Part shown: positions 1 through 43,861 of the stretch, in pieces
Position numbering within the stretch: the stretch's first letter is position 1
Layout: every line of letters starts with the position of its first letter
IMG/VR virus record: IMGVR_UViG_3300037166_000041
Span: 1 to 43,861 of that record
Length of the DNA: 43,861 nucleotides
Source: a virus
Strand: one strand, 5' to 3'
The notes under the pieces: generated by a model
What the model was told of the DNA's origin: nothing
Database searches by the model: none
Seen by the model: the letters and a program-made list of their open reading frames with translations, nothing else
Program-made: the position numbers and the translations under genes

Positions 1-1251
1 CCACTCCTGCGCAAACACATCATTGACAATGTAACGTCCGGCGTCGGGACAGTGATCACGCTTCTTGACAACTTGCTCAGTGCCATTCTCACTTTTCTTC
101 TTATCCCATGCGTAGCTTTGAAACTCAACAGGCGAGTGCGGACACCGGACACGGTGGAACCGCAGCTTCTTCTGCGCCAGCACAGAGGCCACACGGCGAA
201 TGCCGTAAGTCATGACGTCATTGTCACAATCACCCACCCACATACCTCTGCGCACCAACTCAGCGCGAAAGCTAGCGGCCGAAGGATCGACGATTATCTT
301 TGGTTCGGCGGGGCAATTAGATTCCTTGATGAACTGCTCGAGGTCATCAGCCAGTTCAGAATCCGTTTTCTGCCGCATCTCCTTGATGGAATCCCAGTAA
401 TACTCATTGTCAATCCAAACGGTACGGTTGTCATCAATTCCGTCTAAGAAAACGGTAGGGTTGGTCGTTCCGTAATCCACACCTATAAGGTGCCCCGTGT
501 AACCAGTACCACCACCTGCGCTATACAACGATGGCGGCCGCGTGCGGTCATCATATAAGGTGCCATCGTTCCACGCTCCGGCGTAGACCGCACCAGACGC
601 CATTTTCCACTCGCCCAAAATCATACGGTCATAAAAAACTCCAGTATAGAGTTTCTTTTGATCAGCAACATATGACGGGTCTAAATTTGGGTTGTCCTCC
701 ATGGTGTAGGTGTCCCACCACAGAATTTTGCCATCGCGCAGTTTGACGTTGTCTAGGTAATCAGTCTTCAACCAGTGGAACGGGGAGTCAGCATTAGTGC
801 TGAAGTACAGCCGCGCACCGGGCGGTGAGAGCCTGGTTAAAAGCATTTGCCAATATGATTGCGGCATGAGCACAGCTTCGTCGCATACCGCTGCGCCGAT
901 CGTAGCACCGCGTAGGTACTTCTCAGAGCCTTCGTCCTTCGCACCGTAGACTAACCAATCAGTATTAAAGAGCCGCAGTTCCCCAGACTGACTGTTGTAG
1001 TGGTATGAGTTTTTACCGACAAGATCGAAGAGGTCAGTAAGCACATTCGTTTTGATACTAGACTTACTGACGCCGGTGATAAGCCTGCGCCCTTGCACCG
1101 GATAGTCACACAAATACATAATCTTGCTATGAAGGCCCCAAGTTTTTCCGGACCTAACTGAACCCACAAGACCGTTGATCTTGGCATCCAGCTCCGGCGG
1201 GCGCATCGCAAAGCGTTCCATACGCGGACCGTAGTTCAACCTAGGAGGCAT
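1..1251 (-). CDS. terL: Terminase large subunit, N-terminal 417 residues (partial)
   Basis: ATPase-nuclease motor that packages DNA into the prohead. The frame is open to the left edge of the window, so the C-terminus is missing. Reading leftwards from ATG 1251: Walker A GSVRSGKT at about residues 30-37, Walker B ending VCDE at about 122-125, then an RNase H-like nuclease domain beginning GVDYGTTNPT near 257-266 with a second acidic segment IVDPSA near 320. This order fits the Terminase_3/Terminase_6 families. The start codon overlaps the end of TerS by 11 bases, so the two are translationally coupled. The call is firm; the exact subfamily is not. Confidence 0.93.
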   Translation of the reverse strand, partial: MPPRLNYGPRMERFAMRPPELDAKINGLVGSVRSGKTWGLHSKIMYLCDYPVQGRRLITGVSKSSIKTNVLTDLFDLVGKNSYHYNSQSGELRLFNTDWLVYGAKDEGSEKYLRGATIGAAVCDEAVLMPQSYWQMLLTRLSPPGARLYFSTNADSPFHWLKTDYLDNVKLRDGKILWWDTYTMEDNPNLDPSYVADQKKLYTGVFYDRMILGEWKMASGAVYAGAWNDGTLYDDRTRPPSLYSAGGGTGYTGHLIGVDYGTTNPTVFLDGIDDNRTVWIDNEYYWDSIKEMRQKTDSELADDLEQFIKESNCPAEPKIIVDPSAASFRAELVRRGMWVGDCDNDVMTYGIRRVASVLAQKKLRFHRVRCPHSPVEFQSYAWDKKKSENGTEQVVKKRDHCPDAGRYIVNDVFAQEW

Positions 1252-1963
1252 TCTCAATCTCCTGGCTACGGCTACGGAACTGAGCAAGCAGCTCTTGGAG
1301 CGCATCATTACCACTATCAGGGTCTACCGGCTGCACGCCGTACTTCTTGGGCGACTCACGCGCCAGCAACCACTTCTGTGTTTCTACCGCGAGGCGTGCA
1401 CGATCGACGTTATCAAACTCTCGGGTCTCAGTAGTGTCACCGTCGCGGCCACCTGTACGCTTCACAGTGATAGTGCCAATCAAAGGCAGCTGACTGGCGT
1501 GAACTATTTGAGCAGCTCTGATGTCACACCATAAAGACCGCGCGCGAGCGTAAGCTTTGTCAAACTCAGGGTGATCGTGGAGCCACTCATAGAAGCTCCA
1601 AACCGTCGGTAACGTTGGATCTGCATTCAACCGCAGCAAATCCATAGTAGGATCTGTCGCAAACATAATGCAAATCTTCTTACCAATCTCGGGGTCGTAC
1701 GCAACGGGCTTTGGCGTAGCGCCGTGAATTACAATAGCGCCCTTGCCGCCCTTTGTCTTCTGCAGCACTGGCTTCTTTGCTTTATGTGCATCAAACTCTT
1801 CAAGCTGAGCTTTACGATATGTAGCCTTATTGATTACACGCTTCGCCTTACGGGTAAGTTCACCGTTGCGCTTCCGCCCTTCAATGGGGGCGGCCTTTAC
1901 TATACTTATACTCTGGCGCTTCCGCTCAGCTGGCGTCGGCGCGCCTCGCTTCACGGTGGCCAT
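1241..1963 (-). CDS. terS: Terminase small subunit
   Basis: DNA-recognition subunit that works with TerL at packaging initiation. 240 residues with a very basic N-terminal third (about 1-85), then a helical segment that includes WSFYEWLHDHPEFDKAYARA (about 121-140). Near the C-terminus comes the D-R-A-R-L-x-V-E-T-Q-K-W pattern followed by SPKKYG, typical of Sf6-like small terminases. The ATG at 1963 has an AAGGAG ribosome binding site. It lies directly upstream of terL and overlaps it. The basic N-terminal extension is longer than I would expect for the core family and could be a DNA-binding tail. Confidence 0.85.
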   Translation of the reverse strand: MATVKRGAPTPAERKRQSISIVKAAPIEGRKRNGELTRKAKRVINKATYRKAQLEEFDAHKAKKPVLQKTKGGKGAIVIHGATPKPVAYDPEIGKKICIMFATDPTMDLLRLNADPTLPTVWSFYEWLHDHPEFDKAYARARSLWCDIRAAQIVHASQLPLIGTITVKRTGGRDGDTTETREFDNVDRARLAVETQKWLLARESPKKYGVQPVDPDSGNDALQELLAQFRSRSQEIENAS

Positions 1964-2030
1964 GTTGATGTTCTCCTTTGTGATGCAGTAGCGGTCTTGC
2001 CTCGTACCGCCATGACGGCCCGACGCGATA

Positions 2031-2036
2031 ATTATA
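2031..2036 (-). promoter_or_regulatory. Candidate -10 element for terS-terL
   Basis: Minus-strand TATAAT (context TTATAATTATC) lies about 67 bases upstream of the TerS start. No TTGACA-like -35 is found at 16-18 bases. This matches the -10-only look of the TTATAATAGA elements elsewhere in the window. A small dyad (CGATT TGAG AATCG on the minus strand) sits just upstream. Prediction by eye only. Confidence 0.4.
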
Positions 2037-2091
2037 ATTGACGATTCTCAAATCGCCTGGGTCGCGCTCTTCTCGCCGTTCCCTGAACACA

Positions 2092-2126
2092 AATGAAAAG
2101 GCACCGCCAAGTTAATGGAGGTGCCT
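2092..2126 (-). terminator. Rho-independent terminator after tRNA-Pro
   Basis: On the minus strand the stem AGGCACC/GGTGCCT (2120-2126 with 2099-2105, 14-base loop) is followed by TTTTCATTTG. It sits 10 bases beyond the tRNA 3' end, so it would end the gene-tRNA transcript and separate it from terS. Confidence 0.75.
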
Positions 2127-2136
2127 CTTATAAACT

Positions 2137-2213
2137 TGGTCGGAGTAGATGGATTTGAACCACCGACGTCTCGGTCCCAGGCCGAGTGCGCTACCAGACT
2201 GCGCCATACTCCG
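2137..2213 (-). tRNA. tRNA-Pro (UGG anticodon), CCA encoded
   Basis: All four arms pair by eye: acceptor CGGAGTA/TACTCCG (7 of 7), D-stem GCGC/GCGC, anticodon stem CTCGG/CCGAG, T-stem GGTGG/CCATC with loop TTCAAAT. The anticodon loop is CCTGGGA, giving anticodon TGG (proline). Discriminator A and a genomic CCA follow. Position 33 is C, where almost all tRNAs have U. It starts 2 bases after the stop of the upstream gene and ends before a terminator, so it probably matures from a two-gene transcript. Confidence 0.93.
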
Positions 2214-2215
2214 AA

Positions 2216-2515
2216 TTAACTACTTCGTGCTAATCCCCACGTCCGCATACCCATCAACCTAGAGCCATCACTGCTTCCAGCGGGTACTGGCTGCCACATC
2301 CGCCCAACGACTATAGGCACAATCATGCTAACCTTGCCGGCATCCTTCATCATCGTATCAGCGCCGCCTACGTAGCGGTGTGTCTCCGCGGCGATCATCT
2401 CCGCAGCTTCACTGGCTTTTATATGATGGTGGCATTTACGACAAGACGGCCACACTGACCAATTCTCGAACCGCGCGGCCTCTTCTACGGATAGGACGCA
2501 AATCTCTCGACTCAT
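2216..2515 (-). CDS. Small protein with CxxCHHH motif, unknown function
   Basis: 99 residues, not assigned to a family. It contains PSCRKCHHHIKASEAAEM near residues 23-40, a possible metal-binding knuckle, and a C-terminal half rich in hydrophobic and Trp/Met residues (IVPIVVGRMWQPVP). It ends 2 bases before tRNA-Pro and is likely co-transcribed with it. The only nearby Shine-Dalgarno (GGAG) lies inside the 3' arm of a 12-base-pair inverted repeat at 2522-2572, so translation may be controlled by that hairpin. Confidence 0.6.
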   Translation of the reverse strand: MSREICVLSVEEAARFENWSVWPSCRKCHHHIKASEAAEMIAAETHRYVGGADTMMKDAGKVSMIVPIVVGRMWQPVPAGSSDGSRLMGMRTWGLARSS

Positions 2516-2521
2516 CTTAGG

Positions 2522-2572
2522 GAATACTCCGGCAAGGCGAGCCGTTGGTCTTCCGGCCAGGCCGGAGTATTC
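2522..2572 (-). promoter_or_regulatory. Leader hairpin that would mask the ribosome binding site
   Basis: Perfect 12-base inverted repeat GAATACTCCGGC (2522-2533) / GCCGGAGTATTC (2561-2572), 27 bases apart. In the minus-strand transcript the downstream arm holds the only GGAG before the ATG at 2515. Folding would therefore hide the start site. Confidence 0.5.
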
Positions 2573-2603
2573 AACGCGGGCCGCTCAACGCCGAGCATTG
2601 AAA

Positions 2604-2660
2604 GTGTTCACTATTGACCATCAAATGTGTGCACTATTGACCACACGCTTAATAGTACAC
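2604..2660. repeat. Direct and inverted 17-base repeats, candidate operator
   Basis: GTGTTCACTATTGACCA (2604-2620) recurs as GTGTGCACTATTGACCA (2627-2643), one base different, with a 23-base period. An inverted partial copy AATAGTACAC (2651-2660) follows. The cluster lies between the minus-strand small gene and the AT-rich divergent region, where a repressor or activator would control the leftward transcript. Confidence 0.5.
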
Positions 2661-2700
2661 CACCGCGGCCTCTAACGGAGGGAATTATTTGCGGCGGCGC

Positions 2701-3058
2701 GGCTTTGGTCATAAGCCCTTAAAAACAAACACTTATACGGTACTCATCCGGCAAATTGATACCGTATATTTCAGACCGTATATTCCATAAACCCTTTATT
2801 ATCTTATATATATACTCTCTAAATATACAGTAATACAGATAATACGGTAATATATTAACTCTACGAAGTGATATGCATTAACACCATTATTACTCAGCCT
2901 AAAACGTTCTCTCCGTAAGGTTTTACTCGACCCCATCCGTATCAGCTCCTGTATAATTTTGCTCACTTTCCTAACTCGTTTATTTTCAATACTTTACGAC
3001 AATGTTATATAATAAATTTACACGCTTTGTATGTAACCCGTATATGCCTGGAGGCTTA
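2701..3058. other. AT-rich divergent intergenic region; candidate replication origin
   Basis: No convincing gene lies between 2573 and 3058. The sequence is markedly AT-rich from about 2780 to 3040. It carries four copies of an 8-base motif: ATACGGTA at 2735-2742 and 2842-2849, inverted TACCGTAT at 2760-2767, and the 7-base ACCGTAT at 2775-2781. It precedes the primase-helicase gene and separates the two transcription directions. This fits an origin with iterons, but could equally be a multi-operator control region. Confidence 0.4.
2984..3013 (+). promoter_or_regulatory. Candidate rightward early promoter
   Basis: TTTCAA (2984-2989), 18-base spacer, TATAAT (3008-3013), about 45 bases before the ATG at 3059. 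The -35 is weak against the bacterial consensus but resembles those of the promoters at 34073 and 35979. A second TATAAT at 2952-2957 has no partner -35. Confidence 0.4.
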
Positions 3059-3532
3059 ATGGCTCGAATTACTCGTTGTATTACGTTGTCTTTGGACGCT
3101 GATCGGGCGGTCCGTCGTCTAGTGATAGCTGCGCGGACCGATCCGAACATCGTCAAGCAGCTCGGTTTGAATTTGCTTAAAGACGGGTTAAAGGTGCCGG
3201 ACGGTCGTCCGCGTAACCTGACTTCTTATGAAGTTGAGGTTCTGGCTAAGGTGCTTAGGCAGCCAAATCTCACCACGCAGCGCCAGGTTTTCAAGGCTAT
3301 GCATAACCAGCTTATTGACCCTGTACTGACTAGTGAAGCCATTAAGCTAGTCGGTGATTTTTATTGGTTAGCACCATGTGTAGGCGACGATGAAGACCGC
3401 CAGCGTCAAATTTTTATTAGTGCCAGCCGTGTAGTGGAAGCTTTGATTATGAAAGCGTCAGGAGACATAAAAATTGAAAGCGGAAAAACCGGTCGCGCCT
3501 CAGCAAGCCATGCTGAGCAAGCTAGCCACTAG
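3059..3532 (+). CDS. Hypothetical protein upstream of primase-helicase
   Basis: 157 residues, basic in the first half, no family recognised. ATG 3059 is chosen because GGAGG lies 4 bases upstream; in-frame codons further upstream (3002, 3044) have no such site. The segment SYEVEVLAKVLRQPNL suggests a helical, possibly DNA-binding fold. The 3' end overlaps the primase-helicase gene by 59 bases in another frame, so the two are probably coupled. First gene of the rightward module, plausibly a replication accessory; that role is inferred from position only. Confidence 0.7.
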   Translation: MARITRCITLSLDADRAVRRLVIAARTDPNIVKQLGLNLLKDGLKVPDGRPRNLTSYEVEVLAKVLRQPNLTTQRQVFKAMHNQLIDPVLTSEAIKLVGDFYWLAPCVGDDEDRQRQIFISASRVVEALIMKASGDIKIESGKTGRASASHAEQASH

Positions 3533-5588
3533 TCTTTTGACGGCAAAGCATGCGCGACTGATGCAATTGCGCGCTTGTACTGAAGCAGACGTCAAGCAGC
3601 TTAATGTTCAACCACAGTGGGAAGGATTCAAAATACCGTACTTTGATCTTGATGGGCGCCTTCGTCAAGATGGGTTCTTTCGATTTCGCTTTACCGTAGA
3701 CCATCCAAGCAGAGGTTGGGGTTCGACAGCGGTTACTGAGAAGCCGCGACGTTACGCCCAACCCCTTAATAGCGGATGTGCAGTTTATTTCCCGCCGACA
3801 ATTATCGGCTGCACTTGGCGCGCAGTTGCTAATGACCCGGCTATACCGGTGGTTATCACAGAAGGAGAGTTGAAGTCAGCCTGTGCCAGTTCACTAGGCG
3901 CACCTACGATGGGACTAGGTGGTGTAAATAACTGGCGCACCGCTACTATGGCGCGTAACGAACTACTGCCGGAGTTGGAAGAGTTTAAGTGGCATTTACG
4001 TACCGTTATCATTTTATTTGATAGCAACATTAACCGTAATCCAAATGTCGCATGCGCTGCCAGCATGCTTGCCAGTGTATTGACTATGCGTGGCGCGATA
4101 GTAAAGTTAACCCACCCGCCGGTCGATACTGAAGACACTGACAAGCACGGTTTGGGTGTTGACGATTGGCTATACCAGCTGCCAAAGGATGTCAATAAGG
4201 CGGATGCTCTTACAAAGCTGCTTGCCGAAGCCCCCGACGTTGACGGCGCCGCCGCTTTGCACGCGGTGAATTTGGAATTGGCGCGGGTAGTCGCCAGTAA
4301 AGACTATGTGCGATTGGTTGATGGGCGCCGCATCACCAAACGCGAATTGGTGGAAGAGACGGAGTACGGCGGACGCACGTATAATGTGGACATGATTGTC
4401 AATAACCAGGTAGTCAAGAAAGCGGTCAATACAATAAAAACTTGGCTCACGTGGCGTTATTGCCACGAGCTTAAGTCTTATGTCTACCGCCCCGGCCACC
4501 CGCGTTTGACCACTGATGGCTGCTATAATACGTGGAAAGGATGGGGCATAGAACCGCAGCCGGGCGATGTCACGCCGTTCCTTGAACTGCTTGATCATTT
4601 ATTGGGTAATGCTACGCCATCAGAGCGGCGCTGGTTCTTGCAGTGGTTAGCGGCGCCTCTGCAAGAACCCGGTCTAAAAATGCGCAATGGTGTGGTGCTG
4701 TGGGGTGGGGTGACCGGCACTGGCAAGACACTGGTCGGGCAGACGATGCGGCGTATTTATGGCGATAACTGGGGCGTATTAGAAACGAAGCACTTCCACA
4801 GCAACTTTAACAGTTATGTCGTTGGCAAGCAATTTATCTTGGGTGATGAGATTTCAGTTACAGAGAAGCGGTCAGTTAGTGAGCGGTTGAAGAGCATGCT
4901 TACACAAGAGCAGGTGCTGGTGGAGGAAAAATATCAGATACCCTACGTCGTTGAAGATCACGCTAATTACTACTTCACTAGTAACTACCCAGATGCTTTT
5001 TACGTAGAAGAGGATGACCGTCGGTTTTTTATTCACGAAGTGACTGCGGCGCCGTTAATTACTACATGGCGTGATCGGTACTTTGCCTGGCTGGAACAGG
5101 GCGGAGCAGCCGCGCTCTTTGATCACCTGCTAAGGGTTTCACTTACTGGCTTTGATGCGTTTGAGCGGCCACCGTTGACGGCGGCCAAGGTCGACATGAT
5201 TCAAATAGGCGTTAGTGACGTACGCCGCTGGATTGAGGATGTCAAACTCGACCCTGCCACGGCGTTAGGTCGCCCCAAGGAGGAGCCGGCCTGTTACCTT
5301 ACAACAGTGGGTCGGCTGGTTTCTAAGTATCGTGCTGAGACCGACCGGCCTATGGACGCGGCATGGATGGGTAAGGAACTCGCAAAGGCAGGAATCCGCA
5401 AGGCTGCGAAGGGTGCTCCTAATGTCATCGTGGATGGCCGTAAGACGCGTGTTCACATTATAGGCGCGTCGCCTGAGTGGGTCGCTTTGCTGCAAGCGAT
5501 GAGTGTTAAGGAGATTGAGATTTTGATGGCGGGCGCGCCACCGGTGCCGCCGCGGAAGTTTGAAGAGCAAAGGGCACGAGTGAACTAG
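3474..5588 (+). CDS. Primase-helicase: DUF3854/Toprim-like plus SF3-type (DUF5906) ATPase
   Basis: 704 residues. The N-terminal part (about 30-250) looks like a DUF3854 toprim-related domain: VVITEGELKSA near 125, an acidic strand ending LFDSN near 180, then GVDDWL. The C-terminal part is a D5/DUF5906-like helicase: Walker A GVTGTGKT near 413, Walker B ILGDEI near 455, FTSN sensor near 500 and DDRRFF arginine finger near 515. It should prime and unwind DNA at the phage fork with the polymerase at 23.4 kb. Start TTG 3474 has GGAG 9 bases upstream; the first in-frame ATG (3510) has no ribosome binding site. Confidence 0.88.
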   Translation: MKAEKPVAPQQAMLSKLATSLLTAKHARLMQLRACTEADVKQLNVQPQWEGFKIPYFDLDGRLRQDGFFRFRFTVDHPSRGWGSTAVTEKPRRYAQPLNSGCAVYFPPTIIGCTWRAVANDPAIPVVITEGELKSACASSLGAPTMGLGGVNNWRTATMARNELLPELEEFKWHLRTVIILFDSNINRNPNVACAASMLASVLTMRGAIVKLTHPPVDTEDTDKHGLGVDDWLYQLPKDVNKADALTKLLAEAPDVDGAAALHAVNLELARVVASKDYVRLVDGRRITKRELVEETEYGGRTYNVDMIVNNQVVKKAVNTIKTWLTWRYCHELKSYVYRPGHPRLTTDGCYNTWKGWGIEPQPGDVTPFLELLDHLLGNATPSERRWFLQWLAAPLQEPGLKMRNGVVLWGGVTGTGKTLVGQTMRRIYGDNWGVLETKHFHSNFNSYVVGKQFILGDEISVTEKRSVSERLKSMLTQEQVLVEEKYQIPYVVEDHANYYFTSNYPDAFYVEEDDRRFFIHEVTAAPLITTWRDRYFAWLEQGGAAALFDHLLRVSLTGFDAFERPPLTAAKVDMIQIGVSDVRRWIEDVKLDPATALGRPKEEPACYLTTVGRLVSKYRAETDRPMDAAWMGKELAKAGIRKAAKGAPNVIVDGRKTRVHIIGASPEWVALLQAMSVKEIEILMAGAPPVPPRKFEEQRARVN

Positions 5589-5605
5589 GTACAAAGGAGA
5601 GAACC

Positions 5606-5794
5606 ATGGGAGATGTAAAAGCAATAACAAAGGATGCACAGCTTTCAACCCCGTCACATGATGAGATCATGCTGGCCATAATTGCACAGCGATTCGGTTT
5701 CGCGGCGAACCCAAAAGACTTGCTACGTAAGTGGGTGAAGTACTTAGAAGATAAGAAGTACGCCAAAGCATCTGTAACAAATGTCGAGTCATGA
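5606..5794 (+). CDS. Small hypothetical protein
   Basis: 62 residues with an AAGGAG site 8 bases before the ATG. A helical C-terminal half (DLLRKWVKYLEDKKYAKA) is visible; nothing else is recognised. It directly follows the primase-helicase gene. Confidence 0.65.
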   Translation: MGDVKAITKDAQLSTPSHDEIMLAIIAQRFGFAANPKDLLRKWVKYLEDKKYAKASVTNVES

Positions 5795-5834
5795 CTGTGC
5801 GCGTACCTCTTCTCGCGCTCAAGGTGTTAACATC

Positions 5835-6176
5835 ATGAAACTCGTCAACAAGCGCATCACCCACTACACCCACTACATCGGCCGCGGCAGTCCGTTCGGC
5901 AACCCGTTCACCCACCTGCCGTTGGGCTGTACCAAAGCGCTCGTCCAAGTTCCTACTATCGAGGATGTAGTGGACTGCTTCGATATGTGGGTACACGGTT
6001 CTACTAAGTGGGACGTTACTATCTCGCCCACTATGCGAACAATCCTTCTCACTGCCATCAGCAGCCTGCCGGAGGATGCGGTGCTGGGATGCTTCGGCTG
6101 CCAACCGCGGTGTCACGGCGACGTCATCATGACGCTATGGCGAGAGATGCATAAGAAAAGAGGAGCGAAGAAGTGA
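5835..6176 (+). CDS. DUF4326 domain protein
   Basis: 113 residues beginning MKLVNKRITHYTHYIGRGSP; the DUF4326 hallmarks are NKR, YIGRGSPFGNPF near 12-24 and LGCFGCQPRCHGDVI near the C-terminus. The family is common in phages and its function is unknown; the Cys/His pattern suggests a metal or nucleotide site. ATG 5835 (AAGGTG 8 bases upstream) is preferred over the ATG at 5781, because the domain begins right after it. Confidence 0.8.
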   Translation: MKLVNKRITHYTHYIGRGSPFGNPFTHLPLGCTKALVQVPTIEDVVDCFDMWVHGSTKWDVTISPTMRTILLTAISSLPEDAVLGCFGCQPRCHGDVIMTLWREMHKKRGAKK

Positions 6177-6418
6177 CCACTAAGTGCATTAGCGACCCAA
6201 TCATCAGCGCCGTGGGAAGTCAAGAAGAACCCATCATCACCATCAACGGCCGGACGCTAACCAACGCCCAGGCTATGACTGTGCGCGCGGCGATAGAGCA
6301 CTTTGCCTCATACTTGCAACCAAAGAGCGTACTGGGCGATGACACCCATGCGGTTCTCATGCGCAGTGGCTACCTAGCGCGCATCGCGGAACTACGTACT
6401 CTTATGGTGCGTAAGTGA
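6173..6418 (+). CDS. Conserved small phage protein
   Basis: 81 residues, start GTG 6173 with AGGAG 7 bases upstream and a 4-base overlap with the DUF4326 gene. The segment ITINGRTLTNAQAMTVRAAI resembles a short conserved protein I associate with many phages (beta strand, then a helix with TxxQAMTVR). Function unknown. Confidence 0.7.
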   Translation: MTTKCISDPIISAVGSQEEPIITINGRTLTNAQAMTVRAAIEHFASYLQPKSVLGDDTHAVLMRSGYLARIAELRTLMVRK

Positions 6419-6687
6419 ACCCGCCAACTGATCCAGTCATTAATGCTGCCACACCCATTCAAACTGGCCGGTGGCGCTCATTATCGGCCACCGACATTCT
6501 GGGCGACATCAACGTAGCACTGGAGGCATTGAGGGCATCCGTAGACGCAGAGTGGCTCCCGCAAGACTTTCTTATTCCGTATTCTACGTACCTGGCGCTT
6601 TGTATGCAGCACCCATTACTGCGCCTGCTGTTGCGTAGCCGCAAGACACGCCGGCCGGCGCAGTTCACTAGGAAACTAAGGAGCTAG
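6415..6687 (+). CDS. Hypothetical protein
   Basis: 90 residues, GTG start overlapping the previous stop by 4 bases. Basic C-terminus (LLLRSRKTRRPAQFTRKLRS). No family recognised; the operon position supports it being real. Confidence 0.55.
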   Translation: MNPPTDPVINAATPIQTGRWRSLSATDILGDINVALEALRASVDAEWLPQDFLIPYSTYLALCMQHPLLRLLLRSRKTRRPAQFTRKLRS

Positions 6688-6690
6688 GAG

Positions 6691-7062
6691 ATGAATCGTA
6701 GAACGTTTCTCGCGTCATTAGGAGCTGCTTTGGCTCTTCAAGCATTACCAAAACAACTTTTGGTTGCCCAAGCGCCGTTAGATACTAATGTCTACGCCAC
6801 TGTTGATCCACGCGCTGGGGTTATGTGGGAGCTGTTATACGAGATCGATCCGCAAATGCGGATTAGCATTAACTACAAAACACACAGCATTCACCTACAA
6901 ACCCGCCCATCAAAGGTCATGCTTGTTGAAGACGTTCTGTGGTGGCACATGCCGATCGGTGTCGCAGCTTTCATCAACGGCGCGCAAGTAAACTTTTTGC
7001 GTAAACACGTTGAAATGATGGATCACATGAATACTGCGTTGGCAAGCAGTAAAGGAGCATAA
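6691..7062 (+). CDS. Putative twin-arginine (Tat) exported protein
   Basis: 123 residues. The N-terminus MNRRTFLASLGAALALQALP has the full Tat layout: RRTFL motif at residues 3-7, a moderately hydrophobic Ala/Leu core at 8-20, and a likely cleavage region near AQA (26-28). There is no lipobox Cys. The remaining ~95 residues are not recognised. Tat export would place the folded protein outside the inner membrane. The gene sits between small cytoplasmic-type genes and the HD phosphohydrolase, an unusual place for an exported product. The AGGAG site 4 bases upstream (6685-6689) is short but adequate. Confidence 0.7.
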   Translation: MNRRTFLASLGAALALQALPKQLLVAQAPLDTNVYATVDPRAGVMWELLYEIDPQMRISINYKTHSIHLQTRPSKVMLVEDVLWWHMPIGVAAFINGAQVNFLRKHVEMMDHMNTALASSKGA

Positions 7063-7065
7063 TAA

Positions 7066-7698
7066 ATGACAGAGCAAGAACGCATTGACAAAGTAGCTAA
7101 TGCTATGGCCTACTTGCATGATACGGCTGTAGCTTACCTGCAATCGCCGTACTCTGATCTTTGCCTCACTGCCATCCAGCAATATGATCAGGGTTACGGC
7201 GGTAGTAAGCATCACCACAATTACATTGGAGGGCTGGCGGTTCATGTAGCAGACGTAGTACGAAGGTGCTTAGATCTTAGCGGTACGGACAGAGCGCCTC
7301 AGCTCTACCCAACTGCTAACGTCGATCTTACTGTTCTTCTTACCTCGGCTTATTGGCATGATTATGGCGAGCTGGCGGAATACGCGTGGAAAGAAACACC
7401 GGGGCCATTCAGTGAACTATTTGGATCCAAATCAGATGGTTACGTCGCTACTACGCCCTACGCCAAGTTGTGCGGCCACGTGGTTGGCTCTGCATATGAG
7501 TTTCTTGAGGTTGTGCGAGGCGCAGACCTTGCCGAAGCAGACCACCAAGCCACTGTCGATGCCATCGTCCACTGCATGCTCGCCCACCACGGCCGCAAGG
7601 AGTGGGGTAGCCCAGTGGAACCGGCCACCAACGAGGCGTGGATTCTTCACGCAGCTGATATGATGTCGTCTAGGGAAGGGGCCCTTAACGGATTATAA
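7066..7698 (+). CDS. HD-domain phosphohydrolase
   Basis: 210 residues. The metal-binding HD fold is visible: a His-rich stretch KHHHNYIGGLAVH near 48-60, the HD pair in WHDYGEL at 97-103, GHVVGSAYEF near 138-147, AHHGRKEWGSPVEP near 173-186 and a final HAADMMS. This arrangement resembles the YhaM/3'-5' exonuclease-associated HD branch rather than dNTPases. The substrate could be a nucleotide, cyclic nucleotide or phosphoester. The last codons and TAA stop lie inside a TTATAATAG promoter element. Confidence 0.82.
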   Translation: MTEQERIDKVANAMAYLHDTAVAYLQSPYSDLCLTAIQQYDQGYGGSKHHHNYIGGLAVHVADVVRRCLDLSGTDRAPQLYPTANVDLTVLLTSAYWHDYGELAEYAWKETPGPFSELFGSKSDGYVATTPYAKLCGHVVGSAYEFLEVVRGADLAEADHQATVDAIVHCMLAHHGRKEWGSPVEPATNEAWILHAADMMSSREGALNGL

Positions 7699-7754
7699 TA
7701 GAAGTAGAGGTCAGAGTACAGTTGAGCATTTAGAAATATCACAGGAGGCACCAC
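7693..7754 (+). promoter_or_regulatory. Promoter of recurrent TTATAATAGA type with conserved leader
   Basis: TTATAATAGA (TATAAT at 7694-7699) follows a CCCTTAAC box. The downstream ~55 bases match the leader at 14968-15022 closely (GTAGAGG, CAGTTGA, CTAGAAnTAT-like, CAGGAG). No -35 hexamer is seen. The element overlaps the stop codon of the HD gene. Confidence 0.65.
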
Positions 7755-8171
7755 ATGGCAAAAGGTAAGCAGCAGCACGCGCACGGGGCGGTCACGCCTA
7801 AAGAATGGGAAGAGGTTCGCGAATTGTTGAACGGCGATCTATTTCTCGGCCCCTTCGATCACTCTCGTAGCCGCAAGGCACTTGACGCTGTATTCGCCAA
7901 GCGCCCCGCGTCGTATACGCTGGAGCAGATAATGAGCGCGGGTGAAACTGTAGCAGCGCATATTTCTGACAGCAGGGACCGTGCGGACTTCCGAATGCAT
8001 CTCAATGATGTGTATGCCCGTCTCCAGCCCACGCCCAAGCCGAAGACGGTGGAGGAGCGTCTAGCAGAGATTGCAAGCAAGTATGCGATTACGCTGGATG
8101 AGAAGGACCGAGCGAAATACTTTACTGAGATCATAACCGCGCTTAAGGAAAACGAGGCCAACAATGGATGA
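7755..8171 (+). CDS. Hypothetical protein
   Basis: 138 residues, predominantly charged and probably helical, with no recognised domain. The start has an AGGAGGCACC ribosome binding site, the same string found before the lysozyme and zinc-ribbon genes on the other strand. First gene of the transcript from the 7694 promoter. Confidence 0.7.
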   Translation: MAKGKQQHAHGAVTPKEWEEVRELLNGDLFLGPFDHSRSRKALDAVFAKRPASYTLEQIMSAGETVAAHISDSRDRADFRMHLNDVYARLQPTPKPKTVEERLAEIASKYAITLDEKDRAKYFTEIITALKENEANNG

Positions 8172-8658
8172 ATTGAAATATGCGAAAAGTTTGTACGGTT
8201 TGCAAACGCGTATAAATACTGCTAAGGAAAACCATGTTCTTACTATTGAAATGGATATAGTTCCATTGCAAGGATTCATCGAGCAGATTGACGGCTTGAT
8301 GGGAGAGGTAGCCGCGCAAAAAGACGAGATAACCGAACTAAAGCGTTCGCGTGACTCGTTCTCTGGTATGTGGAAGCGAGCTGCCCTTGAGAACACGACG
8401 CTTGAGGATGAGAACGCGGCGCTCACGGCCCAGGTCGAGCGGCTGACAGCGCCGATGAGCAAAGAAGAGCACGAGCGTTTCCACCATGACTATGTTGCCT
8501 TCCAGATTTTTGATGTGAATGGTTTCGTTGCCGCCCGTGCAGCCGCGCCTGCAACCGGCGCAGAGCAAGTCCACGCGCCTAAGACAATCGTGCCGGAGCC
8601 AGACCAGAGGCGGATTGAGACTGAGCGGTTTCCGCAGAAAGGACAGGACAATGGCTGA
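8164..8658 (+). CDS. Coiled-coil hypothetical protein
   Basis: 164 residues. A long heptad-like helix covers about 40-100 (IEQIDGLMGEVAAQKDEI and LENTTLEDENAALTAQVERL), followed by a Pro/Ala-rich tail. Overlaps the previous gene by 8 bases. Probably oligomeric; role unknown. Confidence 0.65.
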   Translation: MDELKYAKSLYGLQTRINTAKENHVLTIEMDIVPLQGFIEQIDGLMGEVAAQKDEITELKRSRDSFSGMWKRAALENTTLEDENAALTAQVERLTAPMSKEEHERFHHDYVAFQIFDVNGFVAARAAAPATGAEQVHAPKTIVPEPDQRRIETERFPQKGQDNG

Positions 8659-9055
8659 GTTGAAGACAACATCAGAGACACGCGCCGCAATGAGGAAGTA
8701 TATCACTGAGATGGTCGAAGCAGATAGCGGCTGGTCAGATCAGAACCGCGATCAGGGCTTTCTTCTTGACGACGTGGAGAATCTTAAGCGCGATCTGGCC
8801 GAGGCGCAAAAGAATACGTGGCAGGATATCACGCCGGAGAACCTGCCGAAAGTGGGCGGATGCTATCTTGTTACTCTGCTCCATCCAGTCTTTCCCAAGC
8901 CTATGGTGCTGATGGCGCACTTCGTCATTTTTGAAGATGGAGGTAAATGGTCCCTAGACGGAAACTGGCTGGACAAAAGGGCGATTGGAATCATTGCGTG
9001 GATGAATTTTCCTACGCCATTCAACCCGCCAGCGCAGGAAGGGAGCAATCCATGA
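8651..9055 (+). CDS. DUF551-like protein, copy 1
   Basis: 134 residues. After an N-terminal helix comes TWQDITPENLPKVGGCYLVT (about 56-75), and near the end IIAWMNFPTPFNPP: the W-x-D-I/V, P-x-x-G, and terminal aromatic-Pro pattern of DUF551. Function of the family is unknown. ATG 8651 is chosen by the 8-base overlap with the upstream gene. Its central 55 bases are identical to the next gene. Confidence 0.72.
   Translation: MAELKTTSETRAAMRKYITEMVEADSGWSDQNRDQGFLLDDVENLKRDLAEAQKNTWQDITPENLPKVGGCYLVTLLHPVFPKPMVLMAHFVIFEDGGKWSLDGNWLDKRAIGIIAWMNFPTPFNPPAQEGSNP
8795..8849 (+). repeat. 55-base identical block, copy 1 (second copy 9253-9307)
   Basis: Bases 8795-8849 and 9253-9307 are identical, including all third codon positions, while the surrounding coding sequence of the two DUF551-like genes has diverged. 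This points to recent duplication or gene conversion of the core. Confidence 0.9.
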
Positions 9056-9462
9056 ACGCACACTTAGCAAAGATTCGTGAGATTGCTGCATTGAAGCGCC
9101 AGTTGGACGAGGCGAAAGCAGAAGTCAAGCGCATCACAGATATGCTATCTGACTCAGCAACCGTCCATGCGAACATCATGCGCGGGACCATCAAAATCAG
9201 CAAAGCGAACCTGATTCATGCCGCAGGACTCCCTGCGAACATTGAAGAGCAACTGGCCGAGGCGCAAAAGAATACGTGGCAGGATATCACGCCGGAGAAC
9301 CTGCCGAGGAAAGGCGACGAGGTAGGGTACTGGAGTAAGAGCGGTGAGTTTGTAGTGTGTTCGATTTGGAACTCTAGGAATCTCACTTATAAACAATGGA
9401 AGTATGGGGGTTGGAAGTATCTCCATCCCATCAACCCGCCCGTACAGGAGCCGAAGCCATGA
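9052..9462 (+). CDS. DUF551-like protein, copy 2
   Basis: 136 residues. An N-terminal coiled-coil-like helix (IAALKRQLDEAKAEVKRI) is followed by the same AEAQKNTWQDITPENLP block as its neighbour and a terminal YLHPINPP. It overlaps the previous stop by 4 bases. Together with 8651-9055 it forms a tandem pair with a shared core but different flanks. Confidence 0.72.
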   Translation: MNAHLAKIREIAALKRQLDEAKAEVKRITDMLSDSATVHANIMRGTIKISKANLIHAAGLPANIEEQLAEAQKNTWQDITPENLPRKGDEVGYWSKSGEFVVCSIWNSRNLTYKQWKYGGWKYLHPINPPVQEPKP

Positions 9463-9725
9463 AGCGCGGTCCTAAAAGATACGAGGATAGAACTAACGGC
9501 AACGGTGTCGTACCGACGCGTGTTATCGCTCAGTGGACTGGCCTTTCTGTTCGCGGAGTTGAGTATGCTCTGGCGAGGGCGATACGCAAGTTGAAGGCTA
9601 AGCCGGGTGCCTTCGAGGCCCTTCTCGATTACGTTCATGCTTGCGCTGCTGCGGAGGTTCCGCCGATTCACGCCTACAGCGCTGAGTGCAATCTCAACTT
9701 TCGCACTAAGTTCATAAAACACTGA
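9459..9725 (+). CDS. Small helix-turn-helix protein (sigma region 4-like)
   Basis: 88 residues. RVIAQWTGLSVRGVEYALAR (about 22-41) followed by AIRKLKAKPG matches the helix-turn-helix of sigma-70 region 4. Likely a DNA-binding regulator; it is too short to be a complete sigma factor. ATG 9459 overlaps the upstream gene by 4 bases. Confidence 0.55.
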   Translation: MKRGPKRYEDRTNGNGVVPTRVIAQWTGLSVRGVEYALARAIRKLKAKPGAFEALLDYVHACAAAEVPPIHAYSAECNLNFRTKFIKH

Positions 9726-9740
9726 GAGGAGAACACTACG

Positions 9741-10946
9741 ATGCAGCAAATAATCATCACTTGCCCTAAGTGCAAAGCCGACATTGAATTGACTGATACG
9801 CTTGCCGGCCCTTTGCTCGAATCCACCAAGAAACAGGCGGCAGAGGATTTGGCTGCTGCAAACAAACGTGCCGACACAATCGCGGCCAGTATTGGCGAGG
9901 CTGTGGCCCGCGAGCACAATGCCACTAAAGCCGCTGTTATGGCCGAGGCTAAGGCTGCTGCGGCTGATGACCTTCGACGTGCGCAGCAAGCAGCCGCAGA
10001 TGCTGAGCAACAAGCTGAGTCCTTGCAGGTAAAACTCACTGCCGCGCAAAGAGCGCAGGCCGAAGCCCTCAAACGTGAGCGTGAGTTGGCCGACAAAGAG
10101 CGCGAGTTGGACCTCACCATCGAGCAGCGAGTGTTGGCAGCATCCTCCACCATCCGACAACAGGCTACCACACAGGCGGATGAGGCCAACCGGCTGAAGC
10201 TGATGGAGCGGGACCAGCTTGTTGAGTCCATGCAGAAGAAGGTATCCGAGCTGCAACAAAAGATCGAGCAGGGCAGTCAGCAGCTTCAAGGCGAGGTGCA
10301 GGAGCTTGACCTGAAGCAGCAGCTTCGCACGAAGTTCCCTTTCGATGCAATCGGCGAAGTCGCCAAAGGTGTGAATGGCGCGGACATCACTCAAAAGGTT
10401 AGCAGCCCGTCAGGTGCCATCGCTGGCCTTATCTTGTGGGAGTCCAAGCGCACGAAACGGTGGAGCGACGGTTGGCTCGCCAAACTGCGCGAGGACGGCC
10501 GCAAGGCCCAGGCCGACCTGTTAGTGATTGTCTCCACCGCCCTGCCAGAAGAGGTAGAGTCTTTCAACTGCGTCGATGGCGTGTGGGTATGCTCGCCGCA
10601 GGCTGCGATGCCAGTGGCCTTAGCATTGCGTGCCATTCTCCTTTCTGTACATAATGTCAAGCAAACCCAGGCCGGCATGGCGACGACGGCAGAAGAGGTC
10701 TACATCTACGTCACTGGTCCACAGTTCCGGCACAGGGTTGAAGCGCTTGTGGAGGCGTTCACCACCATGCAAGAAGACCTTACCGCTGAGCAGAAAGTGC
10801 AGCAGCGGCAGTGGGCAAAACGGGCGGCGCAGATTGAGCGAGTACTCACATCCACCAGCGGAATGTTCGGCGACTTACAGGGAATCGCGGGTAAGGCGCT
10901 GCCGGCGCCGGCAGGGTTGTCACTAAGTAACGGAGGTGGAGAATGA
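9741..10946 (+). CDS. DUF2130 family protein with long coiled coil
   Basis: 401 residues. N-terminal half zinc ribbon CPKCKADIEL (9-18), then an Ala/Glu/Arg-rich coiled coil from about 30 to 190, then the DUF2130 core: GLILWESKRTKRWSDGWLAK near 228-247, with acidic and Lys residues like a restriction-endonuclease-type fold, followed by LLVIVSTALPEEVESF. DUF2130 is related in layout to RmuC (coiled coil plus nuclease-like domain), but its activity is not established. GAGGAG precedes the ATG. The sequence covers the family's expected architecture, so it looks intact. Confidence 0.8.
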   Translation: MQQIIITCPKCKADIELTDTLAGPLLESTKKQAAEDLAAANKRADTIAASIGEAVAREHNATKAAVMAEAKAAAADDLRRAQQAAADAEQQAESLQVKLTAAQRAQAEALKRERELADKERELDLTIEQRVLAASSTIRQQATTQADEANRLKLMERDQLVESMQKKVSELQQKIEQGSQQLQGEVQELDLKQQLRTKFPFDAIGEVAKGVNGADITQKVSSPSGAIAGLILWESKRTKRWSDGWLAKLREDGRKAQADLLVIVSTALPEEVESFNCVDGVWVCSPQAAMPVALALRAILLSVHNVKQTQAGMATTAEEVYIYVTGPQFRHRVEALVEAFTTMQEDLTAEQKVQQRQWAKRAAQIERVLTSTSGMFGDLQGIAGKALPAPAGLSLSNGGGE

Positions 10947-11116
10947 CTTGGAAACTTAGACGCTTAGTTTGGAGAGGTGATCACTTCGACATTGAGCGCC
11001 AGCGAGGTATTTACTTTCTTCATCAGCGCATAAAGGTAGGCGGTTCTATGTGCAGGTGCAGTGGTAGCCGTAGCTTTGTGTTTAAGTATCTGTGTGGAAT
11101 TGGAGGCGGAGAATGA
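10943..11116 (+). CDS. 57-residue protein starting MTWK
   Basis: Short gene overlapping the DUF2130 stop by 4 bases. It reads MTWKLRRLVWRGDHFDIERQ at the start and ends FVFKYLCGIGGGE; it contains MCRC, which could bind metal. The GGAGGTGGAG site precedes it. Its own last codons (GGAGGCGGAGAA) form the ribosome binding site of the next gene. Confidence 0.6.
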   Translation: MTWKLRRLVWRGDHFDIERQRGIYFLHQRIKVGGSMCRCSGSRSFVFKYLCGIGGGE

Positions 11117-11265
11117 CCTGGAAACAGCGTGCGTGGTACTTAGGCAAGTTTGCTCTACTTGTCGTAGCATTCTATGTTTTGGGAATTCAACATACACCAT
11201 GGCCACGCGCTATTATTGGCGGTTTGCTGATTGGTGTATGGGCGTCGAAATGGGGCGAAGAATGA
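11113..11265 (+). CDS. 50-residue membrane protein starting MTWK
   Basis: Two hydrophobic segments, FALLVVAFYVLGI (about 13-25) and AIIGGLLIGVWA (about 33-44), separated by a short polar loop, suggest a two-pass inner-membrane peptide. The 24 bases around its start are 22/24 identical to those of the preceding gene. Function unknown; a membrane-active phage peptide is possible but not shown. Confidence 0.65.
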   Translation: MTWKQRAWYLGKFALLVVAFYVLGIQHTPWPRAIIGGLLIGVWASKWGEE

Positions 11266-11465
11266 GCAAACAAGTTGACCTGCTTAGTGCGCACTGCGTG
11301 TTCACGCGCGACGTGGAAATCGCCTGGCTTGAGATGTGGTCTAAGCCTAACATCGCAAAGGACCTCAAGCCTAATGCGGAATCTGTGGGCAGGTACGTAG
11401 CAGCAGTCGACGTTGCCGTGACTAAGTACCGTGAAGCTTGTTACGCGACGGTGGGAGGCGGTTGA
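11262..11465 (+). CDS. Small hypothetical protein
   Basis: 67 residues, ATG overlapping the previous stop by 4 bases. Mostly helical (VGRYVAAVDVAVTKYREACY). No family recognised. Confidence 0.6.
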   Translation: MSKQVDLLSAHCVFTRDVEIAWLEMWSKPNIAKDLKPNAESVGRYVAAVDVAVTKYREACYATVGGG

Positions 11466-11720
11466 GTGAGCCTGCCGCCTGGAATCCACATCACAGCCGT
11501 CACGCCACCGACCACGCCTGGCTGGCCCATCGTCGCGCACTGTCCACTGTGCCGGCAGACCGTCATCGTACTTCATTCGTGGTGCATCAAACCAACTGAC
11601 GGCGACTTCTTCTATATGCCTAACACGTGTGTAGATGAGGAGTTTGGAGTACGGCACAACTTGATGATCGAGCGCGGCATAGCGCTCACAGGAACGTGGT
11701 TTGAGGAGGGAGGGCATTGA
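11466..11720 (+). CDS. Small CxxC protein
   Basis: 84 residues, GTG start directly after the previous stop, with GGGAGGCGG upstream. CPLC (26-29) with further Cys residues at WC and TC could coordinate zinc. No function recognised. Confidence 0.6.
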   Translation: MSLPPGIHITAVTPPTTPGWPIVAHCPLCRQTVIVLHSWCIKPTDGDFFYMPNTCVDEEFGVRHNLMIERGIALTGTWFEEGGH

Positions 11721-12269
11721 GTGACTTTAGTACAAATAACTCAGGAGTTTAATCTCAATCCTGCTATCTGCAGTCCTTGTGGCGGTGCATGCTGCAAAAT
11801 GCAGCCTGGTATCACGGCGCCGGCGCAGTGGGGTGCCACGCCTGAGGAGATAGAGGCTAACCTAACCACGGCGTTCGCCACCGGTAAGTGGGCCATTGAT
11901 TGGTGGGAAGGCGACACTGAACCAGACGGTGATTTAGACGACGTATACTTTGTACGCCCAGCAGCGAAGAATGTGAAGAATTTATTCCACGGCGCGGCCC
12001 GTAATGCGATGTGCACATTTTTCCAGGAGTTTGGCTGTTTGCTACTACCTGAAGCTCGTCCTGACATGTGCTTGGCGTTGATACCTAGCACATCTGGTGG
12101 TTGCTGGCCGCCAGGATCATACAAGCACGAGAATTTGAAAGGCGACTATACCCACCTTTGGCGTCCGTATCAGGCACAGATACTTAGCGCTGCTGAGCGC
12201 TGCGGGTTTTATCCCAGTGACCGTGATGAGGACTCTATGAGCTGGTATCCACTAGGACTTCACTTCTAA
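11721..12269 (+). CDS. YkgJ-like cysteine-cluster protein
   Basis: 182 residues, GTG start. It shows the YkgJ/UPF0153 zinc- or iron-binding pattern: CSPCGGACC at 17-25, then MCTFFQEFGC near 97-106 and RPDMC near 113-117. The family is predicted to chelate Zn or an Fe-S cluster, and its cellular role is not known. GGAGG precedes the start. Confidence 0.7.
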   Translation: MTLVQITQEFNLNPAICSPCGGACCKMQPGITAPAQWGATPEEIEANLTTAFATGKWAIDWWEGDTEPDGDLDDVYFVRPAAKNVKNLFHGAARNAMCTFFQEFGCLLLPEARPDMCLALIPSTSGGCWPPGSYKHENLKGDYTHLWRPYQAQILSAAERCGFYPSDRDEDSMSWYPLGLHF

Positions 12270-12284
12270 GGGAGGTACTACGAA

Positions 12285-12506
12285 ATGACATTCGAAAAGT
12301 TGAAAGAAGCTGAGACTGAGTGCGAACGATTCCTGATGCGCGTAAAAGCGCTGCGGGCAGCGTACGAGAAGCAGAAAGCCGCCGCGGATCACTCTCAACA
12401 TCATTATTACGGCCTCAGTTTCCACCCGATGGAGACAGGCGCCGTCCGCCGCGCCAGTCTCGACTTAACGCGGGCGCTGGCGAAACTAAGGAGTTATGCA
12501 CAATGA
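12285..12506 (+). CDS. Small helical hypothetical protein
   Basis: 73 residues with a strong GGGAGG site. Heptad-like Lys/Glu-rich N-terminal helix; no family recognised. Confidence 0.65.
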   Translation: MTFEKLKEAETECERFLMRVKALRAAYEKQKAAADHSQHHYYGLSFHPMETGAVRRASLDLTRALAKLRSYAQ

Positions 12507-12745
12507 ACCTTGGTGATCGCGTGCGGGATAGGGTGACCGGTTTCACTGGCATCGCACTGGCGCGGATAGATAGCCTATATGAAGCTACTCAATGGCGTGT
12601 GCAGCCGGAGTCTCTAAAACCAGATGACGGCTCTATCACAGGTTTTATTTGGCTAGAAGAAGGCCGGTTGGAGGTTTTGTCGGCGGGACACGAAGCGTCG
12701 AAGTTCACGGGTTTCAAGGTGGTGAATGGCGAGGCGAAAGAATGA
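12503..12745 (+). CDS. Small KOW/SH3-like protein
   Basis: 80 residues. MNLGDRVRDRVTGFTGIALA resembles a short beta-barrel protein found in many phages (GD.V.D..TGF.G.A). It could bind nucleic acid or protein. ATG 12503 overlaps the upstream gene by 4 bases. Confidence 0.7.
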   Translation: MNLGDRVRDRVTGFTGIALARIDSLYEATQWRVQPESLKPDDGSITGFIWLEEGRLEVLSAGHEASKFTGFKVVNGEAKE

Positions 12746-13182
12746 CACAGCCAGAAATGCATTTTGAGCAAGAAGCGCGGGCGCCCTTTGACCTAGCCGC
12801 TGCACAGGCAGAGGTGGTTAGGCAAACAGCTGTGCTATCTCATAACATCGACGATGCTCCAGAATTGCGTCAGGTTCACCGTCAACTAGCACCCAACCGT
12901 GACGCTCTGGATGCTCAGCGCATCTTCGATGCCCTTACGCCGCGCGCGCGGCAGGTGGCTATGCTGCTGGTGTCTGGTTACGAGCGGGATCAGGACATCG
13001 GTCCCGCTATGGGAATTTCTATTAACGGTGTGCACAGCCGCATGCGGGAGCTATTTGACATCTGTGGCGTAGACTCGCGAGTGGCGCTGGTTCTATTCAT
13101 AGTCCGTCGGCCGGCGCTGGAAGCGTTGCTTGCCGCAGTAGCAGTGACGCCGGCGCAACACAGGGGAAGGGGCAAAGAATGA
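12742..13182 (+). CDS. LuxR-type helix-turn-helix regulator
   Basis: 146 residues. The C-terminal half carries the GerE/LuxR HTH: FDALTPRARQVAMLLVSGYE (about 56-75), then DIGPAMGISINGVHSRMREL (about 78-97) with the recognition helix SINGVHSRM. The N-terminal 50 residues are short and acidic, with no receiver or ligand domain, so it resembles stand-alone HTH regulators. It could control host or phage promoters. Confidence 0.75.
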   Translation: MTQPEMHFEQEARAPFDLAAAQAEVVRQTAVLSHNIDDAPELRQVHRQLAPNRDALDAQRIFDALTPRARQVAMLLVSGYERDQDIGPAMGISINGVHSRMRELFDICGVDSRVALVLFIVRRPALEALLAAVAVTPAQHRGRGKE

Positions 13183-13400
13183 AGGACGCGCAGGATTTAC
13201 TCGATGAAGTAAAACACGCGCACACTAATCTGTATGTGTTCATGATTATTAAGGCTGTTCTAGAAAGTGGTGCGCTTCACGGGGCGGCGGAGCAGGGAGC
13301 TGCAATTCACATCGGCAGGCTTTGTGACGCTGCCATTGCACGGCAACTGCAGGCGCATGACAAAGCAAAGGCAGAATTGATGAAGGAGGTCTTAGAATGA
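13179..13400 (+). CDS. Small hypothetical protein
   Basis: 73 residues, overlaps the LuxR-type gene by 4 bases. All-helical appearance; no family recognised. Confidence 0.6.
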   Translation: MKDAQDLLDEVKHAHTNLYVFMIIKAVLESGALHGAAEQGAAIHIGRLCDAAIARQLQAHDKAKAELMKEVLE

Positions 13401-13606
13401 CGGTGCAAGAAGCGATCAAAGAGGCAATGAGCCTGAAGGAGCCAGTGAATGATCCTCTGCAATTAGAGTTCCAAAAGGCACTTGTAAACCAAGGTGTGAA
13501 CTATGGAGATGACCTCATAGCGGCACTTGCCTGTCAATCAGCGGCTATGGGTTTCCATGCCGGGCAAATCTTCGAGCAGAATCAGAAAAGGATGGTAGAG
13601 GGATGA
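13397..13606 (+). CDS. Small hypothetical protein
   Basis: 69 residues, overlaps by 4 bases, GGAGG upstream. No family recognised. Confidence 0.6.
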   Translation: MTVQEAIKEAMSLKEPVNDPLQLEFQKALVNQGVNYGDDLIAALACQSAAMGFHAGQIFEQNQKRMVEG

Positions 13607-14235
13607 CCAAGCAATTGAAAGCGAAGAAAGCAGTAAAGCCGGCTAAAGTACCGAAGTGGCGCAGTGAACTGAATAGCTTGGAACGCGGCTTCAACAGTAA
13701 AATGGATGGTCTACGCAGTACCATCGAAGAACTGCGTACTGAACTACAACTTTGCCGCATGGCTGACGCTGAATTGACGCGGCGCATTGCAGCCTTAGTC
13801 ACGAGCCTGCATAAGTGCAGCGATGCGCCAGAAGTCAAGCCACCACTTGGGCCAGCGAAGCGCGCAGACACTACGTGCAGCAAAGCACATACGTACGTCA
13901 ATGGCATAGATACTGCAGACCATGCGCACTCGGCACCATGTGCGCACAAAAATAGAAGTGAGCAGTCCACTGACGATCGTATGCAGGGTATCACGTTCTG
14001 CTTTGATTGCGGCCAGCCATGTAGTACACACCTTATCGACTCCGACTTTGTTGTAGACTCATTTCACAGTATAGGCAGACGCGCCGAAGGTGACCTAAAG
14101 CAAATTGTAGTCGCTGGACAGTTTGACGCTGACATCGCCCAAGGGCCGTTGTTAGTACACGTTCTTGGCGGCGCCGCGTACAGGCTGCGTGAAGCACACA
14201 AAGTCCACATCACAGTGACGGAGGTAATTGAGTGA
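13603..14235 (+). CDS. Hypothetical protein, coiled coil plus Cys-rich part
   Basis: 210 residues. Lys-rich N-terminus (KAKKAVKPAKVPK), a coiled-coil segment around 25-70 (LNSLERGFNSKMDGLRSTIE), then a region with CFDCGQPC near 132-139 that could bind zinc. Function unknown. Confidence 0.62.
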   Translation: MTKQLKAKKAVKPAKVPKWRSELNSLERGFNSKMDGLRSTIEELRTELQLCRMADAELTRRIAALVTSLHKCSDAPEVKPPLGPAKRADTTCSKAHTYVNGIDTADHAHSAPCAHKNRSEQSTDDRMQGITFCFDCGQPCSTHLIDSDFVVDSFHSIGRRAEGDLKQIVVAGQFDADIAQGPLLVHVLGGAAYRLREAHKVHITVTEVIE

Positions 14236-14495
14236 AGGTATTCAGGTTTGACGATCAGTTCATCGCCGCGCGCAATCTAGAAGAGGCCACTGCGGAATAC
14301 GCCGGCATCTTCAGCCAAAGTGAACCACCCATCATCGGCGTGGAATTAACCGATGCCGAGATGGACTCCATCAAGGTAGAGCAGCTGGATGAAGATGACG
14401 TGCCCACTGGTGAGTTTCAAACTATCCACCAAGAACTAGCTGCATGTGGCGATGCTGAGGACAGTGACGCCCGGTATCTGTGCGGTGTTGAGTGA
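14232..14495 (+). CDS. Small acidic protein
   Basis: 87 residues, GTG start overlapping the previous stop by 4 bases. Strongly acidic (EQLDEDDVPTGE, GDAEDSD). Acidic phage proteins of this size can mimic DNA or inhibit host enzymes, but nothing here proves that. Confidence 0.6.
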   Translation: MKVFRFDDQFIAARNLEEATAEYAGIFSQSEPPIIGVELTDAEMDSIKVEQLDEDDVPTGEFQTIHQELAACGDAEDSDARYLCGVE

Positions 14496-14504
14496 CGGTC
14501 ACTC
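14490..14504. promoter_or_regulatory. Palindrome GAGTGACGGTCACTC
   Basis: Perfect 7-base inverted repeat with a 1-base centre, covering the stop codon of the upstream gene. The GTGAC half-site recurs in the two palindromes at 35911-35951. The 110 bases between it and the J-domain gene contain no gene. Possible operator. Confidence 0.35.
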
Positions 14505-14614
14505 TAGAATGGAAGCCGTAAGATTTGTGGGTGGGAGCATTCTGGAAGTCAGGTCATTTGTGGATCTGTCTGCTGCCATGCCTGCCGTTGCACTTTGAAT
14601 GGAGAACCTCCACA

Positions 14615-14956
14615 ATGACCCTCACACCCTATGCCGTCCTGCTCTTAAGGCCCTCCGCCACGGATGATGAGATCCGCCAACGGTTTCACGCCCTGGCCAA
14701 GACTCAGCACCCTGATAGGGACGGCGCCGGCGGCACCCCAGGGCCTCTCTGGCACGTTCTGAGTGCCGCATACGCCTCTATCAAGCGCCAAGCTAACCGT
14801 GACGCCTGGGAGCGCGCAGAGGCCCTCCGTAGCCGTCGTTGCGCAGCCTGCAAGGGTGCCGGTACAACAGGTGGACGATTAAATGGCGTAAAAATATGTG
14901 CGGTGTGCCTAGGGACAGGGCGTTTTGCCAAGCCGGAGTCAGGCGCCCTTAACTAA
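14615..14956 (+). CDS. J-domain (DnaJ-like) protein with zinc finger
   Basis: 113 residues. Compact J domain: YAVLLLRPSATDDEIRQRFH, HPD at 32-34, then a helix ending AWERAE. Two CxxCxGxG repeats follow (CAACKGAG at 76-83 and CAVCLGTG at 95-102), i.e. half of a classical DnaJ zinc-finger set. It could stimulate host DnaK or redirect it to phage assembly or replication. ATG 14615 has GGAG 9 bases upstream, and the longer frame lacks this. Last gene before the 14962 promoter. Confidence 0.85.
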   Translation: MTLTPYAVLLLRPSATDDEIRQRFHALAKTQHPDRDGAGGTPGPLWHVLSAAYASIKRQANRDAWERAEALRSRRCAACKGAGTTGGRLNGVKICAVCLGTGRFAKPESGALN

Positions 14957-14960
14957 CGGG

Positions 14961-15022
14961 TTATAATAGATGTAGAGGGCGGAATGCAGTTGAACCTCTA
15001 GAAGTATTGCAGGAGAAGTGAA
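14961..15022 (+). promoter_or_regulatory. Promoter of recurrent TTATAATAGA type with conserved leader
   Basis: GCGCCCTTAAC, then TTATAATAGATGTAGAGG (TATAAT at 14962-14967). The leader parallels that at 7693-7754 up to the ribosome binding site CAGGAG. The similarity continues about 55 bases past the -10, so leader and promoter look duplicated together. Confidence 0.65.
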
Positions 15023-15238
15023 ATGCCGCAGACGATGAAAGAGAAGCGTACTGGAGCGATCAAACGGTTCAAGGCCGCGATCGAGGTCCATGAGCGCAAT
15101 CTTGAGTTTGCTAAAAGCAGGCTCAAAAGTTGCGTGGGAATGAAAGCTGAGAAAGAACTTCGTGCGAAGATTCTTGGCGAGCAGAAGGTGATCGTCAGTC
15201 TCACTGAACTCATCCGTAACACGGAGGCGAAGAGGTGA
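15023..15238 (+). CDS. Small basic helical protein
   Basis: 71 residues, Lys/Arg-rich, probably a coiled coil. First gene after the 14962 promoter, AGGAG 9 bases upstream. No family recognised. Confidence 0.65.
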   Translation: MPQTMKEKRTGAIKRFKAAIEVHERNLEFAKSRLKSCVGMKAEKELRAKILGEQKVIVSLTELIRNTEAKR

Positions 15239-15393
15239 ACGCCGCAGGACGTAAACAAGGGCCTTACCACAAAGACAGGTTCGATGCAATAATGCTGGTA
15301 GGACAGCTGCGCGTTGAGTATCCTAGTGATGATGTCATCTGGCTTTGGGCACGGCGTATTACACGGCGTTTGTTTGATACACTCGATGACTAG
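15235..15393 (+). CDS. 52-residue hypothetical protein
   Basis: GTG start overlapping the previous stop by 4 bases, GGAGG upstream. Contains YHKDRFDAIMLVGQLRVEYP and WLWARRITRRLFDTLDD. The Trp/Arg-rich C-terminus is unusual. Unknown function. Confidence 0.5.
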   Translation: MNAAGRKQGPYHKDRFDAIMLVGQLRVEYPSDDVIWLWARRITRRLFDTLDD

Positions 15394-15451
15394 TGCACTT
15401 CTAACCGGCGACGGAGGAAACGGGTCGCACAACCTGAAAAGGAGAAACATC

Positions 15452-15772
15452 ATGGGAACCACTCTCGCAAGGAGAATTCGCCGCGCTGGCCTTCTTCCGG
15501 CTACTTTCATTGAAACCACCGAGGAGCGCCTGCAGAAGAACGCAGAGGGCGCCGAGGTGGTTGTAACGGTAACTCACCGCAAGCCGGCCCATAAGCGCGA
15601 AGACCTGAGCCTCGCCGAACTCAAGCAGCGCGTTGCAGACATTCGCGCTGCCTACCGCGTCAAGAACCTGGTATTCCGCGAGGACCGGCGCAGGGCGCAC
15701 ATCAGGTCTGTAGGCACAGTTATAGCCAAAAGCGGCGCTGGTCTTGTTGTCAGCGCCAAAGCCAAGAAGTAG
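15452..15772 (+). CDS. Hypothetical basic protein
   Basis: 106 residues from ATG 15452, which has AAAGGAGAA upstream. The in-frame extension to 15314 lacks a site and overlaps other signals. LSLAELKQRVADIRAAYRVK is a clear amphipathic helix. No family recognised. The leader AACCTGAAAAGGAGAA recurs before the gene at 16057. Confidence 0.65.
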   Translation: MGTTLARRIRRAGLLPATFIETTEERLQKNAEGAEVVVTVTHRKPAHKREDLSLAELKQRVADIRAAYRVKNLVFREDRRRAHIRSVGTVIAKSGAGLVVSAKAKK

Positions 15773-15778
15773 AACCAC

Positions 15779-16018
15779 GGCAGGCTTGATCTGCCATAGT
15801 CGCTATCTTCAATTACAAAACAAGCGTAATTGACGGGGCGATTAAATTGAGCGCCAAGATACTTTCGCCACGCTCTAGCGGCTATGGCAGAGCATGAGAT
15901 GCCTAGCTCAGAACAGGTGGCAGTGCGATCGGCCGCCGTAGGCACACAGCCTGCCTACCCTCCCGTGCGCCTCTAACATGGCCGGCCGTCCTTTCACGCG
16001 CTGCCACCTGTTCTGCGC
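15779..16018 (+). ncRNA. Putative structured RNA element A (two domains)
   Basis: No gene lies between 15773 and 16056. Hand pairing on the plus strand gives domain 1: helix 15790-15803/15878-15891 (14 pairs), helix 15804-15809/15856-15861 (6 pairs), then hairpins 15810-15816/15826-15832 and 15837-15840/15852-15855, forming a three-way junction. Domain 2: 15909-15923/16001-16015 (15 perfect pairs, extendable), inner 15930-15935/15983-15988, hairpin 15938-15944/15952-15958. It lies between cistrons of the 14962 transcript. It could be an intercistronic regulator, a processed small RNA or an RNase-resistant element. No known RNA family is recognised. Confidence 0.55.
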
Positions 16019-16056
16019 TATTGAGGCACAGAGAACCTGAAAAGGAGAACTAAGTC

Positions 16057-16332
16057 ATGACCTTTCTGTCATCAATGAATTTCCTTCGTAAAAGCGACCT
16101 CCGCCGAGCAGTTGCGCAAGGTACGCCGGTCATTTTGTTTGATCCGAGTAACCAGTTTCCGGCTATCAACGGCCGCGCGCTTGTTACAGGCCCGTGGCCA
16201 CGTACCGCGCCACCTGTTGAAGAGTTGACAACGTACCACGGCGGGCGTAAGATCGTTAAACAACGCGAGCGGGTCATACCCTGGCATGCCGACGTATTGG
16301 TGAACGAAATGCGAATTGTGGGGGTGAGGTAA
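16057..16332 (+). CDS. Hypothetical protein
   Basis: 91 residues, AAAGGAG upstream. Contains GTPVILFDPSNQFPAINGRA, beta-strand-like. No family recognised. Follows structured element A, which could affect its expression. Confidence 0.65.
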   Translation: MTFLSSMNFLRKSDLRRAVAQGTPVILFDPSNQFPAINGRALVTGPWPRTAPPVEELTTYHGGRKIVKQRERVIPWHADVLVNEMRIVGVR

Positions 16333-16333
16333 G

Positions 16334-16747
16334 ATGGACGATAATGGGATGAACAAAATGCGCCTAGCCGCAGCTGCTTCTTTACCAGGCTCGGCTGGCA
16401 GGCGCGTCGCCGTTGCTATCGCTAAGAAGGTTCACAGCAGCGACGGTCTGCGGCAGCGCCTGGTGCCCTTCAGGGCCAGCCAGACCTTGGTAGGGTATGA
16501 AGGGTCAGCCGGTCGCCGCCAGCGCCGCCTGACGGGCCTCAGTGCGCGGCAGCAGCGTATTCAGAAGCGCGCGGCGACGGGCTTGACGGACAAGATTCAG
16601 GCCAGGCGGTATCGTCGGATTTGGTCGAAGCTCTTCGGTTACGGGCCTGGATGCCAAGTGCGAGAGCATCACAATGGTGGGCGGCCATTGACGCGCGCTG
16701 ACGAGCGGTTTTTGAAGTTCTATAACTCTAAGAAAGTGGGTGCATAA
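16334..16747 (+). CDS. Very basic hypothetical protein
   Basis: 137 residues with high Arg/Lys content (SAGRRQRRLTGLSARQQRIQ), suggesting nucleic acid binding. No family recognised. Begins 1 base after the previous stop. Confidence 0.62.
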   Translation: MDDNGMNKMRLAAAASLPGSAGRRVAVAIAKKVHSSDGLRQRLVPFRASQTLVGYEGSAGRRQRRLTGLSARQQRIQKRAATGLTDKIQARRYRRIWSKLFGYGPGCQVREHHNGGRPLTRADERFLKFYNSKKVGA

Positions 16748-16748
16748 G

Positions 16749-17675
16749 ATGCCAGCAAATTCGTTGATGGTACCAGTTGAAGTTCTGCGCAATGAAGCCT
16801 GGGAAGAGCTGGCGCCGCGCATAGAACCCGCGACCGCCGCCACAAACAGCCCTGCTACTGAGAGTATGTGGGGCCAGGCGTCGTCGGAAGAAATACTGAG
16901 TTCTTATCGACAAAGGCTATTACAGCCTCCACCGCCTGAGCTTCGTACCCACACTGGCAGGATACTATCAGCAGTAGAATCAGAGCACGACCATGACACT
17001 TTTAGATACATGGAAGGCTCTCGCCGGCGTGATCGCGACTTTGCTAGTAGGTACATTGGCATGGGCATGTACTATGGCGACCAAGAATCGCGTATCATGG
17101 CAGTAATGCAACTTGGTTCTTGGGACCTTGATCCCGATGGGGCTAAGGCCACGCGAGAATTAGTCGATGCTCCGAGCCGTGATACTTTAGTGCGTATTCT
17201 GGCACCTGCTGTAGAACCTGACGCCACGCCGCGTGTTGCCTTGGCTGTAGAGGCCGAAGCCCTGCTTGGCTACAAGCCGCTGCGCATGGCTGTCAAAGCG
17301 CCCGGTGCCTTGCGCGCCGTTCTGGCCAAGCTGGAGATCGAGGTGCTGGATGAAGCCAGTGTGAATGCTTACAAGGCTCAGATGGTGCAGCACTATGACA
17401 CGCATAAGAAGATGTCGGTGCCGACCTGGCGGCTGACCGAATTGAGTAAGTACACTCAACCAGTGCCGGAGTTCGTGCTGCGCAAAGCCTGCGACATCAA
17501 ACGGGAATTGCCCACTGCTATCTTCTACATTGACCAACTGGCAGTGGACCCGTTCTTGCTCGTATCAATAACGCCCATCATTGACTTCATGACAAACCAG
17601 GCGCGTAAGCTAGACCCTGAGACACAGGCTTATGTCGAGGTTTGGGACGAACCGAAGTTTGAGGAGACACTGTGA
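16749..17675 (+). CDS. Hypothetical protein (308 aa)
   Basis: No domain recognised. Features: RRRDRDFASRYIGMGMYYGD near 92-111, an Ala-rich helical middle (about 150-200) and a helical C-terminal third. ATG 16749 is preferred to the GTG at 16740. Larger than its neighbours and clearly coding. It could be structural or replication-related; no evidence decides. Confidence 0.72.
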   Translation: MPANSLMVPVEVLRNEAWEELAPRIEPATAATNSPATESMWGQASSEEILSSYRQRLLQPPPPELRTHTGRILSAVESEHDHDTFRYMEGSRRRDRDFASRYIGMGMYYGDQESRIMAVMQLGSWDLDPDGAKATRELVDAPSRDTLVRILAPAVEPDATPRVALAVEAEALLGYKPLRMAVKAPGALRAVLAKLEIEVLDEASVNAYKAQMVQHYDTHKKMSVPTWRLTELSKYTQPVPEFVLRKACDIKRELPTAIFYIDQLAVDPFLLVSITPIIDFMTNQARKLDPETQAYVEVWDEPKFEETL

Positions 17676-17836
17676 CCCGCATAGAAGTGAAACTTATAGC
17701 TACGCTATTACGCTGGGCTGCTCACCGAATTGTCGCTGCGCTCGGTACAGGCGCGCAAATAATGTCTTACCGTGAAGACGGTGTACTTCATAAGGCGGAG
17801 GATGAAAGTCTAATTGATGAGGTACTGTCAAAATGA
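17672..17836 (+). CDS. 54-residue hypothetical protein
   Basis: GTG start overlapping the upstream stop by 4 bases, and its stop overlaps the next ATG by 4 bases. GAGGAG upstream. Amphipathic N-terminus (VKLIATLLRWAAHRIVAAL) may associate with membrane. Confidence 0.55.
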   Translation: MTRIEVKLIATLLRWAAHRIVAALGTGAQIMSYREDGVLHKAEDESLIDEVLSK

Positions 17837-18066
17837 TTACACGTTTGAAGGTTCTGTGGCATGCCGTCACTTCTTATCTCAATCCTCACTGCCAGCATCC
17901 TTTCTGGCGGTCGACAATTAGTCGTCACACTCCGGCTAAGTGGTGTCCGCAGTGCAGTGTAGTAGTTGAGATCACTGAAGAGGAGTTCCGTGCCCTATTC
18001 AAGCGGCCGAGCTATGCGCTGCGGCAGGTTTCACTGCCGCACCAAACGCCGTGGGAGCACAAGTAA
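17833..18066 (+). CDS. Small CxxC protein
   Basis: 77 residues. HCQHPFWR near 19-26 and WCPQC near 37-41 suggest a zinc site, similar to short phage proteins of unknown function. Confidence 0.62.
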   Translation: MITRLKVLWHAVTSYLNPHCQHPFWRSTISRHTPAKWCPQCSVVVEITEEEFRALFKRPSYALRQVSLPHQTPWEHK

Positions 18067-18365
18067 TGCTTGGCGTAGAGGGGCAGTGTGATCATCTTGG
18101 CTGCGGAGCGGTGAGGCGCGACGTTAACAATTGGTACGTTACCATGGAAGATGAAGTTGGTGTCCGAGTCATGCATTGGGATAAATGCTCTCCGCAGATG
18201 TTAAAGGGCGGGCGGCATTGGTGCGGGCTTCCCCACGCGCTCATCTATATATCCTCAGTATTGGGGCCTAGCGAACTGCATTCTGAGCAGGGTATCAAGT
18301 TGACGCCACCGCTCAATAGAGACGGAAGTAGCAACGTAATCACGGTAAAGGAGCCAGAGTTATGA
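18066..18365 (+). CDS. Cys/His-rich hypothetical protein
   Basis: 99 residues from ATG 18066 (GGAG upstream, 1-base overlap with the previous stop). CDHLGCGAV (8-16), DKCSPQ and HWCGLPH form a plausible zinc-binding set. Function unknown. Confidence 0.62.
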   Translation: MLGVEGQCDHLGCGAVRRDVNNWYVTMEDEVGVRVMHWDKCSPQMLKGGRHWCGLPHALIYISSVLGPSELHSEQGIKLTPPLNRDGSSNVITVKEPEL

Positions 18366-18511
18366 AATGGGCAATTGCGTTCTTGATCGACAGTGGATTG
18401 CTGCTCGGGTTCTTGGTGCTCTGCGTCTGGGAATGGCGGCGTGACAGGCAGAAGGCGAAGACTCGCAGATGGCTGGGCGTTAGGAATCATGAAGGTGAGG
18501 ATGAGGCGTGA
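18362..18511 (+). CDS. 49-residue single-pass membrane protein
   Basis: One hydrophobic span (AIAFLIDSGLLLGFLVLCVW, 4-23) followed by a basic tail (RRDRQKAKTRRW), consistent with an inner-membrane protein with N-out, C-in topology. Overlaps both neighbours by 4 bases. Function unknown. Confidence 0.65.
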   Translation: MKWAIAFLIDSGLLLGFLVLCVWEWRRDRQKAKTRRWLGVRNHEGEDEA

Positions 18512-18753
18512 AAACTATTCAGAGATATATCGCACAGTATGGGCCAGTTCTTAGCGAGGCCGACACTACTGAACCATCACAGCCATATCTTCGTGAGTGG
18601 CCGACTGGCAATGCCGTGCTACATTCTGACCATGTGGAAGACGTCAACGCTAGGCTAGAGCAGGCGGCTATCATCGCTGAACAGCAAGAAGAGTTAGCCG
18701 GCGGGGTTACTTACGCGCCTGATAAGATTCGCGAGTTGAAGGTGAAGCTATGA
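18508..18753 (+). CDS. Small hypothetical protein
   Basis: 81 residues, GTG start. A coiled-coil-like helix (VNARLEQAAIIAEQQEELAG) in the second half. Immediately upstream of and overlapping the ligase gene. Confidence 0.6.
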   Translation: MKTIQRYIAQYGPVLSEADTTEPSQPYLREWPTGNAVLHSDHVEDVNARLEQAAIIAEQQEELAGGVTYAPDKIRELKVKL

Positions 18754-19673
18754 CCCAGTTACTATGGAAGCCGCTCCTCTCTGGAACTCTGCCCATCGAC
18801 CCAGTCACCGGCGACTTCGACTATTCACTGATTCCGTTCTCAGTTTATGCTTCACCTAAGGAGGACGGTTTTCGGGCCATGGTGCAACGCAGCGTGCTTG
18901 TCTCTCGCAATGGTTTGCCGGTGCGTAACAAGGAACTTCAGGCACGCTACGGCCGCAAAGAGTATGAAGGTCTTGATGGCGAACTCACCGATGGCCCGCC
19001 GAATGGTGAGGATGTATTCCACCGCACATCGAAGATCGTGACTAAGGCTGATGCAGATGCTTCAGATGTTAGGTTCAACGTCATTGATTTCGTAAAGCAG
19101 GGCGGGTCATTGTTAGATTTACATGCTCGCATTGATGATTTGAAGTCTGGGGATCATATATGGCATGTTGTAACTATTATTCCCCAGATGCCCATTGAGA
19201 CTGTAAATCAGTTGAAGAAGTTTGAAGTTAAGTGCCTCACTCAAGGTTTTGAAGGAGTTATGCTCCGCCGTGCTGACCAGGGCGTCTATCCGCAGAAACC
19301 TGGTAAGGAGAACCGCTCCACTCTGCGGGAGTTTTACCTAGTGCGCATGAAGCGGTTTGAGCAGGCGGAGGCAATCATCACGGCAGTGCATCCGCTTAAG
19401 CATAATGCCAATGAGGAGCGTACTGGTGCTGGTAAGCGCAGCAGCAAGAAGGCCGGTATAGTGGTAGACGCTTCGCGGGTGGGATCTGCTACCTTGCGCG
19501 ACATCAAGACCGGCAAAGAGTTTGACACGACCATTGGAGCAGAGCGGCTGCGGACCTGGAAAGGTTGGTCGTCGGCGATCGGCAAGAAGGTCAGGTACAA
19601 ATACCAATTAGTGGGGACCGTCGATAAACCGCGAATCAATACCTGCAGCTTCGTAGAACTTGGAGTGAAGTGA
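18750..19673 (+). CDS. ATP-dependent DNA ligase
   Basis: 307 residues, the compact phage size. Motif I KEDGFR at 37-42 (Lys37 is the adenylated residue), SRNGLPVRN near 52-60, motif III LDGE at 75-78, motif IV EGVML at 168-172 and motif V around MKRFEQAEAI near 200-209. A C-terminal OB-like segment with KKVRYKYQLVG follows. It would seal nicks during replication and repair with the polymerase and nucleases of this window. The first base of the next gene overlaps its stop. Confidence 0.93.
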   Translation: MTQLLWKPLLSGTLPIDPVTGDFDYSLIPFSVYASPKEDGFRAMVQRSVLVSRNGLPVRNKELQARYGRKEYEGLDGELTDGPPNGEDVFHRTSKIVTKADADASDVRFNVIDFVKQGGSLLDLHARIDDLKSGDHIWHVVTIIPQMPIETVNQLKKFEVKCLTQGFEGVMLRRADQGVYPQKPGKENRSTLREFYLVRMKRFEQAEAIITAVHPLKHNANEERTGAGKRSSKKAGIVVDASRVGSATLRDIKTGKEFDTTIGAERLRTWKGWSSAIGKKVRYKYQLVGTVDKPRINTCSFVELGVK

Positions 19674-19837
19674 TGTCTCAAGTAAAGAAATGTTGCAAGT
19701 GCCGTAAGTCACTAGAGAACGATGTGGTATGTAGAAAATGTGGGCACGCTGTGTGCCTCTGCCCTGCCTGCCGTGATTGTGCCCATGCGGGGTGCCCCAG
19801 CGCGACGTGCACTAAGAAGGGAGTTAAGAAGAAGTAA
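19673..19837 (+). CDS. 54-residue zinc-ribbon-like protein
   Basis: Eleven cysteines in 54 residues: KCCKCRK, VCRKCGHAVCLCPACRDC, then GC and TC, ending with a Lys-rich tail. The CxxC pairs indicate one or two zinc ribbons. ATG 19673 overlaps the ligase stop. It could be a nucleic-acid or RNA polymerase-binding factor; unknown. Confidence 0.65.
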   Translation: MSQVKKCCKCRKSLENDVVCRKCGHAVCLCPACRDCAHAGCPSATCTKKGVKKK

Positions 19838-19855
19838 CCGGGCGCTTTTAACGAG

Positions 19856-19862
19856 TTATAAT
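19856..19862 (+). promoter_or_regulatory. Promoter of recurrent TTATAATAGA type, drives structured RNA B
   Basis: GCGCTTTTAAC, then GAGTTATAATAGATACAG. With TATAAT at 19857-19862, transcription should begin near 19869-19870, exactly at the 5' side of the first helix of the structured RNA. Confidence 0.65.
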
Positions 19863-19869
19863 AGATACA

Positions 19870-20177
19870 GTGCGGCGTTTTCGAGGATGCTCGGATGGGA
19901 AGTGCGGTGAGTCAGATAGTAACTCCAGCTACTGACGCTGGCTGCAGTTTGGGGAACTTAGGGCTTAGGAGAGCCCATACCAAACTGATACCCTGAGCAC
20001 CTACGAAAGCGCCGCGTGCCCTTCCATCACGGCTCCGCTCCAACGGCCATAGCAATGCTAGTCCCGGAGCATAACAGGAAAGTGTTAAGACCGAGTTGTT
20101 GGACTGCCTGCATTATAACGCTTGTCAGATACCATGCAAGTCAGCTTTCCATATAGGGAGCCGTGATGGAAGTGCAT
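19870..20177 (+). ncRNA. Putative structured RNA element B (promoter-linked, two domains)
   Basis: The 376 bases between 19838 and 20213 hold no gene. Domain 1 closes with 19872-19883/20004-20015 (12 pairs, one G-U), continues 19884-19886/20000-20002 and 19888-19894/19993-19999, and encloses hairpins 19911-19915/19932-19936 and 19945-19952/19980-19987 with a terminal 19961-19965/19972-19976. Domain 2 closes with a perfect 16-pair helix 20021-20036/20157-20172 and contains 20037-20041/20066-20070 and 20077-20082/20145-20150. The promoter places the 5' end at the first helix. It is either a free small RNA or a long 5' leader controlling the gene at 20214. No known family is recognised. Confidence 0.62.
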
Positions 20178-20213
20178 TCGCGCTTCACTAAGAACTGAGA
20201 AAAGGAGTAGCAA

Positions 20214-20660
20214 ATGATTCTGCAATGGAAAAGCAACGGGCCGCTGGAGAGCGTTTCCAAGTGGCAAGGTATCGGGCTGACGGCAAAGTGGCTGCCGGCG
20301 ATACGCAACTGGCGGTTAGCTTTGACTGGCGCGGCACTGGTGCCGGATGGCGCTTTCACGAAGGGGCAGTGGTCCACACTGCGCGGCGCGCAGGAGGCAG
20401 CGGATGCGGCGCTGGAACGTATCATCGAGCGGCGGGCACAGTCGCACCAGCCGCCAGTGGCGACGCAGCGCGTTGCTGTATCTGGGCGGTCTGGTGGCGC
20501 TTATATCGGCAGTGCAACAGAGATCGGCCACCTTGGGTCTGTAAAGTCCAATATCAAAGAAGGTCCGTCAGTGAGGTTCTCTGGGGTGTTCTCTGGCTTC
20601 TCAAGGTTCAGAGAGGAACTTACTTCTGACGCCAGCGACGGTACATCCTATGCCAGTTAA
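20214..20660 (+). CDS. Hypothetical phage protein
   Basis: 148 residues, AAAGGAG 8 bases upstream. The first 70 residues (WKSNGPLESVSKW, then TLRGAQEAADAALERI) look like the short beta-strand proteins encoded near phage ssDNA-binding genes. The tail from about 80 is Gly/Ser-rich and less convincing. It follows structured RNA B, which would form its leader. A shorter overlapping frame (20225-20629) has poor composition and no ribosome binding site. Confidence 0.6.
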   Translation: MILQWKSNGPLESVSKWQGIGLTAKWLPAIRNWRLALTGAALVPDGAFTKGQWSTLRGAQEAADAALERIIERRAQSHQPPVATQRVAVSGRSGGAYIGSATEIGHLGSVKSNIKEGPSVRFSGVFSGFSRFREELTSDASDGTSYAS

Positions 20661-21159
20661 GACATTTGCGGTAGATATCAGCAAGGAGCTTAAAGCGGCT
20701 ACAGGTGCTTTGCAGCCTGCTGCTAAGCGCCTGACAACTCTGCTTGCCAAACTGGACCCTGCCAAGATCCCAGCCGGCGCCGCTAGCGACTTGTTGTACG
20801 ACCTGCGGCAAGCTGTAAAGCAACTAGGCGGCGTCACAGCCGCGGTGGATGATGTGATATCGCCCGCCGTGAAACTACTTGAAGAACACTTCGTCGATAC
20901 GCTCGCGGCTGACGAGGCCAGCGGGCTTCAAGGCATGCATAGCCGGACGCAGGTCACAGAGTCGGCGGTGCCGGTTATTAAGCCAGAGGATTGGCTGAAG
21001 TTCCTTGCCAATGTGGCGAAGACCAAGCAATGGGAGTTGCTGCCGCATAAGGTAAATACTGAAGCTGTGCGTGAGCGGTGGAAAGAAAAGCGCCAAATAA
21101 AGTACGTCGGCGTATTTCACGCTAAAAAGGTGAGCTGCACGAAACTAGGTGGAAAGTAA
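20650..21159 (+). CDS. Conserved phage protein next to ssDNA-binding gene
   Basis: 169 residues. Two-part layout: a helical N-terminal half (about 10-95), then a C-terminal block TESAVPVIKPEDWLKFLANV and KYVGVFHAKKVSCTKLGGK. I associate this type of protein with genes preceding phage SSB and polymerase genes; no activity is known to me. A replication or recombination accessory is an inference from position. Confidence 0.65.
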   Translation: MPVKTFAVDISKELKAATGALQPAAKRLTTLLAKLDPAKIPAGAASDLLYDLRQAVKQLGGVTAAVDDVISPAVKLLEEHFVDTLAADEASGLQGMHSRTQVTESAVPVIKPEDWLKFLANVAKTKQWELLPHKVNTEAVRERWKEKRQIKYVGVFHAKKVSCTKLGGK

Positions 21160-21195
21160 TTCACACTCACAACCAAAAACAAGGAGATGCAAGGA

Positions 21196-21432
21196 ATGGA
21201 CGAACGTTCTGAAACCTGCGGTGCTGAAGAAGACTGCAGCCAAATGAAAGCTAAACCACTTACAACCTTGGAGAAGCTGCAGCGGCAGCGTATTAGAGTC
21301 GCCAGAGATGTTGCACAGCTTCAAGTGTTGTTAGCACGTCTGGATGATGTCATTGAGACGGCGCAGACCACTAAACCTGACTTGCTTACAGCCTACGAGA
21401 CTGTGAATGACGTCCTCAACAATTGTTACTAA
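21196..21432 (+). CDS. Small helical hypothetical protein
   Basis: 78 residues from ATG 21196. The ATG at 21187 touches its own AAGGAG, whereas 21196 lies 9 bases downstream. The same 19-base string AAGGAGATGCAAGGAATGG precedes the next gene (21434-21452), which supports the second ATG in both. Helical: LEKLQRQRIRVARDVAQLQV. Confidence 0.6.
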   Translation: MDERSETCGAEEDCSQMKAKPLTTLEKLQRQRIRVARDVAQLQVLLARLDDVIETAQTTKPDLLTAYETVNDVLNNCY

Positions 21433-21448
21433 GAAGGAGATGCAAGGA

Positions 21449-22258
21449 ATGGCAATTCAGAAGAAGAAGTCCACGGCGATTGTGCCTTGGGCGAAACGTT
21501 TTGCAGGATTCGCCAAGGCGGCCGTTGAGCAGGTTAAGGGGATCGGCGGCGTGGGCCAGTCCGTGAAGTTTGGGGCTGGCGGAACTATAACAGTGGCTGG
21601 TGGAACGGTGCCGGGCAACCGGTTGAATGTGATTATCCTGACCAGCTGCTTCGAGAACGCGTGGTATGATGCAGCCTACGATGCTGATGACCCGCAGCCG
21701 CCCATCTGCTATGCATTCGGTGAACTACAAGAAGGCATGGCGCCGCACGAGGAGTGCCAAGCCGCGCAGAGCGCTGACTGCGCCGGGTGCGAGAAGAACG
21801 CCTTCGGCAGCGCGGCGGTTGGCCGCGGCAAGGCGTGCGGCAACAAGAAGCGCCTTGCTCTGCTGTTGGCGAAGGACATTGAGGGCGCCGATGACGTGGC
21901 CAGCGCTGAGTTGGCCATCGCAAAGATTTCCCCTACGAACCTGAAGACTCTGGCCGGCTATGTGCGCGCGCTGGCAGAAGACACTGGGCGCCCGCCGTTC
22001 GGCGTAGTCACGGAGATCAGTGGCTACCCTGACCAGAAGAACCAGTATCGTCTGGAGTTCAAAATGGAAGAGTTGATCGAGGACGAGGGGATACTGGACG
22101 CGCTGGAGGCGCGGTTGGTTAAGGCCCAAGAGTTCCTGCAGCAGCCCTATGGACCTCCTATCGAGCGGCCCAAGAAGGCGGCGCCACGCGGCGGTGGTAA
22201 TAAGAAGTTCGCGCAACAAGCGAAGCCTGCTGCACGAGGCGCTAAGGGACGGCAGTAA
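21449..22258 (+). CDS. Putative ssDNA-binding protein with Cys cluster
   Basis: 269 residues. Beta-rich core LNVIILTSCFENAWYD near 57-72, then C-x6-D-C-A-G-C near 101-111 and a later GRGKAC, a metal-binding set, and a low-complexity basic, Gly/Ala-rich tail (about 235-269). This matches a phage protein class often annotated as single-stranded DNA-binding (not the bacterial SSB family; its tail is basic, not acidic). Located between accessory genes and the polymerase, as expected. Alternative: an uncharacterised replication scaffold. Confidence 0.55.
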   Translation: MAIQKKKSTAIVPWAKRFAGFAKAAVEQVKGIGGVGQSVKFGAGGTITVAGGTVPGNRLNVIILTSCFENAWYDAAYDADDPQPPICYAFGELQEGMAPHEECQAAQSADCAGCEKNAFGSAAVGRGKACGNKKRLALLLAKDIEGADDVASAELAIAKISPTNLKTLAGYVRALAEDTGRPPFGVVTEISGYPDQKNQYRLEFKMEELIEDEGILDALEARLVKAQEFLQQPYGPPIERPKKAAPRGGGNKKFAQQAKPAARGAKGRQ

Positions 22259-22358
22259 TAGGTTCACAGGTTGTACGACCAAGGTGAGTTGTACAGCTTA
22301 CAGACTCGCTGGCATACCGGGTGTGATGAAGTATGCCACTATCTACAGGAGGCGCGCA

Positions 22359-22556
22359 GTGACTGACCAAAGAGAGAAGTTGATACAAAGTATCATGGTA
22401 GAGGCGGTTAAACACCTGGAAATTGCGGAGCAGTTACAGTATGCTGCGCACCTATTGCGTGAGCATGAGGACTTTAATGCCGAGAATGGCGTGGTACGGC
22501 GTGGGCGGCCACTGGGGTCTGAGTATACTACTGTTGAGGTGACTTTCACGCTATGA
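22359..22556 (+). CDS. Small hypothetical protein
   Basis: 65 residues from GTG 22359, chosen for AGGAGG 7 bases upstream. An in-frame ATG at 22326 has a poorer site. Helical. The 100 bases before it (22259-22358) contain no clear gene or signal. Confidence 0.55.
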   Translation: MTDQREKLIQSIMVEAVKHLEIAEQLQYAAHLLREHEDFNAENGVVRRGRPLGSEYTTVEVTFTL

Positions 22557-22777
22557 GCAGACGTGTTCTTCGTTCTACCGATCCTAATGAGTTGTCGTGG
22601 TCTGCGCTGTGCTCTCAACTGCTGCTTTGCAGCGACGTCGCCACACTCCAGCGATGGTTGACCGTTACCGTGAACGGAGGCGTGCTATATCGGGCGCCAC
22701 GTGTCCATGGCCGGATGAATGCTGTGCGGCGGGCGCAAGAGCTGGAAGAGATAAAACGTAAGTGTGGCACGGCATGA
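22553..22777 (+). CDS. Small hypothetical protein
   Basis: 74 residues, overlaps its neighbours by 4 bases on each side. SRRVLRSTDPNELSWSALCS suggests a helical fold; basic C-terminus. No family recognised. Confidence 0.6.
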   Translation: MSRRVLRSTDPNELSWSALCSQLLLCSDVATLQRWLTVTVNGGVLYRAPRVHGRMNAVRRAQELEEIKRKCGTA

Positions 22778-22920
22778 TGCTAGTTTTACATCTGCGTGCT
22801 CGTGAAAATCTTTTATCAACACTACGTAAATACTGGCCTGTACCAGTGGATTTTGTTTCGATTGTTGACAATGCTTGTGGTGTAGGCGTTGTCTACAGTT
22901 CTTGGAGGCTTGTGAAATGA
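22774..22920 (+). CDS. 48-residue hypothetical protein
   Basis: ATG overlaps the previous stop and its stop overlaps the next ATG (both 4 bases), which argues for translation. Sequence begins MMLVLHLRARENLLSTLRKY and ends SSWRLVK. Unknown. Confidence 0.5.
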   Translation: MMLVLHLRARENLLSTLRKYWPVPVDFVSIVDNACGVGVVYSSWRLVK

Positions 22921-23150
22921 AGACTTTCGATGAGTCGGCAGTTGCGGTCAATGTGTTGGAAGCGCCCGTAACATGGGCGCTTGCTATGCAGGAAACTACG
23001 GGCGCTGCGCTGGAAGACTTGGAGGATTATGCCAGGCGGCGCGCGCTGTGGGCCAACATAGTCCGCAGTGAACAGAGCGGCAGACCATCGGCGCCACCTT
23101 GTGTTACGCAGGTGTTAAAATACTTGCTTGGAATGGAGCACTTGCAGTAA
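22917..23150 (+). CDS. Small hypothetical protein
   Basis: 77 residues, GGAGG 9 bases upstream of ATG 22917. Helical, acidic centre. No family recognised. Confidence 0.6.
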   Translation: MKTFDESAVAVNVLEAPVTWALAMQETTGAALEDLEDYARRRALWANIVRSEQSGRPSAPPCVTQVLKYLLGMEHLQ

Positions 23151-23168
23151 AGAAAGTAGGTAATCAGT

Positions 23169-23396
23169 ATGACAGTTTTTGAGGCTCTCAAACAAGCTGA
23201 GCATGAATATGTTAGCCTTGATCGTTCACAAGATCATCTTGCGCCAGATTCTGATGGGTATATAGATCTAGGCCCTATAGTACCTTGGATATTGAACAGA
23301 ACGGTTGAACTTTGTAGCCTGCCTATTGATCATGTACGAGCAAGGTACTATTCGGCAGATTATGAGATTTGGTATAAAAGGCATCGCAATGACTAA
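23169..23396 (+). CDS. Small hypothetical protein
   Basis: 75 residues overlapping the polymerase start by 8 bases. Acidic/aromatic composition. The upstream site is weak (AGTAGG, 23156-23161). Confidence 0.55.
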   Translation: MTVFEALKQAEHEYVSLDRSQDHLAPDSDGYIDLGPIVPWILNRTVELCSLPIDHVRARYYSADYEIWYKRHRND

Positions 23397-25398
23397 AGCA
23401 CCTCTCGTAATCACTGCTGACTTTGAGACGAAGGCAATCGAGCCGCGGCCGAAGTATCCACCAAAGCCGGTTAGCCTAGCGTTGAAGTGGCCGGATCGAC
23501 GCGACTATTTGCTAATGGCATGGGGTCATGGCGATGGTTCTAAGGCTGCCGGTAACAATTGCACGGAGAAAGAAGCGCGCGGAGAGTACAAAAAGGCGCG
23601 TGATAGCCGCTACCCCATGCTTTTCCAGAACGGACTGTTCGACGAGGACGTGGCCGAAATAGCTTGGGACATACCGCTGTTGCCGTGGGAGCGATATCAC
23701 GATACGATGTTTCTTCTTGCCTTATGGGATCCGCATGCTTCGTCACTAGGTTTGAAAGAGAGCGCTGAACGCCTGTTGGGTATTCCGCCTGAAGAACAAG
23801 ATTTGATGAATCAGTGGATTATCGCCAACATACCAGCGGTCAGGCAGAAGCCGTCTACTGCTGGCGCCTACATCAGTTGTTGCCCCTACCAAATAGTCAA
23901 GCCTTATCACAAAGGTGACCTCACACGCACCGGAGCGCTATTCAACTACCTTTGGCCGTTGGTCATCGATGCTGGAATGGAAGAAGCATACCAAAGAGAA
24001 TTGCGTCTTATGCCCATTCTGCTACGTAATGCGCGGCGCGGTATGCGGGTGGATGTCGATGCGCTGACCCACGACCTACCGGCGATGAAAGCTGGCGTGG
24101 AGAAGGTTGATAACTGGCTTCGTAAGCGGCTGGGCGACATAAACATCGATAGCGACAAGCAGCTGGGTGAGGCACTACTTGCGAAAGGCATCGTAACTGA
24201 TTTTGCTCGCACGGAGCATGGCAAGCTGTCAGTAAGCAACAAGACACTTACGATCAGCAAGTTCAAGGATAAGAATGTCTACCAAGCCCTGACTTACCGC
24301 GGTAAGATGAGCACTAGTATTAGCATGTTTATGGCGCCCTGGGTGGAGCTGGCGCAGTATGACGGCCTTCTCCACGGTGATTGGTCGCAGGTACGTCGAG
24401 ATAAGGCCAGCGGCGGGCAGCAGGGCGCACGCAGTCTGCGTATTATCTGCAGCAAGCCGAACCTGCTCAACATTCCTAAGAAATGGCGGCGGGCTGTTAC
24501 TGCTGGGTATATTCATCCGACATTTGTCAAAGTTCCTGAACTACCGTTCATGCGCAAGTATGTGCTGCCAAGCAAGGGTAAGCAGTGGGGCAGGCGCGAT
24601 TACAACCAACAAGAAGTAAGGCTCTTCGGTCACTTTGAAGAAGGTCCGGTGATGGCCGGCTTTTTGGCTGATCCGCTTACTCGTGAATGCCTCAAATGCG
24701 GCGCGCCAGTTGGTAAGAAGTGCATTGGTGGTTCAATGCACAAAGAACGTCAGTTTGATATGCACGAGGGTGTTCGCGCCGCTGAGGAAGAGGCGCTTAT
24801 AAATGCCGGCGTGCGTACGGAGTTCAGCCGTGATGATGCTAAGGGTACAGTGTTCGGGGCATTTTACGGCCAAGGCGTGACAGGTCTAATGGCTTCGCTT
24901 AAGCTGCGTGACCCCGAGGATAAGGCTGTTGGGCGACTTATTCACAAGGCGCTGCATACAGCGGTGCCTACTATCAAGACTCTTAGTAATGAGTTACAGG
25001 CGCTGGCTAAGGACAAGTCGAGCGCTTATTCAAATGGCCACCCCATCCGCACGATTGGCGGCCGGCTGTATTACTGTGAGCCGCCGAAGTATTCGGAGAA
25101 GTTCGGCCGAGATATGACCTTTGAGTACAAGCTGATCAGCTACCTCATTCAAGGTAGCGGCGCTGATGTCATCAAAGAGGCCATCATCCGCTATGACGCG
25201 CATCCGAAGCGGCAAGAGGACATGAATGTCACCGTATACGACGAAATTGACATTGACGTCCCAATGAGTAGGAGCGGTGCGAAACAAGAGATGAGCGTGC
25301 TGCGTGAATGTATGCAAAGTATCGAGTGCGATGTGCCACTGTTGAGTGATGGTGAGGTTGGGTCGTCGTGGGGCGATTTGAAAGCGTGGGATGACTGA
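23389..25398 (+). CDS. Family A DNA polymerase with 3'-5' exonuclease domain
   Basis: 669 residues. Exonuclease motif I is DFE at 11-13, motif II NGLFDED near 80. Polymerase motif A RRDYNQQEVRLFGHF near 401-416, motif B RDDAKGTVFGAFYG near 481-494, motif C VYDEID near 615-620 (Tyr in place of the usual His before DE). Between DP and DMHE, in the fingers approach, an extra ~25-residue segment with CLKCGAPVGKKC and a following HKER looks like an inserted zinc knuckle. It should be the replicative polymerase of this phage. ATG 23389 is used; the upstream frame has no ribosome binding site. Confidence 0.92.
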   Translation: MTKAPLVITADFETKAIEPRPKYPPKPVSLALKWPDRRDYLLMAWGHGDGSKAAGNNCTEKEARGEYKKARDSRYPMLFQNGLFDEDVAEIAWDIPLLPWERYHDTMFLLALWDPHASSLGLKESAERLLGIPPEEQDLMNQWIIANIPAVRQKPSTAGAYISCCPYQIVKPYHKGDLTRTGALFNYLWPLVIDAGMEEAYQRELRLMPILLRNARRGMRVDVDALTHDLPAMKAGVEKVDNWLRKRLGDINIDSDKQLGEALLAKGIVTDFARTEHGKLSVSNKTLTISKFKDKNVYQALTYRGKMSTSISMFMAPWVELAQYDGLLHGDWSQVRRDKASGGQQGARSLRIICSKPNLLNIPKKWRRAVTAGYIHPTFVKVPELPFMRKYVLPSKGKQWGRRDYNQQEVRLFGHFEEGPVMAGFLADPLTRECLKCGAPVGKKCIGGSMHKERQFDMHEGVRAAEEEALINAGVRTEFSRDDAKGTVFGAFYGQGVTGLMASLKLRDPEDKAVGRLIHKALHTAVPTIKTLSNELQALAKDKSSAYSNGHPIRTIGGRLYYCEPPKYSEKFGRDMTFEYKLISYLIQGSGADVIKEAIIRYDAHPKRQEDMNVTVYDEIDIDVPMSRSGAKQEMSVLRECMQSIECDVPLLSDGEVGSSWGDLKAWDD

Positions 25399-25618
25399 CG
25401 GTATGATAGATGAAGTAGCAAAATTTGCTCAGAATTTTAAGACGCTCGATGACTTAGGAAAGATCCGCGGTCTTAGACGGATGATTCTCCACGAAGGCCG
25501 CCCAGATGCCGTGTTAGTAGTTGGTTACTGGCCAAGCGGTGCTGACGCCTGGATAGAAAGTGATGTGGCGTTTAAGAAACGGATTCAGGAGGTACTTAAT
25601 GCCACAGAAGAAGTATAG
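25391..25618 (+). CDS. Small hypothetical protein
   Basis: 75 residues, overlapping the polymerase stop by 8 bases. LDDLGKIRGLRRMILHEGRP is visible. No family recognised. Confidence 0.55.
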   Translation: MTDGMIDEVAKFAQNFKTLDDLGKIRGLRRMILHEGRPDAVLVVGYWPSGADAWIESDVAFKKRIQEVLNATEEV

Positions 25619-25799
25619 TTTCAAAGATGTGCAATGCCAAGTTGTCAATACTACGTTTGCATTTGGTGTCAGCGCTGCACAGCCTATCACACTTTCTTTT
25701 GAGTATCACGATGATGCCCGTGTGAAGTGGTATGTAGAAGCCAAAGGCACTAGAATCCAAGTAACAGAAGAGGAGCCTCAAATTGCCCCCAAAGTCTAA
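25599..25799 (+). CDS. Small beta-rich hypothetical protein
   Basis: 66 residues with AGGAGG 6 bases upstream of ATG 25599. Overlaps both neighbours. Strand-rich (QPITLSFEYHDDARVKWYVE). Unknown. Confidence 0.6.
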   Translation: MPQKKYSFKDVQCQVVNTTFAFGVSAAQPITLSFEYHDDARVKWYVEAKGTRIQVTEEEPQIAPKV

Positions 25800-26562
25800 A
25801 GGTCGTTTCACTACGCTTTCATCCTGGAGTTTTAGCGTCTTCACTCAGTATATCAAATGTCCCTTCTCAGTCTGCTTGGAGAAGATTCAGAAGGTTCGCA
25901 TCGTCGAACCTGAGAATCCTTTCTTTGCAAAAGGTAACAAGTCACACTCTATCGCAGAGCAGTTTATCAGTGGCAAGGGTGCGCGACCTTCGCTTGTAGT
26001 GGAATTGCCGCTATTGCCTGGCCAGAAGGTTCCTGATAAGGTTGATCTTACGCCTATCAAGGACCAGCTGGCGCAGCTCCGTAAGCGCGGTACTGAGGTT
26101 GCAGTAGAGCAGGAGTGGGCTTTTGATCGTGCTTGGAAACCTACTGGCTGGTTTGATAAAGACGCCTGGCTGCGGATGAAGACCGACGTATGCGGTAGCA
26201 CTGTGTCGCCTCCCACAGTGGACATCGTGGATTGGAAGACGGGAAAAGTACATCTAGAAGATCACAAGCTACAACGGCGGTTATACGGAATGGGTGGACT
26301 GATCCTCGTTCAAGAGGGTGTCCTGGCCGGCGGTGATAAGAATGTAAAGCTCACTGCACAGCATGTTTATGTAGACACTGGCCAGCGAGCAACTGAAGAG
26401 TTCCTTATGAAGCACCTGGCGCCGTTGAAGCGCGAGTGGCTTTCTAGAATTCAGTATATGATGGCCGACACCATTTATCCGTCAAAGCCGGCACCATATA
26501 CATGTCGTTGGTGTAAATTCAATGCAAAGCGTGCTGGCGGGCCTTGTAAGGATGGTATATGA
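25783..26562 (+). CDS. PD-(D/E)XK nuclease, Cas4/RecB-like
   Basis: 259 residues. SFSVFTQYIKCPF at 12-24 is the N-terminal S-x-x-x-F-x-x-C-P motif; KSHSIAEQF near 48-56 supplies the His; VDIVDWKTGK near 145-154 is the D-x-n-D-W-K active site; the C-terminal CRWCKF with GPC completes a possible Fe-S or zinc cluster. An exonuclease processing recombination or replication ends is likely. Start TTG 25783 has GAGGAG about 7 bases upstream, and no ATG alternative precedes the first motif. Confidence 0.85.
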   Translation: MPPKSKGRFTTLSSWSFSVFTQYIKCPFSVCLEKIQKVRIVEPENPFFAKGNKSHSIAEQFISGKGARPSLVVELPLLPGQKVPDKVDLTPIKDQLAQLRKRGTEVAVEQEWAFDRAWKPTGWFDKDAWLRMKTDVCGSTVSPPTVDIVDWKTGKVHLEDHKLQRRLYGMGGLILVQEGVLAGGDKNVKLTAQHVYVDTGQRATEEFLMKHLAPLKREWLSRIQYMMADTIYPSKPAPYTCRWCKFNAKRAGGPCKDGI

Positions 26563-26948
26563 CGTCTGAGGACGAAGCTACACCAGAGCAGATTGCTGAG
26601 TTGATCGCGGCAGTTCAGAATGAACTAGTTACCTTGCTTCAGGCATCAGGTGGCAGGGTGCCATATGCTGATCCATTTGAAGGCGGTGTACTGCTTGGCG
26701 CTATCCAGAAGGCATGCGCTGCTTATGTTGGGCCTGACTTCTCTCAACTGAAATTTGAAGTTGGTGAGGTTACGCCAGAAATGCGACGAACTGGTAAGTG
26801 CCCACCTATTCATATAAGTGGCCCACTAGAGTTAATGGAGATGCTAGGTAGGCCAGTGTCTGCTTTACGCGCATCTGATTTTATTGATGTGGACGTGAGA
26901 ATTGTTAGTGAAGACGAAGCCGCTGAGGAGGTTGATAGTGCCTGTTAA
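26559..26948 (+). CDS. Hypothetical acidic protein
   Basis: 129 residues, ATG overlapping the nuclease stop. N-terminus acidic (TSEDEATPEQIAEL). No family recognised. Confidence 0.6.
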   Translation: MTSEDEATPEQIAELIAAVQNELVTLLQASGGRVPYADPFEGGVLLGAIQKACAAYVGPDFSQLKFEVGEVTPEMRRTGKCPPIHISGPLELMEMLGRPVSALRASDFIDVDVRIVSEDEAAEEVDSAC

Positions 26949-27156
26949 GTCTAAGAAAAGCAAGGCGCCAAAGTTGCCAGACCTGAAGGTCTGTGCACAG
27001 AGTGCTCTGCGGTGTGCTTTAGAGCAGTTAGAAGCCTTCACTATTATTGATCTATATGGTGTGCATGCTACTGATTGCTCTTACGCTGCGTATAAGATTT
27101 ATGAAGACGCAAAGGCTTTAGCTGTTAACTACATCAAGAAAGGTATTGAGCTATGA
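26938..27156 (+). CDS. Small hypothetical protein
   Basis: 72 residues, GTG 26938 with GAGGAGG upstream. Lys-rich start (PVKSKKSKAPKLPDLK), then a helix with two Cys. Overlaps its neighbours. Confidence 0.58.
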   Translation: MPVKSKKSKAPKLPDLKVCAQSALRCALEQLEAFTIIDLYGVHATDCSYAAYKIYEDAKALAVNYIKKGIEL

Positions 27157-27401
27157 CGGCAGACCAACGAAGATTTTATGTACGTGGAGTATTAGCTGCA
27201 TGTACTCAATTCAAGGCTTCACCAAGCGTGGTTACTTTGGTGTGTCGTGAATTAGGACTTACATCTGAAGATTTATCTAAACTCATTACTGAGGAGCGTG
27301 AAGCTACGCAGATAGAGCGCGAGGCTGCAAAGGCGGCGCGAGCAGTGAGGAAGGTGGCGTCGGCTGATCTTGGTAGCGGAGCGGCAAGGCTAACACGATG
27401 A
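27153..27401 (+). CDS. Small helical hypothetical protein
   Basis: 82 residues overlapping by 4 bases on both sides. RELGLTSEDLSKLITEERE could be a short HTH-like unit, but this is weak. Confidence 0.58.
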   Translation: MTADQRRFYVRGVLAACTQFKASPSVVTLVCRELGLTSEDLSKLITEEREATQIEREAAKAARAVRKVASADLGSGAARLTR

Positions 27402-27721
27402 GTGAGTTTACGGAGTGGAAAGAGGATCAGCACTTCATAGGCGCTGAGGCTATTCGCGTTCTTACGACAATTGGTGATACGCTGGACGCCGTAGTAGTAA
27501 CTAAAGCATTCTGGCTTAATCCGCCCGGCGTACGGTCCACGCGCGTGGGCATTGACGTGCCGCTATTGTCAGAGGATCAGCGTACTACTGAGCAGCGCAA
27601 CCTGGTCGTAGGTTGGCGGTGTGAACGATGTAAGACGATGCTGTTCGCTACCTGCATCAGCGACCTGTGGCACCTACCATGCTGCGAGGGTTTCCATAGC
27701 AGTGGAAGCTATGAGGCATAA
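27398..27721 (+). CDS. Hypothetical protein with CxxC pair
   Basis: 107 residues. WRCERCKTM near 73-81 and LPCCEGFH near 93-100 suggest one zinc site. No family recognised. Confidence 0.6.
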   Translation: MSEFTEWKEDQHFIGAEAIRVLTTIGDTLDAVVVTKAFWLNPPGVRSTRVGIDVPLLSEDQRTTEQRNLVVGWRCERCKTMLFATCISDLWHLPCCEGFHSSGSYEA

Positions 27722-27928
27722 ATGACTATTGAAGAGCTGTATGAGAAGATGCGGGTAGATGCAGAAGAGAATTCCAACATCTGGGATGACTTGGATTATG
27801 CATCTGGTTTTGATGATGACGTCACGAACTGCGACGGTGAATTTTTGCAATGGGCGTTGTTGTCTGATTCTCAGCGTGCTACGTTTACAGAGAAGTTAGC
27901 GCCTTGGCTTGCCCGCCGTGAAGCCTAG
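27722..27928 (+). CDS. Small acidic hypothetical protein
   Basis: 68 residues, very acidic (NIWDDLDYASGFDDDVTNCD). Its end overlaps the VRR-NUC gene by 20 bases. Unknown. Confidence 0.58.
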   Translation: MTIEELYEKMRVDAEENSNIWDDLDYASGFDDDVTNCDGEFLQWALLSDSQRATFTEKLAPWLARREA

Positions 27929-28229
27929 CCGCCGTCGTGAGGCAGCTCTGGAGTCGTGGTGTGTGGCATGGGCCAGGGCACGTGGGATGGTAGTCAGTAA
28001 GCTGAAGGACCCGATCGGAATTATGGACCACTGCTTTTGGGCTTCTGGTGGCGCATGGCTGATAGAGTTCAAAGACTCGCAAGCGGACTTGCTGGACCCA
28101 TACGAGGGTATCCACCCGCTTCAGTGGTATTACTTGATCGTGCTGCGGGCCGCTGGTTATAGGACGGCAGTGGTCACTACTAGGGAAGGGTTTTTGAGGT
28201 TGATGAATGATGGTGTGGAGAAAACCTAA
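27909..28229 (+). CDS. VRR-NUC domain nuclease
   Basis: 106 residues. Compact VRR-NUC fold: E11 near the N-terminus, KLKDPIGIMDHCFW near 31-44, WLIEFK near 50-55 (catalytic E-x-K) and QWYYLIVLRAAGY near 71-83. Stand-alone VRR-NUC proteins in phages cut branched DNA and often accompany SNF2 helicases, as here 0.6 kb downstream. Start is TTG 27909 or GTG 27918; neither has a clear site. Confidence 0.82.
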   Translation: MPAVKPSRRREAALESWCVAWARARGMVVSKLKDPIGIMDHCFWASGGAWLIEFKDSQADLLDPYEGIHPLQWYYLIVLRAAGYRTAVVTTREGFLRLMNDGVEKT

Positions 28230-28836
28230 GTATGAATTGTCACCAGACACTCCAAAGCGTGTGGCAGAAAAGGTAAATTCATGGGTCCACTATGGCACTT
28301 ATGAACCATTGACTGCGCGAGAGGCAAAGCAGTTATTAAAAGCTAATTGTGTAGTAGACGAAAATGGGTGTTGGCTCTGGAATTTGAATACGTTTACTAA
28401 TGGTTATGGCAGACTGTCATGTAAGGTGGCGCGTGCGATTGGGTTTGGAGTCAGTAGGGTTCATGTAGTAGCATATTTATTATGGAAGGGTAAAGTACCA
28501 AAAGGTAAGTTTGTCTGTCATTTTTGTGACGTAAAGCGGTGTTTTAACCCAAGACACCTTTGGCCTGGTACCAATCACGACAATTAAAAGGATGCGGCTG
28601 ATAAAGGCGTGTTTGCTGCGTATTGGACTAAAGAACGGCGTGCCGCTAAGGGCGTCCTAAACAGTGGTGAGGGCAACCCGATGTATGGTAGAAGTGGTAT
28701 TGCAGCGCCTTGTTATGGTAGAGTCGGCGCCTTGCATCCAATGTTTGGAACTCACCACACGTCTAAAGCGCGTGCGCAGATAAGTGCGTCTTGCAAAGCC
28801 ACGTTTGCGGCCAAGAGGTCTCTCAATGCCAGTTGA
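28207..28836 (+). pseudogene. HNH homing endonuclease with in-frame TAA (HNH + NUMOD3-like tail)
   Basis: The first 126 codons encode a complete HNH unit: NGCWLWNLNTFTNGYG, RVHVVAYLLWKG and CHFCDVKRCFNPRHLWPGTN. An in-frame TAA lies at 28585-28587. The same frame then continues for 83 codons with NUMOD3-like repeats (GEGNPMYGRSG, APCYGRVG, HPMFGTHHT) to a TGA at 28834-28836, overlapping the helicase start. One ancestral gene has been split. The HNH part may still be made; a restart at GTG 28609 could make the tail. The coding sequence is more AT-rich than its neighbours, fitting a mobile endonuclease. Confidence 0.8.
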
Positions 28837-30343
28837 CTTAGTTCCGACGTCTTTAGCTATTAAGATCTATGAACACAAACGTGACGCTATTGCATGGAAA
28901 CCACACTTTTATCAAGAACGTGCATTGAAGTTTGTTCTTGAGACTCCCCAGAGCGGTTTGCTACTTTGTCCCGGCCTAGGGAAAACCAGTATCATACTGG
29001 CGGCGATCAAGGTGCTACTGAAGCGCCGGTTGATGAAGCGCGCCCTGGTTGTGGCGCCGCTCAGAGCCATTTATGATGTATGGCCAATGGAGGTTAGTGA
29101 CTGGAAGGACTTCAACGAATTGGGCGTGGCGGTGGTGCATGGCTCGGCGGCGCAGCGTGAGAAGGTGCTGCGGCAACTGCGGCCAGAACATCAAGTGGTG
29201 CTTACTAACTTCGAGGAGATACCGTGGCTGTTCAACTCGAAGCAGCGAATGAAGGCGCTGGCTGCTGACGTGCTCGTGATCGATGAGTCATCGCGCATCA
29301 AAGCGTCTAATACCGTCAGGTTCAGGGCGCTGCGCAAGCACCTGCATGAGTTCAAGCGGCGGTATATCCTAACCGGCAGCCCGCGGCCGCGCAACTACCT
29401 AGATTTGTTCGGTCAGATATACGCCCTTGATCGCGGTGCGGCATTGGGGCAATATATCAGTCACTACCGTAATCAGTTCTTTTTCCCCACTGGCTTCCAG
29501 ATGCGCGAATGGGAAATCCTGCCGGGAGCGGCGGAGGACATCAATAAGCTGGTTGCTCCGATGGTGCTGCGCTTAGATGCCAAGGACTACCTCAAGCTGC
29601 CGAAGGACCCAGTGCGTGATCACTTTGTAGAGTTGCCGGCAGCAGCGCGCAAGGAGTATGACTCCATCGAAGAGACGATGATGAGCGTCCTCTTCACCGC
29701 TCCGCTGACGACTAGCGCCGCGGCGCGGTCTAAGTGCGCTCAGATCGCAAACGGCAGCGTCTACCTTGACGCTGGCCCACAGGACGAGCGATGGCCTACA
29801 AAGGAGCGGCGGGTGAAGGTGGTTCACACGGCCAAGGTGGAGGCCCTGGTGGATCTGTACGAAGAGTTGCAAGGTGAAGCACTGCTGGTGTTCATCGGGT
29901 TTCACCACGATGTTGTAGCAATACGTAAGGCACTTGGCAAGGATATTCCTTGCATCAATGGCGAAACTACCAGAGGTCAGGCCACGGAGTACATCGACAG
30001 GTGGAACAAGGGCTTGCTGCCAATTATGCTGGCGCACCCAGCTTCAGCCGGCCACGCGCTCAATCTGCAGAAGTTCAATGCACGCCACGTAGGTTTCTTT
30101 TTTATACCTGATGATTACGACCACTACGATCAGGGCTTCCGCCGCGTGTGGCGGCAAGGCAACAAGGCGGACTTTGTCATGAGGCACCACTTCATCGCGC
30201 GCGCTACGGTGGACGTGGCCAAAATGCGGAATCTGAAGCGTAAGGGCGAAGGGCAGAAGGCGTTTCTAGACGCCATGCGCGAGTACGCCGAGGAGCGTGG
30301 TTACAAAGTACCGGGTGGTAAGCACGTTAGAGGCTCACGATGA
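28826..30343 (+). CDS. SNF2-type DNA helicase/ATPase
   Basis: 505 residues. Motif I CPGLGKTS at 48-55, motif II VIDESSRIK near 149-157, motif III LTGSPRPRN near 181-189, motif IV-like LLVFIGFHHDV near 353-363 and motif VI RRVWRQGNK near 439-447. This is the phage class of SNF2 translocases, which remodel protein-DNA complexes or assist replication and recombination. ATG 28826 is chosen at the domain start, and the ribosome binding site there (AAGAGG) is weak. It partners naturally with the VRR-NUC gene upstream. Confidence 0.9.
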   Translation: MPVDLVPTSLAIKIYEHKRDAIAWKPHFYQERALKFVLETPQSGLLLCPGLGKTSIILAAIKVLLKRRLMKRALVVAPLRAIYDVWPMEVSDWKDFNELGVAVVHGSAAQREKVLRQLRPEHQVVLTNFEEIPWLFNSKQRMKALAADVLVIDESSRIKASNTVRFRALRKHLHEFKRRYILTGSPRPRNYLDLFGQIYALDRGAALGQYISHYRNQFFFPTGFQMREWEILPGAAEDINKLVAPMVLRLDAKDYLKLPKDPVRDHFVELPAAARKEYDSIEETMMSVLFTAPLTTSAAARSKCAQIANGSVYLDAGPQDERWPTKERRVKVVHTAKVEALVDLYEELQGEALLVFIGFHHDVVAIRKALGKDIPCINGETTRGQATEYIDRWNKGLLPIMLAHPASAGHALNLQKFNARHVGFFFIPDDYDHYDQGFRRVWRQGNKADFVMRHHFIARATVDVAKMRNLKRKGEGQKAFLDAMREYAEERGYKVPGGKHVRGSR

Positions 30344-30585
30344 AACGTACAAATGCTCTGAAGCTGTCGCCTAACGGCATAACCCTCCAAGCCGCGCCTT
30401 TGCGCGCTCCAGACGCGCCTACAGACTTTGACCTAGAGGTTAAGCGGCTCAGGCTCACCGGCTCCGCTATGGAGGTTCTGGGAGCGTCTGTGGGCCTCCG
30501 TGAGTGGGCCATGCGGTGGTGCAGAAGCCGCTATATTCCTGAAGATCTGCTAAAAATGTGGGGAATGGAGCAGAATGATTTATAA
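30340..30585 (+). CDS. Small hypothetical protein
   Basis: 81 residues, overlaps the helicase stop by 4 bases. Its last codon and stop (TTA TAA) lie inside the next promoter's TTATAATAG, as with the HD gene at 7698. No family recognised. Confidence 0.6.
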   Translation: MKRTNALKLSPNGITLQAAPLRAPDAPTDFDLEVKRLRLTGSAMEVLGASVGLREWAMRWCRSRYIPEDLLKMWGMEQNDL

Positions 30586-30586
30586 T
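30580..30586 (+). promoter_or_regulatory. Promoter of recurrent TTATAATAGA type
   Basis: TTTATAATAGATTCAGG, TATAAT at 30581-30586, about 31 bases before the DUF3846 gene. It lacks the CTTAAC box of the other three copies, so the shared part is the -10 and the following AGAT. Confidence 0.55.
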
Positions 30587-30616
30587 AGATTCAGGTCTTA
30601 GAAAGGAGATCTGAGA

Positions 30617-31012
30617 ATGTCTAGTGAATCTGCAATTGAGAAGAAAATACCGAGCCGGAAAGTTGAACGTGGCATGCTGTACTTTCCTGGTAAGAATGGC
30701 GCAGTGATTGGGGTCATCCCGCAGAATGGTAAGAAGTTCGTTTACGAGGAACTTCGTCACGCTGTTGGCGGCTTGATTGAATCTATAGCACCAGCTATAC
30801 AGCACCAGAAAGTTTGGGCCAATGAAGAGGGCGTTCTTCAGCGGCTGGAGGACAATCAGTACACTTGGAATGTCGCTAACAAGGCTGTATATTTGCTTAA
30901 TGGTTATGGGTCAAATTGGCGTATTGTGGGTCGTGTTTTAGTGGTCTTCAAAACCGACGACCTATCTGCGGATAGTGGGCGTATCTTTGTTGCGCAGGCG
31001 GTGCAACCGTGA
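30617..31012 (+). CDS. DUF3846 domain protein
   Basis: 131 residues. GAVIGVIPQNGKKFVYEELR near 28-47, VGGLIESI and the KVWANEEGVLQRLEDNQ block fit DUF3846, a common phage and plasmid protein of unknown role. GAAAGGAG upstream. First gene after the 30581 promoter. Confidence 0.75.
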   Translation: MSSESAIEKKIPSRKVERGMLYFPGKNGAVIGVIPQNGKKFVYEELRHAVGGLIESIAPAIQHQKVWANEEGVLQRLEDNQYTWNVANKAVYLLNGYGSNWRIVGRVLVVFKTDDLSADSGRIFVAQAVQP

Positions 31013-31230
31013 CCGATTTCAAAGTGGGCGACAAAGTGCAGATTGACCCGGCGCTCGTCTGTGGCGGCGCGCGGAGGTCGCGAGGTACTGGTACCGTAGT
31101 TGCTATGCGTAGCGGTGGAACGCGGGCCTATGTGCGGTGGGCTTCACGTCACGATGGCGGTGATACTTTGAACGAAGACATCGCCACTTGGGAACTTGTC
31201 TTAGTGAGTAATCCGAAGGAGGCGGCGTGA
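31009..31230 (+). CDS. Small KOW/SH3-like protein
   Basis: 73 residues, GTG start overlapping the previous stop. FKVGDKVQIDPALV and GTGTVVAMRSGGTRAYVRW form an SH3-like barrel pattern, as in 33418-33642. Confidence 0.65.
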   Translation: MTDFKVGDKVQIDPALVCGGARRSRGTGTVVAMRSGGTRAYVRWASRHDGGDTLNEDIATWELVLVSNPKEAA

Positions 31231-31439
31231 TGGCGAGTTCTGGTAATGTTATGCCGGCGGCGCGGGCGGCTCTGCTTCCTAAACCTGACGGTCCTTTGTG
31301 CGGTGCTTTGCAGGATTCATTTCCGCACAAGATGTGTAACCGCAAACCGCGGCACCGTGGGGACCACTGCTACAGGACGCAATGTGGCGACAAAGTGGTT
31401 GAGGTATGGTGGCCTTCATTGCAGGAGGTTGAGAGATGA
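31230..31439 (+). CDS. Small Cys/His protein
   Basis: 69 residues from ATG 31230 (AGGAGG 7 bases upstream; GTG 31227 would be only 4 away). LCGALQDSFPHKMCNRKPRH, then GDHC, gives a C-x-n-C-x-n-H-x-n-H-C set for zinc. Unknown function. Confidence 0.6.
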   Translation: MASSGNVMPAARAALLPKPDGPLCGALQDSFPHKMCNRKPRHRGDHCYRTQCGDKVVEVWWPSLQEVER

Positions 31440-31759
31440 AGGTTGTCAGCATTTATGACCAAAAGTCTCACCTCACGCCCGGACCGTCGCTCAACGTCCG
31501 TCAGCTTCTTAATCCCATCTTCTACGCTGGTAATGCATGGCCTCTAGCCGGTAAAAGACATCCGGATAGTACGCGTCAGCGTCGGGCGGTCCAGCGTACT
31601 TGTGACCTGGCTACGGCGCGCGAGTTGAAACGCAAGTTTCAGTATGTGCCCTTGTGCTTGGTGCCGCCGCCAGAGAAGATGGTGGGTTATTGGCGCAGCG
31701 GGCAGAGGTTCTACGGTTCGACGGAGATGCAACGGCACTGGGCTGGTGGTGTGCTATGA
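31436..31759 (+). CDS. Hypothetical protein
   Basis: 107 residues, overlaps by 4 bases on each side, AGGAGG upstream. Basic middle (RHPDSTRQRRAVQRTC). No family recognised. Confidence 0.6.
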   Translation: MKVVSIYDQKSHLTPGPSLNVRQLLNPIFYAGNAWPLAGKRHPDSTRQRRAVQRTCDLATARELKRKFQYVPLCLVPPPEKMVGYWRSGQRFYGSTEMQRHWAGGVL

Positions 31760-32433
31760 GCGCCGCCGTAGCATTTGCTCTTCCCTCATATCAGCAGACT
31801 GCTACTGACAAGATACTGAGACGTGCAGCTACTGATAAAAGTCTTGGTGTTGGCAGCGTGCAGAATCTTTTGGCGACTGAGGCGAAGAAGCAGCCGCCTC
31901 GCGGCCAACTCACCGACTGGGATGCTGTGCGTGCCTACGTCTTCGCCGGTAAGGCTGTGTTCACGCTCCACAACCCCAAGACTGGTGTACGACTGACCTA
32001 CAAAGTTACGGCGAAGAAAGAAGACTTGAAGGCTGTAGCAGACGAGAAGCAGCGCATAGAGCAGGCTGCAGAACGTGGATTGCTATTACCTACTGATGCA
32101 GATGCTCAGTGTCTACGCGAAGACTTCGTCACCTACTTCGTGACTCTCTTGCGCGGCCAGGACAACGTGCACGATTTTGCTTACATGGGTGTACTGCGCA
32201 AGCCGGGCAGCTTCTTCATCACAACGAAGAGCCAGGTCACACGCCACCCAACTTCTTACAAGGCGCTCGTCTGGTTCCTTGATGCTATGCGTAATGGGCG
32301 CGAGATCCTAGGCGGTAAACCCCTAGAATTTTGGCATTCAGGGCGCTGCGGTTGCTGTGGTAGAATGTTAACAGTGCCCGAGTCAGTGGCTAGAGGTGTT
32401 GGTCCTGAATGTTGGAAAGGCTACAGCCGATGA
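31756..32433 (+). CDS. DUF6011-type protein with C-terminal zinc motif
   Basis: 225 residues. The C-terminal segment HSGRCGCCGRMLTVPESVAR followed by GVGPEC is the DUF6011-like zinc knuckle. The N-terminal part (about 60-160) has LTYKVTAKKEDLK-type strands. Function unknown. Its TGA overlaps the next ATG. Confidence 0.72.
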   Translation: MSAAVAFALPSYQQTATDKILRRAATDKSLGVGSVQNLLATEAKKQPPRGQLTDWDAVRAYVFAGKAVFTLHNPKTGVRLTYKVTAKKEDLKAVADEKQRIEQAAERGLLLPTDADAQCLREDFVTYFVTLLRGQDNVHDFAYMGVLRKPGSFFITTKSQVTRHPTSYKALVWFLDAMRNGREILGGKPLEFWHSGRCGCCGRMLTVPESVARGVGPECWKGYSR

Positions 32434-33134
32434 GAATGTGGATGGTGAGCCCGCGTGTGATGTGTCGTAAGCATTTGCTTGGAGAGCACCTAGAGCTCCA
32501 TATGCTTAATGGTTCATTGAGTCGTGGAAAGAGCATAGCAGGCTTTCTTGCTAAGCGATTGCTAGAACCGACTGCATTGGCGTATAGGCATAGAGAGCTA
32601 GTCAAAGAAATGCTCAATCGTGGTTATAAACATGCGTCGCCATTAGTCGCTGTTAATGACCGCAAAAAATTTAGTGCATTCAAAGTAGACAAAGTGGAAT
32701 CTCTAAAAGAGCTGGCACGGCGGTGTAAAGCTTGCGCAGCTATGATTAGCGAAGATAAAGCTTCAAAGATGGCTACAGCACGTATCAAGGCCACGCAGTA
32801 CCAAAAAGCGCATCCTAAATTAGTTAATGCAAGAAATGTAGCTTGGCTGAAAACACAGCGTGAAAAGGCTGCCGGTAGTAAGACACCAAAATGCTGTACG
32901 GTATGTCATAAGATCGACAAAATTCATTTTGACCACGATAATAAGTCCGGCGCATTTAGGGGTTGGCTATGCCAGCATTGTAATTGGATTTTAGGCCATG
33001 TTAACGATGACCCGAAGATTCTGCGTAAATTGGCGGCGTATCTGGAAGACTTTGCGCAAGTTAGCACGGCAGATAAAAAGAAACTTGCGGCTCGAGTTTC
33101 GACGCGGGCTTGGCGTGGAAGGAGTAAAGCATGA
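32430..33134 (+). CDS. Fusion: pyrimidine-dimer glycosylase-like domain + endonuclease VII
   Basis: 234 residues. The first ~70 (MRMWMVSPRVMCRKHLLGEH and ELVKEMLNRGYKHASPL) match the phage class annotated as pyrimidine dimer DNA glycosylase/endonuclease V-like. A Lys-rich linker follows. Residues about 154-190 carry the recombination endonuclease VII signature CCTVCHKIDKIHFDHDNKSG, then RGWLCQHCN and LGHVNDD. Each domain usually stands alone. A joint repair/resolvase role is inferred. Sequence after the first domain is AT-richer than its surroundings, suggesting later acquisition of the nuclease part. Confidence 0.75.
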   Translation: MRMWMVSPRVMCRKHLLGEHLELHMLNGSLSRGKSIAGFLAKRLLEPTALAYRHRELVKEMLNRGYKHASPLVAVNDRKKFSAFKVDKVESLKELARRCKACAAMISEDKASKMATARIKATQYQKAHPKLVNARNVAWLKTQREKAAGSKTPKCCTVCHKIDKIHFDHDNKSGAFRGWLCQHCNWILGHVNDDPKILRKLAAYLEDFAQVSTADKKKLAARVSTRAWRGRSKA

Positions 33135-33421
33135 CATCAGCAGCTCAAGATTCATTTGACAAAGCGGCGATGCACAACCGTAAAGTTCAAAATGCCACGC
33201 GTATGCTGGCTGAGCCTGACGGCCGCAGTTTGAGGTGCGGTAATTGCGGATGGTGGGATTACATTCTGCCGCCTCGCCTGGCTGGGATTTACAATTGCCC
33301 AACTTGCCACCACCAGCATGATTGGCGCCCGGTATCAGTCTGCTGTGCCAACCCAACACACGGCATTTCGATGGGGTGCGGTTCAGCGCTTTGCCCAAAC
33401 AGAAGGACTGGGCTGTTATGA
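33131..33421 (+). CDS. Zinc-ribbon hypothetical protein
   Basis: 96 residues. RCGNCGWWDYILPPRLAGIY followed by NCPTC (about 35-59) is a two-CxxC zinc ribbon; a second cluster VCCANPTHGISMGCGSALC follows. Function unknown. Confidence 0.65.
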   Translation: MTSAAQDSFDKAAMHNRKVQNATRMLAEPDGRSLRCGNCGWWDYILPPRLAGIYNCPTCHHQHDWRPVSVCCANPTHGISMGCGSALCPNRRTGLL

Positions 33422-33933
33422 AGTTTAAGGTAGGCGATAAAGTTTGCAAGAAGGATGTACATACTGCTACAGTAGCGGCGCTGTATGATGATATTCCAGG
33501 CGGCTTGCTACTCGATGCTGAGCTTGATGGGTTCAGATCTTGGAACTCAGCTGATCTTACTCTAGTTTCCCACAGTCCGCAAAGCACCGGGTGGACTAAA
33601 ACCGCAACTACTCAACCCAAGATGCAAGGAGAATCAAAACACATGGCAACGAAAATCACAACTACACTTAGCGGATCACATGCCGCCAAGCTGCACGAAG
33701 TTCTGCAGGCAGCCCCGAAGCAAACCGCCACCGTAACCGCGCTTACGGACTACGTAGGCACTGCCATCCAAGAAGCCGGCGAGGGCGCCAAGAAGGTAAC
33801 GCTCAACCTGGCGCCGGCCAAGCACGAAGCGCTAGGCAAGGTTGTGGCGGGGCACGCTAAGCAGACCGGGCCGGTGGTGCAGCTGCATGAGAAGCTGACG
33901 GCAGCGCATGAAGCGGCTCTGGCCGCAGCGTAG
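33418..33933 (+). CDS. KOW-like protein fused in frame to a second unit with its own start
   Basis: 171 residues. The first ~45 (MKFKVGDKVCKKDVHTATVA, then SWNSADLTLV) form a KOW/SH3-like unit. From ATG 33643, with AAGGAG 12 bases upstream, the same frame encodes a 97-residue Ala/Lys-rich unit (MATKITTTLSGSHAAKLHEV). The linker between them is low in structure (PQSTGWTKTATTQPKMQGES). The sequence may produce both a long and a short protein, or be two genes whose separating stop has been lost. Confidence 0.65.
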   Translation: MKFKVGDKVCKKDVHTATVAALYDDIPGGLLLDAELDGFRSWNSADLTLVSHSPQSTGWTKTATTQPKMQGESKHMATKITTTLSGSHAAKLHEVLQAAPKQTATVTALTDYVGTAIQEAGEGAKKVTLNLAPAKHEALGKVVAGHAKQTGPVVQLHEKLTAAHEAALAAA

Positions 33934-34008
33934 ACGGCTAGCTATGGCGTCTAGGCAAACGCGCCGCAGGCTATCTAGGCTCTACCTGCCCGAATGGCTG
34001 TACGGCAA

Positions 34009-34050
34009 AGGCCCTGCGGATACACAGTTTTCTGTGTATCCGCAGGGCCT
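34009..34050. terminator. Perfect 19-pair hairpin, probable terminator or attenuator
   Basis: 34009-34027 pairs perfectly with 34032-34050 around a TTTT loop. The plus side is followed by AAAAATAG rather than a T-run, and the minus side by TTTGCC, so it is not a textbook terminator. It sits between the gene ending at 33933 and a new promoter, where a boundary is expected. The rest of 33934-34131 holds no gene. Confidence 0.5.
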
Positions 34051-34072
34051 AAAAATAGTTCGAAAATAAATG

Positions 34073-34100
34073 TTTAGAAAGCTAGAAACTCTAGTATAAT
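34073..34100 (+). promoter_or_regulatory. Promoter type 2, upstream of zinc-finger gene
   Basis: TTTAGA, 16-base spacer, TATAAT (34095-34100). Upstream AAAATAGTTCGAAAATAAAT is nearly repeated before the 36001 promoter (AAAATAGTCTGAAAATAAAT at 35958-35977), an UP-element-like AT tract. Confidence 0.55.
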
Positions 34101-34131
34101 GAATCTAGCGGCGCGGAAAGGGGCTGCTAAA

Positions 34132-34878
34132 ATGACCGATTGGGTGACTGCTAACGGCGTACAGATTGCTGCGACACGCATTCATAGCGTGAATGAAGTC
34201 AAGGGCATAGCTGCTTACAATGTGCCATGGCCATGTGGGCGGTGCGGTGGAGCGGGCGGCTCCGAAGCTTGGAAGTTTACAGGCTGGACTTGCTTTGAGT
34301 GCAATGGCTCTGGTCATCGCAACCGCGTGAAAGTGCTCAAGGCTTACACTGCTGAGTCATACGCTAAGTTGGAGATGGCTCGCGCAAAGCGCGCCGCAAC
34401 CAAGGCTGCTAAAGTCGCCAAGATTGAAGCTGCCAAGGCTGAAGTTGCCAAAGCTGCTTTGGAGGTTTTTAGAACTGCGCATATTGATTTGCTCACGCAA
34501 CTTGAGGCTTACAACGGTCTTGATGGATTCGTGCTTGATCTACGTAACAAGCTAACGGCGTACGGAAGCTTAACTGACAAGCAGTGCATGGCGCTTAGTG
34601 CAGCCTTAGCGCGCCATGCAGCTATGCAGAGCGTGCCTGATTGCCCAGTCGGTCGCACAAAGGTTGAAGGCGAAGTTATAAGCACAAAGGTACAAGACTC
34701 GCAGTGGGGCACAACTATTAAAATGCTTGTCAAGGCCAATGCCGGTTGGAAAGTTTGGCTGTCAGTTCCGCGGGATGCAATAGTTGAGCGCGGCACCAAA
34801 GTGGCGTTCACAGCAACACTAGAACGTAGTTCTGATGATCCGAAGTTCTGTTTTGGCAAACGGCCTGTAATAGCCTAG
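34132..34878 (+). CDS. DnaJ-type zinc-finger protein with C-terminal OB-like domain
   Basis: 248 residues from ATG 34132 (the ATG at 34099 overlaps the -10). Two CxxCxGxG motifs: CGRCGGAG at 35-42 and CFECNGSG at 54-61, without a J domain. A long Ala/Lys helix follows (about 85-125). The C-terminal part (KVEGEVISTKVQDSQWGTTI and VAFTATLERSSDDPKFCFG) resembles OB-like folds found in actinobacterial and phage proteins. Probably binds nucleic acid; role unproven. Confidence 0.7.
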   Translation: MTDWVTANGVQIAATRIHSVNEVKGIAAYNVPWPCGRCGGAGGSEAWKFTGWTCFECNGSGHRNRVKVLKAYTAESYAKLEMARAKRAATKAAKVAKIEAAKAEVAKAALEVFRTAHIDLLTQLEAYNGLDGFVLDLRNKLTAYGSLTDKQCMALSAALARHAAMQSVPDCPVGRTKVEGEVISTKVQDSQWGTTIKMLVKANAGWKVWLSVPRDAIVERGTKVAFTATLERSSDDPKFCFGKRPVIA

Positions 34879-34934
34879 GCGCATGCAAAGCAGACTGCTG
34901 CACTTGCGAAGCTGTAAGAAAGGGATGTGACAGT

Positions 34935-35906
34935 ATGAAGAAAGTTGAACCCAAGACGCCTATTGTACGATCTACGCCACTCAAAGTGTCAAGTGTAGCG
35001 GTGGCCAAAAAGCTCGGCCTAGCGAACGTTGTTGCACGCAGCAAGCCAGTGATAAAACCCACCGCTAAGAAAGCCAAGGCGCAAGTCCAGCCGCCAAAGC
35101 CGGCGCCTCCACGCGGCGGTAAGAAGGCCGTGAAGGCCAAGCAAGCCATCACAAGCTTGATACCCTTGTTAGACGCCACCAGCAAGGCTAATGCATCCAT
35201 AGCTAAGCGACGCGCCAAGGCGGCGGCCATTGTGAATGACGAGGCGCCCACTAAAAAGCTGGTTGATGCCGATGCACCACACATCGAGTGTAAGTTAATC
35301 GTCGGTGACCTTGCCGTAAAGATCGATGCGTCTGATCTGGCCCACACGCTGGGCAGCGGACGCTGGGGCCATGGTCTTGGTCTCGTTGATCAGTGGCCTG
35401 ATGCCGTGTGGGTAAGCCTGCTGGCGCACCTCAAACTTCCCGCGGATCCACTTGACCGTGTGGCCGCCGAGCCACCTGTGAAGCGCCTTGTACAGCGCCT
35501 GTGGTATGAAGCAGTTCAAGGCGGTGTGCCAGAAGAGCGTAAGGCTGTCTTTGAGGCGCGTGACACTGAGCGTGCGAAGAAATATAAAGAAGAGTTCGAG
35601 GGTGTGAAGAGCGGAGCCGAGGGGCGCAAGGAGCGCGCAGTGAAGTCATTCGGGCGCAAAGGTGAGACCGTGTACACGCCGACAGAACTGCTCAAGGACA
35701 AGAAATTAGCACTGGGCGGGCAGCAGGCGCCGTTGCTTGCGTTCTTCAGGGATATGAAGTTTGCCTCTGCCACTACTCAGCAAGCGACTGACGGCATGGT
35801 AGCCCACGGCCTCAAGACCGGTACGAAGCCTGAGCGTATCGCCGCCTTCTATCTCTGCCAGTGGGTCAAGAAGGGGTTACTAGAGCGTAGCACGGCTGCT
35901 GAGTGA
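34935..35906 (+). CDS. Basic protein with Lys/Ala-rich N-terminus
   Basis: 323 residues. The first ~110 are Lys/Ala/Pro-rich (KPTAKKAKAQVQPPKPAPPR), a DNA-compaction type tail. A folded middle carries GSGRWGHGLGLVDQWPDAVW near 142-161, and the C-terminus has a winged-helix feel (TTQQATDGMVAHGLKTGTKP). No family recognised. Short upstream gap 34879-34934 has nothing notable. Confidence 0.68.
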   Translation: MKKVEPKTPIVRSTPLKVSSVAVAKKLGLANVVARSKPVIKPTAKKAKAQVQPPKPAPPRGGKKAVKAKQAITSLIPLLDATSKANASIAKRRAKAAAIVNDEAPTKKLVDADAPHIECKLIVGDLAVKIDASDLAHTLGSGRWGHGLGLVDQWPDAVWVSLLAHLKLPADPLDRVAAEPPVKRLVQRLWYEAVQGGVPEERKAVFEARDTERAKKYKEEFEGVKSGAEGRKERAVKSFGRKGETVYTPTELLKDKKLALGGQQAPLLAFFRDMKFASATTQQATDGMVAHGLKTGTKPERIAAFYLCQWVKKGLLERSTAAE

Positions 35907-35910
35907 AGTT

Positions 35911-35957
35911 GTGACGGCTGTCACGATCTAGGTAATTGTGACGGCCGTCACACCTAG
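35911..35957. promoter_or_regulatory. Twin GTGACGGCYGTCAC palindromes, candidate operator
   Basis: GTGACGGCTGTCAC (35911-35924) and GTGACGGCCGTCAC (35938-35951), 27 bases apart centre to centre, upstream of the 36001 promoter. The second is nested in TCTAGGT...ACCTAGA (35927-35933/35952-35958). Two-site spacing of nearly three helical turns suits a dimeric regulator, or the nested dyad could act as an RNA hairpin ending the upstream gene. Confidence 0.5.
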
Positions 35958-35978
35958 AAAATAGTCTGAAAATAAATG

Positions 35979-36006
35979 TTTCAAGGGTTGCAAACTGTAG
36001 TATGAT
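35979..36006 (+). promoter_or_regulatory. Promoter type 2
   Basis: TTTCAA (35979-35984), 16-base spacer, TATGAT (36001-36006), with the same upstream AT block as the 34095 promoter. Drives the gene at 36036. Confidence 0.5.
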
Positions 36007-36035
36007 TATCTCAGTGGATGAAAGGCCACTAGAAG

Positions 36036-36431
36036 ATGACCAAAGTCGTCAAGTTTACATGCTCAGCTTGTGAAGGCACTCATGTCGAGAATCAAGATTT
36101 CGTCGCACTCAAGGTATGTCACTTGTGTGCTGTTGAAGTTGCCAAGGAGTTTTCACGTATACTGTGCCGCTGGCTGCCGCCTGTTGAAATAGCTGAGGCA
36201 GTCCGTCGTAATACCACTGAACCGGCTGGTTCCACCATCTGCCACAGTCACGACTTTTGTGACGCCAACATGGCTATGTGTGAAGCGTTCAATAATCTTG
36301 GTATCACCGTGGACGTGGTGGCGTTCAATAATCTTGGTATCACCGTGGACGTGGGGGCGTCATCAGTATTGTGGAATGCCGCATGGACCATTGCTTTTAG
36401 AGCCGGTTTCTCGCTCATACTGTGTGTGTAG
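36036..36431 (+). CDS. Cys-rich hypothetical protein with 12-residue tandem repeat
   Basis: 131 residues. CSACEGTH near 9-16 and KVCHLC near 27-32 suggest a zinc ribbon. The unit AFNNLGITVDV is repeated in tandem near 84-107. Function unknown. A hairpin at 36440-36459 follows the stop. Confidence 0.65.
   Translation: MTKVVKFTCSACEGTHVENQDFVALKVCHLCAVEVAKEFSRILCRWLPPVEIAEAVRRNTTEPAGSTICHSHDFCDANMAMCEAFNNLGITVDVVAFNNLGITVDVGASSVLWNAAWTIAFRAGFSLILCV
36285..36356 (+). repeat. 36-base tandem duplication within coding sequence
   Basis: 36285-36320 and 36321-36356 differ at one base only. The unit is in frame (12 codons), so it lengthens the protein without breaking it. The near identity implies a recent event. 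Confidence 0.92.
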
Positions 36432-36468
36432 TCTAAGACGCCGCTAAACTACTAGTGGCGCATCTTAA

Positions 36469-36491
36469 CCCACCAACGCCGTGGTCCGAAG
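36469..36491. repeat. 23-base repeat R2, copy 1 (copy 2 at 37102-37124)
   Basis: CGCCGTGGTCCGAAG core with an upstream CCCACC; 22 of 23 bases shared with 37102-37124. Both lie 40-80 bases before the start of a basic H1-like or H1-ending gene. The core CCACGG/CCGTGG is shared with repeat R1. Confidence 0.6.
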
Positions 36492-36531
36492 CCCGCGGGT
36501 GAGAGAAGCGAGGACGGAGAGAGGAACTACC

Positions 36532-36993
36532 ATGAAGAACACTGAAACCGCAAACGTCGTCAATGCCGCCACCACAGAGCCCACCGTCAAGTCAGTGGAT
36601 CTCGCAGCCGCTGTCGCAAAGCAGAATGCCGCCAAGTCCGTTGCCAAGAAGGCCGCCAAGTCCGTCGCCAAGAAGGCCGCCAAGCCCGTCGCCAAGAAGG
36701 CCGCCAAGCCCGTCGCCAAGAAGGCCGCGAAGCCCGTTGCCAAGAAGGCCGCGAAGACTGCGGAACCCGCGACGGAGCGCAAGACTTCGCTCTTCTCCCT
36801 CATGGCCAAGGTGAAGGTTGAAGACCTCGGCGAAGGCCAGCGTGCCGCGATCGCCAAGCTGCTCAAGAAACATGGCTCAGCTACCCGCGCCCAGCTCATT
36901 GAGGCGCTCCCTGACGTCTCACCGGCCAACATCAGCTGGCATCTGTCAATGATGGTTGCAGCCGGCACAGCCAAGAAGGTAGCGCAGAAGTAA
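36532..36993 (+). CDS. Histone H1-like protein with winged-helix-like C-terminus
   Basis: 153 residues. Residues about 33-72 are five copies of AAK(S/P)VAKK, the lysine-alanine repeat of H1-like proteins. The C-terminal ~75 residues (TERKTSLFSLMAKVK, RAQLIEALPDVSPANISWHL) look like a winged helix. It should bind DNA without strong specificity, perhaps compacting the phage or host chromosome. The same C-terminal domain ends the 725-residue protein at 39356, so the two are paralogous. ATG 36532 has GAGAGAGG upstream. Confidence 0.82.
   Translation: MKNTETANVVNAATTEPTVKSVDLAAAVAKQNAAKSVAKKAAKSVAKKAAKPVAKKAAKPVAKKAAKPVAKKAAKTAEPATERKTSLFSLMAKVKVEDLGEGQRAAIAKLLKKHGSATRAQLIEALPDVSPANISWHLSMMVAAGTAKKVAQK
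36628..36747 (+). repeat. Five 24-base tandem repeats
   Basis: Five in-frame units encoding AAK(S/P)VAKK within the H1-like gene, differing mainly at Ser/Pro and third positions. Such arrays change copy number easily. Confidence 0.92.
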
Positions 36994-37007
36994 GTCCATT
37001 TGGCCTG

Positions 37008-37041
37008 TGGAAAGCCCACCGGACACCCGGTGGGCTTTCCA
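37008..37041. terminator. Terminator after H1-like gene
   Basis: GGAAAGCCCACCGG (37009-37022), ACAC loop, CCGGTGGGCTTTCC (37027-37040); 14 perfect pairs plus a flanking T-A. The A/T runs are inside the stem (AAAGCCC...GGGCTTT), the same style as the terminator at 42717. Confidence 0.75.
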
Positions 37042-37063
37042 GTGTCTGGACATGGCCAAGCTT

Positions 37064-37080
37064 CGCCACGGAGACCGTGG
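37064..37080. repeat. 17-base repeat R1, copy 1 (copy 2 at 39447-39463)
   Basis: CGCCACGGAGACCGTGG occurs identically at 37064-37080 and 39447-39463, each just after a terminator, and CACCATT follows both. It contains the dyad CCACGG AGA CCGTGG. Likely a protein-binding site or an RNA hairpin at a unit boundary. Confidence 0.7.
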
Positions 37081-37178
37081 CTTCACCATTCAGCACTCTA
37101 TCCCACCGACGCCGTGGTCCGAAGTCACGGGGGCAGAAACTAGGAGACGGGAGCGCGGTTAGAAAGGACCGTACTGAC

Positions 37179-39356
37179 ATGACTGGTAAAAAGAGCGTGA
37201 AGCAGAAAAGTGGCGTGGTGGCAGAGGTTGTAGTTGATGCGCCTAGAACATTCACGGCAACTGAACAACCACTTGACCTTGTCACAATCACCCAGCAAAT
37301 AGTGGATGATGCCAACTCGATGAAGACGTCTGAGGCATCGCCGGCGCCCAAACCTGAGAACGCCGACCATCTGATGGAGCTGTCTGCTACGGCGGCCAAG
37401 AAGCGCGCCGAGCGCCGCCCGGCTGATCCCAGAGTTACTGTCGCGCCGCCTGAAGCTGACGCAGCGCTTGTGGCAGCCGGCTTCACATTCGCTCGCACGG
37501 AGCAGAATGCCAGCGGTTACGTCCACGAGGATGGACGTACCGTCTTGGCGGAATCTAGCGGTCAGTGGACTCTTCTTGTTAATGGGTTGGAGAGTGGCGG
37601 CGCGAATCTCACCACACTGCTCACCGAGCTCGCCAAGCCAGTGCCGAAGCGCGCTACCAAAAAAGCCCTGCGCATCAATAAGGCCCATACACGCGGCGCA
37701 CATGCTGCGGCGGCGATCAAAGCTGGCAAGACCGCATTGGCCGTTAGCTTGACGCCAGCAAGGGCATTGGAGGTAATTCACGAAGCAGAGGCCATCGCCG
37801 CTGCCAAGCGCGCCGCCAAGGTGGCCACGGCCGTACCTGGCATGCCGCCCAACGTAGTACGCGCTGTGGAAATGCTGGGCAGTCTTACTGACGGCAAATT
37901 CAACCTGCACGACTTGCGTGGTGACAAGCACTACGGTCATCGTCTGGCGCTGCTGAAAAGGCTCTTCGACCGTGAGCATGTGGTGATGGCTGAGACTGGC
38001 ATCAACAACCTGATGCAGGCCTTTTACAGCGCCATAGGTGCTGCTGGTAACTGCCGCGCTGCTCAAGACGCAGATTTCACTGCGCGGTGTCAGGACTTAC
38101 TAGTTAAGGTCCATGATGCGAAACTTGCTGCAGGTAAAGAAGCCAAGCGTACTGTTAGGGCAGTTCGCAATGCCATGAAGTCATCATTGATTGTGCCTGG
38201 TATTGTGATACCACAGCAAAAGCCGCTCAGCAAAGCCGCTAAGAAGGTTGCCGCTAAGAAAGAGGCTGTGGCACTTCAAATGGAGTTGGCCGTCGCGCGG
38301 CCGACCGCCCAACCACGTCCTGGCACGAAGAATCTGGGTAGGTTAGAAGCGCATTCTCTACGTCTGTTGACTCATGCCAATGGTCTTGTCAGTCTCAAAC
38401 TAGAGCGGTGGAACAGCCAAGGAGCTGTGCACATCTGGGAGGGTGATGACGGCCGCGTGGTCAGCGGTGTGCTCACACCTGCTCTTGCTGTAGATGTGAA
38501 GGTGCAGGCGTACAATCTCGACGCTGTTAAGGAGCTAGCAAGTGCCTGGCTCGACGATAAGAAGGTGAAAAAGACAGCCGAGATGGAGTACGTTCTGCAC
38601 TGCGTCGTGCACGCTGTCAATCGCGCCCAGTCTGCCTTTGCATTGTCAGTCCTGCCGTATCAACTGCCGGCGCCACGGCCTAGTGCCGCTGAACTGACGA
38701 TCACGCCGGCTGGTGTGAGGCTACTGGAGGACTCTATTCTAGGCGCTGTATTAGTGCAGCTGGAGCGCGCTAATTCACAAGGTGCCCTGGTGTGCTATAA
38801 TAATGGTATGCAGGTGGGAGTTGGAGTATGCCCACCGGAGATCTTGGAAACCCTGCGGCAGATGCCAACTGAAGTCAACTTGGTGACAGCCGTAAAACAG
38901 TTGCTGAACCCTGCAGTCCCATCAGTTCCAGTAACGCCCACCGCCGCAAAGCACTTAACCGCAGTCATGCACTGCAAGGAGAACATCATGAAGAACACTG
39001 CCGAAGCACCCGCTGTTGAAAAGAAGTTCGCCGCCAAGACTACGCCCACCAAGAAGGCCGTCGTGAAACCCGCTAAGAAGGCCGCAGAGAAGAAGGCGCC
39101 AACGGAGCGCAAGTCAAGCTTGTTCCGCCTGCTCAATGAATCGAAGGCAGTCTGGTCCGCTTTCAAAACTCAGAAGGCCGAGATTGTTGCGGCATTTATC
39201 AAGCTTGGCGCCGTCGGCAAGAAGGCTCCCGGTGTCACGCGCGCGGCCTTGATTGCCGCGCTGCCGAAGATCGGCGACAAGAACATTAGCTTCTACTTGA
39301 GTGTCTGGCAGAAGAACGAACCAGTGATTGTGGAGAAGCTGGCCGCGGCGGAGTAG
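37179..39356 (+). CDS. Large multidomain basic protein ending in an H1-like domain
   Basis: 725 residues from ATG 37179 (AAAGGA upstream). No N-terminal family recognised. Two related central units are visible: LVSLKLERWNSQGAVHIWEG near 407-426 and VLVQLERANSQGALVCYNNG near 528-547. From ATG 38989 (AAGGAG 9 bases upstream, same MKNT start as the H1-like gene) the frame encodes a Lys-rich linker and the winged-helix-like domain TERKSSLFRLLNESK. The C-terminal part may therefore also be made separately; TTCACA-16-TATAAT at 38774-38801 is a possible promoter for it. DNA-binding role inferred. Confidence 0.7.
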   Translation: MTGKKSVKQKSGVVAEVVVDAPRTFTATEQPLDLVTITQQIVDDANSMKTSEASPAPKPENADHLMELSATAAKKRAERRPADPRVTVAPPEADAALVAAGFTFARTEQNASGYVHEDGRTVLAESSGQWTLLVNGLESGGANLTTLLTELAKPVPKRATKKALRINKAHTRGAHAAAAIKAGKTALAVSLTPARALEVIHEAEAIAAAKRAAKVATAVPGMPPNVVRAVEMLGSLTDGKFNLHDLRGDKHYGHRLALLKRLFDREHVVMAETGINNLMQAFYSAIGAAGNCRAAQDADFTARCQDLLVKVHDAKLAAGKEAKRTVRAVRNAMKSSLIVPGIVIPQQKPLSKAAKKVAAKKEAVALQMELAVARPTAQPRPGTKNLGRLEAHSLRLLTHANGLVSLKLERWNSQGAVHIWEGDDGRVVSGVLTPALAVDVKVQAYNLDAVKELASAWLDDKKVKKTAEMEYVLHCVVHAVNRAQSAFALSVLPYQLPAPRPSAAELTITPAGVRLLEDSILGAVLVQLERANSQGALVCYNNGMQVGVGVCPPEILETLRQMPTEVNLVTAVKQLLNPAVPSVPVTPTAAKHLTAVMHCKENIMKNTAEAPAVEKKFAAKTTPTKKAVVKPAKKAAEKKAPTERKSSLFRLLNESKAVWSAFKTQKAEIVAAFIKLGAVGKKAPGVTRAALIAALPKIGDKNISFYLSVWQKNEPVIVEKLAAAE

Positions 39357-39390
39357 ATTCACCAGCACTGAAACACTCACAATTCAGCCT

Positions 39391-39426
39391 ATAGGAGGCC
39401 TGCAGAACACCGCAGGCCTTTCCTAT
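39391..39426 (+). terminator. Terminator after the large basic protein gene
   Basis: ATAGGA-GGCCTGC (39391-39403) pairs with GCAGGCC-TT-TCCTAT (39412-39426), 8-base loop, T-rich 3' side. Located 35 bases after the stop. The rest of 39357-39495 holds repeat R1 copy 2 and the ribosome binding site of the next gene. Confidence 0.65.
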
Positions 39427-39495
39427 GCCCATAGACCCTCGGACTCCGCCACGGAGACCGTGGTAGCACCATTTAAGCCTTTAGGAGGTAGTAAA

Positions 39496-39906
39496 ATCAC
39501 ACACATTAAGAAGTGGTACTTCGCCGGGCAATTTGCGCGGCTTGAAGAGCTGCGTAGTAAAGCAGTGTCGGCACGTGCACTTGCAGATTTGATTGTAACG
39601 TCACGCTGGTTAAACCAAAATCCATCAAGTGGCTATGCTGGCGGATCAGCCGATACAGGCCGTGGATTCGCAGAACGTGATCTTGAAGACATTATGGCGG
39701 CGGATGGGTTTTTATTCTTTGCCGAGGACCCTACGATAGGAATTCCTAGGGGCGGAAGACACATCGAGATGGGTTATGCTCTTGCTGTCGGCAAGGTGAT
39801 TGAGGTCATTGGACCGGTCGAGAATGTGTTTCACATGCTAGAGGACATAGTACACTACACAACATTTGAAGAGTGGCTTGAAGCCAAGATCGCCGAGGTG
39901 AACTGA
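39496..39906 (+). CDS. Nucleoside 2-deoxyribosyltransferase-like protein, probable ATC start
   Basis: 136 residues if started at ATC 39496. KKWYFAGQFARLEELRSKA, VTSRWLN, a central acidic D-L-E-D-I-M-A-A-D and GGRHIEMGYALAVGK, then VIGPVENVFHML fit the nucleoside 2-deoxyribosyltransferase-like fold. The family usually begins just before KWYFA, and a strong AGGAGG lies 7 bases before ATC, with no ATG/GTG/TTG at the right distance. GTG 39460 (GGAG only 3 bases away) is the alternative. It precedes ThyX, so a role in base exchange or nucleotide salvage fits. Confidence 0.7.
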   Translation: MTHIKKWYFAGQFARLEELRSKAVSARALADLIVTSRWLNQNPSSGYAGGSADTGRGFAERDLEDIMAADGFLFFAEDPTIGIPRGGRHIEMGYALAVGKVIEVIGPVENVFHMLEDIVHYTTFEEWLEAKIAEVN

Positions 39907-40685
39907 TGGAGTTTATTCAGCCGCGCGCAATTCACGTCGCGCAGACAGAACTTGATACAAATGGCCTTGCCGAGTATCTCGCAGCAGTTGGTGCGCCTGA
40001 GTGGACCACTGATGCACCAACGGGTAGTGAGGCGCTTGTCGAAGTATTGGGTCGAATGTGCTATCGGAGCTTTAAGCCGGGACTCAACCCAAATGTTACG
40101 AAAGTACGGCAAGGTAATGAGCCTTACCTCGCCAATGTTGAACAGCAGCGGCACGGCTCATTATTCGAGCATGCTGGTGATACTTATGTGCTCTTCAATG
40201 TATCGCGCGTGATTACCCATCAGCTAGTGCGTCATAGGGCCGGAACCGGGTGGGCCCAGGAAAGCGGCCATTACGTGCGGGTCGAAGGAATCAAGAGTTG
40301 GCTACCGCCCGTCATTGCCGCCAATGCGGAGGCTACCGCGCTATACCAGAAAACAATGGAACAGCTTGAGGCTACGCAGTTAGAGCTTGCATCTATTCTC
40401 GCTGTTGATGACCTGCCGTTCTATGAGAAAAAGCGCGCAACCACGGCAATGCGGCGCTTGGTTCCTGATGGAATAGCGACTGCGATTGCAATGACAGCTA
40501 ATCATAGAGCCTGGCGTTGGATTCTGCAACTGCGTACAGAGCGCCACAATGATGAGGAGGTTCGCATTGTGATGGCCGATGTATTTCGTCAGCAGGCTGC
40601 GCGCTATGCCAACTTTTACGGCGACGCTAAGGTTGAGATGGTAGACGGCATTGAGGAGGTGACCTTTGGCAACGAGAAAATCTAA
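39906..40685 (+). CDS. thyX: FAD-dependent thymidylate synthase ThyX
   Basis: 259 residues. Converts dUMP to dTMP using FAD and methylene-tetrahydrofolate. The ThyX signature is present as RHRAGTGWAQESGHYV from residue 109 (RHR at 109-111; the downstream half is atypical, lacking the usual S-x-N-E-x-S-x-R). LVPDGIATAIAMTANHRAWR near 188-207 and LRTERHNDEEVR near 211-222 complete the active site. Overlaps the next gene by 20 bases. It supplies dTTP with the dCMP deaminase downstream. Confidence 0.92.
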   Translation: MEFIQPRAIHVAQTELDTNGLAEYLAAVGAPEWTTDAPTGSEALVEVLGRMCYRSFKPGLNPNVTKVRQGNEPYLANVEQQRHGSLFEHAGDTYVLFNVSRVITHQLVRHRAGTGWAQESGHYVRVEGIKSWLPPVIAANAEATALYQKTMEQLEATQLELASILAVDDLPFYEKKRATTAMRRLVPDGIATAIAMTANHRAWRWILQLRTERHNDEEVRIVMADVFRQQAARYANFYGDAKVEMVDGIEEVTFGNEKI

Positions 40686-40968
40686 CGGCAATAAATTGAC
40701 TAAAACCCTAAGTGCACGTGGAAGCCAGTACGGTTCCTTCGTGGCTAATTCAGCGGTTTCGCAGGCGTTAAAACAGATTATGCATAATGCGCCAAACTGG
40801 TCACGCCTAGCGCCTGACCAAAAAGAGTGCCTAGAAATTAACGCACACAAAATTTCTAGGATACTTTGCGGCAACTTTGACAATCACGATTCGTGGCTAG
40901 ACCAGGCAGGCTATGCTACGCTTGTAGCTGACCGACTTGAAAAGGAGACGCCTAGTGCCAAGGCCTGA
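40666..40968 (+). CDS. DUF6378-like protein
   Basis: 100 residues, TTG start with GAGGAGG 5 bases upstream. SARGSQYGSFVANSAVSQAL, then INAHKISRILCGNFDNHDSW and DQAGYATLVADRL fit the phage DUF6378 pattern (KIxRIL...DSWxDxAGYA). Function unknown; often found near nucleotide-metabolism genes. Confidence 0.75.
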   Translation: MATRKSNGNKLTKTLSARGSQYGSFVANSAVSQALKQIMHNAPNWSRLAPDQKECLEINAHKISRILCGNFDNHDSWLDQAGYATLVADRLEKETPSAKA

Positions 40969-41401
40969 CATTGATGCCTACTGGTCGGCAATGGTTCCGC
41001 TCGTCGCCGCGCGGGCGACGTGCCCACGCCGTTCTGTTGGAGCGATCTTGACGGACGCTGAGGGGCGACTGGTCTCTACAGGCTACAATGGTAATGCTCC
41101 AGGTGCGGTTCATTGCATTGATGAGCCTTGCCCTGGTTCGCCTGCACTCGGTGGTGAGCGGCAAAATTGTGAGGCGCTTCATGCCGAAGCAAACAGTGTT
41201 GCGCAAGTATTAGGAAGTCGTCGTGCGCCGCATACGCTCTACTGCTCCCTTACACCGTGCTTTCCATGTGCCATGCTGTTGCTCGCCGTCGGAGTACGGC
41301 GCGTGGTTGCGTTGGAACGCTACAGGCACGACGACCGCGGGCCGGCATTCCTAGTCAGGAATGGCGTCGAGGTAATAGTATTGTCAGAGGTAGTCGAATG
41401 A
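40955..41401 (+). CDS. dCMP deaminase
   Basis: 148 residues from GTG 40955 (AAGGAG upstream). Zinc deaminase motifs: HAEANSV near 76-82 and PCFPCAMLL near 101-109; the GAILTD and GYNGNAPGAVHC region binds substrate. It converts dCMP to dUMP and feeds ThyX. Length fits phage dCMP deaminases. Overlaps its neighbours on both sides. Confidence 0.92.
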   Translation: MPRPDIDAYWSAMVPLVAARATCPRRSVGAILTDAEGRLVSTGYNGNAPGAVHCIDEPCPGSPALGGERQNCEALHAEANSVAQVLGSRRAPHTLYCSLTPCFPCAMLLLAVGVRRVVALERYRHDDRGPAFLVRNGVEVIVLSEVVE

Positions 41402-42042
41402 GGCGCTACAAAGAAGACGTTAGAACGGCACTGCCAAAGTTGCCTGCCGGCAAATACAAGACGTTATACGTCGACCCACCGTGGTGGCAACCAGGTTCCA
41501 CCGGATTCACAAGCGGAACTAGCGGAGTTGGACATGGCGCACGTATAAGGGGGTCTGGAGCCGGCGCCATATACTCAATAATGCGTCAAAAAGAATTGTT
41601 AGCACTAGCTCCATTAGTACAGCATATTATTGCTCCTACGGCCCACCTTTATATGTGGACTACTAACCATTTTTTACCGGACGCACTTGAACTAACACGG
41701 GCTTACGGCTTTGAGTACATCAAGATGATAACTTGGGACAAAGGAAGGGATGCACTAGGTGTGTACTATAGGAGCTGCACAGAGCACTGCATATTTGCAT
41801 CGACCAAACTTCGCTTAATGCCTCAGCCACGACCAGGCTCGGTATCTGCTAAGGCGGTACAGCAAGGTAGTACATTTTTATCGGAAGCGGCGGGTTGGCG
41901 CGGTACGCATTCAGAAAAACCGGCTGCCATGCAGGAAATGATTGAGCGTGTGTCTTATGGTCCATACCTCGAACTATTCGCACGCCGCAACCCGTCCCGT
42001 AAATGGGATGCAATAGGACTTGAATTGGAGGCTTTACAGTAA
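41398..42042 (+). CDS. MT-A70-type adenine methyltransferase
   Basis: 214 residues. LYVDPPWWQ near 23-31 holds the DPPW catalytic motif; the YSIM, HLYMWTTNHFLPDALELTRA and FEYIKMITWDKG blocks and HSEKPAAMQEMIERVS near 178-193 are typical of the MT-A70 class. Predicted to make N6-methyladenine in DNA, which could protect phage DNA from restriction or regulate it. No partner endonuclease is adjacent. Overlaps both neighbours. Confidence 0.88.
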   Translation: MRRYKEDVRTALPKLPAGKYKTLYVDPPWWQPGSTGFTSGTSGVGHGARIRGSGAGAIYSIMRQKELLALAPLVQHIIAPTAHLYMWTTNHFLPDALELTRAYGFEYIKMITWDKGRDALGVYYRSCTEHCIFASTKLRLMPQPRPGSVSAKAVQQGSTFLSEAAGWRGTHSEKPAAMQEMIERVSYGPYLELFARRNPSRKWDAIGLELEALQ

Positions 42043-42647
42043 TGACAAAGACGTGTAAGGAAATGGTTCAACAATTCCACGAAGCAAACGGCGCCGTGAT
42101 CAATGGCACCGCCAACGGTCCCGAGGTAGCGGTGCTGCGAACGCGGCTGATTTTGGAAGAGTTTGCGGAAACTTATACAGCACTTCATGAGAATGATGTC
42201 ATAGAAGCTGCTGATGGATTGGCTGACCTGCTGTACGTCATCTATGGCGCTGCGGTGTCCTATGGCGTACCATGCCGCGACATTGATGAAGAACCCCTTG
42301 GCGCGCCGGCTTTAGTGTTTGAACGGCAAGAGGTGCTGCGCTTCGGTCGGATGGCCTTGCCGCGCCTACAGCGAGTTGCCAACGCGCTGGCCATAGTGCC
42401 TGGTGATTGCGGACCAGCGCTAGAGGACCTAGCCGAGATGGTCTGGGCCTACGCCGCACGGACTTGGGGTATGCCGGTGCGTGAACTGTTTGAGGAAGTG
42501 CACCGGTCTAATATGACCAAGACCTTCGCCAAGAATACTACCGGCGGAAAATATGGTGCAGTGAAGCCCAAAGGACAGGGGTACAAAGCACCAAATATCG
42601 TCAACGTCCTTCGTATAGCCACCGAGAAAGCGCTTCAGAGGGCCTAA
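42042..42647 (+). CDS. MazG-like NTP pyrophosphohydrolase
   Basis: 201 residues. RTRLILEEFAETYTALHEND near 33-52 and AADGLADLLYVIYGAAVSYG near 56-75 form the E-x-x-E...D-x-x-D metal site of the all-alpha NTP pyrophosphatase class; VHRSNMTKTF near 153-162 is the usual C-terminal block. It may remove non-canonical nucleotides or lower ppGpp-type signals. The middle (80-140) is longer than in minimal members. Confidence 0.8.
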   Translation: MTKTCKEMVQQFHEANGAVINGTANGPEVAVLRTRLILEEFAETYTALHENDVIEAADGLADLLYVIYGAAVSYGVPCRDIDEEPLGAPALVFERQEVLRFGRMALPRLQRVANALAIVPGDCGPALEDLAEMVWAYAARTWGMPVRELFEEVHRSNMTKTFAKNTTGGKYGAVKPKGQGYKAPNIVNVLRIATEKALQRA

Positions 42648-42716
42648 CGGTGGAGCTACGGTGACCATAGAGGCACTAGTAGCCACCGGGACGTGGTTTC
42701 CTATGCCTGAAGACAG

Positions 42717-42755
42717 CAAAGCCCCTCAGGACCGCCATGGTCCTGAGGGGCTTTG
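42717..42755. terminator. Bidirectional terminator between convergent modules
   Basis: 17 perfect pairs, 42717-42733 with 42739-42755, loop GCCAT, with AAAGCCCC...GGGGCTTT inside the stem. It separates the plus-strand MazG-like gene from the minus-strand lysozyme gene and would stop both. A weak frame at 42661-42858 crosses it and is not taken as a gene. Confidence 0.85.
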
Positions 42756-42899
42756 TAGTACGTGGCTGTCAATCGTTGGTGATTACGCAGAGGCTGCTTC
42801 TGTCAGCTGGGTATACTTAGCGAGCAGTGTGGCCATACTCTTGCCGCCCTGCCCGTAGTCGTTTCCGGGAAGCTCGCCCAGATCGGAGCGCAGTTGGAT
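42756..42899. other. Gap downstream of lysozyme
   Basis: No clear gene. On the minus strand the lysozyme frame continues after its TAA to another TAA (about 45 codons, including a 17-codon stretch starting at an ATG and rich in Leu/Ala). No canonical start lies at its beginning, so it may be a decayed extension or a leftover of a second lysis gene. Confidence 0.3.
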
Positions 42900-43331
42900 T
42901 TACACCTGATTCCACCAAGCAACCTCTTGCGCACGCCGCGTGACCAGGCCAGGGAGCTTTACCGTCCCGGCGTACACCCAATGCGGAAGTTCGTTCGGCA
43001 CATTGGCCAGCCCGTGCGAAAGCATCGTGCGCAGTCGGCCAAACCCTTCGTTGTAGCAGAAGCTCACCAGCGCATCAAACTGCCCTTGCGTCAGATGCCC
43101 ATCCACAAAGAGCGAGTTGATCTGCGCATCGAAGCTCACAATGTCCTCATCGAAGAGGATGACCGCTTGTCCGGTCGTGATGCCACCCACGTAGGCGTGC
43201 AGCGCTATCTCTGACGGTGTGAGCTTATGGCCGTACCCGATGGTAGGGAACCCGTTCGCATCATTGTAGAGGCCCGTCCGCAGCCCCTCCCATCCCATGA
43301 TTGCGTTCCTGCATTGCTCGCTTGATTGCAT
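42900..43331 (-). CDS. T4-type lysozyme (GH24 endolysin)
   Basis: 143 residues. Catalytic triad in the expected spacing: WEGLR (Glu near 15), then NDANGFPTIGYGH near 23-35 with the Asp and Thr. The LFDEDIVSFDAQIN and LTQGQFDALVSFCYNEG blocks are typical of GH24. No signal or transmembrane segment, so release would need a holin not seen here. GGAGGCACC precedes the ATG. It reads towards the terminator at 42717. Confidence 0.93.
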   Translation of the reverse strand: MQSSEQCRNAIMGWEGLRTGLYNDANGFPTIGYGHKLTPSEIALHAYVGGITTGQAVILFDEDIVSFDAQINSLFVDGHLTQGQFDALVSFCYNEGFGRLRTMLSHGLANVPNELPHWVYAGTVKLPGLVTRRAQEVAWWNQV

Positions 43332-43342
43332 GGTGCCTCCAA

Positions 43343-43531
43343 TTACAGTTTTACGAGATATAGGACGTTCGGTCTTCGATGTCCATCGTGAATATCCGCA
43401 TAGCGATCAGGAACCTTTAAGTGCCAAAAACAGAAAGCCTTCACAAGGGCCACGATCTTATTTTTTCCGAGAAAGTGTCTCCCTCCGCAATCAGGGCATA
43501 CCATATAAACCCCTTCAATGTCTTCCTGCAT
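43343..43531 (-). CDS. Small zinc-ribbon protein upstream of lysozyme
   Basis: 62 residues, GGAGGCACC site identical to that of the lysozyme gene 11 bases downstream. CPDCGGRHFLG near 12-22 is half a zinc ribbon; no second CxxC. Function unknown; co-transcribed with lysozyme. Confidence 0.6.
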   Translation of the reverse strand: MQEDIEGVYMVCPDCGGRHFLGKNKIVALVKAFCFWHLKVPDRYADIHDGHRRPNVLYLVKL

Positions 43532-43755
43532 GGTGCCTCCATCAATCCTGATATGTTGTGCTCACCGCGCAAATTGGTCGAGGTTGCTGGTCTCCCATGT
43601 ACCGAAGTACCGCACCAGCATCGCAGCCCCCTAATGGCTGTGTTCTTTTCAACCGTCTGTCTCCGCTTATGGGAGCACTGGTTGCGGGCGTTTAGACTAT
43701 CCCTCGAAAATGTTCGGGGCCGGGCCTATGCCTCATGCGGCAGCCCCGTGAATGG
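43532..43755. other. Non-coding gap with a stable hairpin
   Basis: No gene is seen on either strand. TGCTGGT (43585-43591) pairs with ACCAGCA (43614-43620) and encloses GTAC-CGAA-GTAC (43599-43610). It could be a processing or control element between two minus-strand genes. Confidence 0.4.
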
Positions 43756-43861
43756 TTAGAGTCCTGCCGCCATCAGCGATCTCTCGGCCTGATGCACGCG
43801 GTAGGACGCCACAAACGATGGAACTCCTTCATGCTCGGCCACCAGCGCCACGCTCTTGCTC
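43756..43861 (-). CDS. C-terminal end of a minus-strand gene (partial)
   Basis: 34 codons open to the right edge of the window, ending SFVASYRVHQAERSLMAAGL then TAA. Helical, not recognisable. It shows that the minus-strand module continues beyond the window. Confidence 0.55.
   Translation of the reverse strand, partial: SKSVALVAEHEGVPSFVASYRVHQAERSLMAAGL

Follow-up and report, generated by a model that had tools for sequence, protein, structure and literature searches.

A previously undescribed leader RNA of two domains (D1 and D2) lies ahead of the DNA-replication genes of uncharacterised phages. The explanation that we prefer, and to which we would give roughly an even chance, is that this two-module structured leader is most likely processed into one or two stable RNAs. 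The DNA in which it was found, termed here the window, is the 43,861 nt of IMG/VR record IMGVR_UViG_3300037166_000041, and window coordinates are used throughout (Table 1).

The locus and its probable promoter

The intergenic gap between 19838 and 20213 (376 bases) had been predicted to contain no gene, and it is indeed overlapped by short mechanical ORFs only. The replication operon that follows the leader consists of g20214, g20650, the gene at 21407 and the DNA polymerase. The first of these has homologues in the phages L002, L018, L111 and L109, and gave no Pfam or PHROG match. The original prediction also placed a promoter such that transcription would start at the helix of D1; this agrees with the TATAAT found here, for which the probable +1 falls at the foot of D1. 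This promoter is supported by L002, in which TATAATA recurs with the same spacing. The element has no good -35, a generic sigma-70 scan does not report the site, and no TATAAT is found directly before D1 in L018, the -10 being conserved in two of the three carriers. At the other end of the leader, the distance from D2 to the ribosome-binding site is no more than ~25 nt in each of the three phages, and it is shorter in L002 and L018 than in the window.

Table 1. Features of the leader locus in the window and in the two related phages that carry the RNA
Feature	Position	Strand	Remarks
54-aa Cys-rich (zinc-ribbon-like) ORF	19673..19837	+	conserved upstream neighbour; from sequence and homologues
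TATAAT, -10 element	19857..19862	+	probable +1 at 19869; same element and spacing in L002
Domain D1	19869..20016	+	long closing stem and two hairpins; from fold and covariation with L002
D1 junction motif AUGGGAA	19895..19901	+	identical in all three phages
D1 junction motif CUGAUACC	19985..19992	+	identical in all three phages
Domain D2	20017..20176	+	from fold, covariation (three sequences) and model R1
Ribosome-binding site AAAAGGAGTA	20200..20209	+	between D2 and the start codon; from sequence
g20214	20214..20660	+	first gene behind the leader; fast evolving
L002, domain D1	8279-8424		
L002, tRNA-Leu	8435-8521		
L002, extra hairpin	8530-8637		
L002, domain D2	8640-8798		
L018, domain D1	7567-7760		
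L018, tRNA-Met	7755-7829		
L018, 54-aa ORF	7846-8010		
L018, domain D2	8014-8185		

Fold and covariation

The 312 nt from 19869 to 20180 fold at -138 kcal/mol compared with -100.4 +/- 5.2 for dinucleotide-shuffled sequences (z = -7.19), and none of 100 shuffles was as good, this comparison having been proposed at the outset as a check on the RNA. Taken singly, D1 and D2 have z of about -6 to -7 in each phage. The 12 contiguous pairs originally seen in D1 (19872-19883/20004-20015) are present in the fold and continue as further segments, with the arms of the closing stem at ~19872-19898 and 19991-20015 enclosing hairpins at 19904-19945 and 19946-19986. The 16 perfect pairs described for D2 (20021-20036/20157-20172) are likewise found, inside a 20-nt inverted repeat at 95%, and together with flanking pairs form a closing stem that leads to a three-way junction with P2 (~20037-20070) and P3 (~20077-20150). 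The conserved parts of D2 are an invariant UCACGGCU/AGCCGUGA segment and ACCAU. A stem of the RNase III type, that is ~20 bp and perfect or near-perfect, is provided in the window by the D2 arms (20 nt at 95%), and the long-stem arms of the other copies are 21-27 nt. Complementarity between the D1 loops (CUCC/GGAG in the window, GCUUG/CAAGC in L002) may allow them to kiss and P2 may pair with P3 in D2, although both contacts are suggestive only.

It had been proposed that homologues be sought in which the helices carry compensatory changes, and double-sided changes were found in both domains, with two relatives compared for D2 and one for D1. For the three sequences of D2, 95% of cells are paired and 15 of 35 pairs have changed on both sides, with none of 500 shuffles as high and at most 4 double changes in slid pairings, and for the two sequences of D1 (window and L002) 100% are paired and 13 of 43 pairs have changed on both sides, a number reached neither by slid pairings nor by 500 shuffles; the structures were derived from the same alignments and are thereby favoured over their slid versions, yet the counts of double changes are still far outside both controls. 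Between the window and L002 the paired sites of the RNA are 61-67% identical, compared with 37% for the third codon positions of the ligase, and thus the RNA is under selection.

Phages with and without the RNA

An alignment of the polymerase provided 18 viral contigs for comparison. The RNA is found at the same locus, with the same flanking genes, in two other IMG/VR phages, L002 (ligase 67% identical, from a ligase search of viral contigs) and L018 (48% identical, from the ligase alignment), both of which have two long-stem domains between the ligase region and the g20214 homologue. In these two of the three carriers the domains are separated by a tRNA gene; the linker of the window is without one, its sole tRNA being at 2137-2213. 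In L018 the 3' arm of D1 ends in the first bases of the tRNA-Met, which form the 5' acceptor strand of that tRNA, whilst in L002 the interval from the tRNA-Leu to D2 holds an extra 26-bp hairpin that is absent in the window and was not seen in L018. The D1 of L018 was not recognised by the two-sequence D1 model R2 (5.8 bits), and it is assigned provisionally from its position, its closing stem and the two exact junction motifs.

Other relatives do not have the RNA. The homologue of the Cys-rich ORF that precedes the RNA in L002 is followed directly by the g20214 homologue in L111 (ligase 57.5%), which therefore represents an empty site, and in L106, L108 and L109 the operon is closely preceded by a TATAAT and has a short leader in which the RNA is absent. 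Leaders in relatives of this kind are ~50-90 nt. As they keep the TATAAT at the same place, the promoter is probably that of the replication operon itself. No terminator-like site was found on the + strand between D2 and g20214, which argues for an operon leader and not a separately terminated small RNA, and this is favoured further by the position of D2, which in each of the three phages stops just short of the ribosome-binding site of the gene that follows. Two options had been offered by the original prediction, a free small RNA or an exceptionally long 5' leader; the leader is the better fit, and a free RNA with its own 3' end fits less well. Any free RNA would have to come from processing of the operon leader, which is likely.

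Carriage of the RNA is patchy: whether the tree is built from the polymerase, the 169-aa protein or the 21407 protein, the three carriers do not group as a clade. These trees require two or three changes, and because several of their branches are weakly supported gain, loss and exchange are not separable. At many other promoters in these phages the stem of a small hairpin starts at, or at most 2 bases from, the predicted +1, and the loop of such a hairpin often contains the ribosome-binding site; D1 can therefore be regarded as a larger-scale version of a common leader plan. Leaders with TATAAT and a hairpin recur in the window (TATAAT starting at 30581 and 34095) and also in the L002 contig, L106, L108, L111 and L122.

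Further long-stem hairpins occur elsewhere in these genomes. A second pair in the window (15787-15894 and 15904-16020) fills part of a 284-base gap upstream of gene 16057 (z = -7.0), and a hairpin at the matching place in L002 (4725-4842) has a CCTTTCACGCGC segment in common with it. Stems of ~20-33 bp are found in related phages at L108 1481-1601, L122 2271-2391, L106 178-311 and L018 2-94, with those of L108 and L122 being homologous and having stems with compensatory changes. In L092 (854-943), L095 (1324-1413) and L096 (903-992) a primase/helicase gene is immediately preceded by a hairpin, the interior of which is almost invariant whilst its 14-bp closing stem covaries. Two more gaps in the window fold strongly, 33934-34098 and 36994-37076, with perfect short-loop inverted repeats of 19 bp (34009-34050) and 15 bp (37008-37041) respectively.

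Searches for further members of the family were made in several ways. No match to the window locus was found by blastn in 50,697 phage records, and with the L002 and L018 loci the alignments, among the matches listed, were over the tRNA part only. A 16-mer scan of viral contigs gave chance matches only, the cultured relatives AXL_3, PW916 and MW202621 had no D2 match, and R1 found nothing in 399 genomes of one phylum in a run made without a positive control. A gapped D2 pattern returned the two known relatives and four other stretches, all of which R1 rejects and each of which has an open reading frame. In L092 TGGGAA and TGATACC occur 97 nt apart, which is considered chance as they are inside a coding region and there is no stem.

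Possible functions

In the processing that we favour, a phage promoter would start transcription at the foot of D1 and the transcript would run through D1, a tRNA in some phages, D2 and then the replication operon. From their length, the ~20-bp closing stems of D1 and D2 would be expected to be cut by RNase III, with RNase P and 3' processing releasing the tRNA from the leader. That the leader is most likely cut follows from its stems of RNase III-cut length, from tRNAs that need release and from the absence of a terminator. The products would be one or two structured and presumably stable RNAs of ~150 nt each, and the operon mRNA would then begin at a new 5' end a short way before its ribosome-binding site. 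The released RNAs may meet a binding partner, probably a host or phage protein, at the conserved junctions, namely AUGGGAA/CUGAUACC in D1 and UCACGGCU/AGCCGUGA with ACCAU in D2. It is conceivable, if unlikely, that this is a new family of bipartite phage RNAs, one of several long-stem RNA modules gained and lost by these phages, and that the two domains assemble as a single particle, enclosing the tRNA in those phages that have one, which during replication would bind a host factor of RNA processing or translation.

It is possible, though doubtful, that the leader acts purely in cis and has no action in trans: D1 and D2 would shield the replication-operon mRNA at its 5' end and leave the ribosome-binding site of g20214 accessible. 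This would account for D1 beginning at the predicted +1, for the short distance from D2 to the ribosome-binding site in all three phages and for the small 5'-terminal hairpins at other promoters, yet for such a purpose simple hairpins would suffice and relatives cope with short leaders, the conserved junctions and multi-helix cores exceed the needs of stability, and a tRNA gene between the domains implies cutting. Alternatively the leader might regulate the operon by sensing a ligand or a protein, as a riboswitch or as an operator to which a phage replication protein binds. This would suit three-way junctions that have conserved loops and stand immediately before the operon, and a D2 that adjoins the ribosome-binding site. 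Such a regulator is quite unlikely, as no terminator was found, the fold has nothing paired to the ribosome-binding site, an arrangement of two modules separated by a tRNA or an extra ORF would be odd, and the RNA is patchy among phages that share the same operon.

That same patchy gain and loss would be in keeping with a decoy directed at the host or its defences, the released domains mimicking a host RNA and titrating a defence or RNA-processing protein, as would the association with tRNA genes, the strong dsRNA stems and the conserved single-stranded motifs. However, the RNA resembles no Rfam family and no target was found, and we consider a decoy distinctly improbable. It could also be argued that the domains are inverted repeats acting at the level of DNA, where they would mark an origin or a site of packaging or recombination and the fold of the RNA would be incidental, for the arms are perfect, 12 of the 20 pairs in the D2 closing stem never vary and the minus strand is also stable (z = -5.4). 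This is hardly credible given that covariation extends to the inner hairpins and uses G-U pairs, that in all three phages the + strand of D1 exceeds the minus strand in stability by 9-12 kcal/mol (D2 being about equal), and that the domains are positioned behind a promoter and around tRNA genes. The covariance models R1 and R2 score 157-174 bits on the + strand and 21-39 bits on the minus strand.

Comparison with known RNAs

The original prediction recognised no known RNA family and proposed that cmscan be run, and with Rfam 15 no match was found, either at gathering score on the whole window, known riboswitch and leader families among them, or at E<=5 on the locus. The L002 and L018 loci gave no family match either, GOLLD and ROOL included. 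Phage mRNAs, such as those of T7, have intergenic hairpins that are processed by RNase III and leaders that stabilise the 5' end. The present RNA is like these in having long stems between a promoter and an operon, and is unlike them in its multi-helix cores with invariant junction nucleotides and, for two of the three phages, in having a tRNA that separates the two stems.

The T4 locus (L105) encodes RNA C and RNA D, two small tandem RNAs of 139 and 119 nt beside a tRNA gene. Also known as the species 1 and 2 stable RNAs, their roles are unknown (PMC3014915) and their expression is late (PMC9697503). This layout is like that of the present RNA, but a 20-bp closing stem is absent from the folds of both RNA C and RNA D, the stability of RNA D by itself is unremarkable (z = -1.1), and R1 and R2 have no match in the T4 locus. 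GOLLD and ROOL are also phage-encoded, elaborate, of unknown function and often near tRNA genes, and the linker of GOLLD can carry tRNAs (PMC12286853). Of the present copies, those of L002 and L018 have a tRNA between their domains and that of the window has none. Unlike GOLLD, many of which are >800 nt, the RNA here is 312 nt, and it differs from both GOLLD and ROOL in having two simple domains closed by long stems and no Rfam match. In layout it resembles T4 RNA C/D and GOLLD, being related to neither by model search. Even after long study, no function is known for the tRNA-linked structured RNAs of phages (GOLLD, ROOL, T4 RNA C/D). The new family is small and compact; with its covarying helices, its likely promoter, a relative that offers the empty site, and natural variants that have or lack the tRNA, it is a convenient set in which to ask what such RNAs do.
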